Source: Streptomyces sp. QL37
GTDB lineage: Bacteria > Actinomycetota > Actinomycetes > Streptomycetales > Streptomycetaceae
DNA length: 64,000 nt
Assembly (NCBI RefSeq): GCF_002941025.1
Contig: NZ_PTJS01000001.1
Location: 3,844,001-3,908,000 of the forward strand
Reading direction: 5' to 3'
This document shows, one piece after another, positions 1-64,000 of the stretch (positions are counted from its first letter, which is position 1; every line of letters begins with the position of its first letter). A program made the position numbers and the translations under genes. The notes beneath the pieces are model-generated. The model did not search any database, had not been told where the DNA came from, and was given only the letters and a program-made list of their open reading frames with translations.

Positions 1-396
<396 letters not shown>

Positions 397-411
397 TCTT
401 GGGAGAGTCGA

Positions 412-996
412 ATGAGCAGCACGCCGCAGCCGCGCCGGGGCAACACCCGCCAGCGCATCCAGGACGTCGCTCTGAAGCTCTTCGCCGAGCAGGGGTACGA
501 GAAGACCTCGCTCCGCGAGATCGCCGAGCAGTTGCAGGTCACCAAGGCGGCGCTGTACTACCACTTCAAGACCAAGGAAGACATCCTCGTCAGCATCTTC
601 GAGGACCTGAACAGGCCTGTGGAGGAGATCGTCGCCTGGGGCCAGAGGCAGCCGCGCACCCTGGAGACGAAGACGGAGGTCCTGGTCCGCTACAGCGAGG
701 CACTCAAGGCGGCGGCGCCGCTCTTCGTATTCATGCAGGAGAACCAGGCGACGGTGCGCGAGCTCAGCATCGGCGACACCATGAAGCACCGGGTCATGGC
801 CCTGGTGGACCTGATCAAGGAGCCCGACGCCCCGCTCACCGACCAGGTGCGCTGCTTCACCGCGCTCATCGCCCTGCACGCCGGGATGATGGCCCTCAAG
901 GACGCCGAAGGCGACCCCGACGAGAAGCGCGAGGCTGCTCTCGAGGTCGCCGTCGAACTGGTGACCAGGGCCCATGACCCGGGGCCCACCGCTTAG
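412..996 (+). CDS. TetR/AcrR family transcriptional regulator
   Basis: A 194-residue protein with the N-terminal TetR helix-turn-helix: helices around residues 10-58 include LFAEQGYEKTSLREIAEQL and the recognition stretch VTKAALYYHFKTKEDIL, which is close to the family consensus. The remaining helical domain would bind an unknown ligand. The ATG at 412 follows GGGAGAG at 401-407. It is divergent from the DHA2 exporter and shares a palindromic control region with it, so the simplest reading is a local ligand-responsive repressor of itself and the exporter. The ligand is unknown. It converges with the M23 peptidase gene, whose stop lies 21 nt away. Confidence 0.92.
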   Translation: MSSTPQPRRGNTRQRIQDVALKLFAEQGYEKTSLREIAEQLQVTKAALYYHFKTKEDILVSIFEDLNRPVEEIVAWGQRQPRTLETKTEVLVRYSEALKAAAPLFVFMQENQATVRELSIGDTMKHRVMALVDLIKEPDAPLTDQVRCFTALIALHAGMMALKDAEGDPDEKREAALEVAVELVTRAHDPGPTA

Positions 997-1016
997 CGGC
1001 TACGGGTGGTCGTGCG

Positions 1017-1739
1017 TCAGATCTTGACGTGCACGGACTTCAGGTACGAGACCGGGTCGAGCGCGGAACCGTAGTTCGGCGAGGTCCGGATCTCGAAGTG
1101 CAGGTGCGGGCCGCTGGAGTTACCGGTGTTGCCGGACCTGGCGATCTCGTCACCCGTCTTCACGCGGTCACCGACGTTGACCTCGATCTTCGACAGGTGC
1201 GCGTACTGCGAGTACTTGCCGTTGGCGTGCTTGATCACGATGGCGTTGCCGTACGCGGGGCCGTCGCCGCCGCCGTTCGGGCCGGCCTTGACGACCCGGC
1301 CGGTGTGCGCGGCCTCGACCTTGGTGCCGATCGGCACCGCGAAGTCCTGGCCGGAGTGCTTGCTGGCCCAGCGGTCGCCGCCGGTGCCGTAGGTGGCGCT
1401 GAGGACGTAGTGGTCGACCGGGGCCTCCCACGAGGCGGCCTTCTTCTTGGCCGCGGCCTTCTTCTTCGCGGCCGCCTTCTTGTCGGCCTCGGCCTTCTCG
1501 GCCTTGTCGGCCTTCGCCTTCGCGACGGCCTTGCTCTGGGCGGTCGCCTGCTGGGCGACGGAGTCGGCGGTGGCCGCGCCGGCGAGGGCCGCGGTGTCCG
1601 CGGTGCCCGTCGTGCCGGACGCGAACGCCGCGCCCGCACCGAACACCATCGACGCACCCAGGCCGGCGGCCACGACGGCGCCACTGACGCGGGGCATGGA
1701 CGGGCGGCGGGAGTGCTGGAACGTAACGCGCTTCGACAT
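1017..1739 (-). CDS. Secreted M23 family metallopeptidase (LytM/lysostaphin type)
   Basis: A 240-residue exported cell-wall peptidase. The start at 1739 was chosen because GGAGG lies 10 nt upstream; a longer frame to 1820 lacks a ribosome site. Residues 1-43 form a long Arg-rich signal peptide. Residues about 68-102 are an Ala/Lys-rich low-complexity linker likely to bind wall polymers. The C-terminal domain has the zinc-binding pair HSGQD (His128, Asp132) and HLHFE (212-216). Such enzymes cleave peptide cross-links in peptidoglycan or act as scaffolds for other hydrolases. I looked for a c-di-AMP (ydaO) riboswitch in the leader, as some Streptomyces wall-hydrolase genes have, and did not recognise one. 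Confidence 0.9.
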   Translation of the reverse strand: MSKRVTFQHSRRPSMPRVSGAVVAAGLGASMVFGAGAAFASGTTGTADTAALAGAATADSVAQQATAQSKAVAKAKADKAEKAEADKKAAAKKKAAAKKKAASWEAPVDHYVLSATYGTGGDRWASKHSGQDFAVPIGTKVEAAHTGRVVKAGPNGGGDGPAYGNAIVIKHANGKYSQYAHLSKIEVNVGDRVKTGDEIARSGNTGNSSGPHLHFEIRTSPNYGSALDPVSYLKSVHVKI

Positions 1740-2017
1740 GCGGGGAGAACCTCCGGGGTGACTGGACCCGGTGCTCGACCGGGCTTGCTCCACCTTGGTA
1801 ACCCGCGCCCCCGGCAACACTCAAACACCCCATCTACGATCAAAAGCCGTAGTGGAGGGGGTGGGAATTCATCTCGCCGGCCGCCCCGGAGACGGCGGAC
1901 GATCTTCCGGATATTTTTCGCGAAGCAGGTTTAACCCCAGTTCCAAAGCAGCCCTTCCAGGACATGAGCCAGAAATACGGTCATATTCACCCAAACGCCG
2001 AAAGGCTCCCCGCAGGT

Positions 2018-2141
2018 GGGCCGAAGGTCCCCCGGCCGCCCGTCCCGGCTTCTCCGAAGGCGCCTAGTAGGCCTCCGGGGGCCTGTGCGCCTTGTCACCG
2101 GCGGTGGGCCGGAAGCCTGCCCGTTTCGGGACCTTCGGCCC
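2018..2141. repeat. Nested quasi-palindrome upstream of Trypco2/NACHT module
   Basis: The outer arms GGGCCGAAGGTCCC (2018-2031) and GGGACCTTCGGCCC (2128-2141) are perfect 14-bp reverse complements. Inside them GGCTTC/GAAGCC (near 2047 and 2112) and a central hairpin AAGGCGC...GCGCCTT (2057-2093) with an inner AGGCC/GGCCT stem are roughly concentric. Each outer arm is also an imperfect dyad of form GGGnC...GnCCC, so the arms could instead be two copies of an operator. It ends about 10 bp before a possible -10 hexamer. Confidence 0.7.
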
Positions 2142-2151
2142 CCGGGCTGGC

Positions 2152-2157
2152 TACGCT
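2152..2157 (+). promoter_or_regulatory. Candidate -10 element of the Trypco2-NACHT operon
   Basis: TACGCT lies 33 nt before the ATG of the Trypco2 gene, which would give a leader of about 27 nt containing the ribosome site. No good -35 is visible, which is common in this genus and would fit a promoter that needs an activator. Confidence 0.4.
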
Positions 2158-2190
2158 GTCCGGGCACACGCCCAGACCCCGGGGGGACAG

Positions 2191-2550
2191 ATGGACGACG
2201 CCACCACCCATGACCTCGACGGCATCGAGCTCGCCGACGCCGTCGAGTCGATCCGCAACCAGCTCGTCGACGCGGCGGCCCGGGCCACCGGCAGGCCCCT
2301 CGCCTTCTCCGTCGGCGACATCCAGATGGAGTTCACCCTCGAACTCCGCAGGGAGCACAAGGCGGGCGGCAAGGTGAAGGCCTGGGTCGTCGAGGCGGGC
2401 GCCGACACCTCGCGCTCCACCGGCCGCACGCACAAGGTCGGCTTCACCCTGACCCCGCACAACGCCGTGACCGGTGAGGCATGGGAGATCGGGGACGAGG
2501 AAGCGGGGAGCACCGCGCGCTTCGGCGGCGGCGGCACGGCAGGGTCGTGA
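2191..2550 (+). CDS. Trypco2 (trypsin-co-occurring domain) family protein
   Basis: A 119-residue protein made of little more than one small domain: an N-terminal helix (ELADAVESIRNQLVDAA), then alternating strands (LAFSVGDIQMEFTLELRR, VKAWVVEAGAD, THKVGFTLTP). The order and the last motif match the Trypco2 domain, known from comparative genomics to travel with trypsin-like and NACHT/STAND proteins in bacterial conflict systems. The ATG at 2191 follows a GGGGGGA run. Its TGA overlaps the GTG of the next gene (GTGA at 2547-2550), so the two are translationally coupled and presumably make partners. Role inferred: adaptor or regulator of the protease-NTPase; no direct evidence here. Confidence 0.82.
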   Translation: MDDATTHDLDGIELADAVESIRNQLVDAAARATGRPLAFSVGDIQMEFTLELRREHKAGGKVKAWVVEAGADTSRSTGRTHKVGFTLTPHNAVTGEAWEIGDEEAGSTARFGGGGTAGS

Positions 2551-5500
2551 GAGCGCTGCAGCCCTCCGACCGCACGGTCGTCGTCTCCGGCGCCCTCCAG
2601 GGCAGCGGGGTGCTGCTCACCGACCGGCTGGTACTGACCTGCGCCCATGTGGTCAAGAGCAGCAACCGGTGCCACCTCGCGCACCCGGACGTCACCGGCC
2701 CGGTCCCGGCGACGGTGGCCTGGATCGACCACGACCTCGACGCCGCCCTGCTCCAGACCTCGGGCCCGGTCCTTCCGGTGGGCCCGGCCCGGCTCGGCCT
2801 GGTGGACACCCGGCAGGCGATGGCCGACTGCGAGATCACCGGCTTTCCCCGCATCCAGCGGTACGGCACCGAGAAGAACGCGGAGGCGGACCAGTACACG
2901 GCGACGGTCCTGCCCATGGCGGGCCGGATGCGCGACCTGCTGGTCTGCGACCTGGACGGACCACCGGTCACCCCGTCCGACCAGGAGCTCTCCGGGCTCG
3001 CGGGGCTCTCCGGCGGTCCCGTCTTCGCGCGGGGGACGTCCTGCTCGGGATCGCCCGCCAGGTCCCCCGTCAGCGGGGCGGCAGACGCGTCGAATGCGTA
3101 CCGCTCGGCCCCTTGCTCGCGGCGAAGCCGTTCCGGCTGGTCTACGAACAGAGCGGCCCCAGGCTCCGCCACGAGAAGGTCCACGGGCATTTCCCGCGGG
3201 ACCTCCGGTACGAGGAGGAGTACGCGGCCTCCGTCGGCGCCGCCTACCGGCGTACGAAGATCTTCGGGCTGGACGAGCTGGGCCGGCACGACTCGGAGTG
3301 GGACCTGGACACGGCCTATCTGAGCCTGGAGGCCCAGTCCCAGGCGCTCCCCGCCCCCGGACCCCAGCGCGTCGACGCACTCCTCGCCGACCGGCACCGG
3401 GTCCTGCTCCGGGGCGACGCGGGTGCCGGGAAGACGACTCTCCTGTGGTGGCTGGCCGCCCATGCGTCGGCCCGCACCCTGAGCGATGCCCTGGAGCCGC
3501 TCAACGGCCTGGTCCCCTTCGTCGTCCCGCTGCGGACACTCCGCGCCCGGGGCAGCACCTTTCCCGGCCCTTCCGGGCTGTCCGGCGCGGCCGGCCTGGT
3601 GGTCGACGCGGCCCCCGACGGCTGGGCGGGCCGGGTGCTGGAAGCGGGCCGGGCGCTCCTGCTGGTGGACGGTCTGGACGAGGTGCCGCCCGAGGAACGG
3701 GAGGAGGCCCACGCGTGGCTTGCGCAGCTCCTGGAGCGCTACCCGGACACACGCTGCGTGGCCACCGTCCGGCCGCTGGCCGTCGAGCCGGACTGGCTCA
3801 GGTCGGAAGGGTTCGAGGAGCTTCGGCTGCTGCCGATGCGGAACGAGGACATCCAGTCGTTCGTGACGTCCTGGCACCGGGCCGCGCGGCTGGTGGCGGA
3901 GGACGAGGACCAGGTGGGACTGGGAGAGCTGGAACGCGGCCTCTCCCGCCAGTTCACGCAGAACTCCACCCTGAGGGACCTGGCCAGGACCCCGCTGCTG
4001 TGCGCGGTGATCTGCGCCCTGCACCGGCGCCGCGAGGGGCTTCTGCCGGAGACGCGGTGGAAGCTGTACCGCTCCGCGCTCGAAATGCTGCTGGGCAACC
4101 GCGACCGCCGCCGCCGGATCGACGGCCCCGAGGGCATCGACATGGACGTCGAGGAGCACACCCAGCTCCTCCAGCGCATCGCCGTGTGGCTGGTGCGCGA
4201 GGGCCAGTCCGAGTTCACCCGGGAACAGGCGCTGAAGCAGCTGGACCGGGCCCTGCCCGGAATGGACCGGGTGAGCGCACAGGGCCCGACGGACAGGATC
4301 CTCACCCATCTCCTCAATCGCAGCGGCCTCCTCCAGAAGCGCACCGACGACACCTACCAGTTCGCCCACCGCACCTTCCAGGACTTCCTCGCCGCCAAGG
4401 AACTCGTCGAGGACGACCACCTGAAGGAGCTCCTCGGGCACGTCGGCGAGGAGCAGTGGCAGGACGTGATCCTGCTGTCCGCCGGCCACTGCGGACGCCG
4501 GGAGCTTCCCCTGCTGGTCGAGGGACTGCTGGAGGCCGGACTGGCCCGCGACGAGGGCTCACAGGCGCGTACGGACATCCACGTGCTGGCAGCACTGTGC
4601 GAGCAGCACGCCACCTGGCTGGACAGGGACGTACGCGAGCGGGTCCGGCGGAGCACGGCGGCGCTGTTCCCCCCGGCCGACCGCAAGCAGGTGACCGCGC
4701 TCGCGCGGCTCGGGGCAGCCGCGCTCGCCTTTCTCCCCGACCCGCGGAGTGTGTCCACCGAGGACCCGGCCACGACGCTGGTGGTGGACCTGATCGGCGA
4801 GATCGGCGGAAGCGACGCACTTCCGCACGCCCGTGACTGGGCTCGCCTGCACCCTGGTCTCGGCGGGCGTTTCACGCGCAGGTGGAGCCACTACTCCGCC
4901 GACGAGTACGCCCGCGAGGTACTGGCCCTCTGCGATCTGCGGAGTTCAGTGGTCCCGGTGCGGGACAGGGAGGCCCTGAGGGCACTGCGACACCTGCCGT
5001 CCGTGGACTTCCTCGCGCTCAGTGCCGATGCGACCGACGCGCAGATGCGCGAGGCACTGGAGGAGAAGCAGCTGGGGCTCGTCATGGTCCACAGCAACGC
5101 GTACGCCAAGGGTCTGACCTGGCTGACCGGCTCCGCAACGTCATTGCTGTCCCTGTCCCTCACCCGGTGCCCCGCGCTCCAGGACCTCGACGCGCTCGCG
5201 GAACTGACCGCCCTCAAGGTCGTGATCCTGAACGTTCCGCTGCTGCCGGCCGAACGCCTCGCACCGCTGGCCCGGGTCTCCGCACTGGCCTCGCTGAGAC
5301 TCACCAGCAGCGTGGACAGGCTGAGCCGGATCCCCGCCTGCGCCTCGGTCACCAGGCTCGCCGTGAAGAGCCTGCTACCGCTCGCCCTCGACAGCCTCGG
5401 CGACTGGCCGTCACTCACCGACCTGACGGTCTCCGCGGCCCCCGTGTTCGACCAGGCACTCGCCGAGCTCCGCGCCCACCCCAGGATCACAGGGCTGGGG

Positions 5501-5788
5501 CTCACCGCGTTCCCCTGGGCGGACCTGCCGAGCACCGCCCAGGCCGTTCCCACCATCGAGACCCTGACCGTTCAGGCGCCGCCCTCCGGGGAGGACGTGG
5601 GATGCCTGCGCGAGCTCTTCCCCGCGGTCACCCGGCTCACCCTCAGCAGCTCCGCACAGGGCGCGCCCCTGGACCTGACCCCGCTGCACGACTGGCCCGG
5701 ACTACGTGTCACGGTCGCCGGAGCTCACAAACCCTCGCTCGTCGGGGCGGAGGAACTGGGCAGTCGGCTGGACATCGGGACGTACTGA
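2547..5788 (+). pseudogene. Trypsin-NACHT-LRR (NLR-like) protein with an apparent 1-nt frameshift
   Basis: Read through one lost base this is a single protein of about 1080 residues. Part 1 (GTG 2547, frame open to 3323): trypsin-like domain with His34 in TCAHVV, Asp65 in DLDAALL and Ser155 in GLSGGPVF. Part 2 (other frame, to 5788): the end of the protease fold (GDVLLGIARQV), a linker, the NACHT NTPase with Walker A GDAGAGKTT (about 290-298) and Walker B LLVDGLDEVP (about 373), a helical part ending in TFQDFLAAKEL, then leucine-rich repeats from about 850 to the end. The switch falls at the G run 3031-3035: one more G restores a continuous protein. It may be an assembly error, a disabling mutation or a slippery site. 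Such proteins are STAND sensors; here an LRR would sense and the protease act. Confidence 0.8.
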
Positions 5789-5794
5789 AACGGA

Positions 5795-5836
5795 AAGGGG
5801 CTGCCCCGGACCGAAAACGGTCCGGGGCAGCCCCTT
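5795..5836. terminator. Strong bidirectional terminator between NACHT gene and clpC
   Basis: Two perfect 18-bp arms (5795-5812 and 5819-5836, beginning AAGGGGCTGCCCC) enclose a six-base loop. It sits between two convergent genes, 6 nt after the stop of one and 21 nt before the stop of the other. Confidence 0.93.
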
Positions 5837-5857
5837 CGACGCTCAGGCGCTGTGCGC

Positions 5858-8383
<2,526 letters not shown>

Positions 8384-8813
8384 CGTTAATCGCTCCTCAG
8401 AGCGGTCAGGCAGTAAGGGGTCGGTCCCCTCCCTGTCCTTCCGCAGCTTAGTCCCGCAAGCGGGGACCGCTCATTTCAACTGCCGACACCCGATCGATGG
8501 CCTCCTGCCCCGAACGCCGACAACTGCTCCAACCCGATGGTGCGAGACGATGTTCCCGCAGGCCAGGCAGATAGCCCTTTCGCCAGTACGCCGATGGCGA
8601 ACGTGAGACGTTTTTGCCCGCGTGTCGCCCCTTCCCACTAGGGATGTCTTACCCGCACCCACCGACAGTCCATGCGGCGCACCCCCGTTTCCTCCGCTAC
8701 GGGCGAACAACTTCGCGCCGCCGGGTGCTTCCGCACGCCCCCGTTTCACACACGCAGGGCAGTCGCCCGGGAGCGGTGCGTAACCCCAGGGGTGATTCGG
8801 CGGTTCATCGGAC
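8384..8813. other. Divergent intergenic region upstream of clpC
   Basis: 430 bases without a convincing gene. It holds the ClgR-like site at 8585-8602. The clpC leader would be about 200 nt if transcription starts just below that site. The right part (8650-8813) has no feature that I recognise, other than weak promoter-like sequence before the gene at 8814. Confidence 0.5.
8585..8602 (-). promoter_or_regulatory. ClgR-type operator upstream of clpC
   Basis: AGTACGCCGATGGCGAAC fits, at every position, the degenerate ClgR consensus as I remember it from Corynebacterium (WNNWCGCYNANRGCGWWS). ClgR is the known activator of clp genes in actinobacteria, including Streptomyces, and the site precedes clpC. 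The start of transcription was not identified. Confidence 0.7.
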
Positions 8814-9398
8814 ATGCCTTCCCTCGTCCCGCCTCCCCGCTCGTCGCCGGAATCCGGGGACCACGCCCAGTGGTACGCCCGTGAACTCGGCTGGGCCACG
8901 ACGGGCACATCGCCCGTGCGGCTGCTGACCGGACTGGGTTTCGACGTCCTGGAGCTGCCCGCCTCGGCCGGTCACGCGGTGCTGCGCCGGGTCGGGCGCA
9001 CCGGGCCGGTGGCGCTGGCGGGGCGGTGGATGCGGCTGCTGGTGGCCGCGGGCAGCGCCGACGAACTGCCGGGGCTGCTGGACTGGCTGGAGTGGGGCGG
9101 AATCGCCCTCGACCTGTCCGCCGTCGGTACGGGCGGGCACATCACGGCCCCGGTGCCGCCCGGTGGGGCGGCGGGCTCGCCGGGGACCGCGGTCTGGCTG
9201 CGGCCCCCCGGATCACGCCAGGAGGTGGAACGGTCACTCCCGGCCCTCGGCGGCCTCGGGAGCAGCGGTGGGGATGCTCCCGATCTCGTACGACTCGTGG
9301 ACGCGGCGGCGACGGAGTGCCACCGGGCCAGACTCGCTCATGCCCGGACTCACCTGTGGACCCATCGGCCGACAGGTCAGCCGTTCGCCTTCTCGTAA
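8814..9398 (+). CDS. Conserved actinobacterial protein of unknown function
   Basis: A 194-residue soluble, Leu/Gly/Ala-rich protein with no signal peptide or membrane helix. The N-terminal stretch (HAQWYARELGW, then VRLLTGLGFDVLELPA) faintly resembles the N-terminal part of bifunctional primase-polymerase domains, but no catalytic residues can be pointed to, so no function is assigned. Position between clpC and lsr2 is, to my knowledge, conserved in Streptomyces. The ATG at 8814 has only a weak ribosome site (CGGAC). Its last 22 bases overlap the end of lsr2, which is convergent. Confidence 0.7.
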   Translation: MPSLVPPPRSSPESGDHAQWYARELGWATTGTSPVRLLTGLGFDVLELPASAGHAVLRRVGRTGPVALAGRWMRLLVAAGSADELPGLLDWLEWGGIALDLSAVGTGGHITAPVPPGGAAGSPGTAVWLRPPGSRQEVERSLPALGGLGSSGGDAPDLVRLVDAAATECHRARLAHARTHLWTHRPTGQPFAFS

Positions 9399-9712
9399 GC
9401 CTCACGGATCTCGGCGGGAACGCGGCCGCGGTCATTCACGTTGTGGCCGTTCTCGCGCGCCCACCTACGGATCTCGGCCGTGTCCTTGTTGCCACCGGTA
9501 ACGGCGCGGCCCTTGCCACGGCCGGTCGCGGCACGGCCGCCGGTGCGGCGTCCGCTCTTGGTGTACGGCTCAAGAAGACCACGGAGCTTGTCCGCGTTGG
9601 TCGTGGTGAGGTCGATCTCGTACGTCTTGCCATCCAGAGCGAACGTCACTGTCTCGTCCGCCTCGCCACCGTCGAGGTCATCAACAAGAAGGACCTGAAC
9701 CTTCTGCGCCAC
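9377..9712 (-). CDS. lsr2: Lsr2 nucleoid-associated histone-like protein
   Basis: A 111-residue protein with the Lsr2 signature: N-terminal dimerisation domain opening AQKVQVLLVDDLDGGEA, a basic linker (GRRTGGRAATGRGKGRA), and a C-terminal DNA-binding domain ending TAEIRRWARENGHNVNDRGR, where the RGR motif inserts into the minor groove of AT-rich DNA. It silences AT-rich and foreign DNA. The GTG start at 9712 is preferred over an ATG five codons upstream because AAAGGAAA lies at the right distance. The gene converges with its neighbour with a 22-bp overlap. Confidence 0.97.
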   Translation of the reverse strand: MAQKVQVLLVDDLDGGEADETVTFALDGKTYEIDLTTTNADKLRGLLEPYTKSGRRTGGRAATGRGKGRAVTGGNKDTAEIRRWARENGHNVNDRGRVPAEIREAYEKANG

Positions 9713-9856
9713 CGGATTTCCTTTCATCGAAAATGGAGTACGCGGAAAGGAAACCGCTTTTCCCCGGAAAACACAAACCCCTGGGAGAGGTTCAGGAGCG
9801 CAAGAGCGCGGGAAACATGCGCGATTCGGACATAGGGTTCCGGCATCTTCCGCCGT

Positions 9857-10474
9857 TCACAGGTGCAGAAGCATCCGGCTGTTGCCCAAGGTGTTCGGCT
9901 TCACTCGTTCGAGACCCAGGAACTCGGCGACCCCCTCGTCATAGGAACGCAGCAGCTCGCTGTAGACATCTCCGTCGACCGGCGTCTCCCCGATCTCGGT
10001 GAAGCCGTGCGCGGCGAAGAAGTCGACTTCGAACGTGAGACAGAAAACCCGGCGGACACCGAGCCAGCGCGCGGTCTGCAAGAGCTTGTCCAGGACCTGG
10101 TGTCCGACTCCGGCGCCCTTGATCGCGTGGTCGACGGCGAGAGTACGCACTTCGGCGAGGTCTTCCCACATCACGTGCAGTGCGCCGCAGCCGATGACAC
10201 GGGCGTCCTCGTCCCGTTCGGCGACCCAGAACTCCTGGATGTCCTCGTAAAGCGTCACCGTCGCTTTGTCGAGCAGGATGCCTTCGGAGACGTAGCCGTC
10301 AAGGAGTCCGCGGACGGACGCCACATCGCTGGTCCTGGCGCGGCGGACGGTGATGGCCGGCCTATTTACCGACGGGCCGGTATGAACATCTGCGCGAGAT
10401 CCCGTTTCCGGACCGGTGCGATCTCCGGTTTGCGTCTCGGTAGGGTGCTCGGTTTGCGACTGCTCTGAGGACAT
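9857..10474 (-). CDS. argA: Amino-acid N-acetyltransferase (N-acetylglutamate synthase, GNAT type)
   Basis: A 205-residue GNAT-fold protein. After a 40-residue hydrophilic, Thr/Glu-rich extension comes VRRARTSDV, then VTLYEDIQEFWVAE, VIGCGALHVMWEDLAEVRTLAV and the acetyl-CoA loop GAGVGHQVLDKLL. The C-terminal block ending VKPNTLGNSRMLLHL is very close to what I remember of the short single-domain N-acetylglutamate synthase of Mycobacterium tuberculosis (Rv2747). It would acetylate glutamate in the first step of arginine synthesis. The long N-terminus may mean a start further in. It lies 9 nt after a BlaI-type regulator gene and is probably co-transcribed. Confidence 0.88.
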   Translation of the reverse strand: MSSEQSQTEHPTETQTGDRTGPETGSRADVHTGPSVNRPAITVRRARTSDVASVRGLLDGYVSEGILLDKATVTLYEDIQEFWVAERDEDARVIGCGALHVMWEDLAEVRTLAVDHAIKGAGVGHQVLDKLLQTARWLGVRRVFCLTFEVDFFAAHGFTEIGETPVDGDVYSELLRSYDEGVAEFLGLERVKPNTLGNSRMLLHL

Positions 10475-10483
10475 CCCCCGACG

Positions 10484-10918
10484 CTATCGCCCGCTCTCCG
10501 GGGGCGCCTCATCGGCCGGGACCCCGTCATCGGGCCGGCTCTCGTCCGCTTCGGGGAACGTGGGGGCCACTACGCGCATCGCATCACGGAGAGCTTCGCG
10601 CTGCTCCGCGGACATCATGCCGAAGAACGCGACCAGAGCGGCCGCGGGGTTGTCGCTCTGCGACCATGCTTCGTTCATCAGTGCGGCCGAGTATGCGGCG
10701 CGGGTGGAGACGGCCGTATATCGATATGCCCGGCCATCCACTTCCCGGCGTACCCAGCCCTTCTGATGGAGATTGTCCATTACCGTCATGACGGTCGTGT
10801 ACGCGATGGACCGTTCCTGTTGAAGGTCCTCGAGAACTTCCCGCACGGTGACCGGGCGGTTCCATTGCCAGACCCGTGTCATCACGGTGTCTTCCAGCTC
10901 TCCCAATTGGCGAGGCAC
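10484..10918 (-). CDS. BlaI/MecI/CopY family transcriptional repressor
   Basis: A 144-residue protein with the winged helix of the BlaI/MecI family: LGELEDTVMTRVWQW, VTVREVLEDLQQ, IAYTTVMTVMDNLHQKGWVRRE and the wing RAYRYTAV. The C-terminal part should make the dimer. Family members are usually inactivated by proteolysis from a BlaR1-type membrane sensor; no sensor gene is adjacent, so what relieves repression is unknown. It lies upstream of argA in the same direction. An intrinsic terminator separates it from the gene before it. Confidence 0.92.
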   Translation of the reverse strand: MPRQLGELEDTVMTRVWQWNRPVTVREVLEDLQQERSIAYTTVMTVMDNLHQKGWVRREVDGRAYRYTAVSTRAAYSAALMNEAWSQSDNPAAALVAFFGMMSAEQREALRDAMRVVAPTFPEADESRPDDGVPADEAPPESGR

Positions 10919-10965
10919 GGCGTCACCTTAGTGCTAGATGTCTGGAATGGGATAATTCCGGGACG

Positions 10966-11003
10966 AAAAAAGGGCGCACGGCTCCGGGGAGCCGTGCGCC
11001 CTT
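10966..11003 (-). terminator. Intrinsic terminator with T tract
   Basis: On the minus strand a hairpin with GGGCGCACGGCTCC-type arms (10970-11003) is followed directly by a run of T (plus-strand A at 10966-10971). It lies 17 nt after the stop of the small membrane protein gene. Canonical hairpin-plus-U-tract terminators are uncommon in this GC-rich genus. Confidence 0.9.
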
Positions 11004-11019
11004 CATGCTCGGGCCCGGG

Positions 11020-11199
11020 TCAGGCGCCTTCGGGCCTCGGAGCCTGCCGGGCCGATTCGGCACGGGCGAGCGCCGCGTCCACCGCGGCGTCCTCCTTGGC
11101 CTTGTTCGGGCCGCCCTGGCTCTTGATGATCGTCCTGACGAGGCCGATGAAGAAGACGGCCATCACCACGGGGGGAACGAGCGCGGATACGTAGTCCAT
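11020..11199 (-). CDS. Small single-pass membrane protein
   Basis: A 59-residue protein, MDYVSALVPPVVMAVFFIGLV..., with one transmembrane helix at about residues 4-24 followed by a charged, Ala-rich cytoplasmic tail (PNKAKEDAAVDAALARAE). The ATG at 11199 is chosen because the hydrophobic helix then begins at the N-terminus, as in homologues I recall; a longer frame to 11244 adds only shadow-like sequence. Function unknown. It is followed by a strong intrinsic terminator. Confidence 0.75.
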   Translation of the reverse strand: MDYVSALVPPVVMAVFFIGLVRTIIKSQGGPNKAKEDAAVDAALARAESARQAPRPEGA

Positions 11200-11264
11200 G
11201 CCGTCCAGGGTAGCGAGCCCGGCATTCCGGCCACTCCCGGGCACCCCTCAGGCGCGTCGGCACC

Positions 11265-11891
11265 TCAGGAGACGGCGCGCTCCTCGGACGGCGGGGCCGG
11301 GGCCGGCCGGCGGCGGGGCGGGAAGACCTCGGACGGCTTCGGCATCGGGCGCTCGCCGGGGGCCGGCGGGCGGGCCGGCTCGGCCGGCCGCGACGGGGTC
11401 CGGGGCCGCTCGGGCTCCTTGGCCGCCGAGAGGCCACCGGGCAGGGCCAGCAGCCGGCCGCGCGGCGCGGGAGTCGTCATGGGCACCGCGCGACCGGCGA
11501 GGCGCGCCCGCACCGAGCGCTCGGCCAGCACCTGGCAGCGCTCCAGGAGGGCTGCGGCGACCGGCCCCGCGCGCAGGGCGCGCAGAGCCGCGAGGTCGTC
11601 CGGGCGGGGGTCGTAACCGGCCGCCAGGGCGTCCTGGAGGAGCTCCAGATAGCCGCTGAGCGAGCCGGGGAGCGCGTCGCGGTAGCGGGCGAGATCGGCG
11701 AGGAGGAAGGCGCGCAGCCTGCCCGCCTCGCTCACCACCTCGTCCACCGCGCCCGCGAGCCGCAGGCAGTCCTGGACATCCTCTTCCGGCAGGGGCGTGG
11801 GGTGGAGGGCGTTGGCGAGAGCACGTCGGAGCACCCGGAGCTCGTCCGCACTGAACGCCATGCCGCCGCGTGATCCGTAGGGCGTGGGCAT
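11265..11891 (-). CDS. Conserved hypothetical protein with helical N-terminus and Pro-rich tail
   Basis: A 208-residue protein I do not recognise by function. Residues about 12-135 are predicted all-helical and Leu/Ala-rich (ADELRVLRRALANAL, VQDCLRLAGAVDEVV); residues 140-208 are disordered and Pro/Arg-rich (PRTPSRPAEPARPP). No signal peptide or membrane segment. The start at 11891 is supported by a leaderless promoter: TATTGT at 11898-11903 leaves exactly 6 nt before the ATG, and no ribosome site is present. Confidence 0.7.
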   Translation of the reverse strand: MPTPYGSRGGMAFSADELRVLRRALANALHPTPLPEEDVQDCLRLAGAVDEVVSEAGRLRAFLLADLARYRDALPGSLSGYLELLQDALAAGYDPRPDDLAALRALRAGPVAAALLERCQVLAERSVRARLAGRAVPMTTPAPRGRLLALPGGLSAAKEPERPRTPSRPAEPARPPAPGERPMPKPSEVFPPRRRPAPAPPSEERAVS

Positions 11892-11897
11892 GACGCG

Positions 11898-11903
11898 ACA
11901 ATA
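11898..11903 (-). promoter_or_regulatory. -10 element of a leaderless promoter
   Basis: On the minus strand TATTGT is followed by 6 nt and then the ATG at 11891, so transcription would begin at or next to the start codon. No Shine-Dalgarno sequence is visible. Confidence 0.55.
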
Positions 11904-12001
11904 CGTGCTAAATGGACAAAATCGGCTTAACCAACCGCGCGGCGGCGCGGCGCCGTGCTCCGCGCCGCCGGGTCGTTCCCGCAGGTGGTCGCGGGCGCGC
12001 C

Positions 12002-12799
12002 CTACATCCGGGCGATGTTCCGCTCGTACACGAGACGCAGTCCGATGAGGGTCAGCCAGGGCTCGTGCTCGTCGATCACGGAGGACTCACCCAACACCAT
12101 CGGAGCAAGGCCGCCGGTCGCGATGACGGTGACCTCGTCGGGGTCGGCGGCCAGCTCCTTCTTCATGCGCTCGACCACGCCGTCGATCTGGCCGGCGAAT
12201 CCGTAGACGATGCCGGACTGCATGGCCTCGACGGTGTTCTTGCCGATGACGCTGCGGGGCCGCGCCAGCTCGATCTTGCGGAGCTGGGCGCCCTTCACCC
12301 CGAGCGCCTCCACGGAGATCTCGATGCCCGGCGCGATCACCCCGCCCGTGTACTCGCCGCGTGCGGAGACCGCGTCGAACGTCGTGGCCGTGCCCAGGTC
12401 GACGACGATGGCCGGGCCGCCGTAGAGCTCGACGGCGGCGACCGCGTTGATGATGCGGTCCGCGCCGACCTCCTTCGGGTTGTCGGTGAGGACCGGGACG
12501 CCGGTCTTCACGCCCGGCTCCACGAGGACCGCGGGGACATCGCCGTAATAGCGGCGGGTGACCTCGCGGAGCTCGTGCAGAACGGCGGGGACGGTCGAGC
12601 AGATCGCGATGCCCTCGATGCCGTCGCCGAGCTCGACGCCGAGCAGCGGGTGCATGCCCATCAGCCCCTGGAGCAGGACGGCGAGCTCGTCGGCGGTACG
12701 GCGGGCGTCGGTGGAGATCCGCCAGTGCTCGACGATCTCCTCGCCGTCGAACAGGCCGAGGACGGTGTGGGAGTTGCCCACGTCGATGGTGAGCAGCAT
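12002..12799 (-). CDS. coaX: Type III pantothenate kinase
   Basis: A 265-residue cytoplasmic enzyme of the ASKHA fold that phosphorylates pantothenate, the first step from vitamin B5 to coenzyme A; this type is not feedback-inhibited by CoA. Motifs: the P-loop-like DVGNSHTVLGLF at the N-terminus, GADRIINAVAA, the phosphate-binding DLGTATTFD, and VIATGGLAP near the end. Its ATG shares one base with the nadC stop (TGATG), so it is the last gene of a coupled operon that also makes pantothenate (panC), placing synthesis and use of pantothenate together. Confidence 0.97.
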   Translation of the reverse strand: MLLTIDVGNSHTVLGLFDGEEIVEHWRISTDARRTADELAVLLQGLMGMHPLLGVELGDGIEGIAICSTVPAVLHELREVTRRYYGDVPAVLVEPGVKTGVPVLTDNPKEVGADRIINAVAAVELYGGPAIVVDLGTATTFDAVSARGEYTGGVIAPGIEISVEALGVKGAQLRKIELARPRSVIGKNTVEAMQSGIVYGFAGQIDGVVERMKKELAADPDEVTVIATGGLAPMVLGESSVIDEHEPWLTLIGLRLVYERNIARM

Positions 12800-13848
12800 C
12801 AGGCGTCGGCTCCGTCGGTCGCCGCCGCGGCGTCGCGGAAGTCCAGTCCGATGTCGAGGATCGGGGAGGAGTGCGTGAGGGCGCCGACCGCCAGGTAGTC
12901 CACGCCGGCCTCGGCGTAGGCACGGGCGGAGTCGAGGGTGAGACGGCCCGAGGACTCCAGCACCGCACGGCCGCCGACGAGGGCGACCGCCTCGGCGGTC
13001 GACGACGGGGTGAAGTTGTCCAGCAGGATCAGGTCGGCGCCCGCTTCGAGCACCTCACGGACCTGCTCCAGGGTGTCGACCTCGACCTCGATCGCGAGCT
13101 CCGGGAACGCCTTCCTGACCCGCTGGAACGCCTCGGCGACACCGCCCGCCGCGATCACGTGGTTGTCCTTGACCAGTGCGGCGTCCACGAGCGACATGCG
13201 GTGGTTGACCCCGCCGCCGCAGCGCACGGCGTACTTCTCCAGCGCGCGCAGCCCCGGAGTGGTCTTACGGGTGTCGCGGACCTGGGCCTTCGTGCCCTCC
13301 AGCACATCGGCCCAGGCGCGGGTCGCCGTCGCGATGCCGGAGAGCCTGCACAGCAGGTTGAGCGCGCTGCGCTCGCCGGTGAGCAGGTCACGCGTGCGCG
13401 TGGTCACCGTGAGCAGCTTCTGGCCGGGCGCGACGCGGTCGCCGTCCTCGACGTGGCGCTCGACCTCGAACTCGTCGGTACAGACGATGGAGAGGACGGC
13501 CTCGGCGACGCGCAGACCCGCGACGACGCCGGCCTCACGCGCGGTGAAGTCGCCGGTGGCGACGGAGTCCTCCGGGACGGTCGCCACGGTGGTGACGTCC
13601 TCGCCTCCGTCGAGGTCCTCCTCGATCGCGACGTGGGCGATGTCCTCGACCTGCACGGGGTCCAGTCCGGCCTCGGCCAGGAGCTGGGCCAGGGCGGGGT
13701 CGAGGCCGCACTCCAGGCCGTCGGGGTCGTAGCCGTCACCGCAGCCGCAGCCGTCGCCGCAGCCACCACCGGACTCGGCGGGTGCGCCGATGTGGATCAG
13801 CGGTACGTCCACAGGTGTGGGGCGCGGATTCTCTTCGGGCGTGCTCAC
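12799..13848 (-). CDS. nadC: Nicotinate-nucleotide diphosphorylase (carboxylating), quinolinate phosphoribosyltransferase
   Basis: Converts quinolinate plus PRPP to nicotinate mononucleotide, CO2 and PPi in de novo NAD synthesis. The catalytic barrel shows RDTRKTTPGLRALEKYAV (substrate-binding), NHRMSLVDAALVKDNH, and LILLDNFTPS. At 349 residues it is about 70 longer than usual: the first 50 residues are an extra Cys/Gly-rich extension with Cys30, Cys34, Cys36 and Cys47. The GTG at 13848 starts 2 nt after the nadB stop, with GAGGAG just upstream inside nadB. Function certain; the role of the extension is unknown. Confidence 0.96.
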   Translation of the reverse strand: MSTPEENPRPTPVDVPLIHIGAPAESGGGCGDGCGCGDGYDPDGLECGLDPALAQLLAEAGLDPVQVEDIAHVAIEEDLDGGEDVTTVATVPEDSVATGDFTAREAGVVAGLRVAEAVLSIVCTDEFEVERHVEDGDRVAPGQKLLTVTTRTRDLLTGERSALNLLCRLSGIATATRAWADVLEGTKAQVRDTRKTTPGLRALEKYAVRCGGGVNHRMSLVDAALVKDNHVIAAGGVAEAFQRVRKAFPELAIEVEVDTLEQVREVLEAGADLILLDNFTPSSTAEAVALVGGRAVLESSGRLTLDSARAYAEAGVDYLAVGALTHSSPILDIGLDFRDAAAATDGADA

Positions 13849-13850
13849 GG

Positions 13851-15614
13851 TTACGGCTCCTCGGGGGCGTCGGCGGGGCGGTTCGGGAGGCCTGCAGGCA
13901 GTGCGGAGTCTGCCGGGTCTCCGGGGCGTACGGGCGGGAACGCGGAAGTGTCCGTCGTGCGGACGACGGGCCGCAGATACGGGTCGACGCGGACGACCAG
14001 GTGGCGGCGCCAGACGTCGTCGTCGCGCTCGGGACGGTCCTCGCGCCAGTGGCAGCCGCGGGTCTCCTCACGCTCACGCGCGGCGGCGACCAGCACCTGC
14101 GAGACCAGGAGGAGGTTCGTGGCCTCCCACGCCTCCACCCCGGGCACGGCGTCCTTCGGACCGTCCTTCTCGGCAGCCGCGGCGGCCCGCTGGAGGGCGT
14201 CCAGCTCCCCGGCCGCGACGGCGAGGCTGCCGCCCGATCTGATCACCCCGGCGCCCCTGGTCATGATCCGCTGGATCGCGGTCCGCGACTCCGGGGTGAG
14301 CAGGGTGACCGTACGGGCTCCGGTGTCCGCCACGGGCGTACGCCGGGAGGGGGTCCCGGGGTCCGTCCGGGGCCGGTCCACGATGTCGGCCGCGATGCGC
14401 TCCGCGAAGACCAGGCCCTCCAGGAGGGAGTTGGACGCCAGGCGGTTGGCGCCGTGCACACCCGTGCAGGCGACCTCGCCGCAGGCGTACAGGCCAGGCA
14501 CCGTCGTACGGCCCCGGAGGTCCGTACGCACGCCGCCCGAGGCGTAGTGCGCGGCGGGGGCCACCGGGATCGGCTGTGTGACCGGGTCGATGCCGTGCGC
14601 GCGGCAGGCGGCGAGGATCGTCGGGAAGCGCTGCTCCCACATCGTGGCGCCGAAGTGGCGGGCGTCGAGATACATGTGCTCGGTGCCGTGCAGGTGCATC
14701 TGACGCGTGATGGCCTTGGCGACGATGTCGCGGGGGGCCAGCTCCGCCAGCTCGTGCTGCCCGAGCATGAAGCGGGTGCCGGAGGCGTCGACGAGATGGG
14801 CGCCCTCGCCCCGTACCGCTTCGGAGACGAGCGGCTGCTGGCCCTCGGAGTCGGCTCCGAGAAACAGGACGGTCGGATGGAACTGCACGAATTCGAGGTC
14901 GGATACCTCGGCTCCCGCCCTCAGCGCGAGGGCAACCCCGTCGCCCGTGGAGACCGGCGGGTTGGTGGTGGCGGAGAAGACCTGGCCCATGCCACCGGTG
15001 GCGAGCACCACGGCCGGGGCGTGGACGGCGCCCACGCCGTCGTGCTGGCCCTCACCCATGACGTGCAGGGTGACGCCCTCCGTACGGCCTTCGGCGTCCG
15101 TGATCAGGTCCAGGACCAGGGCGTTCTCGATGATGCGCAGGGCGGCCGAGCGGACCGCCCCGACCAGGGCGCGGGAGATCTCGGCGCCTGTCGCGTCGCC
15201 CCCCGCGTGCGCGATACGGCGGCGGTGATGGCCGCCCTCACGGGTCAGGGCGATCGCGCCGGATTCGGTGGTGTCGAAGTGCGCCCCGGTGTCGATCAGC
15301 CGGCGTACGGCGTCGGGCCCCTCGGTGACCAGGGCGCGCACCGCCGTCTCGTCGCAGAGACCGGCCCCGGCGACCAGGGTGTCGTCGAGGTGCTGCTCGG
15401 GGGTGTCGCCCTCGCCGAGCGCGGCGGCGATGCCGCCCTGCGCCCAGCGGGTGGAGCCGTCGTCGAGGCGGGCCTTGGTGACGACCACGGTCGCGAGCCC
15501 GGCCGCGGCGCAGCGCAGTGCGGTGGTGAGACCGGCCACGCCGGAGCCGACCACGACGACGTCCGCGTCGATGGCCCAGCCGGGGGCGGGGGCGGTCAGC
15601 CGTATTCCGGTCAC
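13851..15614 (-). CDS. nadB: L-aspartate oxidase
   Basis: A 587-residue FAD enzyme oxidising aspartate to iminoaspartate, the first step of de novo NAD synthesis. The N-terminus has the dinucleotide fold [15 protein letters not shown], followed by [14 protein letters not shown], the fumarate-reductase-like [14 protein letters not shown] and [13 protein letters not shown] with the FAD-binding [22 protein letters not shown] region. The ATG overlaps the panC stop by 4 bp (15611-15614). nadA was not found in the window, so the pathway is completed elsewhere. Confidence 0.96.
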
Positions 15615-16624
15615 GTGAGGGCTCCGAGGGTCAGCGGGATGTTGTCGATGAGGCGGGTGGCTCCCACCCGCGCCGCGACGACGAGGACGGCCTCGCCGCT
15701 GACGCGGTCGTCGGGCACCTCGGTGAAGTCCGCCGGGTCCACGAGCGCCACGTAGTCGAGGGCGAGCGGCACCGCCTCCTCCGCCGCCTCGTCGAGGACG
15801 GCCCGGGCGGCGGCCAGCACCGCGGCGGGTGCGACGGTCGGCCGGGCCAGCGCCACGGCCTGGGTGTCGGCGGCCGCGCGGGCCTCTCCGAGCTGGTTCA
15901 GGGCGGCGGCGCGGCCGTCACGCTCCGGGACCGTCCGGGCGCGGGCGTGCAGGGTCTGCTGGGCGACCAGCCGGTCGCGGGCGGCGAACAGGGCCCTGGG
16001 CAGGGCCAGCGCGGTCCGGCGCTCCTCGGTGGAGAGGAAGCGGTTGCGGCTGGAGAGCGCCAGGCCGTCGGGGTCGCGGACGGTCGGCACCGCGACGATG
16101 TCGGTGCCGAAGTTGAGGTCGCGCACCATACGGCGGACCAGCGCCAGCTGCTGGACGTCCTTCTGTCCGAAGAACGCCGCGTCCGGGCGGGTGAGGTGCA
16201 GGAGCTTGGCGACGACGGTGAGCATGCCGTCGAAGTGCCCGGGACGGGCGGCGCCTTCCAGCCGCTCGCCCATGGGGCCGGCGACGATCCTCACCTGCGG
16301 CTCGCCGCCCGGGTAGACCTCGTCGACGGAGGGGGCGAACACCGCGTCGGCGCCGGCCTCCGAGGCGACGGCGAGGTCGGCCTCCAGGGTGCGGGGGTAG
16401 CGGTCGAGGTCGGCGGCCTCGCCGAACTGGAGCGGGTTGACGAAGACGGTGACCACGACCTGGCCCCCGGGCCCGGCGGCGGCCCGCGCGGCACGGATCA
16501 GCGTGGCATGGCCGTCGTGCAGCGCGCCCATCGTCATCACGACGGCGCGGCGTGTCCCGGCGGCCCGGCCGAGGGCGTCCAGCTCCGCCGTGGAGCGCAG
16601 CAGGGTGGCGGGTGCGGTGTTCAT
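15611..16624 (-). CDS. panC: Pantoate-beta-alanine ligase (pantothenate synthetase)
   Basis: A 337-residue enzyme of the class I nucleotidyl-transferase fold that joins pantoate and beta-alanine using ATP. Visible motifs are [13 protein letters not shown] (the HIGH-like site), [27 protein letters not shown] and [11 protein letters not shown] (the KMSKS-like region). The protein is longer than the roughly 290-residue norm because of Ala/Arg-rich insertions after residue 200. Both ends overlap neighbours by 4 bp (ATGA), coupling it to the DUF2520 gene before it and nadB after it. Confidence 0.96.
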
Positions 16625-17595
16625 CGCTTCTCCCCCGGTCCGGACGCGTCCGGTCCGTGTGTTCCGTTCGTTCCGTTGACGGCGTTGCTGTCGGACAGGA
16701 CGCCGAGGAGGTCCTCCGCGAACTCCGGCTTGAGCAGGCCGTGGTCGAGGGCCCGGTCGGCCGTGGCGCGCGCCATGGCGAGATATCCGGCCACCGTCTG
16801 CGGCGCGTGGGCGCGCAGCTCGCGGATGTGTGCGGACACCGTCCCCGCGTCGCCCCGGGCGACGGGTCCGGTCAGTGCCGCGTCACCGGAGCGCAGGGCG
16901 TTGTCGAGCGCGGCCCCGAGCAGGGGGCCGAGCATCCGGTCGGGCGCGCCCACGCCGGCCTTGCGGAGCAGGTCCATGGACTGCGCGACGAGGGTGACCA
17001 GGTGGTTCGCCCCGAGGGCGAGGGCCGCGTGGTAGAGCGGCCGGGACTCCTCGGCGATCCACTCGGGTTCGCCGCCCATCTCGATGACGAGCGCCTCCGC
17101 GGCGAGCCTGAGCTCCTCGGGGGCGGTCACCCCGAAGGAGCAGCCCGCCAGGCGCTGTACGTCGACGGAGCTGCCGGTGAAGGTCATCGCCGGGTGCAGG
17201 GCGAGGGGGAGGGCGCCGGCCCGCAGCGCGGGGTCGAGCACCTTCGTGCCGTACCGGCCGGAGGTGTGGACGAGCAGCTGGCCCGGTCGCACGGCGCCGG
17301 TCTCGGCGAGGCCTTCGACCAGGCCGGGCAGGGCGTCGTCGGGGACGGTCAGCAGCACGAGTTCGGCGCGTGCGAGGACCTCGGCGGGGGTGACCAGGGG
17401 GACGTCGGGGAGCAGTGCGGCGGCCCGGCGCACGGATGCGTCGGAGACGCCCGACACCGCGACCGGGCGGTGCCCGGCGAGCTGCAGCGAGGCGGCGAGG
17501 GCGGGGCCGACCCGCCCCGCGCCGACGACGCCGACGGTGAGACGGGCGGGGCGGTCCCTCGCGTCGAGGGCTTCCTTGGAAACTGATGCGTTCAC
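16621..17595 (-). CDS. Rossmann-like and DUF2520 domain protein, putative NAD(P)-dependent oxidoreductase
   Basis: A 324-residue soluble protein. Residues 18-45 form a dinucleotide-binding fold ([17 protein letters not shown]), followed by [14 protein letters not shown] and HTSGRYG, and then [20 protein letters not shown] typical of the DUF2520 half, where [16 protein letters not shown] is helical. It is the first gene of the panC-nadB-nadC-coaX operon, with a 4-bp ATGA overlap into panC. The architecture is that of 6-phosphogluconate-dehydrogenase-like reductases. Its activity is unproved; a ketopantoate reductase-like role is an attractive guess from position only. Confidence 0.88.
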
Positions 17596-17680
17596 GCGGC
17601 GATGGCCTTCCGTTCCAGTCCGCGGGGGGTACCGGACGATTCCTCTGCATGCTACGCCAGCGTTTCGTCACACACCCCGG

Positions 17681-17701
17681 CCGTCCACAGCCTGTGGATA
17701 A
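17681..17701. promoter_or_regulatory. Inverted pair of DnaA-box-like 9-mers
   Basis: CCGTCCACA (17681-17689) and TGTGGATAA (17693-17701) face each other with a 3-bp gap. The second is a perfect TTATCCACA box on the minus strand; the first matches TTGTCCACA at 7 of 9. It lies upstream of a leaderless gene. Could be a DnaA-regulated promoter or chance. Confidence 0.35.
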
Positions 17702-17748
17702 CTTCTGGCGGGAGAGAACCCTGGATGGGCGCCGTCAGCGGTCCGGGT

Positions 17749-17754
17749 GATGAT
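17749..17754 (+). promoter_or_regulatory. Possible -10 element of a leaderless promoter
   Basis: GATGAT is followed by 6 nt and then the ATG at 17761; no ribosome site precedes that ATG. Confidence 0.4.
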
Positions 17755-17760
17755 CGTCCC

Positions 17761-18927
17761 ATGGGAGACACCGAGGAGCAGAAGCAGCGACACCGCAGGC
17801 TGACCGCGTGGCAGCGGTCCGGAAAGGTGCTGGCGCGGATGTCCGCGGACCACATGCTGGCCGGCCGGCTGGCGGCCCTGGCCGCCGACGCCGGCACGGT
17901 CCACGACCTGGGCGACTGGACGGACGTGTACGGCGGCGGGGTCGTCGCGGAGGCCGAGCGGCGCACGGCCGGCCTGCTGGGCATGGAGGCCGCCGCGTTC
18001 TTCCCGACGGGGACGATGGCCCAGCAGGTCGCGCTGCGCTGCTGGGCGGGGCGCACGGGCGATCCGGCCGTGGCGCTGCACCCCCTCTCCCATCCGGAGG
18101 TGCACGAACGCGGCGCTCTCACCTCGGTGAGCGGACTGCGTACGGTGCATCCGACGACGGAGCCCCGGCAGCCCACGGCGGACGAGATCCGGGACTTCCC
18201 CGAGCCGTTCGGCACGCTGATGCTGGAGCTGCCGCTGCGTGACGCCGGCTTCGTCCTGCCCTCCTGGGAGGAGCTGGAGGCCGTCGTGGCCGCCGCGCGG
18301 GAGCGGGACGCGGTGGTGCATCTGGACGGGGCGCGCCTGTGGGAGTGCACGTCGCACTTCGGGCGCGGCCTGCCGGAGATCGCGGCGCTCGCAGACACCG
18401 TCTACGTGTCGTTCTACAAGTCCCTGGACGGGCTGTCCGGAGCGGTGCTGGCGGGCTCCGAGTCCCTGATCGAGGAGGCGCGGACCTGGCGCCACAGGTA
18501 CGGCGGACAGGTCTTCCAGCAGTACCCGGCGGCCCTCTCCGCCCTGCTGGGCCTGGAGCGGGAGCTGCCGAGGCTGCCGTCGTACGTGGCGCACGCGAAG
18601 GTGCTCGCCGGCGCTCTGGCGGACGGCCTCGCGGGATCGGCGGTGCCGTGGTTCCGGGTGCACCCCGAGCCGCCGCACACGCACCAGTTCCAGGTCTGGC
18701 TGCCCTATGCGGCGGACGTGCTGGACGAGGCGTCGGTACGGCAGGCCGAGGAGACGGGCGTGACGCTCTTCCGCCGCTGGTTCGCGGCTCCGGCGGGGCC
18801 GCCCGGACTCTCGTTCACCGAGGTCACGGTCGCGGCGCAGGGGCTGGAGTGGACGGCCGGCGACGTGCGGGAAGCGGTGGCGGATTTCGTGGCGCGGCTC
18901 CGGGACGAGGCGTCACCTCAGGCGTAG
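17761..18927 (+). CDS. PLP-dependent beta-eliminating lyase / threonine aldolase family protein
   Basis: A 388-residue fold-type I PLP enzyme. It shows DVYGGGVVAEAERRTAGLLG, the cofactor-binding glycine loop FPTGTMAQQVAL, the Asp that holds the pyridine nitrogen in VVHLDGARLWE, and the Schiff-base Lys in VSFYKSLDGLSGAVLAG. This is the arrangement of low-specificity L-threonine aldolases, which split L-threonine or L-allo-threonine into glycine and acetaldehyde. The substrate is not certain. The start at 17761 is supported by an apparent leaderless promoter. Convergent with a tiny minus-strand gene, overlapping it by 10 bp. Confidence 0.88.
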   Translation: MGDTEEQKQRHRRLTAWQRSGKVLARMSADHMLAGRLAALAADAGTVHDLGDWTDVYGGGVVAEAERRTAGLLGMEAAAFFPTGTMAQQVALRCWAGRTGDPAVALHPLSHPEVHERGALTSVSGLRTVHPTTEPRQPTADEIRDFPEPFGTLMLELPLRDAGFVLPSWEELEAVVAAARERDAVVHLDGARLWECTSHFGRGLPEIAALADTVYVSFYKSLDGLSGAVLAGSESLIEEARTWRHRYGGQVFQQYPAALSALLGLERELPRLPSYVAHAKVLAGALADGLAGSAVPWFRVHPEPPHTHQFQVWLPYAADVLDEASVRQAEETGVTLFRRWFAAPAGPPGLSFTEVTVAAQGLEWTAGDVREAVADFVARLRDEASPQA

Positions 18928-19076
18928 GGCGGACGGTGCGCGGCCGTCCAGGCGCGGATGCGCCTGCGGATGGTGCGCAGGACCTCCAGGTCGTGCGCAC
19001 CGGGCGGCGGGGGTGCGTCCTCGCCGTGCCGCGCGGCGCGGTAGCTGTCGAGCATGTGCTGCTGAACGGTGTCCAT
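18918..19076 (-). CDS. Small conserved hypothetical protein
   Basis: A 52-residue protein (MDTVQQHMLDSYRAARHGE...) with a Pro-rich middle and a basic helix (VLRTIRRRIRAWTAAHR) at the C-terminus. The ATG at 19076 is preferred over a frame start at 19133 because the extra residues are low-complexity. No function is known to me. It lies between a convergent PLP enzyme gene and a divergent ArsR-type regulator. Confidence 0.6.
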   Translation of the reverse strand: MDTVQQHMLDSYRAARHGEDAPPPPGAHDLEVLRTIRRRIRAWTAAHRPPYA

Positions 19077-19174
19077 GAATCCAGCCTGGCCCCGGCCCGG
19101 CGGGCCCGCCCGTGGATTGACGGTCGCGGTCAAGTGACGACGGCCGTCGCCCCCGCACCCCGCACCATGGAGGG

Positions 19175-20293
19175 GTGAGTGTGCACATCGACATCGCCGG
19201 CCTGCCTCCTGAGCGCATCGTTTTCGAGACCTCCCCTCTCGCCGAGCTGGGGCTCGCCCTCCACGCCCTCTCCGAACCTGGGCACCACCCCGGACTGCAC
19301 GGCTGGGCGACCGCGACCTCCGCGGCCCTGGAACCGGACCTCGCGGACCGGCTGCACGAGGCGGAGTTCCTGTGGCGGAACACCTTCTCGGACGTCTTCA
19401 TGCCGTTCGCCGGCGTCCGCGGCGGAGACGGCAGGACCGGCTCGACCCTCGCCGAGGACCTGGACATCCTGGACAGGCTCGACGACGAACGGTTCGTCTC
19501 GGCCGCCCTGGAATTCACCTGCACGAACCTGTACGGAACGGGGGCGCCCTCGCCCCTCGCCGATGCCGGGATGCGGGCACGCGCGCTCGACATGGCGTCG
19601 GCCCGGGGGCCGAAGCAGCTGGACTTCACCCGGCAGCTGCTGGCCGACCCCGGCTCGGTGCGCGGCTGGGTCCGGCGCCTCTTCGAGGACTGCGACCAGG
19701 CCTTCTTCGCCGACACCTGGCGGCGTACCCGGGTCCAGCTGGTCGCCGACGCACGGCACAAGACCGAGGTGCTGCGGCACAAGGGCGTCGGCGCGGCCCT
19801 GGGCGCGGTCTCCGCGGCCCTGTCGCTCGACGAGGAGACCGGCAGGATCAGCGCGGACAAGCTGACCACGGGCCGGACCGAGGCCACGGGCTCGGCCGCG
19901 GGCACCGGCCTCACCCTCATCCCGACCAGCTTCGGCTGGCCGCATCTGATGGTGCTGCACGCCCCCGGCTGGCGCCCCGTCATCCACTACCCGGTGCACC
20001 GACCCGAGCTGCCCTCCCCCGCCTCCGTCGAGCTGCTCCAGCTCCGGATGGAGGCGCTGGCCCACCCCATGCGGATGAGGCTCTGCCGCAACCTGGCCCG
20101 CTCCCCGTACACCACGGGTGAACTCGCCGAATCGCACGGCATCACGCCGCCCGAGGTCTCGCGCCACCTGGCCATGCTCAAGAAGGCCGGCCTGGTCACC
20201 ACCCGCCGGCGCGGCCGGTACGTCCTGCACTCGCTGGAATTGACGGTCGTGGCACGCCTGGGCAGTGACTTCCTGGAGGGCGTGCTGCGGTGA
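19175..20293 (+). CDS. DUF5937 / ArsR-type winged-helix transcriptional regulator
   Basis: A 372-residue regulator. The long N-terminal DUF5937-like region (residues 1-275) has [16 protein letters not shown] at the start and a heavily charged helical middle. The C-terminal 90 residues carry an ArsR winged helix: [58 protein letters not shown]. No metal-binding Cys motif is seen in the helix-turn-helix, so a non-metal ligand is likely. The GTG at 19175 follows GGAGGGG closely; an in-frame GTG two codons on is an alternative. Target unknown. Convergent with the response regulator gene. Confidence 0.85.
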
Positions 20294-20347
20294 ACCGCGC
20301 GGGAGTCCCGGCCGACCCCCTTGTCCGTTCTGCCCGCCGAGGAGCGG

Positions 20348-21022
20348 TCAGCCCGTTCCGCCGCCGGCCCGCACCAGTCCCGTCTCGTACGCGAGGACGA
20401 CGACCTGGACCCGGTCGCGCAGGCCGAGTTTGGTGAGGATGCGGCCCACGTGGGTCTTCACGGTCGCCTCGGACAGCACCAGACGGGCCGCGATCTCGCC
20501 GTTCGACAGGCCCTGCGCGACGAGCAGCATCACTTCGCGCTCGCGCTCGGTCAGCTTCTCGACATGCTTGTGCTGGGGCTCCTTCCTGCCGCTCGGCAGC
20601 ATCGGGGAGAACCGGTCGAGCAGCCTGCGGGTGGTGGAAGGGGCGACCACGGCGTCGCCGCTGTGCACCGCGCGGATGGCGGAGAGCAGCTCGCCGGGCG
20701 GCACGTCCTTGAGCATGAAACCGCTGGCGCCCGCCTTCAGACCGGAGAAGGCGTACTCGTCCAGGTCGAAGGTGGTCAGGATCAGCACCTTCGGCGGTTC
20801 GGTCCGCGCGCAGATGCGCCGGGTCGCCTCGACGCCGTCCAGCCGCGGCATGCGTACGTCCATCAGCACCACGTCGACGGCCGTGGACCGCAGGACCTCG
20901 ATCGCCTCCGCCCCGTCGCCCGCCTCCGCGACGACCTCCATGTCCGGCTGGGCGGCGAGCACCATCCGGAAGCCGGTGCGCAGCAGCACCTGGTCGTCGA
21001 CGAGCATCACGCGGATGGCCAT
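20348..21022 (-). CDS. NarL/FixJ-type response regulator
   Basis: A 224-residue two-component regulator. The receiver domain has the acidic pair in VMLVDDQ, the phospho-acceptor Asp55 in [13 protein letters not shown], and the conserved Thr/Lys in ILTTFD and FMLKDVPP. A LuxR-type helix-turn-helix follows near the C-terminus: [48 protein letters not shown]. It lies 19 nt after the sensor kinase gene in the same direction and is its cognate partner. Signal and targets unknown. Confidence 0.95.
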
Positions 21023-21041
21023 GAGGTGTCCTGTCCTTCTG

Positions 21042-22250
21042 TCACTGGTTGGCCGGCTTGAGCGGCAGCAGTGCGCTGATCCGGAAGCCGCCGCCCTGGC
21101 GCGGGCCCGCGTCCAGCGTGCCGCCGACCATGCCGACCCGCTCCCGCATGCCGATCATGCCCTGTCCCGCGCCGTCGGCGCCGCCGTCCTCGTAGAGCTC
21201 GTGCGGGGCGCCGCGGCCGTCGTCCTCGACCAGCAGGCCGAGCCCGTCGTCGAAGTAGACCAGCCGCACGCTCGCCCCGGCGTCGGGGCCCCCGTGCTTA
21301 CGGGTGTTGGTGAGCGCCTCCTGGACGATGCGGTACGCGGTCAGCTCGACCCCGCTCGGCAGCGGACGCGGAGTGCCCTCGATCTTGAAGTCCACCGCGA
21401 GGCCGGTCTCCCTGACCTTGCCGACGAGTTCCTCGATCTGCTCGACGTCGGGCTGGGGGACGTACTCCCCGCTCTCCGGGGAATCACCGGTCCTGAGCAC
21501 TCCGAGCAGCCGCCGCATCTCGGCGAGCGCCTGGCGTCCGGTGCCGGAGATGGTCTCCAGGGCCTGCCGGGCCTGGTCGGGAGACGAGTCCATGACATAC
21601 GCGGCGCCGTCGGCCTGGACCACCATCACCGAGACGTTGTGCGCGACGACGTCGTGCAGTTCGCGGGCGATACGGGCCCGTTCGGCGGCGACCGCGACCT
21701 TCGACTGCGCCTCGCGCTCCCGCTCCAGCCGGGCCGCCCGCTCCTCCAGCTGGCTGAAGTAGGCCCGCCGGGTGCGTATGGAATCGCCGAGCACCCAGGC
21801 CAGGACGAAGGGCACGGTCATCATCACGACGTAGCCGAGCGTCTGGGCCCAACCGCCGTACGGTGCGTCGTCGGGCCAGCGCAGCCGCGAGATCCCCGCC
21901 GCGGCCAGGCTGCATCCGAGGGCGAGCCGCGACGCCCAGCGGTCCCCCACCGTGGCCACGGTGTACGTGATCACCAGCAGGGCGAAGTCCGCCACGTCCG
22001 GCCGCACCCCGAACAGCAGCTGGGCGAGCCCCATCAAAATCGCGAGCAGCAGCATCTTCTCCGGCGCGCGGCGGCGCAGCGCGACCACGACGCACAGCCC
22101 GACCGCGATCGGCACCGCGGCGACGCGCTCCGGGCCGCCGCCGACCTGGCCGGCCACGATGGACACGCCGGAGAACCCGAGGAGGAGGACAGCCCAGAGG
22201 ATGTCGACGCCCGTCGGGTGTCTGCGGATGAAATCGTAGAAGCGCTGCAC
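21042..22250 (-). CDS. Sensor histidine kinase, HisKA_3 (NarL partner) type
   Basis: A 402-residue membrane sensor. About five hydrophobic helices occupy residues 15-155, then a short coiled coil ([14 protein letters not shown]), the dimerisation/phosphorylation helix with His199 in [18 protein letters not shown], and the ATPase domain with [14 protein letters not shown] (N box), [11 protein letters not shown] (G1) and [14 protein letters not shown] (G2). With almost no extracytoplasmic loop it probably senses within or at the membrane. The GTG at 22250 has no ribosome site but is 7 nt after TACGCT, so it is likely leaderless. Confidence 0.94.
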
Positions 22251-22257
22251 ATTACCC

Positions 22258-22263
22258 AGCGTA
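22258..22263 (-). promoter_or_regulatory. -10 element of a leaderless promoter (kinase/regulator operon)
   Basis: On the minus strand TACGCT is followed by 7 nt and then the GTG at 22250. Confidence 0.55.
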
Positions 22264-22346
22264 GGGACAGCAGATCGGTGCCCGGGTCAGCCGGAGGGCC
22301 GATCCGGGTCCTGGGACCGTACTCCCCAAGGTGGAGACTTGCCCAT

Positions 22347-23345
22347 GTGACGTATGACTGGTGCCGCTGGCGGGAAGCCGCCGAGACCGCTTTGTACGGG
22401 GAAGAGGGCTTCTACCGGCGCCCGGAGGGCCCCGCGGGCCATTTCCGGACCTCGGTGCACGCCTCCCCCTTGTTCGCCGGCGCAGTCGCCCGGCTGCTGG
22501 CCGGCACGGCACGGGAGCTGGGGACCGACACGGTCGACCTCGTGGACGCCGGGGCGGGCCGCGGCGAGCTGTTGACCGGAGTGCTCGCGGCGCTGCGGGA
22601 CGGGGCCGTGGCCCCCGGTCTGACCGTACGGGCGTACGCCGTGGAGCTCGCCCCGCGCCCGCCGGACCTGGCCCCGGACATCGAGTGGTGCGCCCGGCCG
22701 CCGCAGGGTGCGCGGGGGCTGCTGTTCGCCAACGAATGGCTGGACAACGTCCCGACGGACATCGCCGAGGCCGACGCGGACGGGGTCCCCCGCTACGTCC
22801 TCGTGCGGAGGGACGACGGCACCGAGCGGCTGGGTGATCCGGTGACCGGGGCCGACGCCCGGTGGCTGAGCCGCTGGTGGCCGCTGTCCCGGCCCGGCGA
22901 CCGTGCGGAGATCGGGAGGCCACGCGACGAGGCGTGGGCCCGTGCCGTCGAGTCGCTGGCCGGCGGGACAGCGGTGGCGGTCGACTACGCGCATGTACGG
23001 GCGTCGAGGCCGCCGTTCGGGACGCTGACCGGGTTCCGGGGAGGCCGCGAGGTGCCTCCCGTGCCCGACGGGAGCTGCGACCTCACCTCGCACGTGGCGC
23101 TGGACGCCTGCGCGGCGGCGGCGGGCGGCGTGGCCGAGCTCCTCGACCAGCGGACGGCGCTGCGGGAGCTGGGGATCAGCGGCGAACGCCCTCCGCTGGC
23201 ACGGGCGTCGGCCGATCCCGTCGGTTACGTCCGGGCGCTCGCGTCGGCCGGGGAGGCCGCGGAGCTGACGGCGCGGGACGGGCTGGGCGACTTCGGCTGG
23301 CTGCGGCATCGGGTCCCGGACCGTGGGGAGGGTGCCGGCCGGTGA
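22347..23345 (+). CDS. MidA/NDUFAF7-family SAM-dependent methyltransferase
   Basis: A 332-residue class I methyltransferase of the DUF185 family. The SAM site is [14 protein letters not shown]; the family hallmarks [11 protein letters not shown] (compare NELLDxxPV) and GTLTGFRGG...[14 protein letters not shown] (compare DLTAHV) are present. Human NDUFAF7, of this family, methylates an Arg of NDUFS2, the complex I subunit homologous to NuoD. Here the gene is followed, 71 nt later and in the same direction, by a lone nuoD. That pairing suggests, but does not prove, that NuoD is the substrate. The GTG at 22347 has AAGGTGGAG about 10 nt upstream; the much longer open frame before it is not coding. 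Confidence 0.85.
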
Positions 23346-23403
23346 GGAGCGCCGGCCCGTGAAGAGGGCTGGACCGCGAAGCGGGCCCCCGGACCTGAAG
23401 GGG

Positions 23404-23409
23404 GATACT
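23404..23409 (+). promoter_or_regulatory. Possible -10 element of a leaderless nuoD promoter
   Basis: GATACT is followed by 7 nt and the ATG at 23417, and no ribosome site is visible. TACTGT, overlapping it, would leave 5 nt. Confidence 0.4.
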
Positions 23410-23416
23410 GTCCCGC

Positions 23417-24559
23417 ATGACGGAGACGACGATCGGCATCGGCGGCGCGGCGGAGAGCACCGACATGGTGCTGAACATCGGTCCGCAGCACCCCTCCACC
23501 CACGGTGTGCTCCGGCTGCGGCTCGTCCTGGACGGCGAGCGGATCCAGCAGGCCGAGCCCGTCATCGGCTATATGCACCGGGGCGCCGAGAAGCTCTTCG
23601 AGGCCAGGGACTACCGGCAGATCATCATGCTCGCCAACCGCCACGACTGGCTGTCGGCGTTCTCCAACGAGCTCGGGGTCGTCATGGCCGTCGAGCGGAT
23701 GCTCGGCATGGAGGTCCCTGAGCGCGCCGTCTGGACGAGGACGCTGCTCGCCGAGCTGAACCGGGTGCTCAACCACCTGATGTTCCTCGGCTCCTACCCC
23801 CTGGAACTCGGCGGGATCACCCCGATGTTCCACGCGTTCCGGGAGCGCGAGGAGCTCCAGGCCGCCATGGAGGAGGTCTCCGGCGGCCGGATGCACTACA
23901 TGTTCAACCGTGTCGGCGGCCTCAAGGAGGACCTGCCCGCGGGCTGGCTCGGCCGGGCCCGGGACGCCGTGGCGTCCGTGCGCTCGCGGATGGACGTGTA
24001 CGACCGGCTGGTGCTCGGCAACGAGATCTTCCGGGGGCGCACCCGCGGGGTGGGCGTGCTGTCCGCCGAGGCCGTGCACGCGTACGGGGTGTCCGGGCCG
24101 ATCGCCAGGGCCTCGGGGGTCGACTTCGACCTGCGGCGCGACGAGCCGTACCTCGCCTACGGGGAGCTGCGGGACACGCTCAAGGTCGTCACCCGGACCG
24201 AAGGCGACTGCCTGGCCCGTTTCGAATGCCTCCTGGAGCAGACCCACAACGCCCTGGACCTCGCCGACGCGTGCCTGGACCGGATGGCCGATCTGCCGCC
24301 CGGGCCGATCAACCAGCGGCTGCCCAAGGTGCTGAAGGCCCCGGAGGGCCACACCTACGCGTGGACCGAGAACCCGCTGGGCGTCAACGGCTACTACCTC
24401 GTGTCCACGGGCGAGAAGACCCCGTACCGGCTGAAGCTGCGTTCCGCCTCGTTCAACAACATCCAGGCGCTCACCGAGCTGCTGCCGGGGACGCTCGTCG
24501 CCGACATGGTCGCGATCCTGGGCTCGCTCTTCTTCGTCGTCGGAGACATCGACAAGTAG
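23417..24559 (+). CDS. nuoD: NADH-quinone oxidoreductase subunit D, stand-alone paralogue
   Basis: A 380-residue homologue of the 49-kDa subunit of complex I. It has the N-terminal quinone-site loop [15 protein letters not shown] with its conserved His residues, [40 protein letters not shown] and the closing [19 protein letters not shown]. In complex I this subunit forms much of the quinone cavity next to cluster N2. No other nuo genes are nearby, so this is probably a second copy beside a full operon elsewhere. The Arg55 of the HRG motif corresponds to the Arg methylated in the human subunit. Preceded by the MidA-family methyltransferase gene. Confidence 0.93.
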
Positions 24560-24597
24560 CCCCGGCCGCGCGGGCTCCCGCCCGACGAGCTCTCCTG

Positions 24598-25626
24598 CTA
24601 CGAGGAGATCGCGCTGCGCAGCTCGACGACGTCCAGCTGCTCCGTCTCGTCGTGCGCCGTCAGGTCGATGACCTTGCCGACGGCCCGGTTCTCGGCCGCG
24701 CCCGTGCGGTGCGCCGCCAGCGCCTCCTCGCCCACCACGTCCGCGAGGTCCTCGTTCTGCACGGACTCGATCGCGGCGTTCGCCTTCTGCGTGCCGAAGA
24801 AGTCGAAGCTTCCCCGGGGGACGAGGTGGCGGCGCGCGGCGGCGTAGGGGACGACGGCGGATGCCGCGGGTACGGCGCGGGGCGGGCGCACGGCCGCGGG
24901 GGACAGCTGCGGTGCGGGCAGGGCGGCCTGGGGACGGCGGTGCTGGAGGTCACCCGCTCCGGCGACCGCCGCGTGCTTCCCCCTTGGGCTGTCGCCCTCC
25001 GGATCCCGTGCCACCGAGCGCTCGGCGATGTCACGCTGCCGGGCCGACTCGGCCGTGCGGCGCGCCTCCTGGAGTGCGGCGTTGCGGCCCAGGTCCCGCA
25101 GTGCCTGGGCGGCCCGCAGATAGGCGCCCGGAGTCGGCGTGGAGCGGCCGGGCAGGAGCTCGCGCGGTGCGGACGCCTCGATGGCGAGCTGCCTGCGGCC
25201 CTCGAGCGCGCTGGCCCGCTCCGTCTCGGCGTTGGCGTACCGGCGCAGCAGCGCGGCGTGTTCGCCCCGCAGCCCGGCGAGCTCCACGCGCTTGCGGCGC
25301 AGCTTGGTCTCCAGCCGGGTGCGCAGTTCCCTTGATTCCTCGAGGTCCGCCTCGAGTTCGGCTATGCGCTCCTCGGTCTTCCACTCGTCGCTCGCCCGGG
25401 CGCGGTTCAGCTCCGCGACACGCAGTCCCGCGGCCCTGTCCCAGCTGCGCATCAGACAGGCACCGGTGACAGCCACAGCCGCGGTCACGGCCACCAGGAC
25501 GCGCAGCGGCAGCGGTTCCCCGAGGAGCCAGGCACCGGCGGCACAGACGACCGGCACTCCGGCCACCGCGGCGGGAGGCAGGATTCTGTGGAGGGGCGGC
25601 GAATGGCGGTGGCGTCCTCGTGGCAT
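24598..25626 (-). CDS. Membrane-anchored coiled-coil protein of unknown function
   Basis: A 342-residue protein. A basic N-terminus (MPRGRHRHSPPLHR) is followed by two hydrophobic helices at about residues 15-34 and 41-60, then a long coiled coil (about 78-150: EERIAELEADLEESRELRTRLETKL...). The rest is Ala/Pro-rich and probably disordered, with a short acidic C-terminal block (VIDLTAHDETEQLDVVEL). The topology suggests a membrane-bound scaffold with cytoplasmic tail. No function is assigned. The ATG at 25626 is used rather than an upstream frame because the helices then start at the usual place. Confidence 0.75.
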   Translation of the reverse strand: MPRGRHRHSPPLHRILPPAAVAGVPVVCAAGAWLLGEPLPLRVLVAVTAAVAVTGACLMRSWDRAAGLRVAELNRARASDEWKTEERIAELEADLEESRELRTRLETKLRRKRVELAGLRGEHAALLRRYANAETERASALEGRRQLAIEASAPRELLPGRSTPTPGAYLRAAQALRDLGRNAALQEARRTAESARQRDIAERSVARDPEGDSPRGKHAAVAGAGDLQHRRPQAALPAPQLSPAAVRPPRAVPAASAVVPYAAARRHLVPRGSFDFFGTQKANAAIESVQNEDLADVVGEEALAAHRTGAAENRAVGKVIDLTAHDETEQLDVVELRSAISS

Positions 25627-25633
25627 GGCCCGA

Positions 25634-25639
25634 AATTTA
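25634..25639 (-). promoter_or_regulatory. Possible -10 element of a leaderless promoter
   Basis: On the minus strand TAAATT is followed by 7 nt and then the ATG at 25626. Confidence 0.35.
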
Positions 25640-25752
25640 CCGTGCGTACGAGCCACTTGGGAGACCGCCCGGCAATCTGTTCCCCGCCGGTTACCTAAAG
25701 GCCTCCGGTCCGGGTCGGGCGGGCCTCCCAAGTGGCCCTCGTGCACGCCTTT

Positions 25753-26733
25753 TTACTTCTTGATCAGCCCCTTCGACCGGAGATAGTCCCCGGCCGCGTC
25801 GGCGGGCTTGGCACGCTCCGCGTCGACCTTGCGGTTGAGTTCCGCGAGGTCTTCCGTGGTGAGTACGTCGGTGAGCTTCCCGAGCGCTTCCGCGATCTCC
25901 GGCGCGCCCGCGTCCTCGGCATTGAGAACCGGAAGGACGTTGTCCGCGTTCTGCAGCTTCTTGTCGTCCTCCAGGAACACCAACCCGTAGGAGTCGAGCA
26001 CCGCGTCCGTGGTGGTCGTGAGGACCAGCTGGTCCTCACCGTCCTTGACGGCTTGCTTGGACTGCGGCGTGCCGACGCCCTTGGGGTCGATCCCGGTGAC
26101 GTCGATGCCGTACGTCTTCTTCAGTCCGGGTGCGCAGAACGGGCGCACCTCACACTCGTCTCCCGCCGCGATCTTCACTTTGATCTTCGAGCTGCCGAGA
26201 TCGGAAAGCGTCCGGAGACTGTTCTTCTCGGCGAATTCCTTGGACACCGCGAAGGCGTTCTGGTCGACCGCCTTCCCCGCCGGAAGGACCTTCAGTCCGA
26301 GCGGGGTGGCGAGCTTCTCCAGAGCGGTGACGGTGGCCGCCACGTCACCCGAGGCGACCGGCTTCGCCTCCGCCTCCTTCGCTCCGTTGACCTTGGCGTT
26401 GAGGAATTCCGCGAGGGTCGCCGCGTATTCCGGTACGACGTCTATCTCACCCTTCTCCAGCGAGGGCTCGTAGAGTTCGCGGTTCTTCACCGTGGTGACC
26501 GACGTGTCGTAACCGGCAGCGCCCAGGACCTGGGCGTACAGCTCGGCGAGCACCTTGGACTCGGTGAAGCCGGCCGCGCCCACGACGAGCGAGCCCTTCT
26601 TCGAGTCGGAGCTGGCTCCCGTGTCCGAACCGCTCTTCTCCTTCTCCAGGCTGTCGCCGCCGCAGGCGGCGAGCGACCCTGCCAGAGCGACCGCTCCGAT
26701 AACCGCACCCGCTATGCGCGAGGTCCTGCTCAT
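25753..26733 (-). CDS. ABC transporter substrate-binding lipoprotein, glycine betaine/choline/osmoprotectant (OpuC-like)
   Basis: A 326-residue exported lipoprotein. The signal peptide ends in a lipobox LAAC with Cys24; the ATG at 26733 follows GGAG at 6 nt. The mature protein has the type II periplasmic fold of the OpuAC/ProX-like family: LVVGAAGFTESKVLAELYAQVL, GEIDVVPEYAATL and QLVLTTTTDAVLDSYGLVFLEDDK. It would deliver quaternary amines to the two permeases encoded just upstream. The gene is downstream of both permease genes on the same strand, and all three probably form one operon. Confidence 0.93.
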   Translation of the reverse strand: MSRTSRIAGAVIGAVALAGSLAACGGDSLEKEKSGSDTGASSDSKKGSLVVGAAGFTESKVLAELYAQVLGAAGYDTSVTTVKNRELYEPSLEKGEIDVVPEYAATLAEFLNAKVNGAKEAEAKPVASGDVAATVTALEKLATPLGLKVLPAGKAVDQNAFAVSKEFAEKNSLRTLSDLGSSKIKVKIAAGDECEVRPFCAPGLKKTYGIDVTGIDPKGVGTPQSKQAVKDGEDQLVLTTTTDAVLDSYGLVFLEDDKKLQNADNVLPVLNAEDAGAPEIAEALGKLTDVLTTEDLAELNRKVDAERAKPADAAGDYLRSKGLIKK

Positions 26734-26785
26734 GTTGTTCTCCATCCGCGAAAAATGGTGTGCACAGTCCGAAAAGTCAGCGCGT

Positions 26786-27460
26786 TCATACCGGCCGGCG
26801 GCGGCGCAGCGGCGACAGCAGCCGGTCCAGCGCCACGAGGACGCCCTCCACCACCAGGGCCAGGAGGGCGACCAGCACGGCACCGGCGAAGACCTGCGCG
26901 GTGTCGTAGGTGTTGAACCCGGCGGTGATGATCCGGCCCAGGCCGCCGAGACCGACCATCGCCGCGATCGAGGCGGTGGCCACCACCTGGACGGCGGCGG
27001 ACCGGAGGCCGGTCATGATCATCGGGTACGCGAGCGGGAGTTCGACCCGCAGGAAGAGCTGTGTGCCGGACATCCCCATGCCCCGCGCGGCCTCCAGCAC
27101 CGACCGGTCCACCTCCGCCATCCCGACGTAGGCGTTGGTCAGCAGCGGGGGCACGGCGAACAGCACCAGGGCGATGACCGTGGGCAGATAGCCGGAGTTG
27201 CGCAGGGGCGTCATCATGAACAACGCCAGCACCGCGAACACCGGGACCGCGCGCCCCACGTTGGAGATGTTGACGGCGAGCCCGCCGCCCTTGCCCACGT
27301 GCCCGAGATACAGGGCGACGGGCAGGGCGATGAGGCAGGCCGCCGCGAGGGCGATCCCGCTGACGTACAGATGCTCGGCCAGCCGGTGTCCCGCCCCGCC
27401 GTCCCCCGACCAGTTGGCTCCCGTGGTCAGCCAGGTCCACGCCTCCCCGACGACTCCCAT
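26786..27460 (-). CDS. ABC transporter permease, osmoprotectant type
   Basis: A 224-residue inner-membrane protein with about five to six helices. The permease-to-ATPase coupling loop reads VLEAARGMGMSGTQLFLRVELPLAYPMIMTG, matching the EAA motif of the proW/opuCB family, and MVGLGGLGRIITAGF is also characteristic. It would form the channel together with the second permease, whose stop codon is 3 nt upstream of this gene's start. The start at 27460 is an ATG. Confidence 0.93.
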   Translation of the reverse strand: MGVVGEAWTWLTTGANWSGDGGAGHRLAEHLYVSGIALAAACLIALPVALYLGHVGKGGGLAVNISNVGRAVPVFAVLALFMMTPLRNSGYLPTVIALVLFAVPPLLTNAYVGMAEVDRSVLEAARGMGMSGTQLFLRVELPLAYPMIMTGLRSAAVQVVATASIAAMVGLGGLGRIITAGFNTYDTAQVFAGAVLVALLALVVEGVLVALDRLLSPLRRRRPV

Positions 27461-27463
27461 GGA

Positions 27464-28183
27464 TCAGACCGCCTCCGTCTTCGCGATGCCCGCCCCGGCG
27501 GACGCCCCGGCGGGCGTCCGTATCCGGGTCCAGGGTGTGAGCAGGCGTTGCACGCCGAGCAGGAGGAGGTCCGCGGCCACCGCGAGCAGCACGCAGAGCA
27601 CGGACGCGGTGAGCACCTGCGCCTTGAAGAAGCTCGGCAGCGCGTCCTCTATGAGATTGCCGAGGCCGCCCTTGCCGACGAGCGAGCCGACCGTCGTCAG
27701 CGCGACCGTCGACACCGTGGCGATGCGCAGCCCGGCCATCAGCGCGGGCAGCGCGAGAGGGAGTTCGACCTCCCAGAGGAGCCGGACGGGCCCGTACCCC
27801 ATGCCTTCGGCGGCTTCCCTGGCCTCCTGCGGGACCGCTTCGAGTCCCGCCAGGATGTTGCGTACGAGAATGGTCAGCGAATAGAGCACCAGGCCGGTGA
27901 CGACGAGCGCCGCCGAGAGGCCGAAGACCGGCAGCAGCAGCGAGAACATCGCCAGAGACGGCACTGTGTAGAGCACGGTCGTCAGGCCCAGCACCGGGCC
28001 CGCGAAATGCCGGCCGCGGCGCGCGAGCAGCGCGAGCGGGAATGCCACCGCGAGCCCTATCAGCACGGAGGCCGCGGTGATCCAGATGTGCTGAACGGTC
28101 GCTTCGGTCAACTCATGGCTGCGGGAGCGCAGATACTCTCCGCAGATCCAGTCGTTCGCCACCAGGCAGTTCTGCTCGGCCAT
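27464..28183 (-). CDS. ABC transporter permease, osmoprotectant type
   Basis: A 239-residue partner permease. Helix-rich, with the EAA-like loop VPQEAREAAEGMGYGPVRLLWEVELPLALPALMAG and VGSLVGKGGLGNLI. The ATG at 28183 is preceded by GGAGGTGG; a longer frame to 28261 is rejected because it lacks a ribosome site. It is the first gene of the minus-strand transport operon and is divergent from the ATPase gene at 28325, so the 141-bp gap between them must hold both promoters. Confidence 0.93.
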   Translation of the reverse strand: MAEQNCLVANDWICGEYLRSRSHELTEATVQHIWITAASVLIGLAVAFPLALLARRGRHFAGPVLGLTTVLYTVPSLAMFSLLLPVFGLSAALVVTGLVLYSLTILVRNILAGLEAVPQEAREAAEGMGYGPVRLLWEVELPLALPALMAGLRIATVSTVALTTVGSLVGKGGLGNLIEDALPSFFKAQVLTASVLCVLLAVAADLLLLGVQRLLTPWTRIRTPAGASAGAGIAKTEAV

Positions 28184-28324
28184 CCGCCCCCACCTCCTGT
28201 TTGCCCTCGCGATGCCGCCCCGGGTCCGGTCCTGGGTGACCCTATCCCCGACCACCGACAATCGCCGAGGCTGTCGTATTCCGGCAACATGGCCTTCACA
28301 GAACCCGCGTCACAATGGGGAATC

Positions 28325-29500
28325 ATGATCCGTTTCGAGCACGTCACCAAGCGGTACGAGGACGGCACCACCGCCGTCGACGACCTTTCCTTCGAGGTCG
28401 CCGAGGGTGAACTGGTCACGCTCGTCGGGCCTTCCGGCTGCGGCAAGACGACCACCATGAAAATGGTGAACCGTCTGACCGAACCGACCGAGGGCCGGAT
28501 ATTCCTCGACGGGGACGACATATCCACCATCGATCCCGTCAGGCTCCGCCGGCGTATCGGCTATGTGATCCAGCAGGTCGGACTGTTCCCGCACAAGACG
28601 GTCCTGGAGAACACCGCGACCGTCCCCCATCTCCTCGGCTGGGGACGCGAAAAGGGCAGGCGGCGCGCGGCTGAACTGCTGGATCTCGTCGGACTGGATC
28701 CGTCCGTTTATGGCGGCCGCTATCCCGAGCAGCTTTCCGGCGGCCAGCGCCAACGGGTAGGCGTGGCACGGGCCCTGGCGGCCGATCCCCCGGTTCTGCT
28801 GATGGACGAGCCTTTCGGAGCGGTCGACCCGGTCGTGCGGGAAAGGCTGCAGAACGAATTCCTGAAGCTGCAGTCGCAGGTCCGCAAGACCGTGCTGTTC
28901 GTCACCCATGACATCGAGGAAGCCGTCCGCCTCGGCGACAGGATCGCGGTGTACGGGCACGGCCGCATCGAGCAGTTCGACACCCCGGCCACGGTGCTCG
29001 GGGCTCCGGCGACGCCGTACGTCGCGGATTTCGTCGGCGCGGACCGCGGCCTGAAGCGGCTGTCGGTCACGCCCATCGAGGAGAGCGACCTGGACCAGCC
29101 GCCGGTCGTCCATCTCGACGATCCGCTGGCGAAGGCGACCGAGCGGCTGCGGGCGGACGGCGCGCGCTGGGCGGTCGTCCTCGACGGTCAGGACAATCTG
29201 CACGGCTGGATCCCGGCGGGCGACGGCCGGACGGCCGAGGGCACGGTCCGTGAGCACGCCCGGCGCATGGAGGCCTGGCTCCCGCTCGGCGCGCCGCTCA
29301 AGCAGGCTTTCGCGACGATGCTGCAGCACGACGCGGGCTGGATCGCCGTCATCGACGAGGAGGCCACCGGACGCTTCCTGGGCGTGCTCACCCCTGCCCG
29401 CCTGCATGAGGCCCTGCGCCGCTCGATCGACGCGGACGCACAGGACGTGCCGCGCGCCGAGGTCGCCGTGGAGACCGTGGCCGGCGTGGGTTCCCCCTGA
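28325..29500 (+). CDS. ABC transporter ATP-binding protein with CBS domains (OpuCA/ProV-like)
   Basis: A 391-residue ATPase of the quaternary amine uptake family. Walker A GPSGCGKTT (35-43), the Q loop VIQQVGLFPH, signature LSGGQ (137-141), Walker B LLMDEP (158-163) and switch His in FVTHDIEEA. The C-terminal 130 residues form a degenerate pair of CBS motifs (LAKATERLRADGARWAVVLDG and LKQAFATMLQHDAGWIAVID), which in OpuA sense ionic strength. The ATG at 28325 was chosen because GGGGA precedes it and the conserved protein starts there; the long open frame upstream is a shadow. It is divergent from the two permease genes. Confidence 0.95.
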   Translation: MIRFEHVTKRYEDGTTAVDDLSFEVAEGELVTLVGPSGCGKTTTMKMVNRLTEPTEGRIFLDGDDISTIDPVRLRRRIGYVIQQVGLFPHKTVLENTATVPHLLGWGREKGRRRAAELLDLVGLDPSVYGGRYPEQLSGGQRQRVGVARALAADPPVLLMDEPFGAVDPVVRERLQNEFLKLQSQVRKTVLFVTHDIEEAVRLGDRIAVYGHGRIEQFDTPATVLGAPATPYVADFVGADRGLKRLSVTPIEESDLDQPPVVHLDDPLAKATERLRADGARWAVVLDGQDNLHGWIPAGDGRTAEGTVREHARRMEAWLPLGAPLKQAFATMLQHDAGWIAVIDEEATGRFLGVLTPARLHEALRRSIDADAQDVPRAEVAVETVAGVGSP

Positions 29501-29677
29501 CCGGCCCCTCGCCCCGCCGTCCGTCCGGCTGAACGCCGCGCGAGCGGATCCCGAGGCGAGCGGATCCGGCCGGAGCCTCGTGAGGACCCCATGCCGGACG
29601 CGGTCGGCGGGGACGGCGGCGTCCGCCGAGGACCGCACCGGGCTCCACGGGCCGGGCGGGACCTCGCGGACACGGCC

Positions 29678-29683
29678 TAGGCT
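29678..29683 (+). promoter_or_regulatory. -10 element of leaderless folP promoter
   Basis: TAGGCT, 6 nt, then the ATG of folP at 29690. The same hexamer and spacing recur before the FUSC and DUF2804 genes. Confidence 0.6.
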
Positions 29684-29689
29684 GGGCGC

Positions 29690-30550
29690 ATGAGTACGTT
29701 GCGAGGGCGGGGCACGGTGCGGGGTCTCCCGGAGTGGGACCGCTGTGCGGTCATGGGCGTCGTCAATGTGACGCCCGACTCCTTCTCCGACGGAGGCCAC
29801 TGGTTCGACACCACGGCGGCGATCAAACACGGCCTCGAACTGGTGGCCGAAGGGGCCGATCTGATCGACGTCGGCGGCGAGTCGACCCGTCCGGGAGCGA
29901 GCAGGGTGGACGAGGCCGAGGAGCTGCGCCGGGTGATCCCCGTCGTGCGCGGACTGGCCTCGGAGGGAGTCACGATCTCCGTGGACACCATGCGGGCCGG
30001 CGTCGCCGAGCAGTCCGTCGCGGCCGGCGCGGTGCTGGTCAACGACGTGAGCGGTGGCCTCGCCGACCCGGGCATGATCCCGGTCGTCGCCGACGCCGGG
30101 GTGCCCTTCGTCGTCATGCACTGGCGCGGCTTCAGCGAGTCGATGAACAGCCGCGCGGTCTACGGGGACGTCGTCGGCGAAGTCGTCGCGGAGCTCCGGG
30201 AGCGCATGGAGGCCGTGGTCGAGGGCGGGGTGGACCCCGACAAACTGGTGATCGACCCCGGACTGGGCTTCGCCAAGAACGCCGCTCAGGACCTCGCGCT
30301 GGTCGCGCACCTCGACCGGCTCCGCGATCTGGGCAGGCCCCTTCTCGTCGCCGCCTCCCGCAAGCGGTTCCTCGGCCATGTCCTGGCCGGTGAGGGCGCG
30401 GCCCCGCCGCCCGCCCGCGAGCGGGACGCCGCGACGGCCGCGGTCTCCGCGCTCTCCGCGGCCGCGGGCGCCTGGGCGGTCCGGGTGCACGCGGTACGGC
30501 CGACGGCGGACGCGGTGCGGGTCGCCCGCGCCGTCGAGGGAGCCGCGTGA
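29690..30550 (+). CDS. folP: Dihydropteroate synthase
   Basis: A 286-residue TIM-barrel enzyme that joins p-aminobenzoate to the pterin pyrophosphate, the step blocked by sulfonamides. Motifs are GVVNVTPDSFSDGGHW, DLIDVGGESTRPGA, ISVDTMRAGVAEQSV, VNDVSGG, DPGLGFAKNAAQDL and AASRKRFLGHVL with the KxxR-type substrate site. First gene of the folate cluster; it appears to be transcribed from a leaderless promoter. Its TGA overlaps the GTG start of the next gene (GTGA). Confidence 0.97.
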   Translation: MSTLRGRGTVRGLPEWDRCAVMGVVNVTPDSFSDGGHWFDTTAAIKHGLELVAEGADLIDVGGESTRPGASRVDEAEELRRVIPVVRGLASEGVTISVDTMRAGVAEQSVAAGAVLVNDVSGGLADPGMIPVVADAGVPFVVMHWRGFSESMNSRAVYGDVVGEVVAELRERMEAVVEGGVDPDKLVIDPGLGFAKNAAQDLALVAHLDRLRDLGRPLLVAASRKRFLGHVLAGEGAAPPPARERDAATAAVSALSAAAGAWAVRVHAVRPTADAVRVARAVEGAA

Positions 30551-31029
30551 GCGCCCCGCGCGACGAGCACGAGGAGGCGGCGGCCGACATCGCGGCGGTC
30601 GAGCAGGCGAACACCGCCTTCTACGAGGCGATGGAACGCGGCGACCTCGACGAACTCTCCGGTCTGTGGCTGCCCGGCGAGGACCTCACGGTGTCCTGCG
30701 TCCACCCGGGCTGGCCGGTGCTCACGGGCCGCGGCGAGGTGCTGCGGAGCTATGCGCTGATCATGGCGAACACGGAGTACATCCAGTTCTTCCTCACCGA
30801 TGTCGGGGTCTCCATGACCGGCGACACCGCCTTGGTGACCTGCACCGAGAACATCCTCAGTGGTGGCCCCGCGGAGGAGGGGAACTCCCTCGGCCCGCTC
30901 GTCGGCCAGCTCGTCGTCGCCACCAATGTGTTCCGGCGCACACCGGACGGCTGGAAGCTCTGGTCCCACCACGGCTCCCCCGTACTGGCCGAAACCGGTG
31001 AGGAAGAGGACGAAGAACCTACTGCCTGA
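30547..31029 (+). CDS. NTF2-like (SnoaL/DUF4440-type) protein in folate operon
   Basis: A 160-residue single-domain protein with the NTF2-fold pattern: VEQANTAFYEAMERGDLDELSGLW, then VSCVHPGWPVLTGRGEVLRSYALIM and a final strand pair VATNVFRRTPDGWKLWSHHGSPV. The tail is acidic. Its GTG start overlaps the folP stop, so it is translationally coupled to folP and lies before folB and folK. The family has many activities and also non-enzymatic members. No residue set identifies a reaction here. Position makes a folate-related role possible but unproved. Confidence 0.85.
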   Translation: MSAPRDEHEEAAADIAAVEQANTAFYEAMERGDLDELSGLWLPGEDLTVSCVHPGWPVLTGRGEVLRSYALIMANTEYIQFFLTDVGVSMTGDTALVTCTENILSGGPAEEGNSLGPLVGQLVVATNVFRRTPDGWKLWSHHGSPVLAETGEEEDEEPTA

Positions 31030-31222
31030 GCGGGCGGGGCGGATCGCGGGGATTGGGGCCCCCGATCACGGGGTATACGCGGCTACCAACCCTCTGCCGG
31101 GCGGGTCCGCGCCCCCGCGGGCGGGTCGTGTCGGTGCTCGCGGGTAGATTCGGAAGACGGCACCGCACCGCCCGCACGCGGCCAGGTGCCTCCGGAGACG
31201 ACGAACAGCAGGAGTGATTCGC

Positions 31223-31582
31223 GTGGATCGTGTCGCGCTGCGCGGCCTCAAGGCCCGTGGGCACCACGGTGTCTTCCCCCGGGAGCGGGCAGAAGGCCAG
31301 ACCTTCATCGTGGACCTGGTGCTCGGTCTCGACACCCGCCCCGCGGCAGCCACCGACGACCTGTCGAAGACCGTGCACTACGGCGTGGTGGCGGAAGAGG
31401 TCGTCGATGTCGTCAAGGGTGAGCCCGTCGATCTGATCGAGACCCTCGCGGAACGCATCGCGCAGCAGTGCCTCAAGCACGAGGGGGTCGAGGAGGTCGA
31501 GGTCGTCGTCCACAAGCCGGATGCCCCGATCACCGTCCCCTTCGACGACGTGACCATCACCATCACCCGGAGCCGAGCATGA
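31223..31582 (+). CDS. folB: Dihydroneopterin aldolase
   Basis: A 119-residue T-fold enzyme converting dihydroneopterin to hydroxymethyl-dihydropterin plus glycolaldehyde. It shows LRGLKARGHHGVFPRERAEGQTF (with the conserved pterin-handling region), the strand VDLVLGLDT and DLSKTVHYGVVAEEVVDVV, and ends in VEEVEVVVHKPDAP, with the catalytic Lys. The GTG at 31223 follows AGCAGGAG with 8 nt spacing and is preferred over a GTG three codons earlier. Overlaps folK by 4 bp (ATGA). Confidence 0.96.
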   Translation: MDRVALRGLKARGHHGVFPRERAEGQTFIVDLVLGLDTRPAAATDDLSKTVHYGVVAEEVVDVVKGEPVDLIETLAERIAQQCLKHEGVEEVEVVVHKPDAPITVPFDDVTITITRSRA

Positions 31583-32190
31583 CTGCATTTTCCACCGAGG
31601 GGCAGAGTGACCCGACCGTACAGCCGGTTCCCACCGCAGTGGTCGAGCAGGTCGACGCGGCAGACGTCACCCTCTCCAACCCCAAACGGGCCGTGATCTC
31701 CCTCGGCTCCAATCTCGGCAACCGCCTGGAGACGCTCCAGGGCGCCATCGACGCCCTGGAGGACACCCCCGGCCTCCGGGTCAAAGCGGTCTCCCCCGTC
31801 TACGAGACGGAGCCCTGGGGCGTCGAGCCCGGTTCCCAGCCCTCGTACTTCAACGCGGTCATCGTGGTGAAGACGACCCTGCCCCCGTCCTCCCTGCTGG
31901 AGCGCGGCCAGGCCATCGAGGAGGCCTTCGACCGCGTCCGCGAGGAGCGCTGGGGACCGCGCACCATCGACGTCGACATCGTGTCGTACGCCGAGGTGGT
32001 CTCCGACGACCCCCTGCTGACCCTCCCGCACCCGCGCGCCCGTGAGCGCGCCTTCGTCCTCGCTCCGTGGCACGACGTGGACCCGGAGGCCCAGCTCCCC
32101 GGTGCCGGCCCCGTCGCCGAACTGCTGGCCGGTGTCGGCCGCGAGGGAGTGCTTCCCCGGCCCGACCTGGAACTCCGTCTCCCCGAGTAG
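31579..32190 (+). CDS. folK: 2-amino-4-hydroxy-6-hydroxymethyldihydropteridine diphosphokinase (HPPK)
   Basis: A 203-residue enzyme that pyrophosphorylates the pterin before the folP step. A 35-residue N-terminal extension precedes RAVISLGSNLGNRLETLQ; then VYETEPWGVEPGSQPSYFNAVI, RWGPRTIDVDIV (metal-binding Asp pair) and LPHPRARERAFVLAPW. The ATG overlaps the folB stop, so folB and folK are made in step. The extension is low complexity and probably disordered. Confidence 0.97.
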   Translation: MTAFSTEGQSDPTVQPVPTAVVEQVDAADVTLSNPKRAVISLGSNLGNRLETLQGAIDALEDTPGLRVKAVSPVYETEPWGVEPGSQPSYFNAVIVVKTTLPPSSLLERGQAIEEAFDRVREERWGPRTIDVDIVSYAEVVSDDPLLTLPHPRARERAFVLAPWHDVDPEAQLPGAGPVAELLAGVGREGVLPRPDLELRLPE

Positions 32191-32224
32191 TCGTTAGGCT
32201 CAAGGACGATCGATCACGGTCGAC

Positions 32225-32260
32225 CGACACGGGCGATCGACACGGGCGATCGACACGGGC
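32225..32260 (+). repeat. Short tandem repeat, 13-bp unit, nearly three copies
   Basis: CGACACGGGCGAT occurs at 32225-32237 and 32238-32250 and partly at 32251-32260. It lies just upstream of the DUF3180 gene; no function is clear. Confidence 0.85.
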
Positions 32261-32286
32261 AACGGCGACGAAGGGCGGCACTCTCG

Positions 32287-32772
32287 GTGAAGCAACTACG
32301 GCTCGGGCTCCTGGCCGGACTCTTCGCCGGGGCCGGCGTGCTGTCCTGGGGTGGGGCCCGCCTCTGGGACTCCCTGGGGACACTGCCGAGCGTGCCGCTC
32401 GCCGCGCCCATCGTGCTGGCCGTGATCGCCGTCGTCCTGCTCGCCACGGCTCTGTCGATCCGGGCGCGGCTGCGCGCGCAGCGGGAGCGCCGTCCCGGGG
32501 CGAAGGGCGTGGAGCCGATGATGGCGGCGCGCGCCGTGGTCTTCGGCCAGGCGAGCGCGCTCGTCACCGCGCTCGTCGCGGGGATGTACGGCGGCACGGG
32601 CGTCTTCCTGCTCGGCTCCCTGGACGTCCCGCCCCGTCGGGATCAGGCCATCTATGCGGGCTTCGCCGTCCTGGCCGGGATCGCGGTCGTCGCCGCCGCC
32701 TATTTCCTCGAGCGTGTCTGCAAGCTCCCGGAGGACGGGGACGACGACAGGAACACGGCCCACGCCGCATAG
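32287..32772 (+). CDS. DUF3180 family membrane protein
   Basis: A 161-residue integral membrane protein with four hydrophobic helices (about residues 5-24, 40-57, 81-102 and 122-141). A basic stretch (RARLRAQRERRPGAKG) lies between helices two and three, so that loop is probably cytoplasmic. The arrangement and the place just after folK match the DUF3180 family of actinobacteria. No function is established. The GTG at 32287 starts MKQLRLGLLAGLFAGAG; the ribosome site is weak. Confidence 0.85.
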   Translation: MKQLRLGLLAGLFAGAGVLSWGGARLWDSLGTLPSVPLAAPIVLAVIAVVLLATALSIRARLRAQRERRPGAKGVEPMMAARAVVFGQASALVTALVAGMYGGTGVFLLGSLDVPPRRDQAIYAGFAVLAGIAVVAAAYFLERVCKLPEDGDDDRNTAHAA

Positions 32773-32792
32773 GCCCTGCGCTTCCTCAGGCC

Positions 32793-32884
32793 CGTCCCGC
32801 GAGCCGCGTCCGCGAGGTCCGTCCCCGAGGCCCATCCGGGAGGCCCGTCCCCGAGGCCCGTCCGCGAGGCCCGTCCGCGAGGCC
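32793..32884. repeat. Degenerate tandem repeat, 13-bp unit
   Basis: About seven imperfect copies of CGTCCGCGAGGCC; the last two (32859-32871 and 32872-32884) are identical. It fills the gap between the convergent DUF3180 and VOC protein genes. Confidence 0.85.
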
Positions 32885-32907
32885 CGGCCTGATCCGGACG
32901 GAAAAAC

Positions 32908-33258
32908 CTAGTCGGCCACCGGGTTCTCGATCAGGGTGACCCGGTTGCCGTCGGGGTCGTGTACGGCGGCGAACCGCACCCCCTGGGAGCCGGGCCGGGT
33001 CTCCCCGGCCGTGATCCCCCGGCCCGCGAGGTCCGAGAGCGCACGGTCCAGATCCTCGACCACCAGATTCACCAGCGTCCCGCCCGCGTGCTCGGGCGAC
33101 TCGAAGACCTGGAGCCAGGCGTACGGGGAGACGTGCCAGTCGGCCAGCCCGTTCATGGGCCTCGCGTCGGCGGGGCGGCCGAAAAGCCGCTCGTACCACT
33201 CCACCGCCGGCTCGACGGCCGTCACGGGGGCTACGGCGAGCACATGGGTGAACGTCAT
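32908..33258 (-). CDS. VOC family protein (glyoxalase/bleomycin resistance fold)
   Basis: A 116-residue protein of two beta-alpha-beta-beta-beta modules: FTHVLAVAPVTAVEPAVEWYERLFG and LVNLVVEDLDRALSDLAGRG, ending VRFAAVHDPDGNRVTLIEN, where the final Glu is a usual metal ligand. The N-terminal module lacks an obvious His ligand in the first strand other than His4. The ATG at 33258 follows GGAGAGGAG. The reaction or ligand cannot be told from sequence. Confidence 0.88.
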   Translation of the reverse strand: MTFTHVLAVAPVTAVEPAVEWYERLFGRPADARPMNGLADWHVSPYAWLQVFESPEHAGGTLVNLVVEDLDRALSDLAGRGITAGETRPGSQGVRFAAVHDPDGNRVTLIENPVAD

Positions 33259-33388
33259 CGGGAGGCTCCTCTCCTGGTGGATCCGGCCGTACGGCCGCTC
33301 CACACCGGTCGACTCCCCCCGCCGCGCGAACTCATCGCTGCCGCGTCCGGCCGGCCGCCACCGCCTTCGCAGAGGCCCTGGCCCTGGT

Positions 33389-33994
33389 TCAGCGCGCCAT
33401 GATGAGGCTCATCGCCTCGGCCCGCGTGGCGGGGTCGCGCAGCTGGCCGCGGACGGCGGACGTGATCGTCTTCGCTCCGGGCTTGCGGATCCCCCGCATG
33501 GACATGCACATGTGCTCGCACTCGACGACGACGATGACCCCGCGCGGCTCCAGGATCGCCATCAGGGAGTCGGCGATCTGTGTGGTGAGCCGCTCCTGGA
33601 CCTGCGGCCGCCGGGCGTAGACGTCGACCAGCCGGGCAAGCTTCGACAGTCCCGTGATCTTGCCACTCGTCGCCGGGATGTAGCCGACGTGCGCGACACC
33701 GTGGAAGGGCACCAGGTGGTGCTCGCAGGTGCTGAACACCTCGATGTCCTTCACCAGCACCATCTCGTCGTGGCCGAGATCGAACGTCGTCGTCAGGACG
33801 TCCTCGGGTTCCTGGTGGAGACCCGCGAATATCTCCTTGTACGCACGCGCCACCCGGCTCGGGGTCTCTCGCAGCCCCTCACGGTCAGGGTCCTCCCCCA
33901 CGGCGATGAGGAGCTCCCGTACGGCCGACTCGGCCCGCTTCTCGTCGAATACGCCGATCGAGCCCTGCCCGTCGAGCGTCACCGGGTCGGTCAT
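33389..33994 (-). CDS. folE: GTP cyclohydrolase I
   Basis: A 201-residue enzyme that opens GTP to dihydroneopterin triphosphate, the entry to folate synthesis. It has the Zn ligands in [18 protein letters not shown] and the downstream [12 protein letters not shown], plus [13 protein letters not shown]. The ATG follows GAGGAACGAGG. It lies on the opposite strand to folP-folB-folK but supplies the same pathway. Downstream of ftsH, separated from it by an intrinsic terminator, so it must have its own promoter. Confidence 0.97.
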
Positions 33995-34076
33995 CTGTGC
34001 CTCGTTCCTCTATGCAGTCACATACGCGGGCCCGCCCGGACCCTCACGGAATTCGGCAGGCAACGCAGGCATACGG

Positions 34077-34117
34077 AAAAGCCGCGCCCCCACAGGCTAG
34101 AACCTGGGGGGCGCGGC
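34077..34117 (-). terminator. Terminator downstream of ftsH
   Basis: Arms 34081-34096 and 34103-34117 pair (GCCGCGCCCCC with GGGGGGCGCGGC, one bulged base) around a six-base loop. On the minus strand the hairpin is followed by TTTT. It separates ftsH from folE. Confidence 0.85.
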
Positions 34118-34175
34118 ATCCATTCCGGGCCTGGTGGAGCCCCCGTGACAGGGGCCACACCTGGTCGGGCAGGGG

Positions 34176-36227
34176 CTAGCTCTCGGGGCGATCCTCGGGG
34201 AGCGCCTCCGGGGAGGAGCCGGTGTTCTTCGACGTGATGTCCGTCGGAGCGATCTCCGGAGTACCCGAGCCATTGGCAGTGCCGTTGGTGAGGGCGAGCT
34301 CCTTCGGAGAGAGCACGGGCGGACGCGTCGACGGGGTACGCCGGGCGGAACCGGTCCACGCCGGGCGAGCCGGGCGCTTCACGATCGGGGCGAAGATCTC
34401 GGCGATCTGCTCCTTGCCGAGCGTCTCCTTCTCGAGAAGCTCGAGGACCAGGGCGTCGAGGATGTCGCGGTTCTCGACGAGAATTTCCCACGCGTCGTTG
34501 TGCGCGGTCTCGATGAGCTTCTTGACCTCTTCGTCGACGAGCGCCGCGACCTCTTCCGAGTAGTCGCGCTGATGGCCCATCTCCCGGCCCACGAACGGCT
34601 CGGTGTTGTCTCCACCGAACTTGATCGCACCGAGACGCTCGGTCATGCCGTACTGCGTGACCATCGCGCGGGCCGTGGCGGTGGCCTTCTCGATGTCGTT
34701 CGCAGCACCGGTCGTCGGGTCGTGGAAGACCAGCTCCTCGGCCGCGCGCCCGCCCAGCATGTACGCCAGCTGGTCGAGCATCTCGTTGCGCGTCGTGGAG
34801 TACTTGTCCTCTTCCGGGAGCACCATCGTGTAACCGAGGGCACGGCCGCGGGAGAGAATCGTGATCTTGTGGACCGGGTCCGACTGGGGTGAGGCCGCCG
34901 CGACCAGGGCGTGTCCGCCCTCGTGGTACGCGGTGATCTTCTTCTCCTTCTCGGACATGATCCGGGTCCGCTTCTGCGGACCCGCCACGACGCGGTCGAT
35001 GGCCTCGTCGAGCATGTGGTTGTCGATCAGCTTCTTGTTGCTGCGCGCCGTGAGGAGCGCCGCTTCGTTCAGCACGTTCGACAGGTCGGCACCGGTGAAG
35101 CCGGGCGTACGACGCGCGACCGCGTTGAGGTCGACGTCCTCCGCGACCGGCTTGCCCTTCTGGTGCACCTTGAGGATCTCGAGGCGGCCCTGCATGTCCG
35201 GCCTGTCGACGGCGATCTGCCGGTCGAAGCGTCCGGGACGCAGCAGCGCCGGGTCCAGGATGTCCGGCCGGTTCGTGGCGGCGATCAGGATGACGCCGCC
35301 CTTCACGTCGAAGCCGTCCATCTCGACGAGCAGCTGGTTGAGCGTCTGCTCGCGCTCGTCGTGACCGCCGCCCATGCCGGCACCGCGGTGCCGTCCGACG
35401 GCGTCGATCTCGTCGACGAAGACGATCGCCGGAGCGTTCGCCTTGGCCTGCTCGAAGAGGTCACGCACACGGGAGGCACCGACACCGACGAACATCTCGA
35501 CGAAGTCGGACCCGGAGATCGAGTAGAACGGAACGCCCGCCTCGCCTGCGACGGCGCGAGCGAGCAGCGTCTTACCCGTACCGGGCGGCCCGTAGAGCAG
35601 GACGCCCTTGGGGATCTTGGCGCCGACGGCCTGGAACTTCGCCGGCTCCTGGAGGAATTCCTTGATCTCGTAGAGTTCCTCGACGGCCTCGTCCGACCCC
35701 GCCACGTCGGCGAACGTCGTCTTCGGCGTGTCCTTGGTGATCAGCTTGGCCTTGGACTTGCCGAACTGCATGACCTTGGAGCCGCCGCCCTGCATCTGAT
35801 TCATCAGAAACAGGAACACGACCACGATCAGGACGAAGGGCAGCAGGGAGAGAAGGATCGAGACGAACGGGGACTGCTTCGACGGCGAGACGGTGTAACC
35901 CTTCTCGATGTCACCGCTCTCGAACTTCTTCTGCAGCGTGTCGGCCAGCTCGACACCCTGGTTGCCGATGTAGCTCGCCTGGAACTTGCTGCCGGACTCG
36001 CCCTCGAGCTTTTCCTTGTCCTTCAGCTCGATCTTCAGGATCTGTTCGTCACCGGTGGTGAGCTTGGCCTGCTCCACCTGGTTCTTACTGATCGCCTGGA
36101 TCACCTTGCCGGTGTCCACCGTCTTGTAGCCGCCGGACGAGCCGACGACCTGCATCAACACGACCACGGCGAGGACGGCCAGCACGATCCACATGACCGG
36201 CCCACGGAAGTATCGCTTCACGTCCAT
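34176..36227 (-). CDS. ftsH: ATP-dependent zinc metalloprotease FtsH
   Basis: A 683-residue membrane AAA+ protease. Two transmembrane helices (11-29 and 121-143) bracket an extracytoplasmic domain; then the AAA+ module with Walker A GPPGTGKT (213-220), Walker [13 protein letters not shown] and the pore motif; the protease has the zinc site HEGGH near residue 435. It degrades unassembled membrane and short-lived cytoplasmic proteins. The C-terminus is an extra Pro/Thr/Ser-rich tail. Upstream is hpt in the same direction, as in other actinobacteria. Confidence 0.98.
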
Positions 36228-36467
36228 CCATACGGAGCGAAGTCGCCCCGTCCCTCCTGCCCGTAGGTAAATGCTGCTGTGAGAAAAGACTGTTCTTCGG
36301 ACGGTACCCCAGCATTGTCACCCGTGACCGCAGGGGAGGTCCGGCAAACCCGTCTTCGAAGGCTCCAACGGCCCGAACGCCACGAGGGTTCCCGGGACTC
36401 CGGCCGGGTTCGGCCGGGTGCCGCCGGTTGCACCGGTGCCGACCGTTCCCGCCGGGGGCGGTTTGCC

Positions 36468-37022
36468 TCAGCCGCCGTAGACGTGCGGCGCGAGCGTACC
36501 GACGAAGGGGAGGTTGCGGTACTTCTCCGCGTAGTCCAGCCCGTAGCCGACGACGAACTCGTTGGGGATGTCGAAGCCGACCCACTTCACATCGATCGCG
36601 ACCTTCGCGGCGTCCGGCTTACGGAGCAGCGTGCAGACCTCCAGGCTCGCGGGTTCACGCGAGCCGAGGTTGGTCAGCAGCCAGGACAGCGTCAGACCGG
36701 AGTCGATGATGTCCTCGACGATCAGGACGTGCTTGCCCTTGATGTCGGTGTCGAGGTCCTTGAGGATCCGGACGACGCCCGAGGACTGAGTGCCGGCTCC
36801 GTACGACGAGACGGCCATCCAGTCCATGGTGACGGGGGTGGACAGCGCGCGGGCCAGGTCCGCCATGACCATCACCGCGCCCTTGAGCACGCCGACGATG
36901 AGCAGGTCCTTGCCCGCGTACTCCGCGTCGATCTTCGCTGCCAGCTCGACGAGCTTCGCGTCGATCTCTTCCTTGGTGAGGAGCACCGACTGAAGGTCGG
37001 TGCCCATGTCCTTCTCGTTCAC
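36468..37022 (-). CDS. hpt: Hypoxanthine phosphoribosyltransferase
   Basis: A 184-residue purine-salvage enzyme converting hypoxanthine (and often guanine) plus PRPP to the nucleotide. PRPP-binding loop [18 protein letters not shown], the PPi loop [17 protein letters not shown] and the base-binding [19 protein letters not shown] are present. The GTG at 37022 is chosen because AGAAAGAG lies 6 nt upstream; an ATG at 37007 and a longer frame to 37088 are alternatives. It follows tilS in the same direction. Confidence 0.95.
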
Positions 37023-37104
37023 CCGCGTCTCTTTCTCTGCCCTGCCGGCCGGACTCTTCCCCGGGCCGGACCGGCGTTTCGCCTGCACTTCAGCCGCTTG
37101 CGCT

Positions 37105-38178
37105 TCAGCTCTGCCGAATCACCAGTCTGCCACCCTGCCGCCGCACCTCGACGCGTCCGGGCAGGTTGATGGCTCCCTGGCCCCGCCAGCCGGTGATGAG
37201 CCTGTCGACTTCCTCGATGTGGCGGGCGAAGAGCGAACCGGCGGGGGAACCGGCGTCGATCACGGCCCGGCGCAGCACCCGGCGGCGTACCGCGGGCGGC
37301 AGGACGGAGAGCTTGGCGCATTCCAGACGTCCGTCGTCGTCGCGGACCGAACGCGCGGCCTCGGCGGCCCAGGTGTCGAGGGCGTCCGCGTCGTCGCGGG
37401 AGAGCTGCGCCGTACGGGCGAGGGCCTCCACGACCCCCTTGCCCAGCGCCTTCTCCAGGGCGGGCAGGCCCTCGTGGCGCAGCCGGGAGCGGGTGTAGGC
37501 GGGGTCGATGTTGTGGGGGTCGTCCCAGACGGGGATCGACTGGACCAGGCAGGCCTTGCGGGCGGTCTGCCGGTCGAGCTGGAGGAACGGCCGGCGGTAG
37601 CGGCCGGCGGGGCCCGACGCCGCTGCCATCCCGGACAGCGACCGGATGCCCGAACCACGGGCGAGGCCCAGCAGGACGGTCTCGGCCTGGTCGTCGCGGG
37701 TGTGGCCGAGGAGCACGGCGGCGGCGCCGTGGCGCTCCGCGGCGTCGTCCAGGGCGGCGTATCGGGCGTCCCGGGCGGCGGCCTCGGGCCCGCCGTCACG
37801 GCCCACCCGCACGGCGACCGCCTCGACCGGGTCGAGGCGCATCTCGGCGAGGCGGGCGACGACCTCGTCGGCGCGGAGTCCGGAGCCGGGCTGGAGGTTG
37901 TGGTCGACGGTGATGCCGCCGGCGCGGACGGGAAGCTTGCGCGACTCGAAGGCGAGGGCGGAGGCGAGGGCCATGGAGTCGGCGCCCCCGGAGCACGCGA
38001 CGAGCACCAGCGGAGTGTCCGGCCGCTCGGGTAGCGCGGAACGCCGCCCACCCGCCCCGGCTTCGGCGAACTCGGCGCATGTGGCCTGTCCGGTGTGACG
38101 GTTGTATTCGGTGACGACGTCGTGGAGTACGCGGCGGACCGCCAGGCGTATCGCTGCGACCGCAGGATGGGGACCCAT
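37105..38178 (-). CDS. tilS: tRNA(Ile)-lysidine synthase
   Basis: A 357-residue N-type ATP pyrophosphatase that puts lysine on C34 of the tRNA-Ile with CAU anticodon so it reads AUA. The PP-loop is [16 protein letters not shown]; further motifs are [34 protein letters not shown] and [16 protein letters not shown]. The C-terminal domain is shorter than in enteric bacteria. The ATG at 38178 is preferred over a frame start at 38244 because it follows GAAGG and begins the conserved sequence. hpt follows directly. Confidence 0.95.
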
Positions 38179-38367
38179 GTCCGGTGCCCTTCGGGGTGAA
38201 GTTTTGGGGGGTGCCTCGGAGTGAGCGGGACGGAGTCCCGTCACTCAGAGTGCGTCGATGGTGACAGAGACAAGCTGTCCACCGAGCATTGCACGCCTTC
38301 CCATGCCCCTATGGTCCCTCGGATGGGTGATTGGAGAGGCAATCTTCTGCCGCGGGACCGGCCAAGA

Positions 38368-39513
38368 TCACGAATCTGCCTTACGGTGCACCCGCGCCAC
38401 CCAGTCCGCCGGTGCGGCGATCTCGGCCTTGGTGGGAAGGGTGTTGGGGGAGGTCCACACCCGGTTGAAGCCATCCATTCCGACCTCGTCGACGACGGCA
38501 CGGACGAACTTCTCGCCGTCGCGGTACTGCCGCAGCTTCGCGTCGAGGCCCAGCAGCTTGCGCAGCGCCAGGTCCAGCCGGCTCGCGCCACGCGCCCTGC
38601 GCTGCTGGAACTTCTCCCGGATCTCGGCGACGGAGGCCACCACGTCGGGGCCCACCCCGTCCATCACGAAGTCCGCGTGTCCTTCGAGGAGGGACATCAC
38701 GGCGGTGAGACGGCCCAGGATCTCGCGCTGGGTGGGCGTCTGGACGATCTCGACGAGGCTGCGGCCGCCGTCGTCGCCCTCCTCGCCCTTCTCGCCCTCG
38801 GGGCGGCTGCCACCGGAGAAGGCCTGCGCGGCCTCGCGGAGGCGTTCGAGCACGGTCATGGGGTCGACGTCGGTCTCGTCGAGGAACGACTGGATTTCGC
38901 CCTGCAGATGGTCCCGGAGCCAGGGGACCCCGGTGAACTGGGTGCGGTGCGTCTCCTCGTGGAGGGCCACCCAGAGCCTGAAATCGTGCGGGTCGACCTC
39001 GAGTTCGCGTTCGACATGGACGATGTTGGGGGCCACCAGCAGCAGCCTGCCACCGCCGTTCGATGACCCGGGCAGCTCCCGGGTGGCGGGGGCGAAGGTC
39101 TCGTACTGTCCGAGGACCCGGGAGGCCAGGAACGACAGCAGCATGCCCAGTTCGACACCGGTCACCTTGCCGCCGACCGCGCCGAGCACCGCGTTGCCGG
39201 GTCCGCTCCCGCGGCGGTCCTGCATCTTCCCGAGCAGCGGACGCAGCAGCTCACGGAAGCCCGCGACATTGGCCCTGATCCAGCCGGCCCGGTCGACGAC
39301 CAGGACGGGGGTGTCCTCGGGTTCGTGCCCCTCCGGGATCATCCGGGTGAACGAACGGACGTGCTCCTCCGAGGCCTTGGCATGCCGCCGGAGCTCCGCG
39401 ACGACGGCGCGGGCCTCCTCACGGCTGATCTCGGGACCCGGCCGCACGAACCGGGTCGCAGTCGCGACCGCGAGATTCCAGTCGACCATCTCGGCACCAC
39501 CGATGCTCGTCAT
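38368..39513 (-). CDS. Zinc-dependent metalloprotease (F420-biosynthesis-associated / DUF2342 family)
   Basis: A 381-residue actinobacterial protein with the zincin motif HEETH in LWVALHEETHRTQF and a second conserved element LLEGHADFVMDG that supplies a further ligand. N-terminal sequence DWNLAVATATRFVRPGPEISREEA matches the family known as coenzyme F420 biosynthesis-associated metalloproteases, whose substrate is not established. No signal peptide, so cytoplasmic. It lies between tilS and dacB, an order I remember as conserved in Streptomyces. Confidence 0.9.
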   Translation of the reverse strand: MTSIGGAEMVDWNLAVATATRFVRPGPEISREEARAVVAELRRHAKASEEHVRSFTRMIPEGHEPEDTPVLVVDRAGWIRANVAGFRELLRPLLGKMQDRRGSGPGNAVLGAVGGKVTGVELGMLLSFLASRVLGQYETFAPATRELPGSSNGGGRLLLVAPNIVHVERELEVDPHDFRLWVALHEETHRTQFTGVPWLRDHLQGEIQSFLDETDVDPMTVLERLREAAQAFSGGSRPEGEKGEEGDDGGRSLVEIVQTPTQREILGRLTAVMSLLEGHADFVMDGVGPDVVASVAEIREKFQQRRARGASRLDLALRKLLGLDAKLRQYRDGEKFVRAVVDEVGMDGFNRVWTSPNTLPTKAEIAAPADWVARVHRKADS

Positions 39514-39561
39514 GCGTCAACCGTACGTGAGGTGGTCGCTCCGTGGTGGGGTGTCAGCCGC

Positions 39562-41046
39562 TCACCGGGTGCCCTGGGTGAGCGTGGTGGCCAGGGAGTC
39601 GAGAGATGCCTCCGCGTCCTCGGCCGATGTGGTGCCGGAGGCCAGGAAGGCGAAGGCGAGCAGTCGGCCCTGTGCGTCGACCGCGGTTCCGGCGAGGCTG
39701 TTCACCCCCGTGAGAGTGCCCGTCTTGGCCCTGATGAGGCCGGTCGCCGGGGACGTCGCCGTGTAGCGGTCACCGAGCGTGCCGCTGAATCCGGCGACCG
39801 GGAGGCCGGTGAGTACGGGACGGAGCTCCGGGTGGTCGGGGCCGGCGGCGAGCGCGAGCAGCCGGGCCAGGAGCCCCGCCGTCACCCTGTCCGCGCGGTC
39901 GAGGCCGCTCCCGTCGGAGAGCCGGGCACCGCCCAGGGGCAGGCCGAGCGACTTCAGCCGGGCGGTGACGGCGCGACGGCCCCCGGCGAAGGATGCGGGC
40001 TCCCCGGCCTTCAGCGCGGTCTGGCGTGCCAGCGCCTCGGCGATGTCGTTGTCGCTGTTGGTCAAGGCCCGCTCGACCAGGGCGGAGAGCGGCTTCGACA
40101 GATGCGTCGCCACCGTTCGCGCCTTGGCCGGAGCCCGTCCGGAGGCGGGGGCGGACCGGGTGGCGACACCGGCGTCGTCGAGGAGGTCCGCGAAGGTGCG
40201 CGCGGCGTCGCCCGCGGGGTCGTCCGTACGGGGGGCCGGCCCCCGGTCGCTCCTGTCGAGGCGGCCCTCGTCGGTCATGAGCGCGCTGACGGGCGCGATG
40301 TTCTCGTTGGGGCCGATGGGGTGGAGTGCCGGACCGGAGTAGCGCGACGCGTCGTATGTCAGCCGCACGGGCCCGGCGCCGGCGTCGCGCAGGGAGCGCG
40401 CCGTGTCGGCCGCCAGCGAGCGCAGGGCCGCCTTGTCCAGGGTGGGGTCGCCCCCGCCGACGAGGGTGAGCGTCCGGGAGTCCGGGGACAGCCTGACCGT
40501 CGTCGCGATGCGGTGGGCGGGGCCGAGCGCGGAGAGCGCGGCGGCCGCGGTGGCGATCTTCACCGTGGACGCGGGGGTCATGGGCGTCGCCGCGCCCCGC
40601 GCGTACAGCTGCTTGCCGGTGGACGCGTCGACGACCACGGCGGTGCGTACGGAGCCGAGTGCCGGCACGTCCAGGAGGGGCGTGAGGGCGGCGTCCAGGC
40701 CGCTCGCGCCCGCGGGGGCCGTGAGGCCCCCCGTGGCGCCGAGGGCTTTCAGGACGGCCGGCGCGCTGGCTGCGGGCTTCGGACCGTCCGGCGTGGTCCC
40801 GTCGTGATGTGCGCCACCTGCACGCTGCAGGACGGCCACCCGGTCCCGCTCGGCCTTACGCTGACCGGAGTCCCAGGGACCGGTGGCCAGGACGGCACCG
40901 GCGGCGACCACCAGGCCGAGCACCGCGGAGCCTGCGACGAGCCGGAGGTCGGCCGGCCCGCTCCCACGCTTCAGGTTCTTCGGGACTTTCCACCTGCCCC
41001 ACCTGTTCAACGGCCCGTCCGTCGGTTTCTCCACCGGCTCGGCCAC
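39562..41046 (-). CDS. dacB: D-alanyl-D-alanine carboxypeptidase/endopeptidase (PBP4, class C)
   Basis: A 494-residue penicillin-binding protein acting outside the membrane on peptidoglycan stem peptides. An N-terminal membrane anchor (about 33-56: LRLVAGSAVLGLVVAAGAVLA) precedes the peptidase, with the three serine-penicillin motifs: SxxK as ASTVK (Ser160, Lys163), SxN as SDN and KTG as AKTGTLTG. The GTG at 41046 is chosen for AAAGGGG 10 nt upstream; starts at 41076 and 41091 are possible. Divergent from ppa. Confidence 0.93.
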   Translation of the reverse strand: MAEPVEKPTDGPLNRWGRWKVPKNLKRGSGPADLRLVAGSAVLGLVVAAGAVLATGPWDSGQRKAERDRVAVLQRAGGAHHDGTTPDGPKPAASAPAVLKALGATGGLTAPAGASGLDAALTPLLDVPALGSVRTAVVVDASTGKQLYARGAATPMTPASTVKIATAAAALSALGPAHRIATTVRLSPDSRTLTLVGGGDPTLDKAALRSLAADTARSLRDAGAGPVRLTYDASRYSGPALHPIGPNENIAPVSALMTDEGRLDRSDRGPAPRTDDPAGDAARTFADLLDDAGVATRSAPASGRAPAKARTVATHLSKPLSALVERALTNSDNDIAEALARQTALKAGEPASFAGGRRAVTARLKSLGLPLGGARLSDGSGLDRADRVTAGLLARLLALAAGPDHPELRPVLTGLPVAGFSGTLGDRYTATSPATGLIRAKTGTLTGVNSLAGTAVDAQGRLLAFAFLASGTTSAEDAEASLDSLATTLTQGTR

Positions 41047-41132
41047 CGTTGACCAGCCCCTTTCGCGAGCACTCATCTGCGTGAGGGACACTTAACCACC
41101 AGTCGTATGTGTTGATCATGGAGGAGCCACCC

Positions 41133-41627
41133 GTGGAGTTCGACGTCGTTATCGAGATTCCGAAGGGTTCGCGGAACAAGTACGAGGTGGACCACGAGAC
41201 CGGTCGGATCCGCCTGGACCGTCGACTCTTCACCTCGACCAGCTACCCGGCGGACTACGGTTTCGTCGAGAACACCCTCGGCGAGGACGGCGACCCGCTG
41301 GACGCGCTGGTCATCCTGGAGGAGCCGACGTTCCCCGGCTGCCTCATCAAGTGCCGCGCCATCGGCATGTTCCGGATGACGGACGAGGCCGGCGGCGACG
41401 ACAAGCTGCTGTGCGTCCCCGCGTCCGACCCCCGGGTGGAGCACCTGCGCGACATCCACCACGTGTCGGAGTTCGACCGCCTGGAGATCCAGCACTTCTT
41501 CGAGGTCTACAAGGACCTGGAGCCCGGCAAGTCCGTCGAGGGCGCCGACTGGGTCGGCCGCACCGAGGCCGAGGCCGAGATCGAGGCCTCCTACAAGCGC
41601 CTCGAGGCGCAGGGCGGGAAGCACTGA
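41133..41627 (+). CDS. ppa: Inorganic pyrophosphatase (family I, soluble)
   Basis: A 164-residue cytoplasmic enzyme hydrolysing pyrophosphate. It carries [36 protein letters not shown] with the metal-binding Asp set, and [19 protein letters not shown]. The GTG at 41133 follows GGAGGAG at an ideal distance; the frame upstream (41109) is not needed. A strong hairpin terminator follows. Divergent from dacB, with about 86 bp between the starts. Confidence 0.98.
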
Positions 41628-41707
41628 CGTAGTCCCACGGTCCCGCTCACGGGCGGGACGGCGCGGATCGCGGCGCATGGGCCGACCGGCCCAGCCAGTC
41701 GTACGGA

Positions 41708-41745
41708 CAACGGGCGGCGCACCTTCACCGGTGCGCCGCCCGTTG
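41708..41745 (+). terminator. Hairpin terminator after ppa
   Basis: Perfect 16-bp arms (41708-41723 and 41730-41745, CAACGGGCGGCGCACC and its complement) around a six-base loop; no T tract. Confidence 0.85.
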
Positions 41746-41822
41746 CGTGTGGCGGCCCATGTCCGTGCACATACTGGGCAGAAGCGCTCCCGTAACGAGC
41801 GGTCGCGGAGGAACGAGGTCGA

Positions 41823-43532
41823 GTGGTGGCGGAACAGGGCGGTCCCGAGGACCAGAAGCCCCAGTCCGACGAGGCGCGCAGCGCCTTCGTCCCGCCGGCC
41901 GGTGTGGAGCAGCCCGCGGCCCCGTCCGAGGACGACCATCCGACATCGGAATTCGCCCTTCCGGCCGGTCTGCACACCGACCCGACGGCGTCGTCCGGGC
42001 CTGGCTCCGGTTCCGGGCCGGGGGGCGGGCCGGGATCGGACACGCTCTCGTCCGCCTTCGTCCCGCCGAGCGGGTACGACGCGCAGCAGCATCCGCCCGC
42101 GTTCACTCCCGCGCACGGCATTCCGATGGTCCGGCTGACCAAGGAAGCCCCCTGGCAGGACCGGATGCGCACGATGCTGCGTATGCCGGTGACGGAGCGT
42201 CCGGCGCCCGAGAGCGTGCAGAGGACCGACGACTCGGGGCCCGCGGTCCCGCGCGTCCTCGACCTGACGCTGCGTATCGGGGAGCTGCTGCTCGCGGGCG
42301 GCGAGGGCGCCGAGGACGTCGAGGCCGCGATGTTCGCGGTGACGCGGTCGTACGGCCTCGACCGCAGCGAGCCGACGGTCACCTTCACGCTGCTGTCCAT
42401 CTCGTACCAGCCGTCGCTGGTGGACGACCCCGTGACGGCGAGCCGCACCGTGCGGCGCCGGGGCACCGACTACACCCGGCTGGCGGCCGTGTTCCGGCTG
42501 ATCGACGACATCACCACGGCGGAGCACGTCGAGGTCTCGCTGGAGGAGGCCTACCGGCGTCTCGCCGAGATCCGCCGTAACCGGCACCCGTACCCGGGCT
42601 GGGTGCTGACAGCCGCCGCGGGTCTGCTCGCCGGCTCGGCATCGGTGCTGGTCGGCGGTGGTGTGCTGGTCTTCATCGTGGCGGCGGCGGGCGCGATGCT
42701 CGGCGACCGGCTGGCCTGGCTCTGCGCCGGACGCGGGCTGCCCGAGTTCTACCAGTTCACGGTGGCGGCCATGCCGCCCGCCGCGATGGGGATCGCTCTG
42801 ACCCTCACCCATTCGACGGATGTGCGTCCCTCGGCGGTGATCACCGGTGGACTGTTCGCGCTGCTGCCCGGACGGGCCCTCGTCGCCGGGGTGCAGGACG
42901 GCCTGACCGGCTACTACATCACCGCGGGAGCCCGGCTCCTGGAGGTCATGTACTTCTTCATCGGCATCGTGGCGGGCGTGCTGCTGATGCTCTACCTGGG
43001 CGTCCAGCTCGGTGCCGAGCTCAACCCTGAGGCACGGTTCGTGGCCAACGACCGGCCGGTGCTCCAGATCCTGGTCTCGATGACACTGACGCTGGCATTC
43101 GCCATCCTGCTCCAGCAGGAGCGTTCCACGGTGCTGGCGGTGACCCTCAACGGGGGCGTGGCCTGGATCATCTACGGGGCGATGGCCCGCGAGGGCGGTA
43201 TCTCGCCGGTGGCTGCCACGGCGGTGGCGGCCGGCCTGGTGGGGCTGTTCGGCCAGTTGTTCTCGCGCTACCACTACAGCTCGTCGCTGCCCTACATCAC
43301 GGCCGCGATCGGACCGCTGCTGCCCGGTTCGGCGACCTACTTCGGTCTGCTGGGTGTCGCGCAGAACGAGGTGGACACCGGACTGGCCTCGCTCTCCACA
43401 GCGGTCGCCACGGCACTGGCGATCGCCATCGGGGTCAACCTGGGAAGCGAGATCTCCCGGCTCTTCATGCGGGTGCCGGGCGCGGTCGAGGGCGCGTCCC
43501 GCCGGGCGGCCAAGCGGACCCGCGGCTTCTGA
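41823..43532 (+). CDS. Threonine/serine exporter (ThrE) family membrane protein
   Basis: A 569-residue protein. Residues 1-140 are hydrophilic, Pro/Gly/Ser-rich and probably disordered, with two near-repeats (SAFVPPAG and SAFVPPSG). Then a ThrE-type cytoplasmic domain (VLDLTLRIGELLLAGGEGAEDVEAAMFAV) and about ten transmembrane helices in two sets, from WVLTAAAGLLAGSASVL to the end. It would export threonine or serine by the proton gradient, judged by the Corynebacterium family member. GTG at 41823 or the next codon; GGAGGAACGAGG lies upstream. Confidence 0.9.
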   Translation: MVAEQGGPEDQKPQSDEARSAFVPPAGVEQPAAPSEDDHPTSEFALPAGLHTDPTASSGPGSGSGPGGGPGSDTLSSAFVPPSGYDAQQHPPAFTPAHGIPMVRLTKEAPWQDRMRTMLRMPVTERPAPESVQRTDDSGPAVPRVLDLTLRIGELLLAGGEGAEDVEAAMFAVTRSYGLDRSEPTVTFTLLSISYQPSLVDDPVTASRTVRRRGTDYTRLAAVFRLIDDITTAEHVEVSLEEAYRRLAEIRRNRHPYPGWVLTAAAGLLAGSASVLVGGGVLVFIVAAAGAMLGDRLAWLCAGRGLPEFYQFTVAAMPPAAMGIALTLTHSTDVRPSAVITGGLFALLPGRALVAGVQDGLTGYYITAGARLLEVMYFFIGIVAGVLLMLYLGVQLGAELNPEARFVANDRPVLQILVSMTLTLAFAILLQQERSTVLAVTLNGGVAWIIYGAMAREGGISPVAATAVAAGLVGLFGQLFSRYHYSSSLPYITAAIGPLLPGSATYFGLLGVAQNEVDTGLASLSTAVATALAIAIGVNLGSEISRLFMRVPGAVEGASRRAAKRTRGF

Positions 43533-43541
43533 CGGACGCGC

Positions 43542-43574
43542 GGCGCCCCGGCCCCTCAGGGGGACCGGGGCGCC
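43542..43574. terminator. Bidirectional terminator between convergent genes
   Basis: Ten-base arms GGCGCCCCGG (43542-43551) and CCGGGGCGCC (43565-43574), with a possible extension inside the loop, lie between the ThrE-type gene and the DedA gene. Confidence 0.8.
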
Positions 43575-43595
43575 GTCGGTACGTTCGGGAGGGGC

Positions 43596-44975
43596 TCAGC
43601 GCCTGTTCTGCCAGCCGTACTGACCCGGGTCGTCCTCCTGGCTGTCGCCCGGGGCGGCCGCGGGGCGCTCGCCGTAGGGTCCACCGTCGGTGTACGGGCC
43701 GGGCTGCCCGCCCCCGTACCCGCCGTCGTATCCGCCGTTGTACGGGGCTGCCTGGGCGTTGCCGTACTGACCGCCCTGGCTGGGGTCGCCGTACTGACCG
43801 CCCTGGCCGTTGCCGTACGGAGCGGCCTGGTCGTTGCCGTACGGAGCGGCCTGGTCCGCGGCGCCGTACTGTCCGGCTCCGTACTGACCGCCCTGGCCGC
43901 CGTACTGACCGCCCTGGTCCGCGGCGCCGTACTGACCGGATCCGTACTGACCGCCCTGGCCGCCGTACTGACCCCCGGTGTACTGACCGCCGTACTGGCC
44001 GCCCTGATCCGTGCCGTACTGCCCCTGCGTTCCGCCGTACTGACCGCCCTGGCCGTTGCCGTACTGAGCGCCGCCGCCCTGGGACGTGCCGTACTGGGCG
44101 CCGCCCTGGTGCGTGCCGTACGGGGCCTCCTGGCCGCCGTACTGGCCGCCCTGCCCGCCGCCGTACTGACCGCCCTGGCCGCCGTACTGGCCGTTGCCGT
44201 ACTGACCGCCCTGGCCGCCGTACGCGGCCGGCTGGTCGCCGGTGTACCGGTAGGCGGCCGGGCCCTGGCCGTCACCGTCCGCTCCGCCCTGGGGGCCGGC
44301 CGCGGGCCCGCCGTTCGAGGGGCCTTCGTCGTCGCCGCGCGTGGCGGCTTCCTTCTTCGACTTGCTGCGGGCCCGCAGGAACTCGATCGCGATCGGCACC
44401 ACGGAGATCAGCACGATCAGGATGAGGATCATCTCGATGTTCTCGTGCACGAAATCGATCTTGCCGAGGACCGCGCCGAGCAGCGTCACGCCGACGCCCC
44501 AGAGCACGCCGCCGATGATGTTGAACGTGATGAACGAGCGGTAGTCCATCCGGCTCACACCGGCGATGATCGGCGTGAAGGTCCGGACGACGGGCACGAA
44601 GCGGGCCAGCACCAGCGACTTCGGTCCGTACTTCTCGAAGAACTCGTGGGCCTTCTCGACGTTCTCCTGCTTGAAGAGACGGGAGTCCGGGCGCTTGAAG
44701 AGCGCCGGCCCCACCTTGCGTCCGAAGAGATAGCCGACCTGGTCACCGATGATCGCCGCCAGGGCGATCAGGAGGCAGACCAGCCACAGGGGGTACTTCA
44801 GGTCGCCCGTCGTCACCAGCAGACCCGTGGTGAACAGCAGGGAGTCGCCGGGGAGGAAGAAGCCGATCAGCAGCCCGGACTCGGCGAACACGATCAGCAG
44901 GAGGCCGGGCAGCCCGAAGGTGTTGAGCAGATAATCCGGGTCCAGCCAGCTCGGGCCGAGCGCAAGCGTATTCAA
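43596..44975 (-). CDS. DedA family (SNARE-associated) membrane protein with Gly/Gln/Tyr repeat tail
   Basis: A 459-residue protein. The first 205 residues are a DedA protein: ESGLLIGFFLPGDSLLFTTGLL, GDQVGYLFGRKVGPALFKR, and RFVPVVRTFTPIIAGVSRMDYRSFITFNIIGG with its conserved Arg residues, which in related proteins serve lipid scrambling and the proton-linked role of the family. The remaining 250 residues are a low-complexity tail built of GGQYG-like units. Start TTG at 44975 has GGAG 9 nt upstream and fits the conserved N-terminus LNTLALGPSWLDP. The tail is probably cytoplasmic and may phase-separate or bind partners; its role is unknown. Confidence 0.9.
   Translation of the reverse strand: MNTLALGPSWLDPDYLLNTFGLPGLLLIVFAESGLLIGFFLPGDSLLFTTGLLVTTGDLKYPLWLVCLLIALAAIIGDQVGYLFGRKVGPALFKRPDSRLFKQENVEKAHEFFEKYGPKSLVLARFVPVVRTFTPIIAGVSRMDYRSFITFNIIGGVLWGVGVTLLGAVLGKIDFVHENIEMILILIVLISVVPIAIEFLRARSKSKKEAATRGDDEGPSNGGPAAGPQGGADGDGQGPAAYRYTGDQPAAYGGQGGQYGNGQYGGQGGQYGGGQGGQYGGQEAPYGTHQGGAQYGTSQGGGAQYGNGQGGQYGGTQGQYGTDQGGQYGGQYTGGQYGGQGGQYGSGQYGAADQGGQYGGQGGQYGAGQYGAADQAAPYGNDQAAPYGNGQGGQYGDPSQGGQYGNAQAAPYNGGYDGGYGGGQPGPYTDGGPYGERPAAAPGDSQEDDPGQYGWQNRR
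43690..44230 (-). repeat. Coding tandem repeat (GGQYG-like units) in DedA tail
   Basis: About 35 degenerate copies of a unit related to GGQYG, with variants such as AAPYGN and GAADQ. The DNA repeat reads CCGCCGTACTGACCG on the plus strand, and blocks up to about 60 bp recur. Prone to copy-number change and to assembly collapse. Confidence 0.85.
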
Positions 44976-45124
44976 GGGTCCGGGCTCCAGGGTTGGTCGA
45001 TGTGCGCGGCTGCGTGGCCGCCCCAAGCTATCAACGCTGTGGCGGACGCCTGGGTTCCACTGGCGTAGCCAAGGATGCGCACGGAACGAACCGGGGCAAA
45101 GCTTTCCGCAGGAGGTGCCACATC

Positions 45125-45490
45125 ATGAGCATCGAGGACTACGGCGGCGGACAGACACCCCAGGCGGACGTCCTGGTCGTCACCACGAACGACGTACCCG
45201 GACATCAGGTGACACAGGTCATCGGTGAGGTGTTCGGTCTCACGGTGCGCTCCCGTCACCTGGGCAGCCAGATCGGCGCCGGCCTGAAGTCGATGATCGG
45301 CGGCGAGCTGAAGGGGCTGACCAAGACGCTCGTCGAGACCCGTAACCAGGCGATGGAGCGGCTCGTCGACCAGGCCCGGGCGCGCGGCGCGAACGCGGTG
45401 CTGATGATGCGGTTCGACGTGAGCGAGGCGGCGGACGTGGGCACCGAGGTCTGTGCCTACGGCACGGCGGCCGTCATCAGCAGGTCCTGA
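45125..45490 (+). CDS. UPF0145 (YbjQ-like) family protein
   Basis: A 121-residue protein of the YbjQ/UPF0145 fold: VLVVTTNDVPGHQVTQVIGEVFGLTVRS, GAGLKSMIGGELKGLTKTLVETRNQAMERLVDQA, and RGANAVLMMRFDVSE near the end. Family members assemble as pentameric rings, with no agreed function. The ATG at 45125 follows AGGAGG with good spacing. Upstream of wrbA on the same strand. Confidence 0.9.
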   Translation: MSIEDYGGGQTPQADVLVVTTNDVPGHQVTQVIGEVFGLTVRSRHLGSQIGAGLKSMIGGELKGLTKTLVETRNQAMERLVDQARARGANAVLMMRFDVSEAADVGTEVCAYGTAAVISRS

Positions 45491-45530
45491 CCGGCTCCCT
45501 CTTCCTTCTTCCATCCCCCGGAGGCTCCGC

Positions 45531-46154
45531 ATGCCCACGCCCGTCAACGTCGCCGTCGTCTACTACTCCTCCACCGGCACCGTCTCCACGATCGCCAAGG
45601 CCATCGCGCAGGACGCCGAGAACGCCGGGGCACAGGTACGCCTGCGCAAGGCGGCCGAGCTGGCCCCTCAGGCGGCCATCAACGCCAACCCGGTCTGGGC
45701 CGAGCACGCCAAGGCGACCGCCGGAATCGCAGAGGTCTCACCGGACGACATGGTCTGGGCGGACGCGGTGATCTTCGGCACGCCCACCCGGTACGGCAAT
45801 GTCACCGCCCAGCTCAAACAGTTCCTCGACACGCTGGGCGGACTCTGGCAGGCGGGGCAGCTGGCCGACAAGGTCTACAGCGGTTTCACCGCCAGCAGCA
45901 CCACGCACGGCGGCCAGGAGTCCACCCTGCTGGCGCTGTACAACACCATCTACCACTTCGGCGGCATCCTGGTCCCGCCCGGCTACACGGACGCCACGAA
46001 GTTCGTCGACGGCAACCCCTACGGCACCTCCCATGTCTCGGGGCAGGGCGACATCCCGGTCGCCGAGCAGACCCTGACGGCCGCGCGGGTCCAGGCCGAG
46101 CGCGTCGTGAAGTTCACCCGGGCCATCAAGGCCGGCCTCGCCGCCGAGAACTGA
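45531..46154 (+). CDS. wrbA: NAD(P)H:quinone oxidoreductase, WrbA type
   Basis: A 207-residue flavodoxin-like FMN enzyme. It shows the phosphate-binding YYSSTGTVSTIAKAIA, FGTPTRYGNVTAQLKQFLDTLGGLW and FTASSTTHGGQESTLLALYNTIYHFGGILVPPGY. It reduces quinones by two electrons, avoiding semiquinone radicals. ATG at 45531 follows GGAGG. It lies 11 nt before the glutamate decarboxylase gene, so the two are probably co-transcribed. Confidence 0.96.
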   Translation: MPTPVNVAVVYYSSTGTVSTIAKAIAQDAENAGAQVRLRKAAELAPQAAINANPVWAEHAKATAGIAEVSPDDMVWADAVIFGTPTRYGNVTAQLKQFLDTLGGLWQAGQLADKVYSGFTASSTTHGGQESTLLALYNTIYHFGGILVPPGYTDATKFVDGNPYGTSHVSGQGDIPVAEQTLTAARVQAERVVKFTRAIKAGLAAEN

Positions 46155-46165
46155 GGAGTCCGTCC

Positions 46166-47590
46166 ATGCCGCTCCACAAGGGTTCGCACGGCGGGGCACC
46201 TCCGTCCGACGAGCACCGCAGACTCGCCCTCAACCCGTTCTTCGGAGAGGCGGACCCGACCGCCCCGATGGTCGCGGCACCGCCGACGCACCGCCTCCCG
46301 GACGGCCCGCTGCCGCCGTCCACGGCCTACCGGCTCGTCCACGACGAGCTGATGCTCGACGGGAACTCCCGGCTCAATCTCGCGACCTTCGTCACCACCT
46401 GGATGGAGCCCCAGGCCGGCGTGCTGATGGGCGAGTGCCGGGACAAGAACATGATCGACAAGGACGAGTACCCACGCACCGCCGAGCTGGAGCGGCGCTG
46501 CGTCGCGATGCTCGCCGACCTCTGGAACGCCCCCGACCCGGCGGCCACGGTGGGCTGCTCGACCACGGGCTCCAGCGAGGCCTGCATGCTGGCGGGAATG
46601 GCGCTGAAGCGCCGCTGGTCCGCCAGGAACTCCGACCGCTACCCGGCGTCCGCCCGGCCCAATCTGGTGATGGGCGTCAACGTGCAGGTCTGCTGGGAGA
46701 AGTTCTGCACGTTCTGGGAGGTGGAGCCCCGCCAGGTCCCGATGGACGGCGAGCGCTTCCATCTGGACCCGCAGGCGGCCGCAGAGCTGTGCGACGAGAA
46801 CACCATCGGCGTGGTCGGGATCCTCGGCTCCACCTTCGACGGTTCGTACGAGCCGATCGCGGAGCTGTGCGCGGCGCTGGACGACCTCCAGGAGCGCACC
46901 GGGCTCGACATCCCGGTCCATGTGGACGGGGCGTCCGGGGCGATGGTCGCCCCGTTCGTCGACCCGGACCTGGTGTGGGACTTCCGGCTTCCCAGGGTGT
47001 CCTCGATCAACACCTCGGGGCACAAGTACGGCCTGGTCTATCCGGGCGTGGGCTGGGCCCTGTGGCGTTCACCCTCGGAGCTGCCGGAGGAGCTGGTCTT
47101 CCGGGTCAACTACCTGGGCGGCGACATGCCGACCTTCGCACTGAACTTCTCCCGGCCCGGCGCGCAGGTGGTGGCGCAGTACTACACGTTCATGCGGCTG
47201 GGCCGGGAGGGTTACCGGGCCGTTCAGCAGGCGTCCCGGGACATCGCGGGACGGCTCGCCGGTGAGTTCGAGTCCCTGGACGACTTCCGGCTCCTGACCC
47301 GGGGCGACGAACTCCCGGTGTTCGCCGTCACGACGAAGCCCGAAGTGAAGGCGTACGACGTCTTCGACGTGTCCAGGCGGCTGCGGGAGCGCGGCTGGCT
47401 GGTGCCCGCCTACACCTTCCCCGCCAACCGCCAGGACCTCTCCGTGCTGCGCGTGGTCTGCCGCAACGGCTTCTCCTCGGATCTCGCGGAGCTGCTGCTG
47501 GACGACCTGCGCGGGCTGCTGCCCGAACTGCGTGCCCAGTCACATCCGCTGAACCGCGACCCGGGAGTGCAGACCGCGTTCCACCACTAG
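46166..47590 (+). CDS. gadB: Glutamate decarboxylase
   Basis: A 474-residue PLP enzyme of the group II decarboxylases, turning glutamate into GABA and CO2. It has the N-terminal segment HDELMLDGNSRLNLATFVTTWMEP, the substrate-specific GCSTTGSSEACMLAGMALKRRW, HVDGASGAMVAPF and the cofactor Lys287 in NTSGHKYGLVYPG. A C-terminal autoinhibitory stretch like that of enteric GadB ends in HH. ATG at 46166 follows GAGGAG. No GABA antiporter gene is adjacent, so an acid-resistance role is not assured. Confidence 0.95.
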   Translation: MPLHKGSHGGAPPSDEHRRLALNPFFGEADPTAPMVAAPPTHRLPDGPLPPSTAYRLVHDELMLDGNSRLNLATFVTTWMEPQAGVLMGECRDKNMIDKDEYPRTAELERRCVAMLADLWNAPDPAATVGCSTTGSSEACMLAGMALKRRWSARNSDRYPASARPNLVMGVNVQVCWEKFCTFWEVEPRQVPMDGERFHLDPQAAAELCDENTIGVVGILGSTFDGSYEPIAELCAALDDLQERTGLDIPVHVDGASGAMVAPFVDPDLVWDFRLPRVSSINTSGHKYGLVYPGVGWALWRSPSELPEELVFRVNYLGGDMPTFALNFSRPGAQVVAQYYTFMRLGREGYRAVQQASRDIAGRLAGEFESLDDFRLLTRGDELPVFAVTTKPEVKAYDVFDVSRRLRERGWLVPAYTFPANRQDLSVLRVVCRNGFSSDLAELLLDDLRGLLPELRAQSHPLNRDPGVQTAFHH

Positions 47591-47596
47591 TGACGC

Positions 47597-48403
47597 TCAG
47601 CGGCTGAGCCGCGCGAACCTCCTCACCGCCAGGGGGAAGAACACCGCGATCAGCGCCACCGGCCAGAGCACCGCGAGGAGTTCCGCGTGTTCGGCGGCCC
47701 AGGAGCCGGTGGCGCCGCCCGGGTTGCCGAACAGGCCGCGTACCGCTGTCGCCGTCGCCGACATCGGGTTCCACTCGACGACCGCGCCCAGCCAGCCCGG
47801 CATCGATGCGGGTGAGGCGAAGACGTTGGAGAGGAAGCCCACCGGCCAGACCAGGATCTGCACGGCCTGCACCATCTCCGGCCTGCCCGCCACCATCGCG
47901 AGGTGGATGCCGATCCACAGCATCGCGAACCGCAGCAGGAGCAGCAGCCCCAGCGCGGTCAGCGCGGCGGCCGTGCCGTTGTGCCAGCGCCAGCCGAGTG
48001 CGTACCCGACTCCGGTCATCACGGCGAGCGCGGCCACGGACTGGAGCATGTCGGCGGCGCTCCGCCCGACCAGAACCGCGCCCGAGACCATCGGCATGGA
48101 GCGGAACCGGTCGATGACGCCCTTGTTCAGGTCCTGGGTGACCGCCAGCATCGTGCCTTCCAGGCCGAAGGCCATGGTGAGCGCGAGCATGCCCGGCACC
48201 AGGAACTCGGTGTTGTCCCCGTCGACCCCGCTGCCACCGCCGACCAGGTAGTTGAACATCAGGAGCAGCATCACCGGGAAGACCAGACCGACGACCATCT
48301 GGACCGGCTGGCGCGCCCAGTGCGCCAGCTCGCGCCGGGTCATCGTCCAGGAGTCGGTCAGTGCCCAGCCGATGCGTCCCGGCCCTGCCGTCGCCGTACT
48401 CAT
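47597..48403 (-). CDS. ABC-2 type transporter permease (drug export, DrrB-like)
   Basis: A 268-residue membrane protein with six helices. It opens with an N-terminal amphipathic part ([19 protein letters not shown]) and has [44 protein letters not shown], characteristic of ABC-2 permeases such as DrrB. The start ATG overlaps the ATPase stop (ATGA, 48400-48403). It ends 6 nt from the convergent gadB gene. Substrate unknown. Confidence 0.93.
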
Positions 48404-49350
48404 GCGGCCACCTCCGTGTCCATCGGTGCGCGGGCGCCGGTGAGGGAAAGGAAGACCTCGTCCAGCGTGGGACGGCGCACCGCGATGTCCTCCGCCTCGA
48501 TGCCCGCCTCCTCCAGCGCCCGCACGGTCCGGGTCAGGGCGCTCATGCGGTCCGGGGCCGGCGCGCCGAGCGACCGCCGGTCCTCGTCGACCGTCACCCC
48601 CTCGCCGAGCAGGGCTGCCGCCTCGCCCAGCCGGTCGGCGTCGCGGACGACGACGTCGATGCGGTCACCGCCGACCATCGCCTTCAGCCGGTCGGCCGTG
48701 CCCTCCGCGATCACCCGGCCGTCGTCGATCACCGAGATCCGGTCGGCCAGCTGGTCCGCCTCCTCCAGATACTGCGTGGTCAGCAGGACGGTGGCACCCC
48801 CGGCGGCCAGCGACCGCACGGCGCTCCACACCTCGGCCCGTCCTCGCGGGTCGAGTCCGGTCGTCGGCTCGTCCAGGAAGAGCACCTCCGGGTCGGTGAT
48901 CAGGGACGCGGCCAGGTCAAGGCGGCGCCGCATGCCACCGCTGTACTGCTTGACCGCCTTGCGCCCTGTCTCCGCGAGCCCGAACCGCTCCAGCAGTTCG
49001 TCGGCCCGCAGGCCGGCCCGGCGCGCGCCCAGGTGGTGGAGCCGGCCGAACATCTCCAGGTTCTGCCGGCCGCCGAGCTCCTCGTCGACCGCCGCGTGCT
49101 GGCCGAGCAGCCCGATCCGCCGCCTGACCTCCGCCGCCTCGGACCGCACGTCGAAGCCCGCCACCTCCGCCCGGCCCTCGTCGTGGCGCAGCAGGGTCGT
49201 CAGCACACGTACGGCTGTGGTCTTGCCCGCCCCGTTGGGGCCGAGCACCCCGTGGACCGTGCCGCGGCCGACCGCGAGATCGAGACCGTCCAGAGCGCGC
49301 TTGGCTCCGTACCGTTTGTGCACCCCTTCGACGACGATTGCGTCGGTCAC
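48400..49350 (-). CDS. ABC transporter ATP-binding protein (drug export, DrrA-like)
   Basis: A 316-residue ATPase. Walker [10 protein letters not shown], signature [12 protein letters not shown], Walker B VLFLDEP and [12 protein letters not shown] are clear; a C-terminal extension (residues about 230-310) is the DUF4162-like tail of DrrA-type exporters. The GTG at 49350 is preferred; longer starts (49359, or TTG 49383) would run into the PadR operator. It is the first gene of an exporter operon that appears controlled by the divergent-side PadR repressor. Confidence 0.92.
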
Positions 49351-49376
49351 GGTGCCCACCACCCCTCCACTCGATG

Positions 49377-49392
49377 TAGTCAAACTTGACTA
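49377..49392. promoter_or_regulatory. PadR-type operator, site 1
   Basis: TAGTCAAACTTGACTA, a perfect dyad (arms TAGTCAA/TTGACTA) just upstream of the exporter ATPase gene. Confidence 0.8.
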
Positions 49393-49422
49393 GCAAAGCG
49401 AAGGTAAGCCCGTCGAAGCGAT

Positions 49423-49438
49423 TCGTCAAACTTGATTA
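49423..49438. promoter_or_regulatory. PadR-type operator, site 2
   Basis: TCGTCAAACTTGATTA, two mismatches to site 1 and 46 bp from it, next to the end of the padR-like gene. Confidence 0.7.
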
Positions 49439-50077
49439 GTGTGGATCCCCGGGGTCTGGGACACCCGTGGCGAAGGGGTTCTCCTGCCCCTCGGCAAGCA
49501 CCCCGACGAAGGGTTCACCCTCACCGGCGAAGGTGTACGCCCCCGCCTCGATCCGTGCGATCAGGCCACGGGTCCACTCGGCACCCGCGTCCGCCGAGTG
49601 CACCCACATGTTCATGATCTCGCCGATGTGCCCGAGCGACTCGGGGCCCTCCTCCGGCGTGTAGTGCTCCGTGACCGCGGCCCGCCAGCCCTCGATGGCG
49701 GCGACACGCTCCCGCAGGAGCGCCACCGCCTCGGCCCGCTCGAGGTCGACGATGAAGCCGATACCGGCCGAGAGCACGTCCACACTCTGGTCGTACGAGG
49801 TCAGCGAGGACCGCAGCAGGGTGAAGAACTCCTGGGTGCCGCGCCCGGTGATCTCGTACTCGGTGCGGGGCGGGCCGCCGGCCGTGGACGGGGCGACCTC
49901 ATGAGCGAGGAGCAGTCCCTGCTTCGCCATCTGCTTGAGTGCGTGGTAGATCGACCCGGGCTTGGCGTTGGACCACTCGTGGGCGCCCCAGTACTCCAGG
50001 TCGTTGCGCACCTGATAGCCGTGCGCGCGGCCGTGCTGGCGCACGGCACCCAGGACCAGGAGACGGATCGCCGACAT
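49436..50077 (-). CDS. PadR family transcriptional regulator
   Basis: A 213-residue repressor. N-terminal winged helix: IRLLVLGAVRQHGRAHGYQVRNDLEYW, KPGSIYHALKQMAKQGLL and TEYEITGRGTQEF; the C-terminal half is helical (dimer arms, DLERAEAVALLRERVAAIEGW). The ATG at 50077 is used, with AAAGGG upstream; a GTG at 50086 is possible. The same 16-bp palindrome lies before this gene and before the exporter genes, so it probably represses both. The inducer is unknown, presumably a transported drug-like molecule. Confidence 0.9.
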   Translation of the reverse strand: MSAIRLLVLGAVRQHGRAHGYQVRNDLEYWGAHEWSNAKPGSIYHALKQMAKQGLLLAHEVAPSTAGGPPRTEYEITGRGTQEFFTLLRSSLTSYDQSVDVLSAGIGFIVDLERAEAVALLRERVAAIEGWRAAVTEHYTPEEGPESLGHIGEIMNMWVHSADAGAEWTRGLIARIEAGAYTFAGEGEPFVGVLAEGQENPFATGVPDPGDPH

Positions 50078-50092
50078 ACCACCCACCCTTTG

Positions 50093-50108
50093 TAGTCAAC
50101 TTTGACCA
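50093..50108. promoter_or_regulatory. PadR-type operator, site 3 (autoregulatory)
   Basis: TAGTCAACTTTGACCA, close to sites 1 and 2, 15 bp upstream of the regulator start. Confidence 0.75.
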
Positions 50109-50172
50109 GGGTAGCCCGCGCCTTCGGGCCCGGCAGGCGGGCCCTGTCCTCGATCCGTGCGCCGGAGAGGAG

Positions 50173-51630
50173 TCAGAAGGGGAAGACCGTCCGCCCGTGC
50201 TGCACCGAGATCCACTGCCGGGTGGTGAACGCCTCCACGGCGGCCTCGCCGTTCAGCCGCCCCATGCCGGACCGCTTCTCGCCGCCGAACGCCACCGCCG
50301 GGTCGTCCTGTACGGTCGCGCCGTTCACATGGAACATCCCGCCCCTGATACGCCGGGCGAACCGCACCCCGCGCTCGGCGTCCGCCGTGTGGACGGCGCC
50401 GCTCAGCCCGTAGGGGCTGTCGTTGACGATGCGGACGGCGTCGTCCTCACCGTCGAACGGCACCAGCAGCGCCACGGGCCCGAAGATCTCCTGCTCCAGC
50501 AGCGGCGAACCCTCCGGCAGCCCGGTCAGTACGGTCGGCTCGACGAGGTTGCCCCGTGTGCGGCCCCGCACGAGCGCGGTGGCACCGGCCTCGATCGCCC
50601 CGTCGACCAGCGCGGTGAGCGCCTCGGCCTGGAACGCGTCGACGACCGGCCCGATACGGGTGTCGGGGTCGCGTGGATCCCCCGGGACGAGGGCGGAGAC
50701 CGCGGCGGTGAAACGCCCGGTGAACTCCTTCTCCACGGAGCGGTCCACCAGGATGCGGTTGGCGGCCATGCTGACCTGGCCCTGGAACAGGAAACGGCTG
50801 TAGACGGCAGCCCGGACCGCGTGATCGAGGTCGGCGTCCTCCAGCACGACCAGGGCGCTGTTGCCGCTCAGTTCGAGGATGGTCCGCTTGAACAGCCCGG
50901 CGGCGACGGCGGCGACATGGCGGCCGACCCGGTCCGAACCGCTGAACGAGATCACCTTGGGCACGGGGTGCTGGATGAAGGCGTCGCCGATCTCGGCACT
51001 GTCGGTGATCAGGACGTTGAGGAGTCCCGGGGGCAGCCCCGCGTCCTCGAAGATCCGGGCGACCAGGCTCCCGCCGGCGATCGGAGCGTTCTGATGGGGT
51101 TTCACCACGACCGCGTTGCCGAGGGCGAGTGCGGGGGCGACGGTCTTCATCGTCACCAGGAAAGGGAAGTTGAAGGCGCTGATCACACCGATGACCCCGA
51201 CAGGCAGCCGGTAGACCCGGTTCTCCTTGCCCTCGGCGATCGACGGCAGCAACTGGGCCGACGGGCGCATCGTCTGCCCCGCCGCCTCGCGCAGGAACTC
51301 CTGTGCGGCCCGCACCTCGAATTCCGCCCTCGCCCGGGTGCCGCCGAGCTCGTCGATGATCAGCTCGGTGATTTCGTCGCAGCGCTCCCCGACGAGCCGC
51401 ACGGCGTTCTCCAGTACGGCCCGCCGCGCATAAGGACCGGCCACCGCCCATTCCCGCTGCGCGCGTTCCGCGGCACGGTAAGCCAGGTCGACTTCCGCCG
51501 CGGTGGCCACGGTGACGGAGCAGAGTTTCTCGCCGTTGTAAGGATTGAAATCAATGATGTCCCACGCACCGTTGCCGGTCAGCCACTCGCCGTCGATGTA
51601 CTGGCGGGCCAGTTCACTGGGGAAGGACAT
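50173..51630 (-). CDS. Aldehyde dehydrogenase family protein with Cys-to-Ser change at the active site
   Basis: A 485-residue protein with the whole ALDH fold: VGVISAFNFPFLVTMKTVAPALALGNAVVVKPH (NAD site), FSGSDRVGRHV, the general-base region TILELSGNSALVVL, and EIFGPVALLVPFD. The nucleophile position, normally Cys in GQxCxA, reads QGQVSMAANR: Ser287, codon AGC. One base from TGC. Without the Cys thiol, dehydrogenase activity is unlikely, though esterase or binding function may remain. The ATG at 51630 is chosen for AAGGGA upstream. It lies just after the XRE regulator gene. Confidence 0.92.
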   Translation of the reverse strand: MSFPSELARQYIDGEWLTGNGAWDIIDFNPYNGEKLCSVTVATAAEVDLAYRAAERAQREWAVAGPYARRAVLENAVRLVGERCDEITELIIDELGGTRARAEFEVRAAQEFLREAAGQTMRPSAQLLPSIAEGKENRVYRLPVGVIGVISAFNFPFLVTMKTVAPALALGNAVVVKPHQNAPIAGGSLVARIFEDAGLPPGLLNVLITDSAEIGDAFIQHPVPKVISFSGSDRVGRHVAAVAAGLFKRTILELSGNSALVVLEDADLDHAVRAAVYSRFLFQGQVSMAANRILVDRSVEKEFTGRFTAAVSALVPGDPRDPDTRIGPVVDAFQAEALTALVDGAIEAGATALVRGRTRGNLVEPTVLTGLPEGSPLLEQEIFGPVALLVPFDGEDDAVRIVNDSPYGLSGAVHTADAERGVRFARRIRGGMFHVNGATVQDDPAVAFGGEKRSGMGRLNGEAAVEAFTTRQWISVQHGRTVFPF

Positions 51631-51684
51631 GCAATCCCTTACTGCAGGCGCAGACTCCTGTGGGTCACTCATCGTACTTGCGAA

Positions 51685-52569
51685 TCACGCCAGTTGAAGG
51701 AGTCCCCGGAGAAGATCCCGGCTCTCCTCGGGGCCCGGGCTGTCCTCGTGGAGCCGGACCATGGCCTTTTCGTACTGGGCGACTTCTTCGGCCTTGTCCA
51801 GATAGAGCGCACTTGTCAGCTGCTCCAGATAGACGATGTCCGACAGATCGGATTCCGGGAAACGCAGCATCGTGAATGCCCCGCTCTCCCCGGCGTGGCC
51901 ACCGAAGCTGAAGGGCATCACCTGGAGAGTGATATTCGGCTGCTCCGACATATCGATCAGATGCCGCAATTGGGCACGCATCACCTCGCGCCCACCGTAC
52001 GGCCTGCGCAGCGCCGCCTCGTCGAGCACCGCGTGGAAGCGCGGGGCGCGTTCGGAGACGAGCGCCTTCTGCCGCGCCAGGCGCAGGGCGACCCTGCGGT
52101 CGATCTCGGCGGCCGGGGCGCCGGGCATGCCGCGCGCGACGACGGCATGGGCGTAGGCCTCGGTCTGCAACAGCCCGTGGACGAACTGGACTTCGTAGAT
52201 CCGGATGAGCGAGGCCGCCCCTTCCAGTCCGATATACGTCTGGAACCAGCCGGGCAGCACATCGCCGTAACTGTGCCACCAGCCCGCCACGTTGGCCTCA
52301 CGAGCCAGACCGAGGAGCGAGTCCCGCTCCGCCTCGTCCGTGACGCCGTACAGCGTGAGCAGGTCCTCGACGTCCCTGGCCTTGAAGCTCACCCGTCCCA
52401 ACTCCATGCGGCTGATCTTCGATTCGGAGGCACGGATGGAGTAGCCGGCCGCCTCACGGGTGATGCCCCGCGACTCGCGCAGGCGCCTGAGCTGTGAGCC
52501 CAGGAGGATGCGCCGCACCACAGAACCACTCGACTCGCCTGCCGACACCGGCTTCCCAGCCCTCCCCAT
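51685..52569 (-). CDS. XRE family helix-turn-helix regulator with DUF5753 domain (WhiJ-like)
   Basis: A 294-residue regulator. The N-terminal helix-turn-helix (about residues 20-75) is LGSQLRRLRESRGITREAAGYSIRASESKISRMELG; the C-terminal DUF5753 region follows with WFQTYIGLEGAASLIRIYEVQFVHGLLQTEAYAHAV and ITLQVMPFSFGGHAGESGAFTMLRF. Proteins of this make-up usually act with small DUF397 partners, one of which is encoded 1 kb away. Start ATG 52569 follows GGGAA; a frame to 52623 is an alternative. A developmental or antibiotic-control role is likely by analogy. Confidence 0.9.
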   Translation of the reverse strand: MGRAGKPVSAGESSGSVVRRILLGSQLRRLRESRGITREAAGYSIRASESKISRMELGRVSFKARDVEDLLTLYGVTDEAERDSLLGLAREANVAGWWHSYGDVLPGWFQTYIGLEGAASLIRIYEVQFVHGLLQTEAYAHAVVARGMPGAPAAEIDRRVALRLARQKALVSERAPRFHAVLDEAALRRPYGGREVMRAQLRHLIDMSEQPNITLQVMPFSFGGHAGESGAFTMLRFPESDLSDIVYLEQLTSALYLDKAEEVAQYEKAMVRLHEDSPGPEESRDLLRGLLQLA

Positions 52570-52886
52570 CGCTTCCCGTACTTCGGGGTCCCCCCGAACC
52601 CCGGAGGCGGATTCTGCCACCAAAACGCTTCACCCCGTACTCATTCGATTACAGAGATGGCAAGACTTTCCGAAAGCTTCAAAACTGTGAAGCGGAAGAA
52701 ATGACTCGAACCGGCACGCTACCGGGCAGACCGCGCGCGTGCACGTGCATCTGCCCTTGCATCTGCCGTGCGCATTCGGAACCATGGTCCCCGCGCACCT
52801 GCGTGCTCGTTCGTGTTGTGCCGCTGTACCCGCAGTGCCCGCTAGAAGCAGTGCCGCTACAGCCGCGAATCCCGGGAGTGCCTCGC
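52570..52886. other. Intergenic region between XRE regulator and ATP-binding protein genes
   Basis: 317 bases between divergent genes. It holds the shared 28-bp element at 52739-52766. An in-frame ATG at 52701 would add 62 Cys/Pro-rich residues to the next protein, which look like non-coding sequence; I treat it as intergenic. Confidence 0.55.
52739..52766 (+). promoter_or_regulatory. Shared upstream element, copy A
   Basis: Begins GTGCACGTGCATCTGC (52739-52754) and continues with a second TGCAT block. 24 of 28 positions match copy B, which lies in opposite orientation at 53853-53880. It points toward the ATP-binding protein gene, about 120 bp ahead. Confidence 0.65.
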
Positions 52887-53447
52887 ATGGGGACGAATGG
52901 ATCGACGATGCTCGAGCCGTTACGGCAGGGGCTTCCGCCCATCGACCCCTCGGCGGTCGCCGGCTCGGCCTCCTGCACGCTTCCGGCCCGGTACGAAGCG
53001 GTGGGCGGTGCACGGAGGTTCACCCGTGCGACGCTGAACTCCTGGGATCTGGGCGACCGCTTCGACGATGTCGCCCTGGTCGTGTCCGAGCTGGTCACCA
53101 ACGCGCTGCGGCACGCCCTTCCGGCCGACACCGCGCGGGAGCGGCAGGACTCCTCCGTACGGCTGCATCTGATGCGCTGGTCCTCGCGCCTGGTGTGCGC
53201 GGTGCGTGATCCCAGCGAGAAGGGGCCGGTCGCGGGCGAGGCGCCGGATTCGGCCGAGTCGGGCCGGGGCCTGTTCCTCGTCGAGTCGTTCAGCGACTGC
53301 TGGGGCTGGCACCCCTCCCCCGTACCGGTCGGCGAGACCACGCCGGACGGAAGGTTCGGGAAGGTGGTCTGGGCCCTGTTCCGGCTGACCGACCATCCGT
53401 CGGCGGTGCGCCCCGTCCCGGTCGACGCGTTCCCCGACAGTCTGTAG
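52887..53447 (+). CDS. ATP-binding (HATPase_c, anti-sigma RsbW-like) regulatory protein
   Basis: A 186-residue protein with a GHKL ATPase fold. LGDRFDDVALVVSELVTNALRHAL is the N box (with the Mg-binding Asn), and SGRGLFLVESFSDCWGW the G-type ATP lid. Members act as serine kinases/anti-sigma factors or as partners of WhiJ-type regulators. Start ATG 52887 follows CGGGAG; an upstream ATG at 52701 would add doubtful Cys-rich sequence. Divergent from the XRE gene and convergent with the DUF397 gene, as in WhiJ-type clusters. Confidence 0.88.
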   Translation: MGTNGSTMLEPLRQGLPPIDPSAVAGSASCTLPARYEAVGGARRFTRATLNSWDLGDRFDDVALVVSELVTNALRHALPADTARERQDSSVRLHLMRWSSRLVCAVRDPSEKGPVAGEAPDSAESGRGLFLVESFSDCWGWHPSPVPVGETTPDGRFGKVVWALFRLTDHPSAVRPVPVDAFPDSL

Positions 53448-53546
53448 TACGGCGCACCCCGGGGACATGCCGGTGTGCGCCCGGTCGGCGGCTCGCGGTG
53501 TTCCGCCATCGCCCCGCCGTACGCCCAGCCTCGGCGTTCCGTGCGC

Positions 53547-53789
53547 TCAGCCGCCCGCGGCCAGGTGGTCGAACTCCCCGTCCTTGACGCCCAGCAGCAG
53601 CGCCTCGATCTCCGCCGGCGTATAGACCAGCGCGGGCCCGTCGGGGTGGCGCGAGTTCCGCATCGCCACATTTCCACCGGGCAGTTTCGCGAACTCCACG
53701 CATGATCCCTGGGAGTTGCTGTGTCTGCTCTTCTGCCAGACGACCCCGCGAAGCTCTGTGGCCGCCATGCCGTTGTACACGTGGTGCAC
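53547..53789 (-). CDS. DUF397 domain protein
   Basis: An 80-residue protein with the DUF397 pattern: LRGVVWQKSRHSNSQGSCVEFAKLPGGNVAMRNSRHPDGPALVYTPAEIEALLLGVKDGEFDHL. Such small proteins are found next to XRE/DUF5753 regulators in Streptomyces and are thought to bind them. GTG at 53789 has GGGGAG 6 nt upstream; an ATG at 53768 is the alternative. The gene carries the second copy of the shared 28-bp element upstream. Confidence 0.88.
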   Translation of the reverse strand: MHHVYNGMAATELRGVVWQKSRHSNSQGSCVEFAKLPGGNVAMRNSRHPDGPALVYTPAEIEALLLGVKDGEFDHLAAGG

Positions 53790-53852
53790 AGGACGCTCCC
53801 CGAGTTGCAAGGTGCAAGTGTCAACTAGCTCGGATCATAGCTGTGTTCATAT

Positions 53853-53880
53853 GCCAATGCATGAGCAGATGCACGTGCAC
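53853..53880 (-). promoter_or_regulatory. Shared upstream element, copy B
   Basis: On the minus strand it begins GTGCACGTGCATCTGC, identical to the first 16 bases of copy A. It points toward the DUF397 gene start 63 bp away. Confidence 0.65.
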
Positions 53881-54063
53881 GGCGGGTGCGCGCGCGATTA
53901 CAGTTTTACCCTGATCCGCCGGCCCGTCCGTTCACCCGCCCCACCCCCTATGAGGAACAGACGAACGGCACGCCAATTCGGCTCCCACTTAACCGAGTTG
54001 TTCTCCACACCCCTGGTGGCTCGGCGCGGTCTTTCGGAGTGAATCCACAAGGGGTACTCACAT

Positions 54064-54321
54064 ATGGACAAGTTTTCGCGCTCCGGTGCTCTTGCCGCCG
54101 CCGCTCTCGTCACCGCGCTCGCGCTGTCCGCCTGCGGCAGTGACGAACCCGCGGTCGAGAAAGCCCCTGCCGCCGGATCGAGCTCGGGACGGACCGCGTC
54201 GCCCGGAGACGGCGGGAAGGGCGGCTCCGGGGGTGCGGACGCCGCGGCGCTGGAGGGCACCCTGTCCAGGACCGACCTCTCCGAGCTGCCGACGGGCCTG
54301 CCGGAGATCCCCGCTCCCTGA
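54064..54321 (+). CDS. Small secreted lipoprotein
   Basis: An 85-residue exported protein. Signal peptide with lipobox LSAC (Cys24), then a disordered Gly/Ser/Ala-rich segment, and a short acidic C-terminal part (LEGTLSRTDLSELPTGLPEIPAP). AAGGGG lies upstream of the ATG. No known function; no enzyme domain. The stop is 10 nt from the end of the convergent FUSC gene. Confidence 0.75.
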   Translation: MDKFSRSGALAAAALVTALALSACGSDEPAVEKAPAAGSSSGRTASPGDGGKGGSGGADAAALEGTLSRTDLSELPTGLPEIPAP

Positions 54322-54330
54322 TACGCCGGC

Positions 54331-56412
54331 TCAGGCCCGCCCGCTGCTGATCTCCAGCGCCCGGGAGAAGTCCTCCAGGGCACGGAGCAGCAGGGTGGCC
54401 CCGTTGCGCACGAAGGAGTCGGGTGGCGGCCCCTCGGCGGCGTCGCGGCGCGCCAGCGCCTCCCTGACCGGACCCCAGTCCGGGACGCGGCGCTCCCGTA
54501 CCGCCTTCGCACCCTCCTCGGTGGCCCGGCGCAGCGCGGCGGCCAGCCCGGCGGCCTCGGGTACGGGGGTGGCGGAGGCGGCGGGCAGATGGGCCTCCAT
54601 GAGCATCGCGACGCGGCCGAACTGTGCGAGCGCGTCCTGGGCGTCCGCGGCGGAGGTCCGGGAGATGCCCCGGTGGCGTACGGGTTCGTGCTGAGCCGTC
54701 TCCAGTGCCTCCTGCCAGGCGATGCGGGCCTCCCGGGTGGTGAGGAGGGCCGTGCGCACCTCCTCCAGGGTCCTGGACGCCGGATCGGCGTACCGGTCGA
54801 GGACCGTCGCCGCGTACCGCCCGTCGGTGACCACCCAGGTGGCGAGCCGGTCGCGCAGCCGCGGAGTCTCCCAGGCGGGGTAGAGGGCGTACGCCACCAT
54901 CGCGAGCAGCCCGCCCAGGAGGGTCAGCACGACCCGCTCGGGCACCGTCTGGGACCAGTCGTCGCCCGCCATCCCGAGCAGGAAGACGACGTAGGCCGAG
55001 GCACAGACCTGGCCGACCGCGTATCCGGTGCGCATCAGCAGGTACATCAGCGCGGCGCAGACGACGGCGAGCACGGCGGAGAGCTCCGCGTTCGGGTGCG
55101 CGACCTGCACGATGCCCGTGGCGACGGCGACGCCGAGCACGGTGCCCATGAAGCGGCCCACGGACCGCGAGTACGTATGGGTGAACTCGGGGCGCATCAC
55201 CATCACGGCGGTCATGGGCGCCCAGTAACCGTGGCCGAACGGCAGCGCCAGCCCGATGAGGTAGCCCGCCGCGGTCACCGCCGAGACCCGTTCCGCGTGG
55301 CGCAGGATCGTCGATCCCCGGCGCAGTTCGCGGCGCATGGAGCGGAGGACGACGGGGATCAGCTTCAGCAGAGTGGGCCGGCGGCGGTGCGAGATGAGGG
55401 GCTCGCCGGGCGTCCTGTCGTCCGTGCCGGTCCCTTCGGCGATCTCGATGACGTCGGCGAGCAGCGAGGTGAGCCGGTCGGCGGCCCTGCGGGGCGGGCC
55501 GGTGAGGATCACCTCGGTGTCGGGGGACTTGAGCACCGAGAGCGCCGTCTCGTCCAGCCGCACCGGGTCACCTGTGCGTACCGCGCGGGCGGCGGAGTCG
55601 AGCAGGGATCCGGCGGCGCCGAGGATCTCCCGCGCCCAGTAGCGTTCGGGGCCCTCGGCCGGGACCCCCAGGGCGGGGTCGGCCAGTGAGGCGAGGACCG
55701 GCCGCAGCCGTTCGGCGACCCCGCGCGCGCCGTGCAGGTCGGCGGGGCGGCGGCGGGCCTGGCGGGGGGTGACGGCGGCGGCGTTGCGCGCGGTCATCAG
55801 CGGTACGGGATCGAAGGGCGCCACCGGGTCGTGCCGCAGCCTGCGGGCGTAGTCGGCCTCGCCGGCCAGGGCGTCGGCGAGCGCGTCGCGCTGGGCTCCC
55901 CATCTGCGGACCGGGAACAGCACGATCAGCGCCGCCTGGACGAGTCCCCCGAACGCCATCATCGCCGCGTGGGCGGCGGCGTCGGCGACGGAGGTGGGCA
56001 GGGTGATCGTGACCAGCATGATCGCGACGTTGGAGCCCGCGATGATGCCGCCCGTCGGACCCGCCGCCCAGGCCATCCCGGCGGTGAACGTCCAGAGGAT
56101 GAGCAGGGCCAGGAAGAGGACGGTGTGGGTGACGGTGAGGTAGCCGACGAACGTCGACACGGCCAGACTGGCTCCCGAGACCAGCGCGAGCACGGGCCGG
56201 GGGCGCCAGCTGCGCTGGAAGGTGGCGATGGCCGCCTGGTACGCGCCGAACGCCGAACTGGCGGCGATCACCGGGCCGAAGACCACCAGGCTCACCCCGA
56301 CGACGAGCGCGAGGCCCGCGGCGCCGCGCAGCGCGATGAGCGGTTCGAGACGCCGTCGCTCGATCGACAGCCCCGAGCGGGCCGTCTCCTTCAGCGCCCG
56401 GAGCCAGCTCAT
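54331..56412 (-). CDS. FUSC family membrane protein (aromatic acid exporter-like)
   Basis: A 693-residue inner-membrane protein with two sets of about five to six helices separated by a cytoplasmic helical region (about residues 160-360) and followed by a soluble C-terminal domain. The second set has YWAPMTAVMVMRPEFTHTYSRSVGRFMGTVLGVAVATGI, the FUSC signature, and an RDRLATWVVTDGRYAATVL-type helix after it. Members of the family export aromatic acids such as p-hydroxybenzoate; the substrate here is unknown. The ATG has no ribosome site and lies 6 nt after TAGGCT, so it is probably leaderless. Confidence 0.9.
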   Translation of the reverse strand: MSWLRALKETARSGLSIERRRLEPLIALRGAAGLALVVGVSLVVFGPVIAASSAFGAYQAAIATFQRSWRPRPVLALVSGASLAVSTFVGYLTVTHTVLFLALLILWTFTAGMAWAAGPTGGIIAGSNVAIMLVTITLPTSVADAAAHAAMMAFGGLVQAALIVLFPVRRWGAQRDALADALAGEADYARRLRHDPVAPFDPVPLMTARNAAAVTPRQARRRPADLHGARGVAERLRPVLASLADPALGVPAEGPERYWAREILGAAGSLLDSAARAVRTGDPVRLDETALSVLKSPDTEVILTGPPRRAADRLTSLLADVIEIAEGTGTDDRTPGEPLISHRRRPTLLKLIPVVLRSMRRELRRGSTILRHAERVSAVTAAGYLIGLALPFGHGYWAPMTAVMVMRPEFTHTYSRSVGRFMGTVLGVAVATGIVQVAHPNAELSAVLAVVCAALMYLLMRTGYAVGQVCASAYVVFLLGMAGDDWSQTVPERVVLTLLGGLLAMVAYALYPAWETPRLRDRLATWVVTDGRYAATVLDRYADPASRTLEEVRTALLTTREARIAWQEALETAQHEPVRHRGISRTSAADAQDALAQFGRVAMLMEAHLPAASATPVPEAAGLAAALRRATEEGAKAVRERRVPDWGPVREALARRDAAEGPPPDSFVRNGATLLLRALEDFSRALEISSGRA

Positions 56413-56418
56413 GGACCG

Positions 56419-56424
56419 AGCCTA
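56419..56424 (-). promoter_or_regulatory. -10 element of leaderless FUSC gene promoter
   Basis: On the minus strand TAGGCT, 6 nt, then the ATG at 56412. Confidence 0.6.
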
Positions 56425-56465
56425 GCCGGATGACGGACAACCCCGACTTATGCCGCTCCGCCGAC

Positions 56466-57641
56466 CTAACGGCGGATTTCCGGCCCTCCCCGGCCCATCC
56501 GGGCCCGGTCGGCCGCGGCCGTGCCGTGGTTCCAGCCCTCCGCGTCGGTCGCCCCGCGCAGCCGGGTCGTGGTGGTCCTCGGGAACATCTGCTCCGCCGT
56601 GTCGGTCACGGCGACGTCCCGGGCCGCCAGGACCGGCAGCAGGGCACCGGCGTCACCGTCGCGGCCCTCCGCGCCGGCCTCCGTACCGGCCGCGGCCGTG
56701 ACCCGCTCGGTGTCCGCCGCGAGCCGGCTGCCCAGGCGCTGGGCGTACGCCATCAGGAAGGACTGCCGGAAGGTCTTGGTCCGCTTGCGCCCGCCGGCCC
56801 GCTGCTCGGCCTCCGCCTTCGTCATCGCCGCGGTGCCCTGCACCAGCAGCGACGTGAAGAGCAGCTCCACGGCCTCCAGGTCCGGCTCGAAACCCACGAC
56901 CGTGGTGAAGCCGAGATCACTGTTCCAGACGGCACGGCAGCGGTTCGCCGAGGCGACGGAGTCGAGCAGGACGGCCTTGGCGCTCTCGTACGGGGGGTCG
57001 ACCCCGATCCGGACGGCCCCCGGGGTGTCGGCGCTGTGCGTACGGGCCGCGAGGAGCGCCTCGTCGATGCTGTGCCGGGCCATCAGCTCCTGCGCCTTGG
57101 TGGTGAGCGCCTCGGCCTCCTCCGGGAAACCGGTCGCCTCCGCCTTGGCGAGCAGCGCCCGGATCCTGGTGAGCATGCGCGGTTCACCATGCGCCGGCGG
57201 CCGGTGCGGAGCGTCGGCGGCCGTACCGGGCACCGGCCCTACCGGCTCGACGACGGGCAGCCGCAGCAGCAGGCGGTACAGCTCCAGGAGCGCGGAGGCG
57301 TAGGTGAAGCGGTCGGGCCGGTTGCGCGGCGCCGGGGCGGGCATGGCGGTGAGCTGGTCCGCCCAGCGCGGGGGCAGCCGGGCGTAGCCCGCCGTCTCTC
57401 CCGTGATCAGGGCGGAGGCGAGCGCGGCGCCGTCCTCGTCCAGCTCGCGGCGGACGGTCCGTACGACGTCGGCGGGCTGCCAGCCGCGCGTCCAGGCGCG
57501 CCGGACGAACTCCTGGCCGCGGCGGTGCAGCTCCTCGTCGGCGGACGGGTCCGCGGCGAGGAGGGAGGCGCCGGTGTCCAGGCCCGCGTCGCCGTCCGAA
57601 TACAGGGCCGCGGCACACGCCCGGTCGATCACCGATTCCAT
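56466..57641 (-). CDS. DUF2786 domain protein
   Basis: A 391-residue soluble protein. The middle carries the DUF2786 motif (RIRALLAKAEATGFPEEAEALTTKAQELMARHSIDEALL), followed by VLLDSVASANRCRAVWNSDLGFTTVVGFEPDLEAVELLFTSLLVQ and KTFRQSFLMAYAQRLGSRL. These are known in several bacterial proteins and a phage-related context but have no assigned function. N-terminal part (1-150) is helical. The ATG at 57641 is preferred over 57674 since TACGCT lies 6 nt before it. The C-terminus is Arg/Gly-rich. Confidence 0.85.
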   Translation of the reverse strand: MESVIDRACAAALYSDGDAGLDTGASLLAADPSADEELHRRGQEFVRRAWTRGWQPADVVRTVRRELDEDGAALASALITGETAGYARLPPRWADQLTAMPAPAPRNRPDRFTYASALLELYRLLLRLPVVEPVGPVPGTAADAPHRPPAHGEPRMLTRIRALLAKAEATGFPEEAEALTTKAQELMARHSIDEALLAARTHSADTPGAVRIGVDPPYESAKAVLLDSVASANRCRAVWNSDLGFTTVVGFEPDLEAVELLFTSLLVQGTAAMTKAEAEQRAGGRKRTKTFRQSFLMAYAQRLGSRLAADTERVTAAAGTEAGAEGRDGDAGALLPVLAARDVAVTDTAEQMFPRTTTTRLRGATDAEGWNHGTAAADRARMGRGGPEIRR

Positions 57642-57647
57642 CGTGCC

Positions 57648-57653
57648 AGCGTA
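57648..57653 (-). promoter_or_regulatory. -10 element of leaderless promoter (DUF2786 gene)
   Basis: On the minus strand TACGCT, 6 nt, then ATG at 57641. Confidence 0.55.
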
Positions 57654-57716
57654 ACGACCTGGTCCCCTCGCCATCGCGCGCCAGGTGGTGAGGGCTGTCC
57701 CCGGTCGGCCGGGCGT

Positions 57717-58646
57717 TCAGTGTTCCCCGGGAAGCAGCACCAGCTTGCCCCGCACGTGTCCGGCCTCGCTCAGTTCCTGGGCCCGCGCCGCATCACCGAG
57801 CGCGAAGGTCCGCTCGACGGGGACGCGCAGAGCGCCGACCGCCGCCGCCTCCGCGTACTCCGCGAGCCGCCTGCCCTCGTCGGGACCGCTCCCGCCGCCC
57901 GCCGAGAAGGCCACCCCGTAGTGGGCCGCGTCCGGGTCGGCGATGGTGGCGATCCGCTCGGCCGTACCGCCGCGCAGCTCGACCGAGTCCGCCAGCGCGC
58001 CCCTGCCCGCCACGTCGAACACGGCGTCCACGCCCTGCGGCGCGGCCTCCCGGACCCGGTCCACCAGCCCTTCCCCGTACGCCACCGGGGCCGCGCCGAG
58101 TACCCGCAGATAGTCGTGGTTGGCCGGTGAGGCGGTCCCGATGACCGTGGCGCCCCGGGCGGCGGCCATCTGCACGGCGGCGGAACCGACCGCGCCGGAC
58201 GCTCCGTGCACCAGCAGGGTCTCGCCCGCGGCCACCGTGAGCTCGTCGAGCACCCGGGCGGCGGTCGCGGTCGCCACGGGCAGCGCAGCCGCCTCGGCCC
58301 AGCCCAGCCCTTCGGGCTTGGGCGCGACCGATCCCACGTCTGCCAGGACGTACTCCGCGTACGCGCCGGTCGCGCTCCGGCCGAGGACCTCGTCGCCGAC
58401 CGCGAACTCCGTGACACCCTCGCCGGTCTCGTCGACGACTCCGGCGAACTCGCTGCCCGGTGTGGCGGGCAGCGGGGTGGGGAACGCCGCCTCCATCCAG
58501 CCGTTGCGGATCTTGTAGTCGATCGGATTGACCCCGGCGGCCCTGACCTCCACCCTGATCTGCCCCGGCCCCGCGTGGACGTCCTCGACCCGGGCCGGAC
58601 GCAGGACCTCGGGCCCGCCGAACTCCTCGTACACGATCGCTTCCAT
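57717..58646 (-). CDS. NADP-dependent oxidoreductase (zinc-free MDR / quinone reductase type)
   Basis: A 309-residue medium-chain dehydrogenase/reductase. VRAAGVNPIDYKIRNG is the N-terminal catalytic-domain motif; LLVHGASGAVGSAAVQMAAARGATVIGTAS the cofactor-binding Rossmann fold. Zinc-ligand Cys residues are absent, as in quinone reductases and enoyl reductases. Substrate unknown. The ATG at 58646 follows GGAGGAGA; the open frame continuing to 58937 is a shadow. Confidence 0.92.
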   Translation of the reverse strand: MEAIVYEEFGGPEVLRPARVEDVHAGPGQIRVEVRAAGVNPIDYKIRNGWMEAAFPTPLPATPGSEFAGVVDETGEGVTEFAVGDEVLGRSATGAYAEYVLADVGSVAPKPEGLGWAEAAALPVATATAARVLDELTVAAGETLLVHGASGAVGSAAVQMAAARGATVIGTASPANHDYLRVLGAAPVAYGEGLVDRVREAAPQGVDAVFDVAGRGALADSVELRGGTAERIATIADPDAAHYGVAFSAGGGSGPDEGRRLAEYAEAAAVGALRVPVERTFALGDAARAQELSEAGHVRGKLVLLPGEH

Positions 58647-58776
58647 CACCGTCTCCTCCGCGCCTGCCGTGGTCCCGGCGCGCGCCGCGCGCCCCTCATT
58701 CCGATCCTCGCGGCAGTCGGACGCGCCCGCCCGGTGAGCCGGGGCCGCTGTCAGTGCCGGGTGCAAGACTCGGCCC

Positions 58777-60483
58777 ATGACCGAACGTTGGGCTCTGGCC
58801 CTCGCGGAAGGCGGCGGCGCGCTCCTCGCGCCGCTGACGCGCGACGGCCTGCCCGCCGGTCCCGTCCTGGCCGAGCCCGACCTAGCCGAGTCCGTCCGCT
58901 CCCGGCCCGGGGTGGCCCGCTGGGTCTGGCGCTCCACCGCCGGGATCTACCCCCGGCTGCTCGCCGCCGGCGTGCGCGTCGAGCGGTGTTACGACATCGA
59001 GTGCGCCGAGCTGCTGCTCCTCGGCCACGAGGGGCGGCTCGGGGAGCCCCGCTCCGCTGCGGCGGCCTGGGCCCGGCTGCGCCGAGCGCCGGTGCCGCCC
59101 GATCCGCCGCCCCGCTCGGCGGAGCCCGGCTCCCAGTCCTCCCTCTTCGAGCCGCGCTCCGGCACCGATCTGCCCTTCGAAGCGCTGCTGGAGGTCTACG
59201 CCGATCAGCTGCGCCGCCATGAGGCGACGGAGCACCCCGGCAGGATGCGGCTGCTCACGGCCGCCGAGTCCGCGGGCATGCTGGTCGCCGCCGAGATGAA
59301 CAGATCCGGCCTCCCCTGGCGCGCCGATGTGCACCGGGAGGTGCTGGACGACCTGCTCGGCGAGCGCTACGCGGGCGGCGGCGAGCCCCGGAGACTGGCC
59401 GAGGCCGCGGAGGAGGTGTCGGCCGCCTTCGGCAGACGGGTGCGGCCCGACCTGCCGGCCGATGTCGTGAAGGCGTTCGCACAGGCCGGGATCAAGGTCA
59501 GGTCGACCCGGCGGTGGGAGCTGGAGGAGCTCGACCACCCGGCGGTGGAGCCGCTGATCCGCTACAAGAAGCTGTACCGCGTCTGGACGGCCCACGGCTG
59601 GAGCTGGCTCCAGGACTGGGTGCGCGAGGGCCGCTTCCGACCCGAGTACCAGCCGGGAGGCACGGTCAGCGGGCGCTGGACGACCAACGGCGGCGGGGCC
59701 CTGCAGATCCCCAAGGTGATACGCCAGGCGGTCGTCGCCGACGAGGGCTGGCGGCTGGTCGTGGCGGACGCCGACCAGATGGAGCCCCGGGTGCTGGCGG
59801 CGATCTCCCGCGACCGGGGGCTGATGGAGGTGGCCGGACACGACGGCGACCTCTACAAGGCCCTGTCCGACCGGGCTTTCCACGGCGACCGCGACCACGC
59901 CAAGATCGCGCTGCTGGGCGCTATCTACGGTCAGACCTCGGGCGACGGCCTGAAGAATCTGGCGGCACTGCGGCGGCGGTTCCCACACGCAGTCGCCTAC
60001 GTCGACGACGCGGCGAAGGCCGGCGAGGAGGGCCGCCTCGTCCGCACCTGGCTGGGCCGTACGAGCCCGCCCGCCGCCGGTGCGGGAGAGGACGGGGAGG
60101 CCGGCATCCCGCAGGAGAGCGAGGAGCCGTCGGCCGGGGAGGGCGCCGGCACGTACGGCTTCACCCCGGGTTACGCCTCACCGAACGCCCGGGCGCGGGG
60201 CCGCTTCACCCGCAACTTCGTGGTGCAGGGAAGTGCGGCGGACTGGGCACTGCTGCTCCTCGCGGCGCTCCGGCAGAGGCTCACCGCGGCGGGGATGCGG
60301 GCGGAGCTCGTGTTCTTCCAGCACGACGAGGTGATCGTGCACTGCCCCGCCGCGGAGGCGCCCGCGGTGGTGGAGGCGATCCGCGAGGCCGGAGAGCTGG
60401 CGGGCCGCGTCACGTTCGGGGAGACACCGGTGCGGTTCCCGTTCAGCACGGCGGTCGTCGAGCGCTATTCGGACGCGAAGTAG
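58777..60483 (+). CDS. Bifunctional 3'-5' exonuclease / A-family DNA polymerase-like protein
   Basis: A 568-residue PolA-like protein of the actinobacterial accessory type, without the 5' nuclease. An exonuclease-like part (1-190) lacks obvious DEDD residues. The palm/fingers show motif A as VVADADQMEPRVLAAIS (Asp331, Glu336), motif B as HAKIALLGAIYGQTSGDG (Lys376, Leu380, Tyr384), and motif C as FFQHDEVIVH (His516, Asp517, Glu518). The two metal-binding Asp are kept, so polymerase activity is possible, but three positions differ from DNA polymerase I. Role probably in DNA repair. No ribosome site; likely leaderless. Confidence 0.9.
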   Translation: MTERWALALAEGGGALLAPLTRDGLPAGPVLAEPDLAESVRSRPGVARWVWRSTAGIYPRLLAAGVRVERCYDIECAELLLLGHEGRLGEPRSAAAAWARLRRAPVPPDPPPRSAEPGSQSSLFEPRSGTDLPFEALLEVYADQLRRHEATEHPGRMRLLTAAESAGMLVAAEMNRSGLPWRADVHREVLDDLLGERYAGGGEPRRLAEAAEEVSAAFGRRVRPDLPADVVKAFAQAGIKVRSTRRWELEELDHPAVEPLIRYKKLYRVWTAHGWSWLQDWVREGRFRPEYQPGGTVSGRWTTNGGGALQIPKVIRQAVVADEGWRLVVADADQMEPRVLAAISRDRGLMEVAGHDGDLYKALSDRAFHGDRDHAKIALLGAIYGQTSGDGLKNLAALRRRFPHAVAYVDDAAKAGEEGRLVRTWLGRTSPPAAGAGEDGEAGIPQESEEPSAGEGAGTYGFTPGYASPNARARGRFTRNFVVQGSAADWALLLLAALRQRLTAAGMRAELVFFQHDEVIVHCPAAEAPAVVEAIREAGELAGRVTFGETPVRFPFSTAVVERYSDAK

Positions 60484-60536
60484 CGGCGTCGGCCGCTGCA
60501 CCTGTGGAGCGCTTCTCCGGACGGCGACGGCCGGAA

Positions 60537-60568
60537 GCCCGGGCCGGGGACGGAGTCCCGGCCCGGGC
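60537..60568. terminator. Bidirectional terminator between polymerase and dioxygenase genes
   Basis: Twelve-base perfect arms GCCCGGGCCGGG (60537-60548) and CCCGGCCCGGGC (60557-60568) around an eight-base loop between convergent genes. Confidence 0.85.
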
Positions 60569-60581
60569 AGCTGCCGCGTGT

Positions 60582-61424
60582 CTACCCGCGCTCCCACAGC
60601 GCGGGGACCAGCGGCGGTTCCCACCCGGCGAGGGCCGAGTGCGCCTGCAGACAGCGGAAGGAGACGCCGTCGTGGGTCACCCGGTCACCGGTCCGGTAGG
60701 AGGTCCCCGCCGTCCAGGCACCGCCCGGCGGTTCGGTCGGCGGGTCGGTCGGCGGGTCGGTCGGGTCCGGCTGCTGGGCGACATCGAGCACGAAGTCGAA
60801 GGTGCCCTGCCGCCCGGACCCCGCGGCACGCACGTTCATCAGCAGCGCCGGGTCGTACAGGGCGTCGGTGGCGTTGCGCGGCTCACCCGGGAAGTACAGC
60901 TGGGTGGTCAGCACGGGATGCCCCGGCGCCTGGGCCTTCACGTGGATGTGCCGGGTGCGGCCGGGATACAGGCCCGCCACCACCGTGGTGAGTGTGAAGG
61001 CCCCGTCCGCGCCGGTGAACTGGTGCCCGCGGAAGGCGAACCCGCCCATGTCGTACGCCCCGCCGGCGTCCGCCTGCCAGAAGTCGAGGAGCACCCCCGG
61101 CAGTGGCTCGCAGGCCCTGCCGAACACGTAACCGCTGACCGTGAGCGGAGTGCCGGGGGTGCCGGACGTCACCAGGCTGGTCCGGAGCGGGGAGTCGGGC
61201 TTGAAGTAGGGCCCCTCCATCTGATCGGGGGTCGGATCGTCCCCGTCGTCGCAGGCCGGGGTGAGCGCCGGGGGCGCGCCGCCGGTGCCGGTGTCACGGG
61301 CCAGGGCGATGCCCCCACCCGCGATCAGGGGCGCGGCGCTCGCCGCGACGGCGGCCCGCAGGAGGTTCTTGCGGCTGATCGGGCGGCCGGGAGGGCCGGC
61401 CTCGGAGGATGAACTCTCGGTCAT
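60582..61424 (-). CDS. Secreted intradiol dioxygenase with C-terminal carbohydrate-binding module
   Basis: A 280-residue exported enzyme. N-terminal Tat-like signal: PISRKNLLRAAVAASAAPLIAGG (Arg-Lys rather than Arg-Arg). The intradiol dioxygenase core has the two iron Tyr and two His ligands: Tyr in DAGGAYDM, then GLYPGRTRHIHVK. EGPYFKPDSPLRTS is the family's start. A Pro/Thr/Asp linker (DPTDPPTDPPTEPPG) joins a CBM5/12-like module (WTAGTSYRTGDRVTHDGVSFRCLQAH). It would cleave catechol-like aromatics outside the cell, perhaps from lignin-like material, while binding a polymer. The linker and module are shared with the next gene. Confidence 0.92.
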   Translation of the reverse strand: MTESSSSEAGPPGRPISRKNLLRAAVAASAAPLIAGGGIALARDTGTGGAPPALTPACDDGDDPTPDQMEGPYFKPDSPLRTSLVTSGTPGTPLTVSGYVFGRACEPLPGVLLDFWQADAGGAYDMGGFAFRGHQFTGADGAFTLTTVVAGLYPGRTRHIHVKAQAPGHPVLTTQLYFPGEPRNATDALYDPALLMNVRAAGSGRQGTFDFVLDVAQQPDPTDPPTDPPTEPPGGAWTAGTSYRTGDRVTHDGVSFRCLQAHSALAGWEPPLVPALWERG

Positions 61425-61497
61425 GGCTGCTTCCTCGGTGTACGGGGGTTTCCTCGGACGCGTGTGTCTCGTGAGCCCCGGCTATGTGAGCCCCGGT

Positions 61498-61558
61498 CAC
61501 GCACCTCGTGGGCCTCGGGCACGCACCTCGTGGGCCTCGGGCACGCACCTCGTGGGCC
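61498..61558. repeat. Tandem repeat, 22-bp unit, almost three copies
   Basis: CACGCACCTCGTGGGCCTCG begins each copy (61498-61519, 61520-61541, partial 61542-61558). It lies in the gap between the two secreted-protein genes, preceded by two copies of GTGAGCCCCGG. Confidence 0.9.
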
Positions 61559-61567
61559 GAGAGGCCG

Positions 61568-62941
61568 TCAGATCCGCTGCCAGAGCGCGGGCACGTTCGG
61601 CGGCTGCCAGCCGGCCTGCGCCCGGTGCCCCTGCAGACAGCGGTAGCTCGCACCGCCGTACGTCACCACCGCACCCGCGGCGTACGTCGATCCCGCGGCC
61701 CAGGTGCCGCCGCCCGGGTCCGTCGGCGGGTCGGTCGGATCGGTCGGCGGGTCGGTCGGTGTACCGCTGGTGACGAGGGTCAGTCCGTAGGCTGCCAGCG
61801 CCGGGTTGACCGGCTGGTAGTACGTCGTACCGCCCTGGGAGCAGTTCCCGGAGCCGCCGGAGGTGATGCCCTGCGCCTGGCTGCCCGAGATGAACGAGCC
61901 TCCGGAGTCACCGGGTTCGGCGCAGACACTCGTGCGGGTCACTCCGGAGATGGTGCCCTCCGGGTAGGTGACGCTGCTGCCGTGCTGCTGGATCGTGCCG
62001 CAGTGCCAGCCCGTCGTGGAGCCGGAGCGGCAGACCGAGGAGCCCACCACGGCCTGGGTGGATCCGGTGACGGTCACATCGCCGTTCCCGTAGCCGTTCA
62101 CCAGGGCGCGGGGTGTCCAACTGGCGTTGGTGGCGACCCAGGCGTAGTCGCGGCCGGGGAAGGTGGAGCCCTGGAAGGAGCCCTGGGCCTGCTGGTTGGC
62201 CCCCGTGGTGGTGACGCCCGGCGTTCCGCAGTGCCCTGCGGTGACGAAGCCGTTCTGGCTTCCGCGCTTGACGGGGAATCCTATGGAACAGCGGCCCGTG
62301 CCGTTCATGTAGTACGCGTCGCCGCCGCGCAGATCCGCGTAGGCGCGGGGCTGTTCGTCGGAGCGGTTGACCCGCACGAGATCGCGGGAGACCCCCGCCC
62401 CCGCGAGGAAGCCGTCCGCCGCCGACGTACGGCCGGCGTTGACGACCAGGCGGTTGGTTCGGACGTCGACGTACCAGGACGGCACGTCCTCGGGCGCCTT
62501 CCGGAGCGCCACCGTGTCCAGCGCCGCCTTGGCGGCTTCGAGGCGGTCCAGGCTGTGGCCGACGACCTCGGCGCGGGCGCCCGCGGCGGTGATACGGCCG
62601 ATGTCGGCACGGTCGGTGGTGGCGACGACGAGGACGGCGGCCTCGTCGCTCAGCCGGGCTCCGGCGAAGTCCGCGCCGAGGGACTCCTCCAGCGCCGCCG
62701 CGACGGCCGCCGCCCGGTACTCGTCCGCTATCCGGGCCCTGGCCTCGTCGGCGTCGAGGCCGAGGTCACGGCTCATGGCTTCGATCAGTCCCGGCGAGAG
62801 CCGGTCGGCGGCGGCGGGCACGGCGCCGCCCGCCTGGCCGGCCGAGGCGACACCGGTCAGACCGGCGAGGGCGAGCGCGCCCACCGCCACGGCGGCGGCT
62901 CCTGCGGCGAACGCACGTCTGCGGAGCACGGTTGTCTCCAC
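61568..62941 (-). CDS. Secreted S1 family serine peptidase (streptogrisin/alpha-lytic type) with carbohydrate-binding module
   Basis: A 457-residue preproenzyme. A signal peptide (1-30), then a pro-region with alpha-lytic protease-like repeats (about 45-190), and the mature chymotrypsin-fold protease with His in TAGHCG, Asp in DYAWV and Ser in GDSGGSF. After a PTDPPTDPTDPPTD linker comes a CBM5/12-like module (WAAGSTYAAGAVVTYGGASYRCLQGHRAQAGWQPP). GTG at 62941 follows AAGGAGAG. The long frame to 63343 is not coding. It would digest extracellular protein while tethered to a polymer such as chitin. Confidence 0.95.
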   Translation of the reverse strand: METTVLRRRAFAAGAAAVAVGALALAGLTGVASAGQAGGAVPAAADRLSPGLIEAMSRDLGLDADEARARIADEYRAAAVAAALEESLGADFAGARLSDEAAVLVVATTDRADIGRITAAGARAEVVGHSLDRLEAAKAALDTVALRKAPEDVPSWYVDVRTNRLVVNAGRTSAADGFLAGAGVSRDLVRVNRSDEQPRAYADLRGGDAYYMNGTGRCSIGFPVKRGSQNGFVTAGHCGTPGVTTTGANQQAQGSFQGSTFPGRDYAWVATNASWTPRALVNGYGNGDVTVTGSTQAVVGSSVCRSGSTTGWHCGTIQQHGSSVTYPEGTISGVTRTSVCAEPGDSGGSFISGSQAQGITSGGSGNCSQGGTTYYQPVNPALAAYGLTLVTSGTPTDPPTDPTDPPTDPGGGTWAAGSTYAAGAVVTYGGASYRCLQGHRAQAGWQPPNVPALWQRI

Positions 62942-63113
62942 GTCACTCTCCTTGGATTCGGGGGGCGTCGGGCTCCGGGGGAGCGGAACCCGGGTGGCGA
63001 ACTGCCGAAAACGTAGCCGCGCACGGGCCCGGGACAGGAGATCCCGTCCGCCCCCTACCACCGCGTTATGGGGCGCGCCCCGAGCCGTGCCCGGGCAGGG
63101 CGCCGCACCGCTA

Positions 63114-63119
63114 TAGGCT
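63114..63119 (+). promoter_or_regulatory. -10 element of leaderless promoter (DUF2804 gene)
   Basis: TAGGCT, 6 nt, then the ATG at 63126, exactly as for folP. Confidence 0.6.
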
Positions 63120-63125
63120 CCGGCC

Positions 63126-64000
63126 ATGGCGACGCACGAACACGAGATCACCGGGCCCGTCGATCTCTGTCTGTCGGACGGCAGCCTGAACCCGAAGGCG
63201 GTCGGCTGGTCCAGGAAGCCGCTGCACCGGGCCAATCTGCGGGGCTGGGGCAGGACGAAGCGGTGGGAGTACTGGTGCGTGACCACACCCACCCATCTGG
63301 TGGCCCTGACCGTGAGCGACCTCGACTTCCTGGCACTGAACACGGTCTACGTACTTGAATTCGGCCCCGGTGGCCGCGAGTTCGAGTGCTCGTCGATCGT
63401 CCCCGCCGGCCGGGGCGTCCGCCTCCCCGACACCGTCGCCGGGGCCCCGGGCTCCGAGGACGTGGTCGTCGGCCCCGCCCGTCCGACCGGCGGCAAGGTG
63501 CGCATCGAGATCCGGGACGAGAACGCCGGCACGAGGCTCCGGGCCCGCTGCCTGACCCAGGAACGGCTGCCGCTGGAGGTCGGCCTCCTGGTGTCGCGTC
63601 CGGAAGGGCACGAGTCGCTCTCCGTGGTCGTGCCGTGGAGCGAACAGCGCTTCCAGTACACCTCCAAGCACACCGCGCTCCCCGCCTCCGGCCGGGTGCG
63701 GATCGGCAACGATCTCCTGAGGTTCGGCGGGGAGGACACCTGGGCCGTCCTGGACCACGGCCGTGGGCGCTGGCCGCGTACGGTCGACTGGAACTGGGGC
63801 GCCGCGTCGGGCCGCACGGACGGCCACACGGTCGGCCTCCAGTTCGGCGGGCGCTGGACGGAAGGCACCGGCTCCACCGAGAACGGCCTCTGTGTCGACG
63901 GCCGGCTCACCAAGATCGGCGAGGAGCTGGACTGGCAGTGGTCCGTCTCCGACCCGCTGGCCCCCTGGACCCTCCGTACGCCCTCGTCCGGCCAGGTGGA
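63126..64000 (+). CDS. DUF2804 family protein, N-terminal part
   Basis: The first 291 residues of a protein that continues beyond the right edge, with its stop outside the window. The sequence (EITGPVDLCLSDGSLNPKAVGWSRKPLHRANLRGWGRTKRWEYWCV, then DHGRGRWPRTVDWNWGAASG and VGLQFGGRWTEGTGSTENGLCVDGRL) matches the DUF2804 family, beta-rich proteins of unknown function present in many actinobacteria. ATG 63126 has no ribosome site but sits 6 nt after TAGGCT. Confidence 0.88.
   Translation, partial: MATHEHEITGPVDLCLSDGSLNPKAVGWSRKPLHRANLRGWGRTKRWEYWCVTTPTHLVALTVSDLDFLALNTVYVLEFGPGGREFECSSIVPAGRGVRLPDTVAGAPGSEDVVVGPARPTGGKVRIEIRDENAGTRLRARCLTQERLPLEVGLLVSRPEGHESLSVVVPWSEQRFQYTSKHTALPASGRVRIGNDLLRFGGEDTWAVLDHGRGRWPRTVDWNWGAASGRTDGHTVGLQFGGRWTEGTGSTENGLCVDGRLTKIGEELDWQWSVSDPLAPWTLRTPSSGQV

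Follow-up and report, generated by a model that had tools for sequence, protein, structure and literature searches.

Known NLR-like systems and the locus in Streptomyces

Several described systems share parts of the architecture that we report here. Bacterial NLRs and bNACHT proteins carry an N-terminal effector, a central NACHT domain and a C-terminal sensor, and those with LRRs have been termed bona fide bacterial NLRs (PMC12169576). Trypco2 was first described in the VMAP ternary systems, in which its gene adjoins that of a trypsin-like peptidase (Kaur et al. 2020, PMC7159879). In LypABC, a CARD-NLR-like system, a trypsin-like peptidase is joined to an ATPase, and both are required for lysis (PMC13236601). 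DGR-diversified STAND sensors, in which a retroelement mutates a lectin domain, are C-terminal sensors of NACHT/STAND proteins in multicellular bacteria (PMC10907252).

The locus studied here lies in a 64,000-nt stretch of the Streptomyces sp. QL37 genome (GCF_002941025.1, contig NZ_PTJS01000001.1, positions 3,844,001 to 3,908,000), hereafter the window. It has the effector-NACHT-sensor order of bacterial NLRs but differs from them in its protease head and Trypco2 partner, in its fixed slot beside clpC and in the block-wise diversity of its sensor. As in VMAP ternary systems a Trypco2 gene adjoins a trypsin-like peptidase, whose partner here is instead a NACHT-LRR region; no VMAP domain matched at E ≤ 0.1, and of the genes around the pair, where VMAP systems have MoxR and vWA genes, the scan covered the adjacent ones, which encode TetR, M23 and ClpC proteins. 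LypABC consists of three proteins, with a CARD and a separate NLR, whereas here peptidase, NACHT and LRR form one chain in the family. The diversified C-terminal end is shared with DGR systems, but the LRR block differs along its length. As for animal NLRs (NLRC4, NOD2 and NLRP3), they offer the nearest folds from NACHT to LRR; the proteins described here are bacterial, with a protease head in place of CARD or PYD, and the likeness is one of fold and order only. Our searches of open-licence PubMed Central papers turned up neither a receptor locus linked to clpC in Streptomyces nor LRR-sensor block replacement in a bacterial NLR; Trypco2 occurs in two of these papers, NNH1 led to a single, unrelated one, and a term search of a paper on actinobacterial defence (PMC10482375) found neither NLR, Avs nor STAND.

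A Trypco2 gene coupled to trypsin-like and NACHT frames

The preliminary description, made from the letters of the DNA, had proposed a two-gene unit in which a Trypco2 gene is coupled by a GTGA overlap to a gene for a trypsin-NACHT-LRR protein. Pfam searches bear out the domains, with matches above cut-off for Trypco2, Trypsin_2 and NACHT (Table 1). The proposed catalytic triad is found at the residues named in the peptidase frame, and the NACHT frame contains both Walker motifs (Walker A GDAGAGKTT, Walker B LLVDGLDEVP). Across the whole genome, profiles match Trypco2 once and NACHT five times, three of these above the Pfam cut-off.

Table 1. Features of the locus, in window coordinates
Feature	Position	Strand	Evidence
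M23 peptidase gene, left flank	1017..1820	-	Peptidase_M23 E 5.4e-32
Trypco2 gene, 119 aa	2191..2550	+	PF19631 E 8.3e-26, 90.5 bits, cut-off 24.2
GTGA start/stop overlap, Trypco2/peptidase frame	2547..2550	+	read in sequence
Trypsin-like peptidase frame, His34/Asp65/Ser155	2547..3040	+	Trypsin_2 E 7.9e-11, 43.3 bits, cut-off 27.6
Frame-change place, approximate (true break or assembly error)	3020..3045	+	profile of relatives
NACHT frame, helical region and LRR-like sensor	3041..5788	+	PF05729 match
NACHT domain	3398-3883	+	PF05729 E 8.7e-21, 74.9 bits, cut-off 26.7
Replaceable C-terminal sensor block, left edge approximate	4480..5788	+	DNA identity drop vs S. silvae
clpC, convergent right flank	5858..8383	-	Clp_N, AAA_2, ClpB_D2-small

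The two genes do form a unit, and relatives conserve it. Of 40 related trypsin-NACHT genes, 30 have the same 4-nt overlap. Five of the remaining 10 have Trypco2 at most 30 nt away, three have an NNH1-type gene upstream and no detected Trypco2, and two are second gene copies without a Trypco2 of their own, which leaves 5/40 lacking their own Trypco2 directly upstream. These relatives are 41 trypsin-NACHT genes at clpC loci (40 after removal of one duplicate), each with a single open frame across both domains. The triad is retained throughout (His 41/41, Asp 41/41 and Ser 40/40, counting rows with a letter at that position), as are the Walker residues in 42/42 rows, that is, the 41 genes and the NACHT piece of the window. 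With one intact relative as protein query, 1423 of the 7992 candidates scored reached E ≤ 1e-10; among the 120 matches listed, one is from Kitasatospora and every other name given is Streptomyces. The trypsin-NACHT genes of three loci (L120, L126 and L138) encode only ~735-739 aa, and the LRR end is apparently missing. In the receptor tree the L120 record, titled Streptosporangium nondiastaticum, falls beside Streptomyces klenkii and S. hiroshimensis; it may be misnamed or contaminated.

The copy in the window departs from this arrangement. Its Trypsin_2 match lies in the frame of position 2547 and its NACHT match in that of position 3041, and the profile of relatives aligns through model positions 4-189 in one frame and 188-1105 in the other, with the crossing near 3030-3045; upstream of this point the 1104-aa open reading frame at 2474-5788 does not share the reading frame of the peptidase. 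Because peptidase and NACHT are in different reading frames, the window copy is broken between them or misassembled there. The window copy lacks the single trypsin-NACHT-LRR frame that had been proposed; the 40 relatives have the effector on the NACHT chain. One other relative is split, in S. fulvorobeus (L087, 10429-13895), where peptidase and NACHT again occupy unlike frames; this might hint that the break has a function, for instance in on/off switching or programmed frameshifting, but the two breaks fall at different model positions (~188 in the window, ~160-169 in L087) and the 40 relatives have a single open frame, which makes such a function extremely improbable.

Predicted structure and the NLR-like layout

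No LRR model exceeded its cut-off on the window sequence (best 16.2 bits, cut-off 27). Among the relatives, Pfam at E ≤ 0.01 finds LRR_4 in 9/40 and LRR_14 in 5/40, and the S. silvae relative passes the LRR_4 cut-off (27.5 vs 27 bits). In the predicted model of an intact relative, the solved structures closest to residues about 214-1082 are NLRC4, NOD2 and NLRP3, and those closest to residues 4-201 are DegS/DegP, with an rmsd near 20 Å for the multi-domain match. The peptidase fold starts at residue ~4, which bears on the possibility of a CARD-like N terminus. The LRR-like C terminus of the preliminary description is hence upheld by the relatives, through their Pfam matches and the model, and the window itself stays under the LRR cut-off; the proposed NLR-like layout agrees at the level of fold. 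The domain architecture is well supported, and the family is one of NACHT proteins with a C-terminal LRR as judged by predicted fold and, in a minority of members, by Pfam.

PADLOC models have no match at E ≤ 0.001 on the NTPase-sensor chain (best E 0.011, on the NTPase part), the matches at that threshold being confined to the peptidase part (LmuA, RT-Protease and, at 0.001, Avs1b). Among NCBIfam models no NLR family exceeds its cut-off, EruA reaching 27.5 bits against a cut-off of 1000. The predicted model of Trypco2 was too poor for a fold comparison (pLDDT 55).

An old slot between an M23 gene and clpC

We surveyed 116 intervals: 35 from same-genus genomes, the window, and 80 further clpC loci picked by similarity of the ClpC tail with the receptor ignored, all but one of them named Streptomyces, which are the best 80 of at least 531 confirmed loci and are biased toward close kin. 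Complete intervals numbered 105 (11 were dropped), and 102 remained after the clpC-identical loci L073, L129 and L148 were removed. A NACHT gene lies between the M23 gene and clpC in 56 of these 102 Streptomyces loci, 19/35 in the same-genus genome set including the window and 37/67 in the set chosen by ClpC tail. The slot holds one trypsin type in 30 loci, one NNH1 type in 18, both in 5, two trypsin types in 2 and two NNH1 types in 1, and is without a NACHT gene in 46. All listed NACHT hits, up to three per locus, are antisense to clpC. The second receptor type carries NNH1 (PF22733) in 29/29 and LRR_4 in 14/29 of the members scanned. Where the types stand in tandem (L037, L106, L113, L115 and L144, plus L117 and L139, in which no M23 gene was found), the trypsin type is closer to clpC in 7/7. 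A search not centred on clpC gave 13 matches aligning from the peptidase end, 7 of them in the clpC slot. At E ≤ 1e-200, clpC was found in 60/61 genomes searched, weaker rows possibly representing other Clp ATPases; M23 gene matches were found in 35/61.

Remnants or a lone Trypco2 persist in 11 of the 46 NACHT-less intervals by profile and in 12 by tblastn, the reversed controls giving 0; the weak calls are L100 (E 2e-4, profile) and L043 (E 4e-4, tblastn). The tblastn queries included the Trypco2 of L133 and that of L134, which these loci match in that search; the Trypco2 of the window also detects both. These two loci and L041 have full-length Trypco2 genes without a trypsin-type gene in the clpC slot. 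In L035 (genome G005), whose ClpC is 99% identical to that of the window, the slot contains decayed Trypco2, peptidase and NACHT pieces. Other NACHT-less slots hold members of gene clusters present in 8, 7 and 3 loci; the two members scanned from each cluster give matches to acid phosphatase, PQQ beta-propeller and S13 peptidase. Since unrelated genes also occupy NACHT-less intervals, the slot is permissive.

It had been suggested that the pair is an inserted accessory cassette among core genes. Receptor amino-acid distance tracks clpC nucleotide distance both in the 41 trypsin-type rows (r 0.77, window excluded) and in the 29 NNH1-type rows (r 0.61), and 0/2000 permutations were as high for either type. 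In a tree of the NACHT region (88 rows) the trypsin and NNH1 types form separate groups (100/100 and 100/97), and trypsin-type clpC rows require 2 changes, against 29.5 in shuffles. Off-locus copies in this tree number only 15, all from fetched loci; five of trypsin type cluster together (89/81, not starred) and two fall within the NNH1 group. This correlation, this tree and the remnants indicate a slot that is old, largely inherited with its flanks and often lost, and together with the constancy of the slot they speak against recent insertion as the main reading. The cassette reading can still point to a near relative (G029, L059) with ClpC 99% identical and neither NACHT gene nor remnant in the slot, to the patchy presence, with 46 slots lacking a NACHT gene, and to the copies that sit elsewhere in genomes; set against it are the same slot and orientation in 56/102 loci, the tracking of clpC, the remnants in 11/46 slots and the few tree changes, and we consider it quite unlikely. 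A history in which the receptors have long resided in the slot and have often been lost is well supported.

Block-wise divergence of the sensor end

No other part of the receptor varies nearly as much as the LRR end. Between strains NBC_01237 (L049) and TSRI0281 (L085) the core is ~98% identical and its end 90-100% identical per 60-nt bin (first bin 82%); the following ~1.3 kb falls to 45-87% DNA identity (mean about 60%), and clpC is 97-100% identical from its stop codon onward. The window and S. silvae (L072) show the same edges, with 67-90% per 60-nt bin at the end of the core (first bin 38%), 40-72% in the sensor and 92-100% in clpC. The left edge of the block lies within the core and its right edge at the clpC stop.

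In most close pairs the silent sites show the step as well. L049 and L085 diverge at these sites by 0.049 in the core and by 0.879 in the sensor; the window and L072 diverge by 0.455 in the core, 0.938 in the sensor and 0.062 in clpC, where codon bias may lower the value. Of the 11 pairs whose cores are similar, 9 diverge more at silent sites in the sensor (permutation counts 0 to 30 of 2000); the step is absent in the other two (1629 and 542 of 2000). These silent values may be too high where the codons of the sensor are imperfectly aligned; the DNA identities are independent of this. ClpC values of 5/14 pairs were ignored as misframed extracts (dN > 0.6).

A wider comparison extends the pattern. 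Clustering of 160 proteins at 80% identity gives 20 core clusters and 95 sensor clusters; as the set combines 120 database rows with 40 loci, some proteins occur twice and pairs are repeated. Of 12,720 pairs, 12,090 had enough aligned letters. A core at least 93% identical goes with a sensor at most 60% identical in 63 of them, the mean profile falling near residue 650-660; the sensor is the more alike by over 0.03 in 12. Under species names as given by the sequence sources, mean identities of core and sensor are 88% and 40% among 11 S. anulatus alleles, 90% and 61% among 12 of S. cyaneofuscatus, and 98% and 71% among 7 of S. parvus. NNH1-type pairs drop similarly, L037/L041 for instance from 90% in the core to 38% at the C terminus. 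The sequences show an evolution in which peptidase and NACHT are kept, the ~1.3-kb sensor end varies as a block bounded by the core and clpC, and loss of the entire gene is frequent. As a pattern, replacement of the sensor has good support.

As for the route, the silent-site excess requires recombination or long-kept allelic lineages. Shuffling from sampled donors was not detected: no shared sensor on unlike cores (sensor at least 93%, cores at most 85%) was found in 12,090 pairs. DGR mutagenesis was likewise discarded, with 0 RVT_1 matches for a reverse transcriptase in the window's genome and silent sites diverging across the whole block. We infer, tentatively, that the clpC slot could be a counterpart of plant R-gene loci, holding a population-level repertoire of NLR alleles; the LRR block might be exchanged whole by homologous recombination, the conserved NACHT core and the almost invariant clpC end serving as homology arms, and the tandem pair of NNH1-NACHT-LRR and trypsin-NACHT-LRR genes might be subject to birth and death. 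This picture is plausible, if somewhat short of probable.

A candidate immune receptor

Our preferred reading, which we hold to be reasonably probable, is that the locus carries an allele of a resident Streptomyces NLR in which a swappable LRR sensor would set off a protease, probably in phage defence. Against it stand the housekeeping neighbours, the missing PADLOC and NCBIfam matches for the NLR part, the two close pairs without a sensor step, the failure to find a donor among the sampled proteins, the five trypsin-type genes that have no Trypco2 directly upstream, the rmsd of the multi-domain structural match, the unrelated genes found in the slot and the split state of the window copy. The intact relatives combine an HtrA/trypsin-like head, a NACHT switch and a C-terminal LRR sensor in a single protein, and a small Trypco2 partner is translated with it. 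By analogy with the families concerned, the sensor would bind an infection cue, upon which NACHT would exchange nucleotide and oligomerize; the clustered peptidase heads would then become active and cut a target, leading to growth arrest or cell death, and Trypco2 may restrain the peptidase, deliver it or be its substrate. The immune function, the oligomerization, the activation of the protease and the part played by Trypco2 are predictions from these families. An immune receptor engaged in an arms race could be expected to show such wide variability of its sensor between strains.

The preliminary description had looked to the gene neighborhood for a link with defence, and here the result is negative: the adjoining genes are housekeeping and lend no support. 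They agree, as do the HtrA-like head and the position next to clpC, with a non-immune regulator or protein-quality device, in which a STAND switch, possibly linked with ClpC, would govern a protease of the housekeeping kind. Frequent loss and a hypervariable sensor are nevertheless unlike a housekeeping part, and acid phosphatase-like, beta-propeller and S13 peptidase genes occupy the same slot, so that we regard such a device as unlikely. A role as guard of ClpC was also considered and set aside, as nothing was found in its favor and other genes fill the same slot.

Alternatively, the alleles could serve het-like allorecognition, killing or arresting the mycelium upon contact or DNA transfer between unlike strains. 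Fungal het NLRs provide an analogy (PMC12222747). The low sensor identity under a single species name, as in the 11 S. anulatus alleles, and the variation in presence among strains would suit it; there is, on the other side, no sign of a self-derived ligand. Hyphal fusion between unlike Streptomyces is, to our knowledge, not known either, and we consider this function very unlikely.

The alleles form natural series, some of them within one species name, with a common protease-NACHT core and differing LRR blocks; if the immune reading is true, different sensors on the same core in the same strain should yield different phage ranges. The locus also offers a protease receptor resembling animal NLRs, whose substrate and Trypco2 partner could be approached by genetics.

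Trypco2 in other settings

Trypco2 gave 63 rows in 61 genomes, from the upper part of which we fetched 20 places away from clpC. The next gene is trypsin-like in 11 of the 20 and a VMAP gene in 1. Several of the 11 have a STAND domain above cut-off (NACHT, NB-ARC or nSTAND5) together with TPRs, and the others have weak NTPase matches. Given these varied next genes, Trypco2 partners several kinds of trypsin-STAND receptor. Seven such loci (L157, L159, L162, L164, L166, L169 and L171) pair Trypco2 with trypsin proteins that match NACHT, NB-ARC, nSTAND5 or AAA_16, in some cases below cut-off, and that mostly carry TPRs; they appear from these domain matches to belong to a wider Trypco2/trypsin-STAND family.
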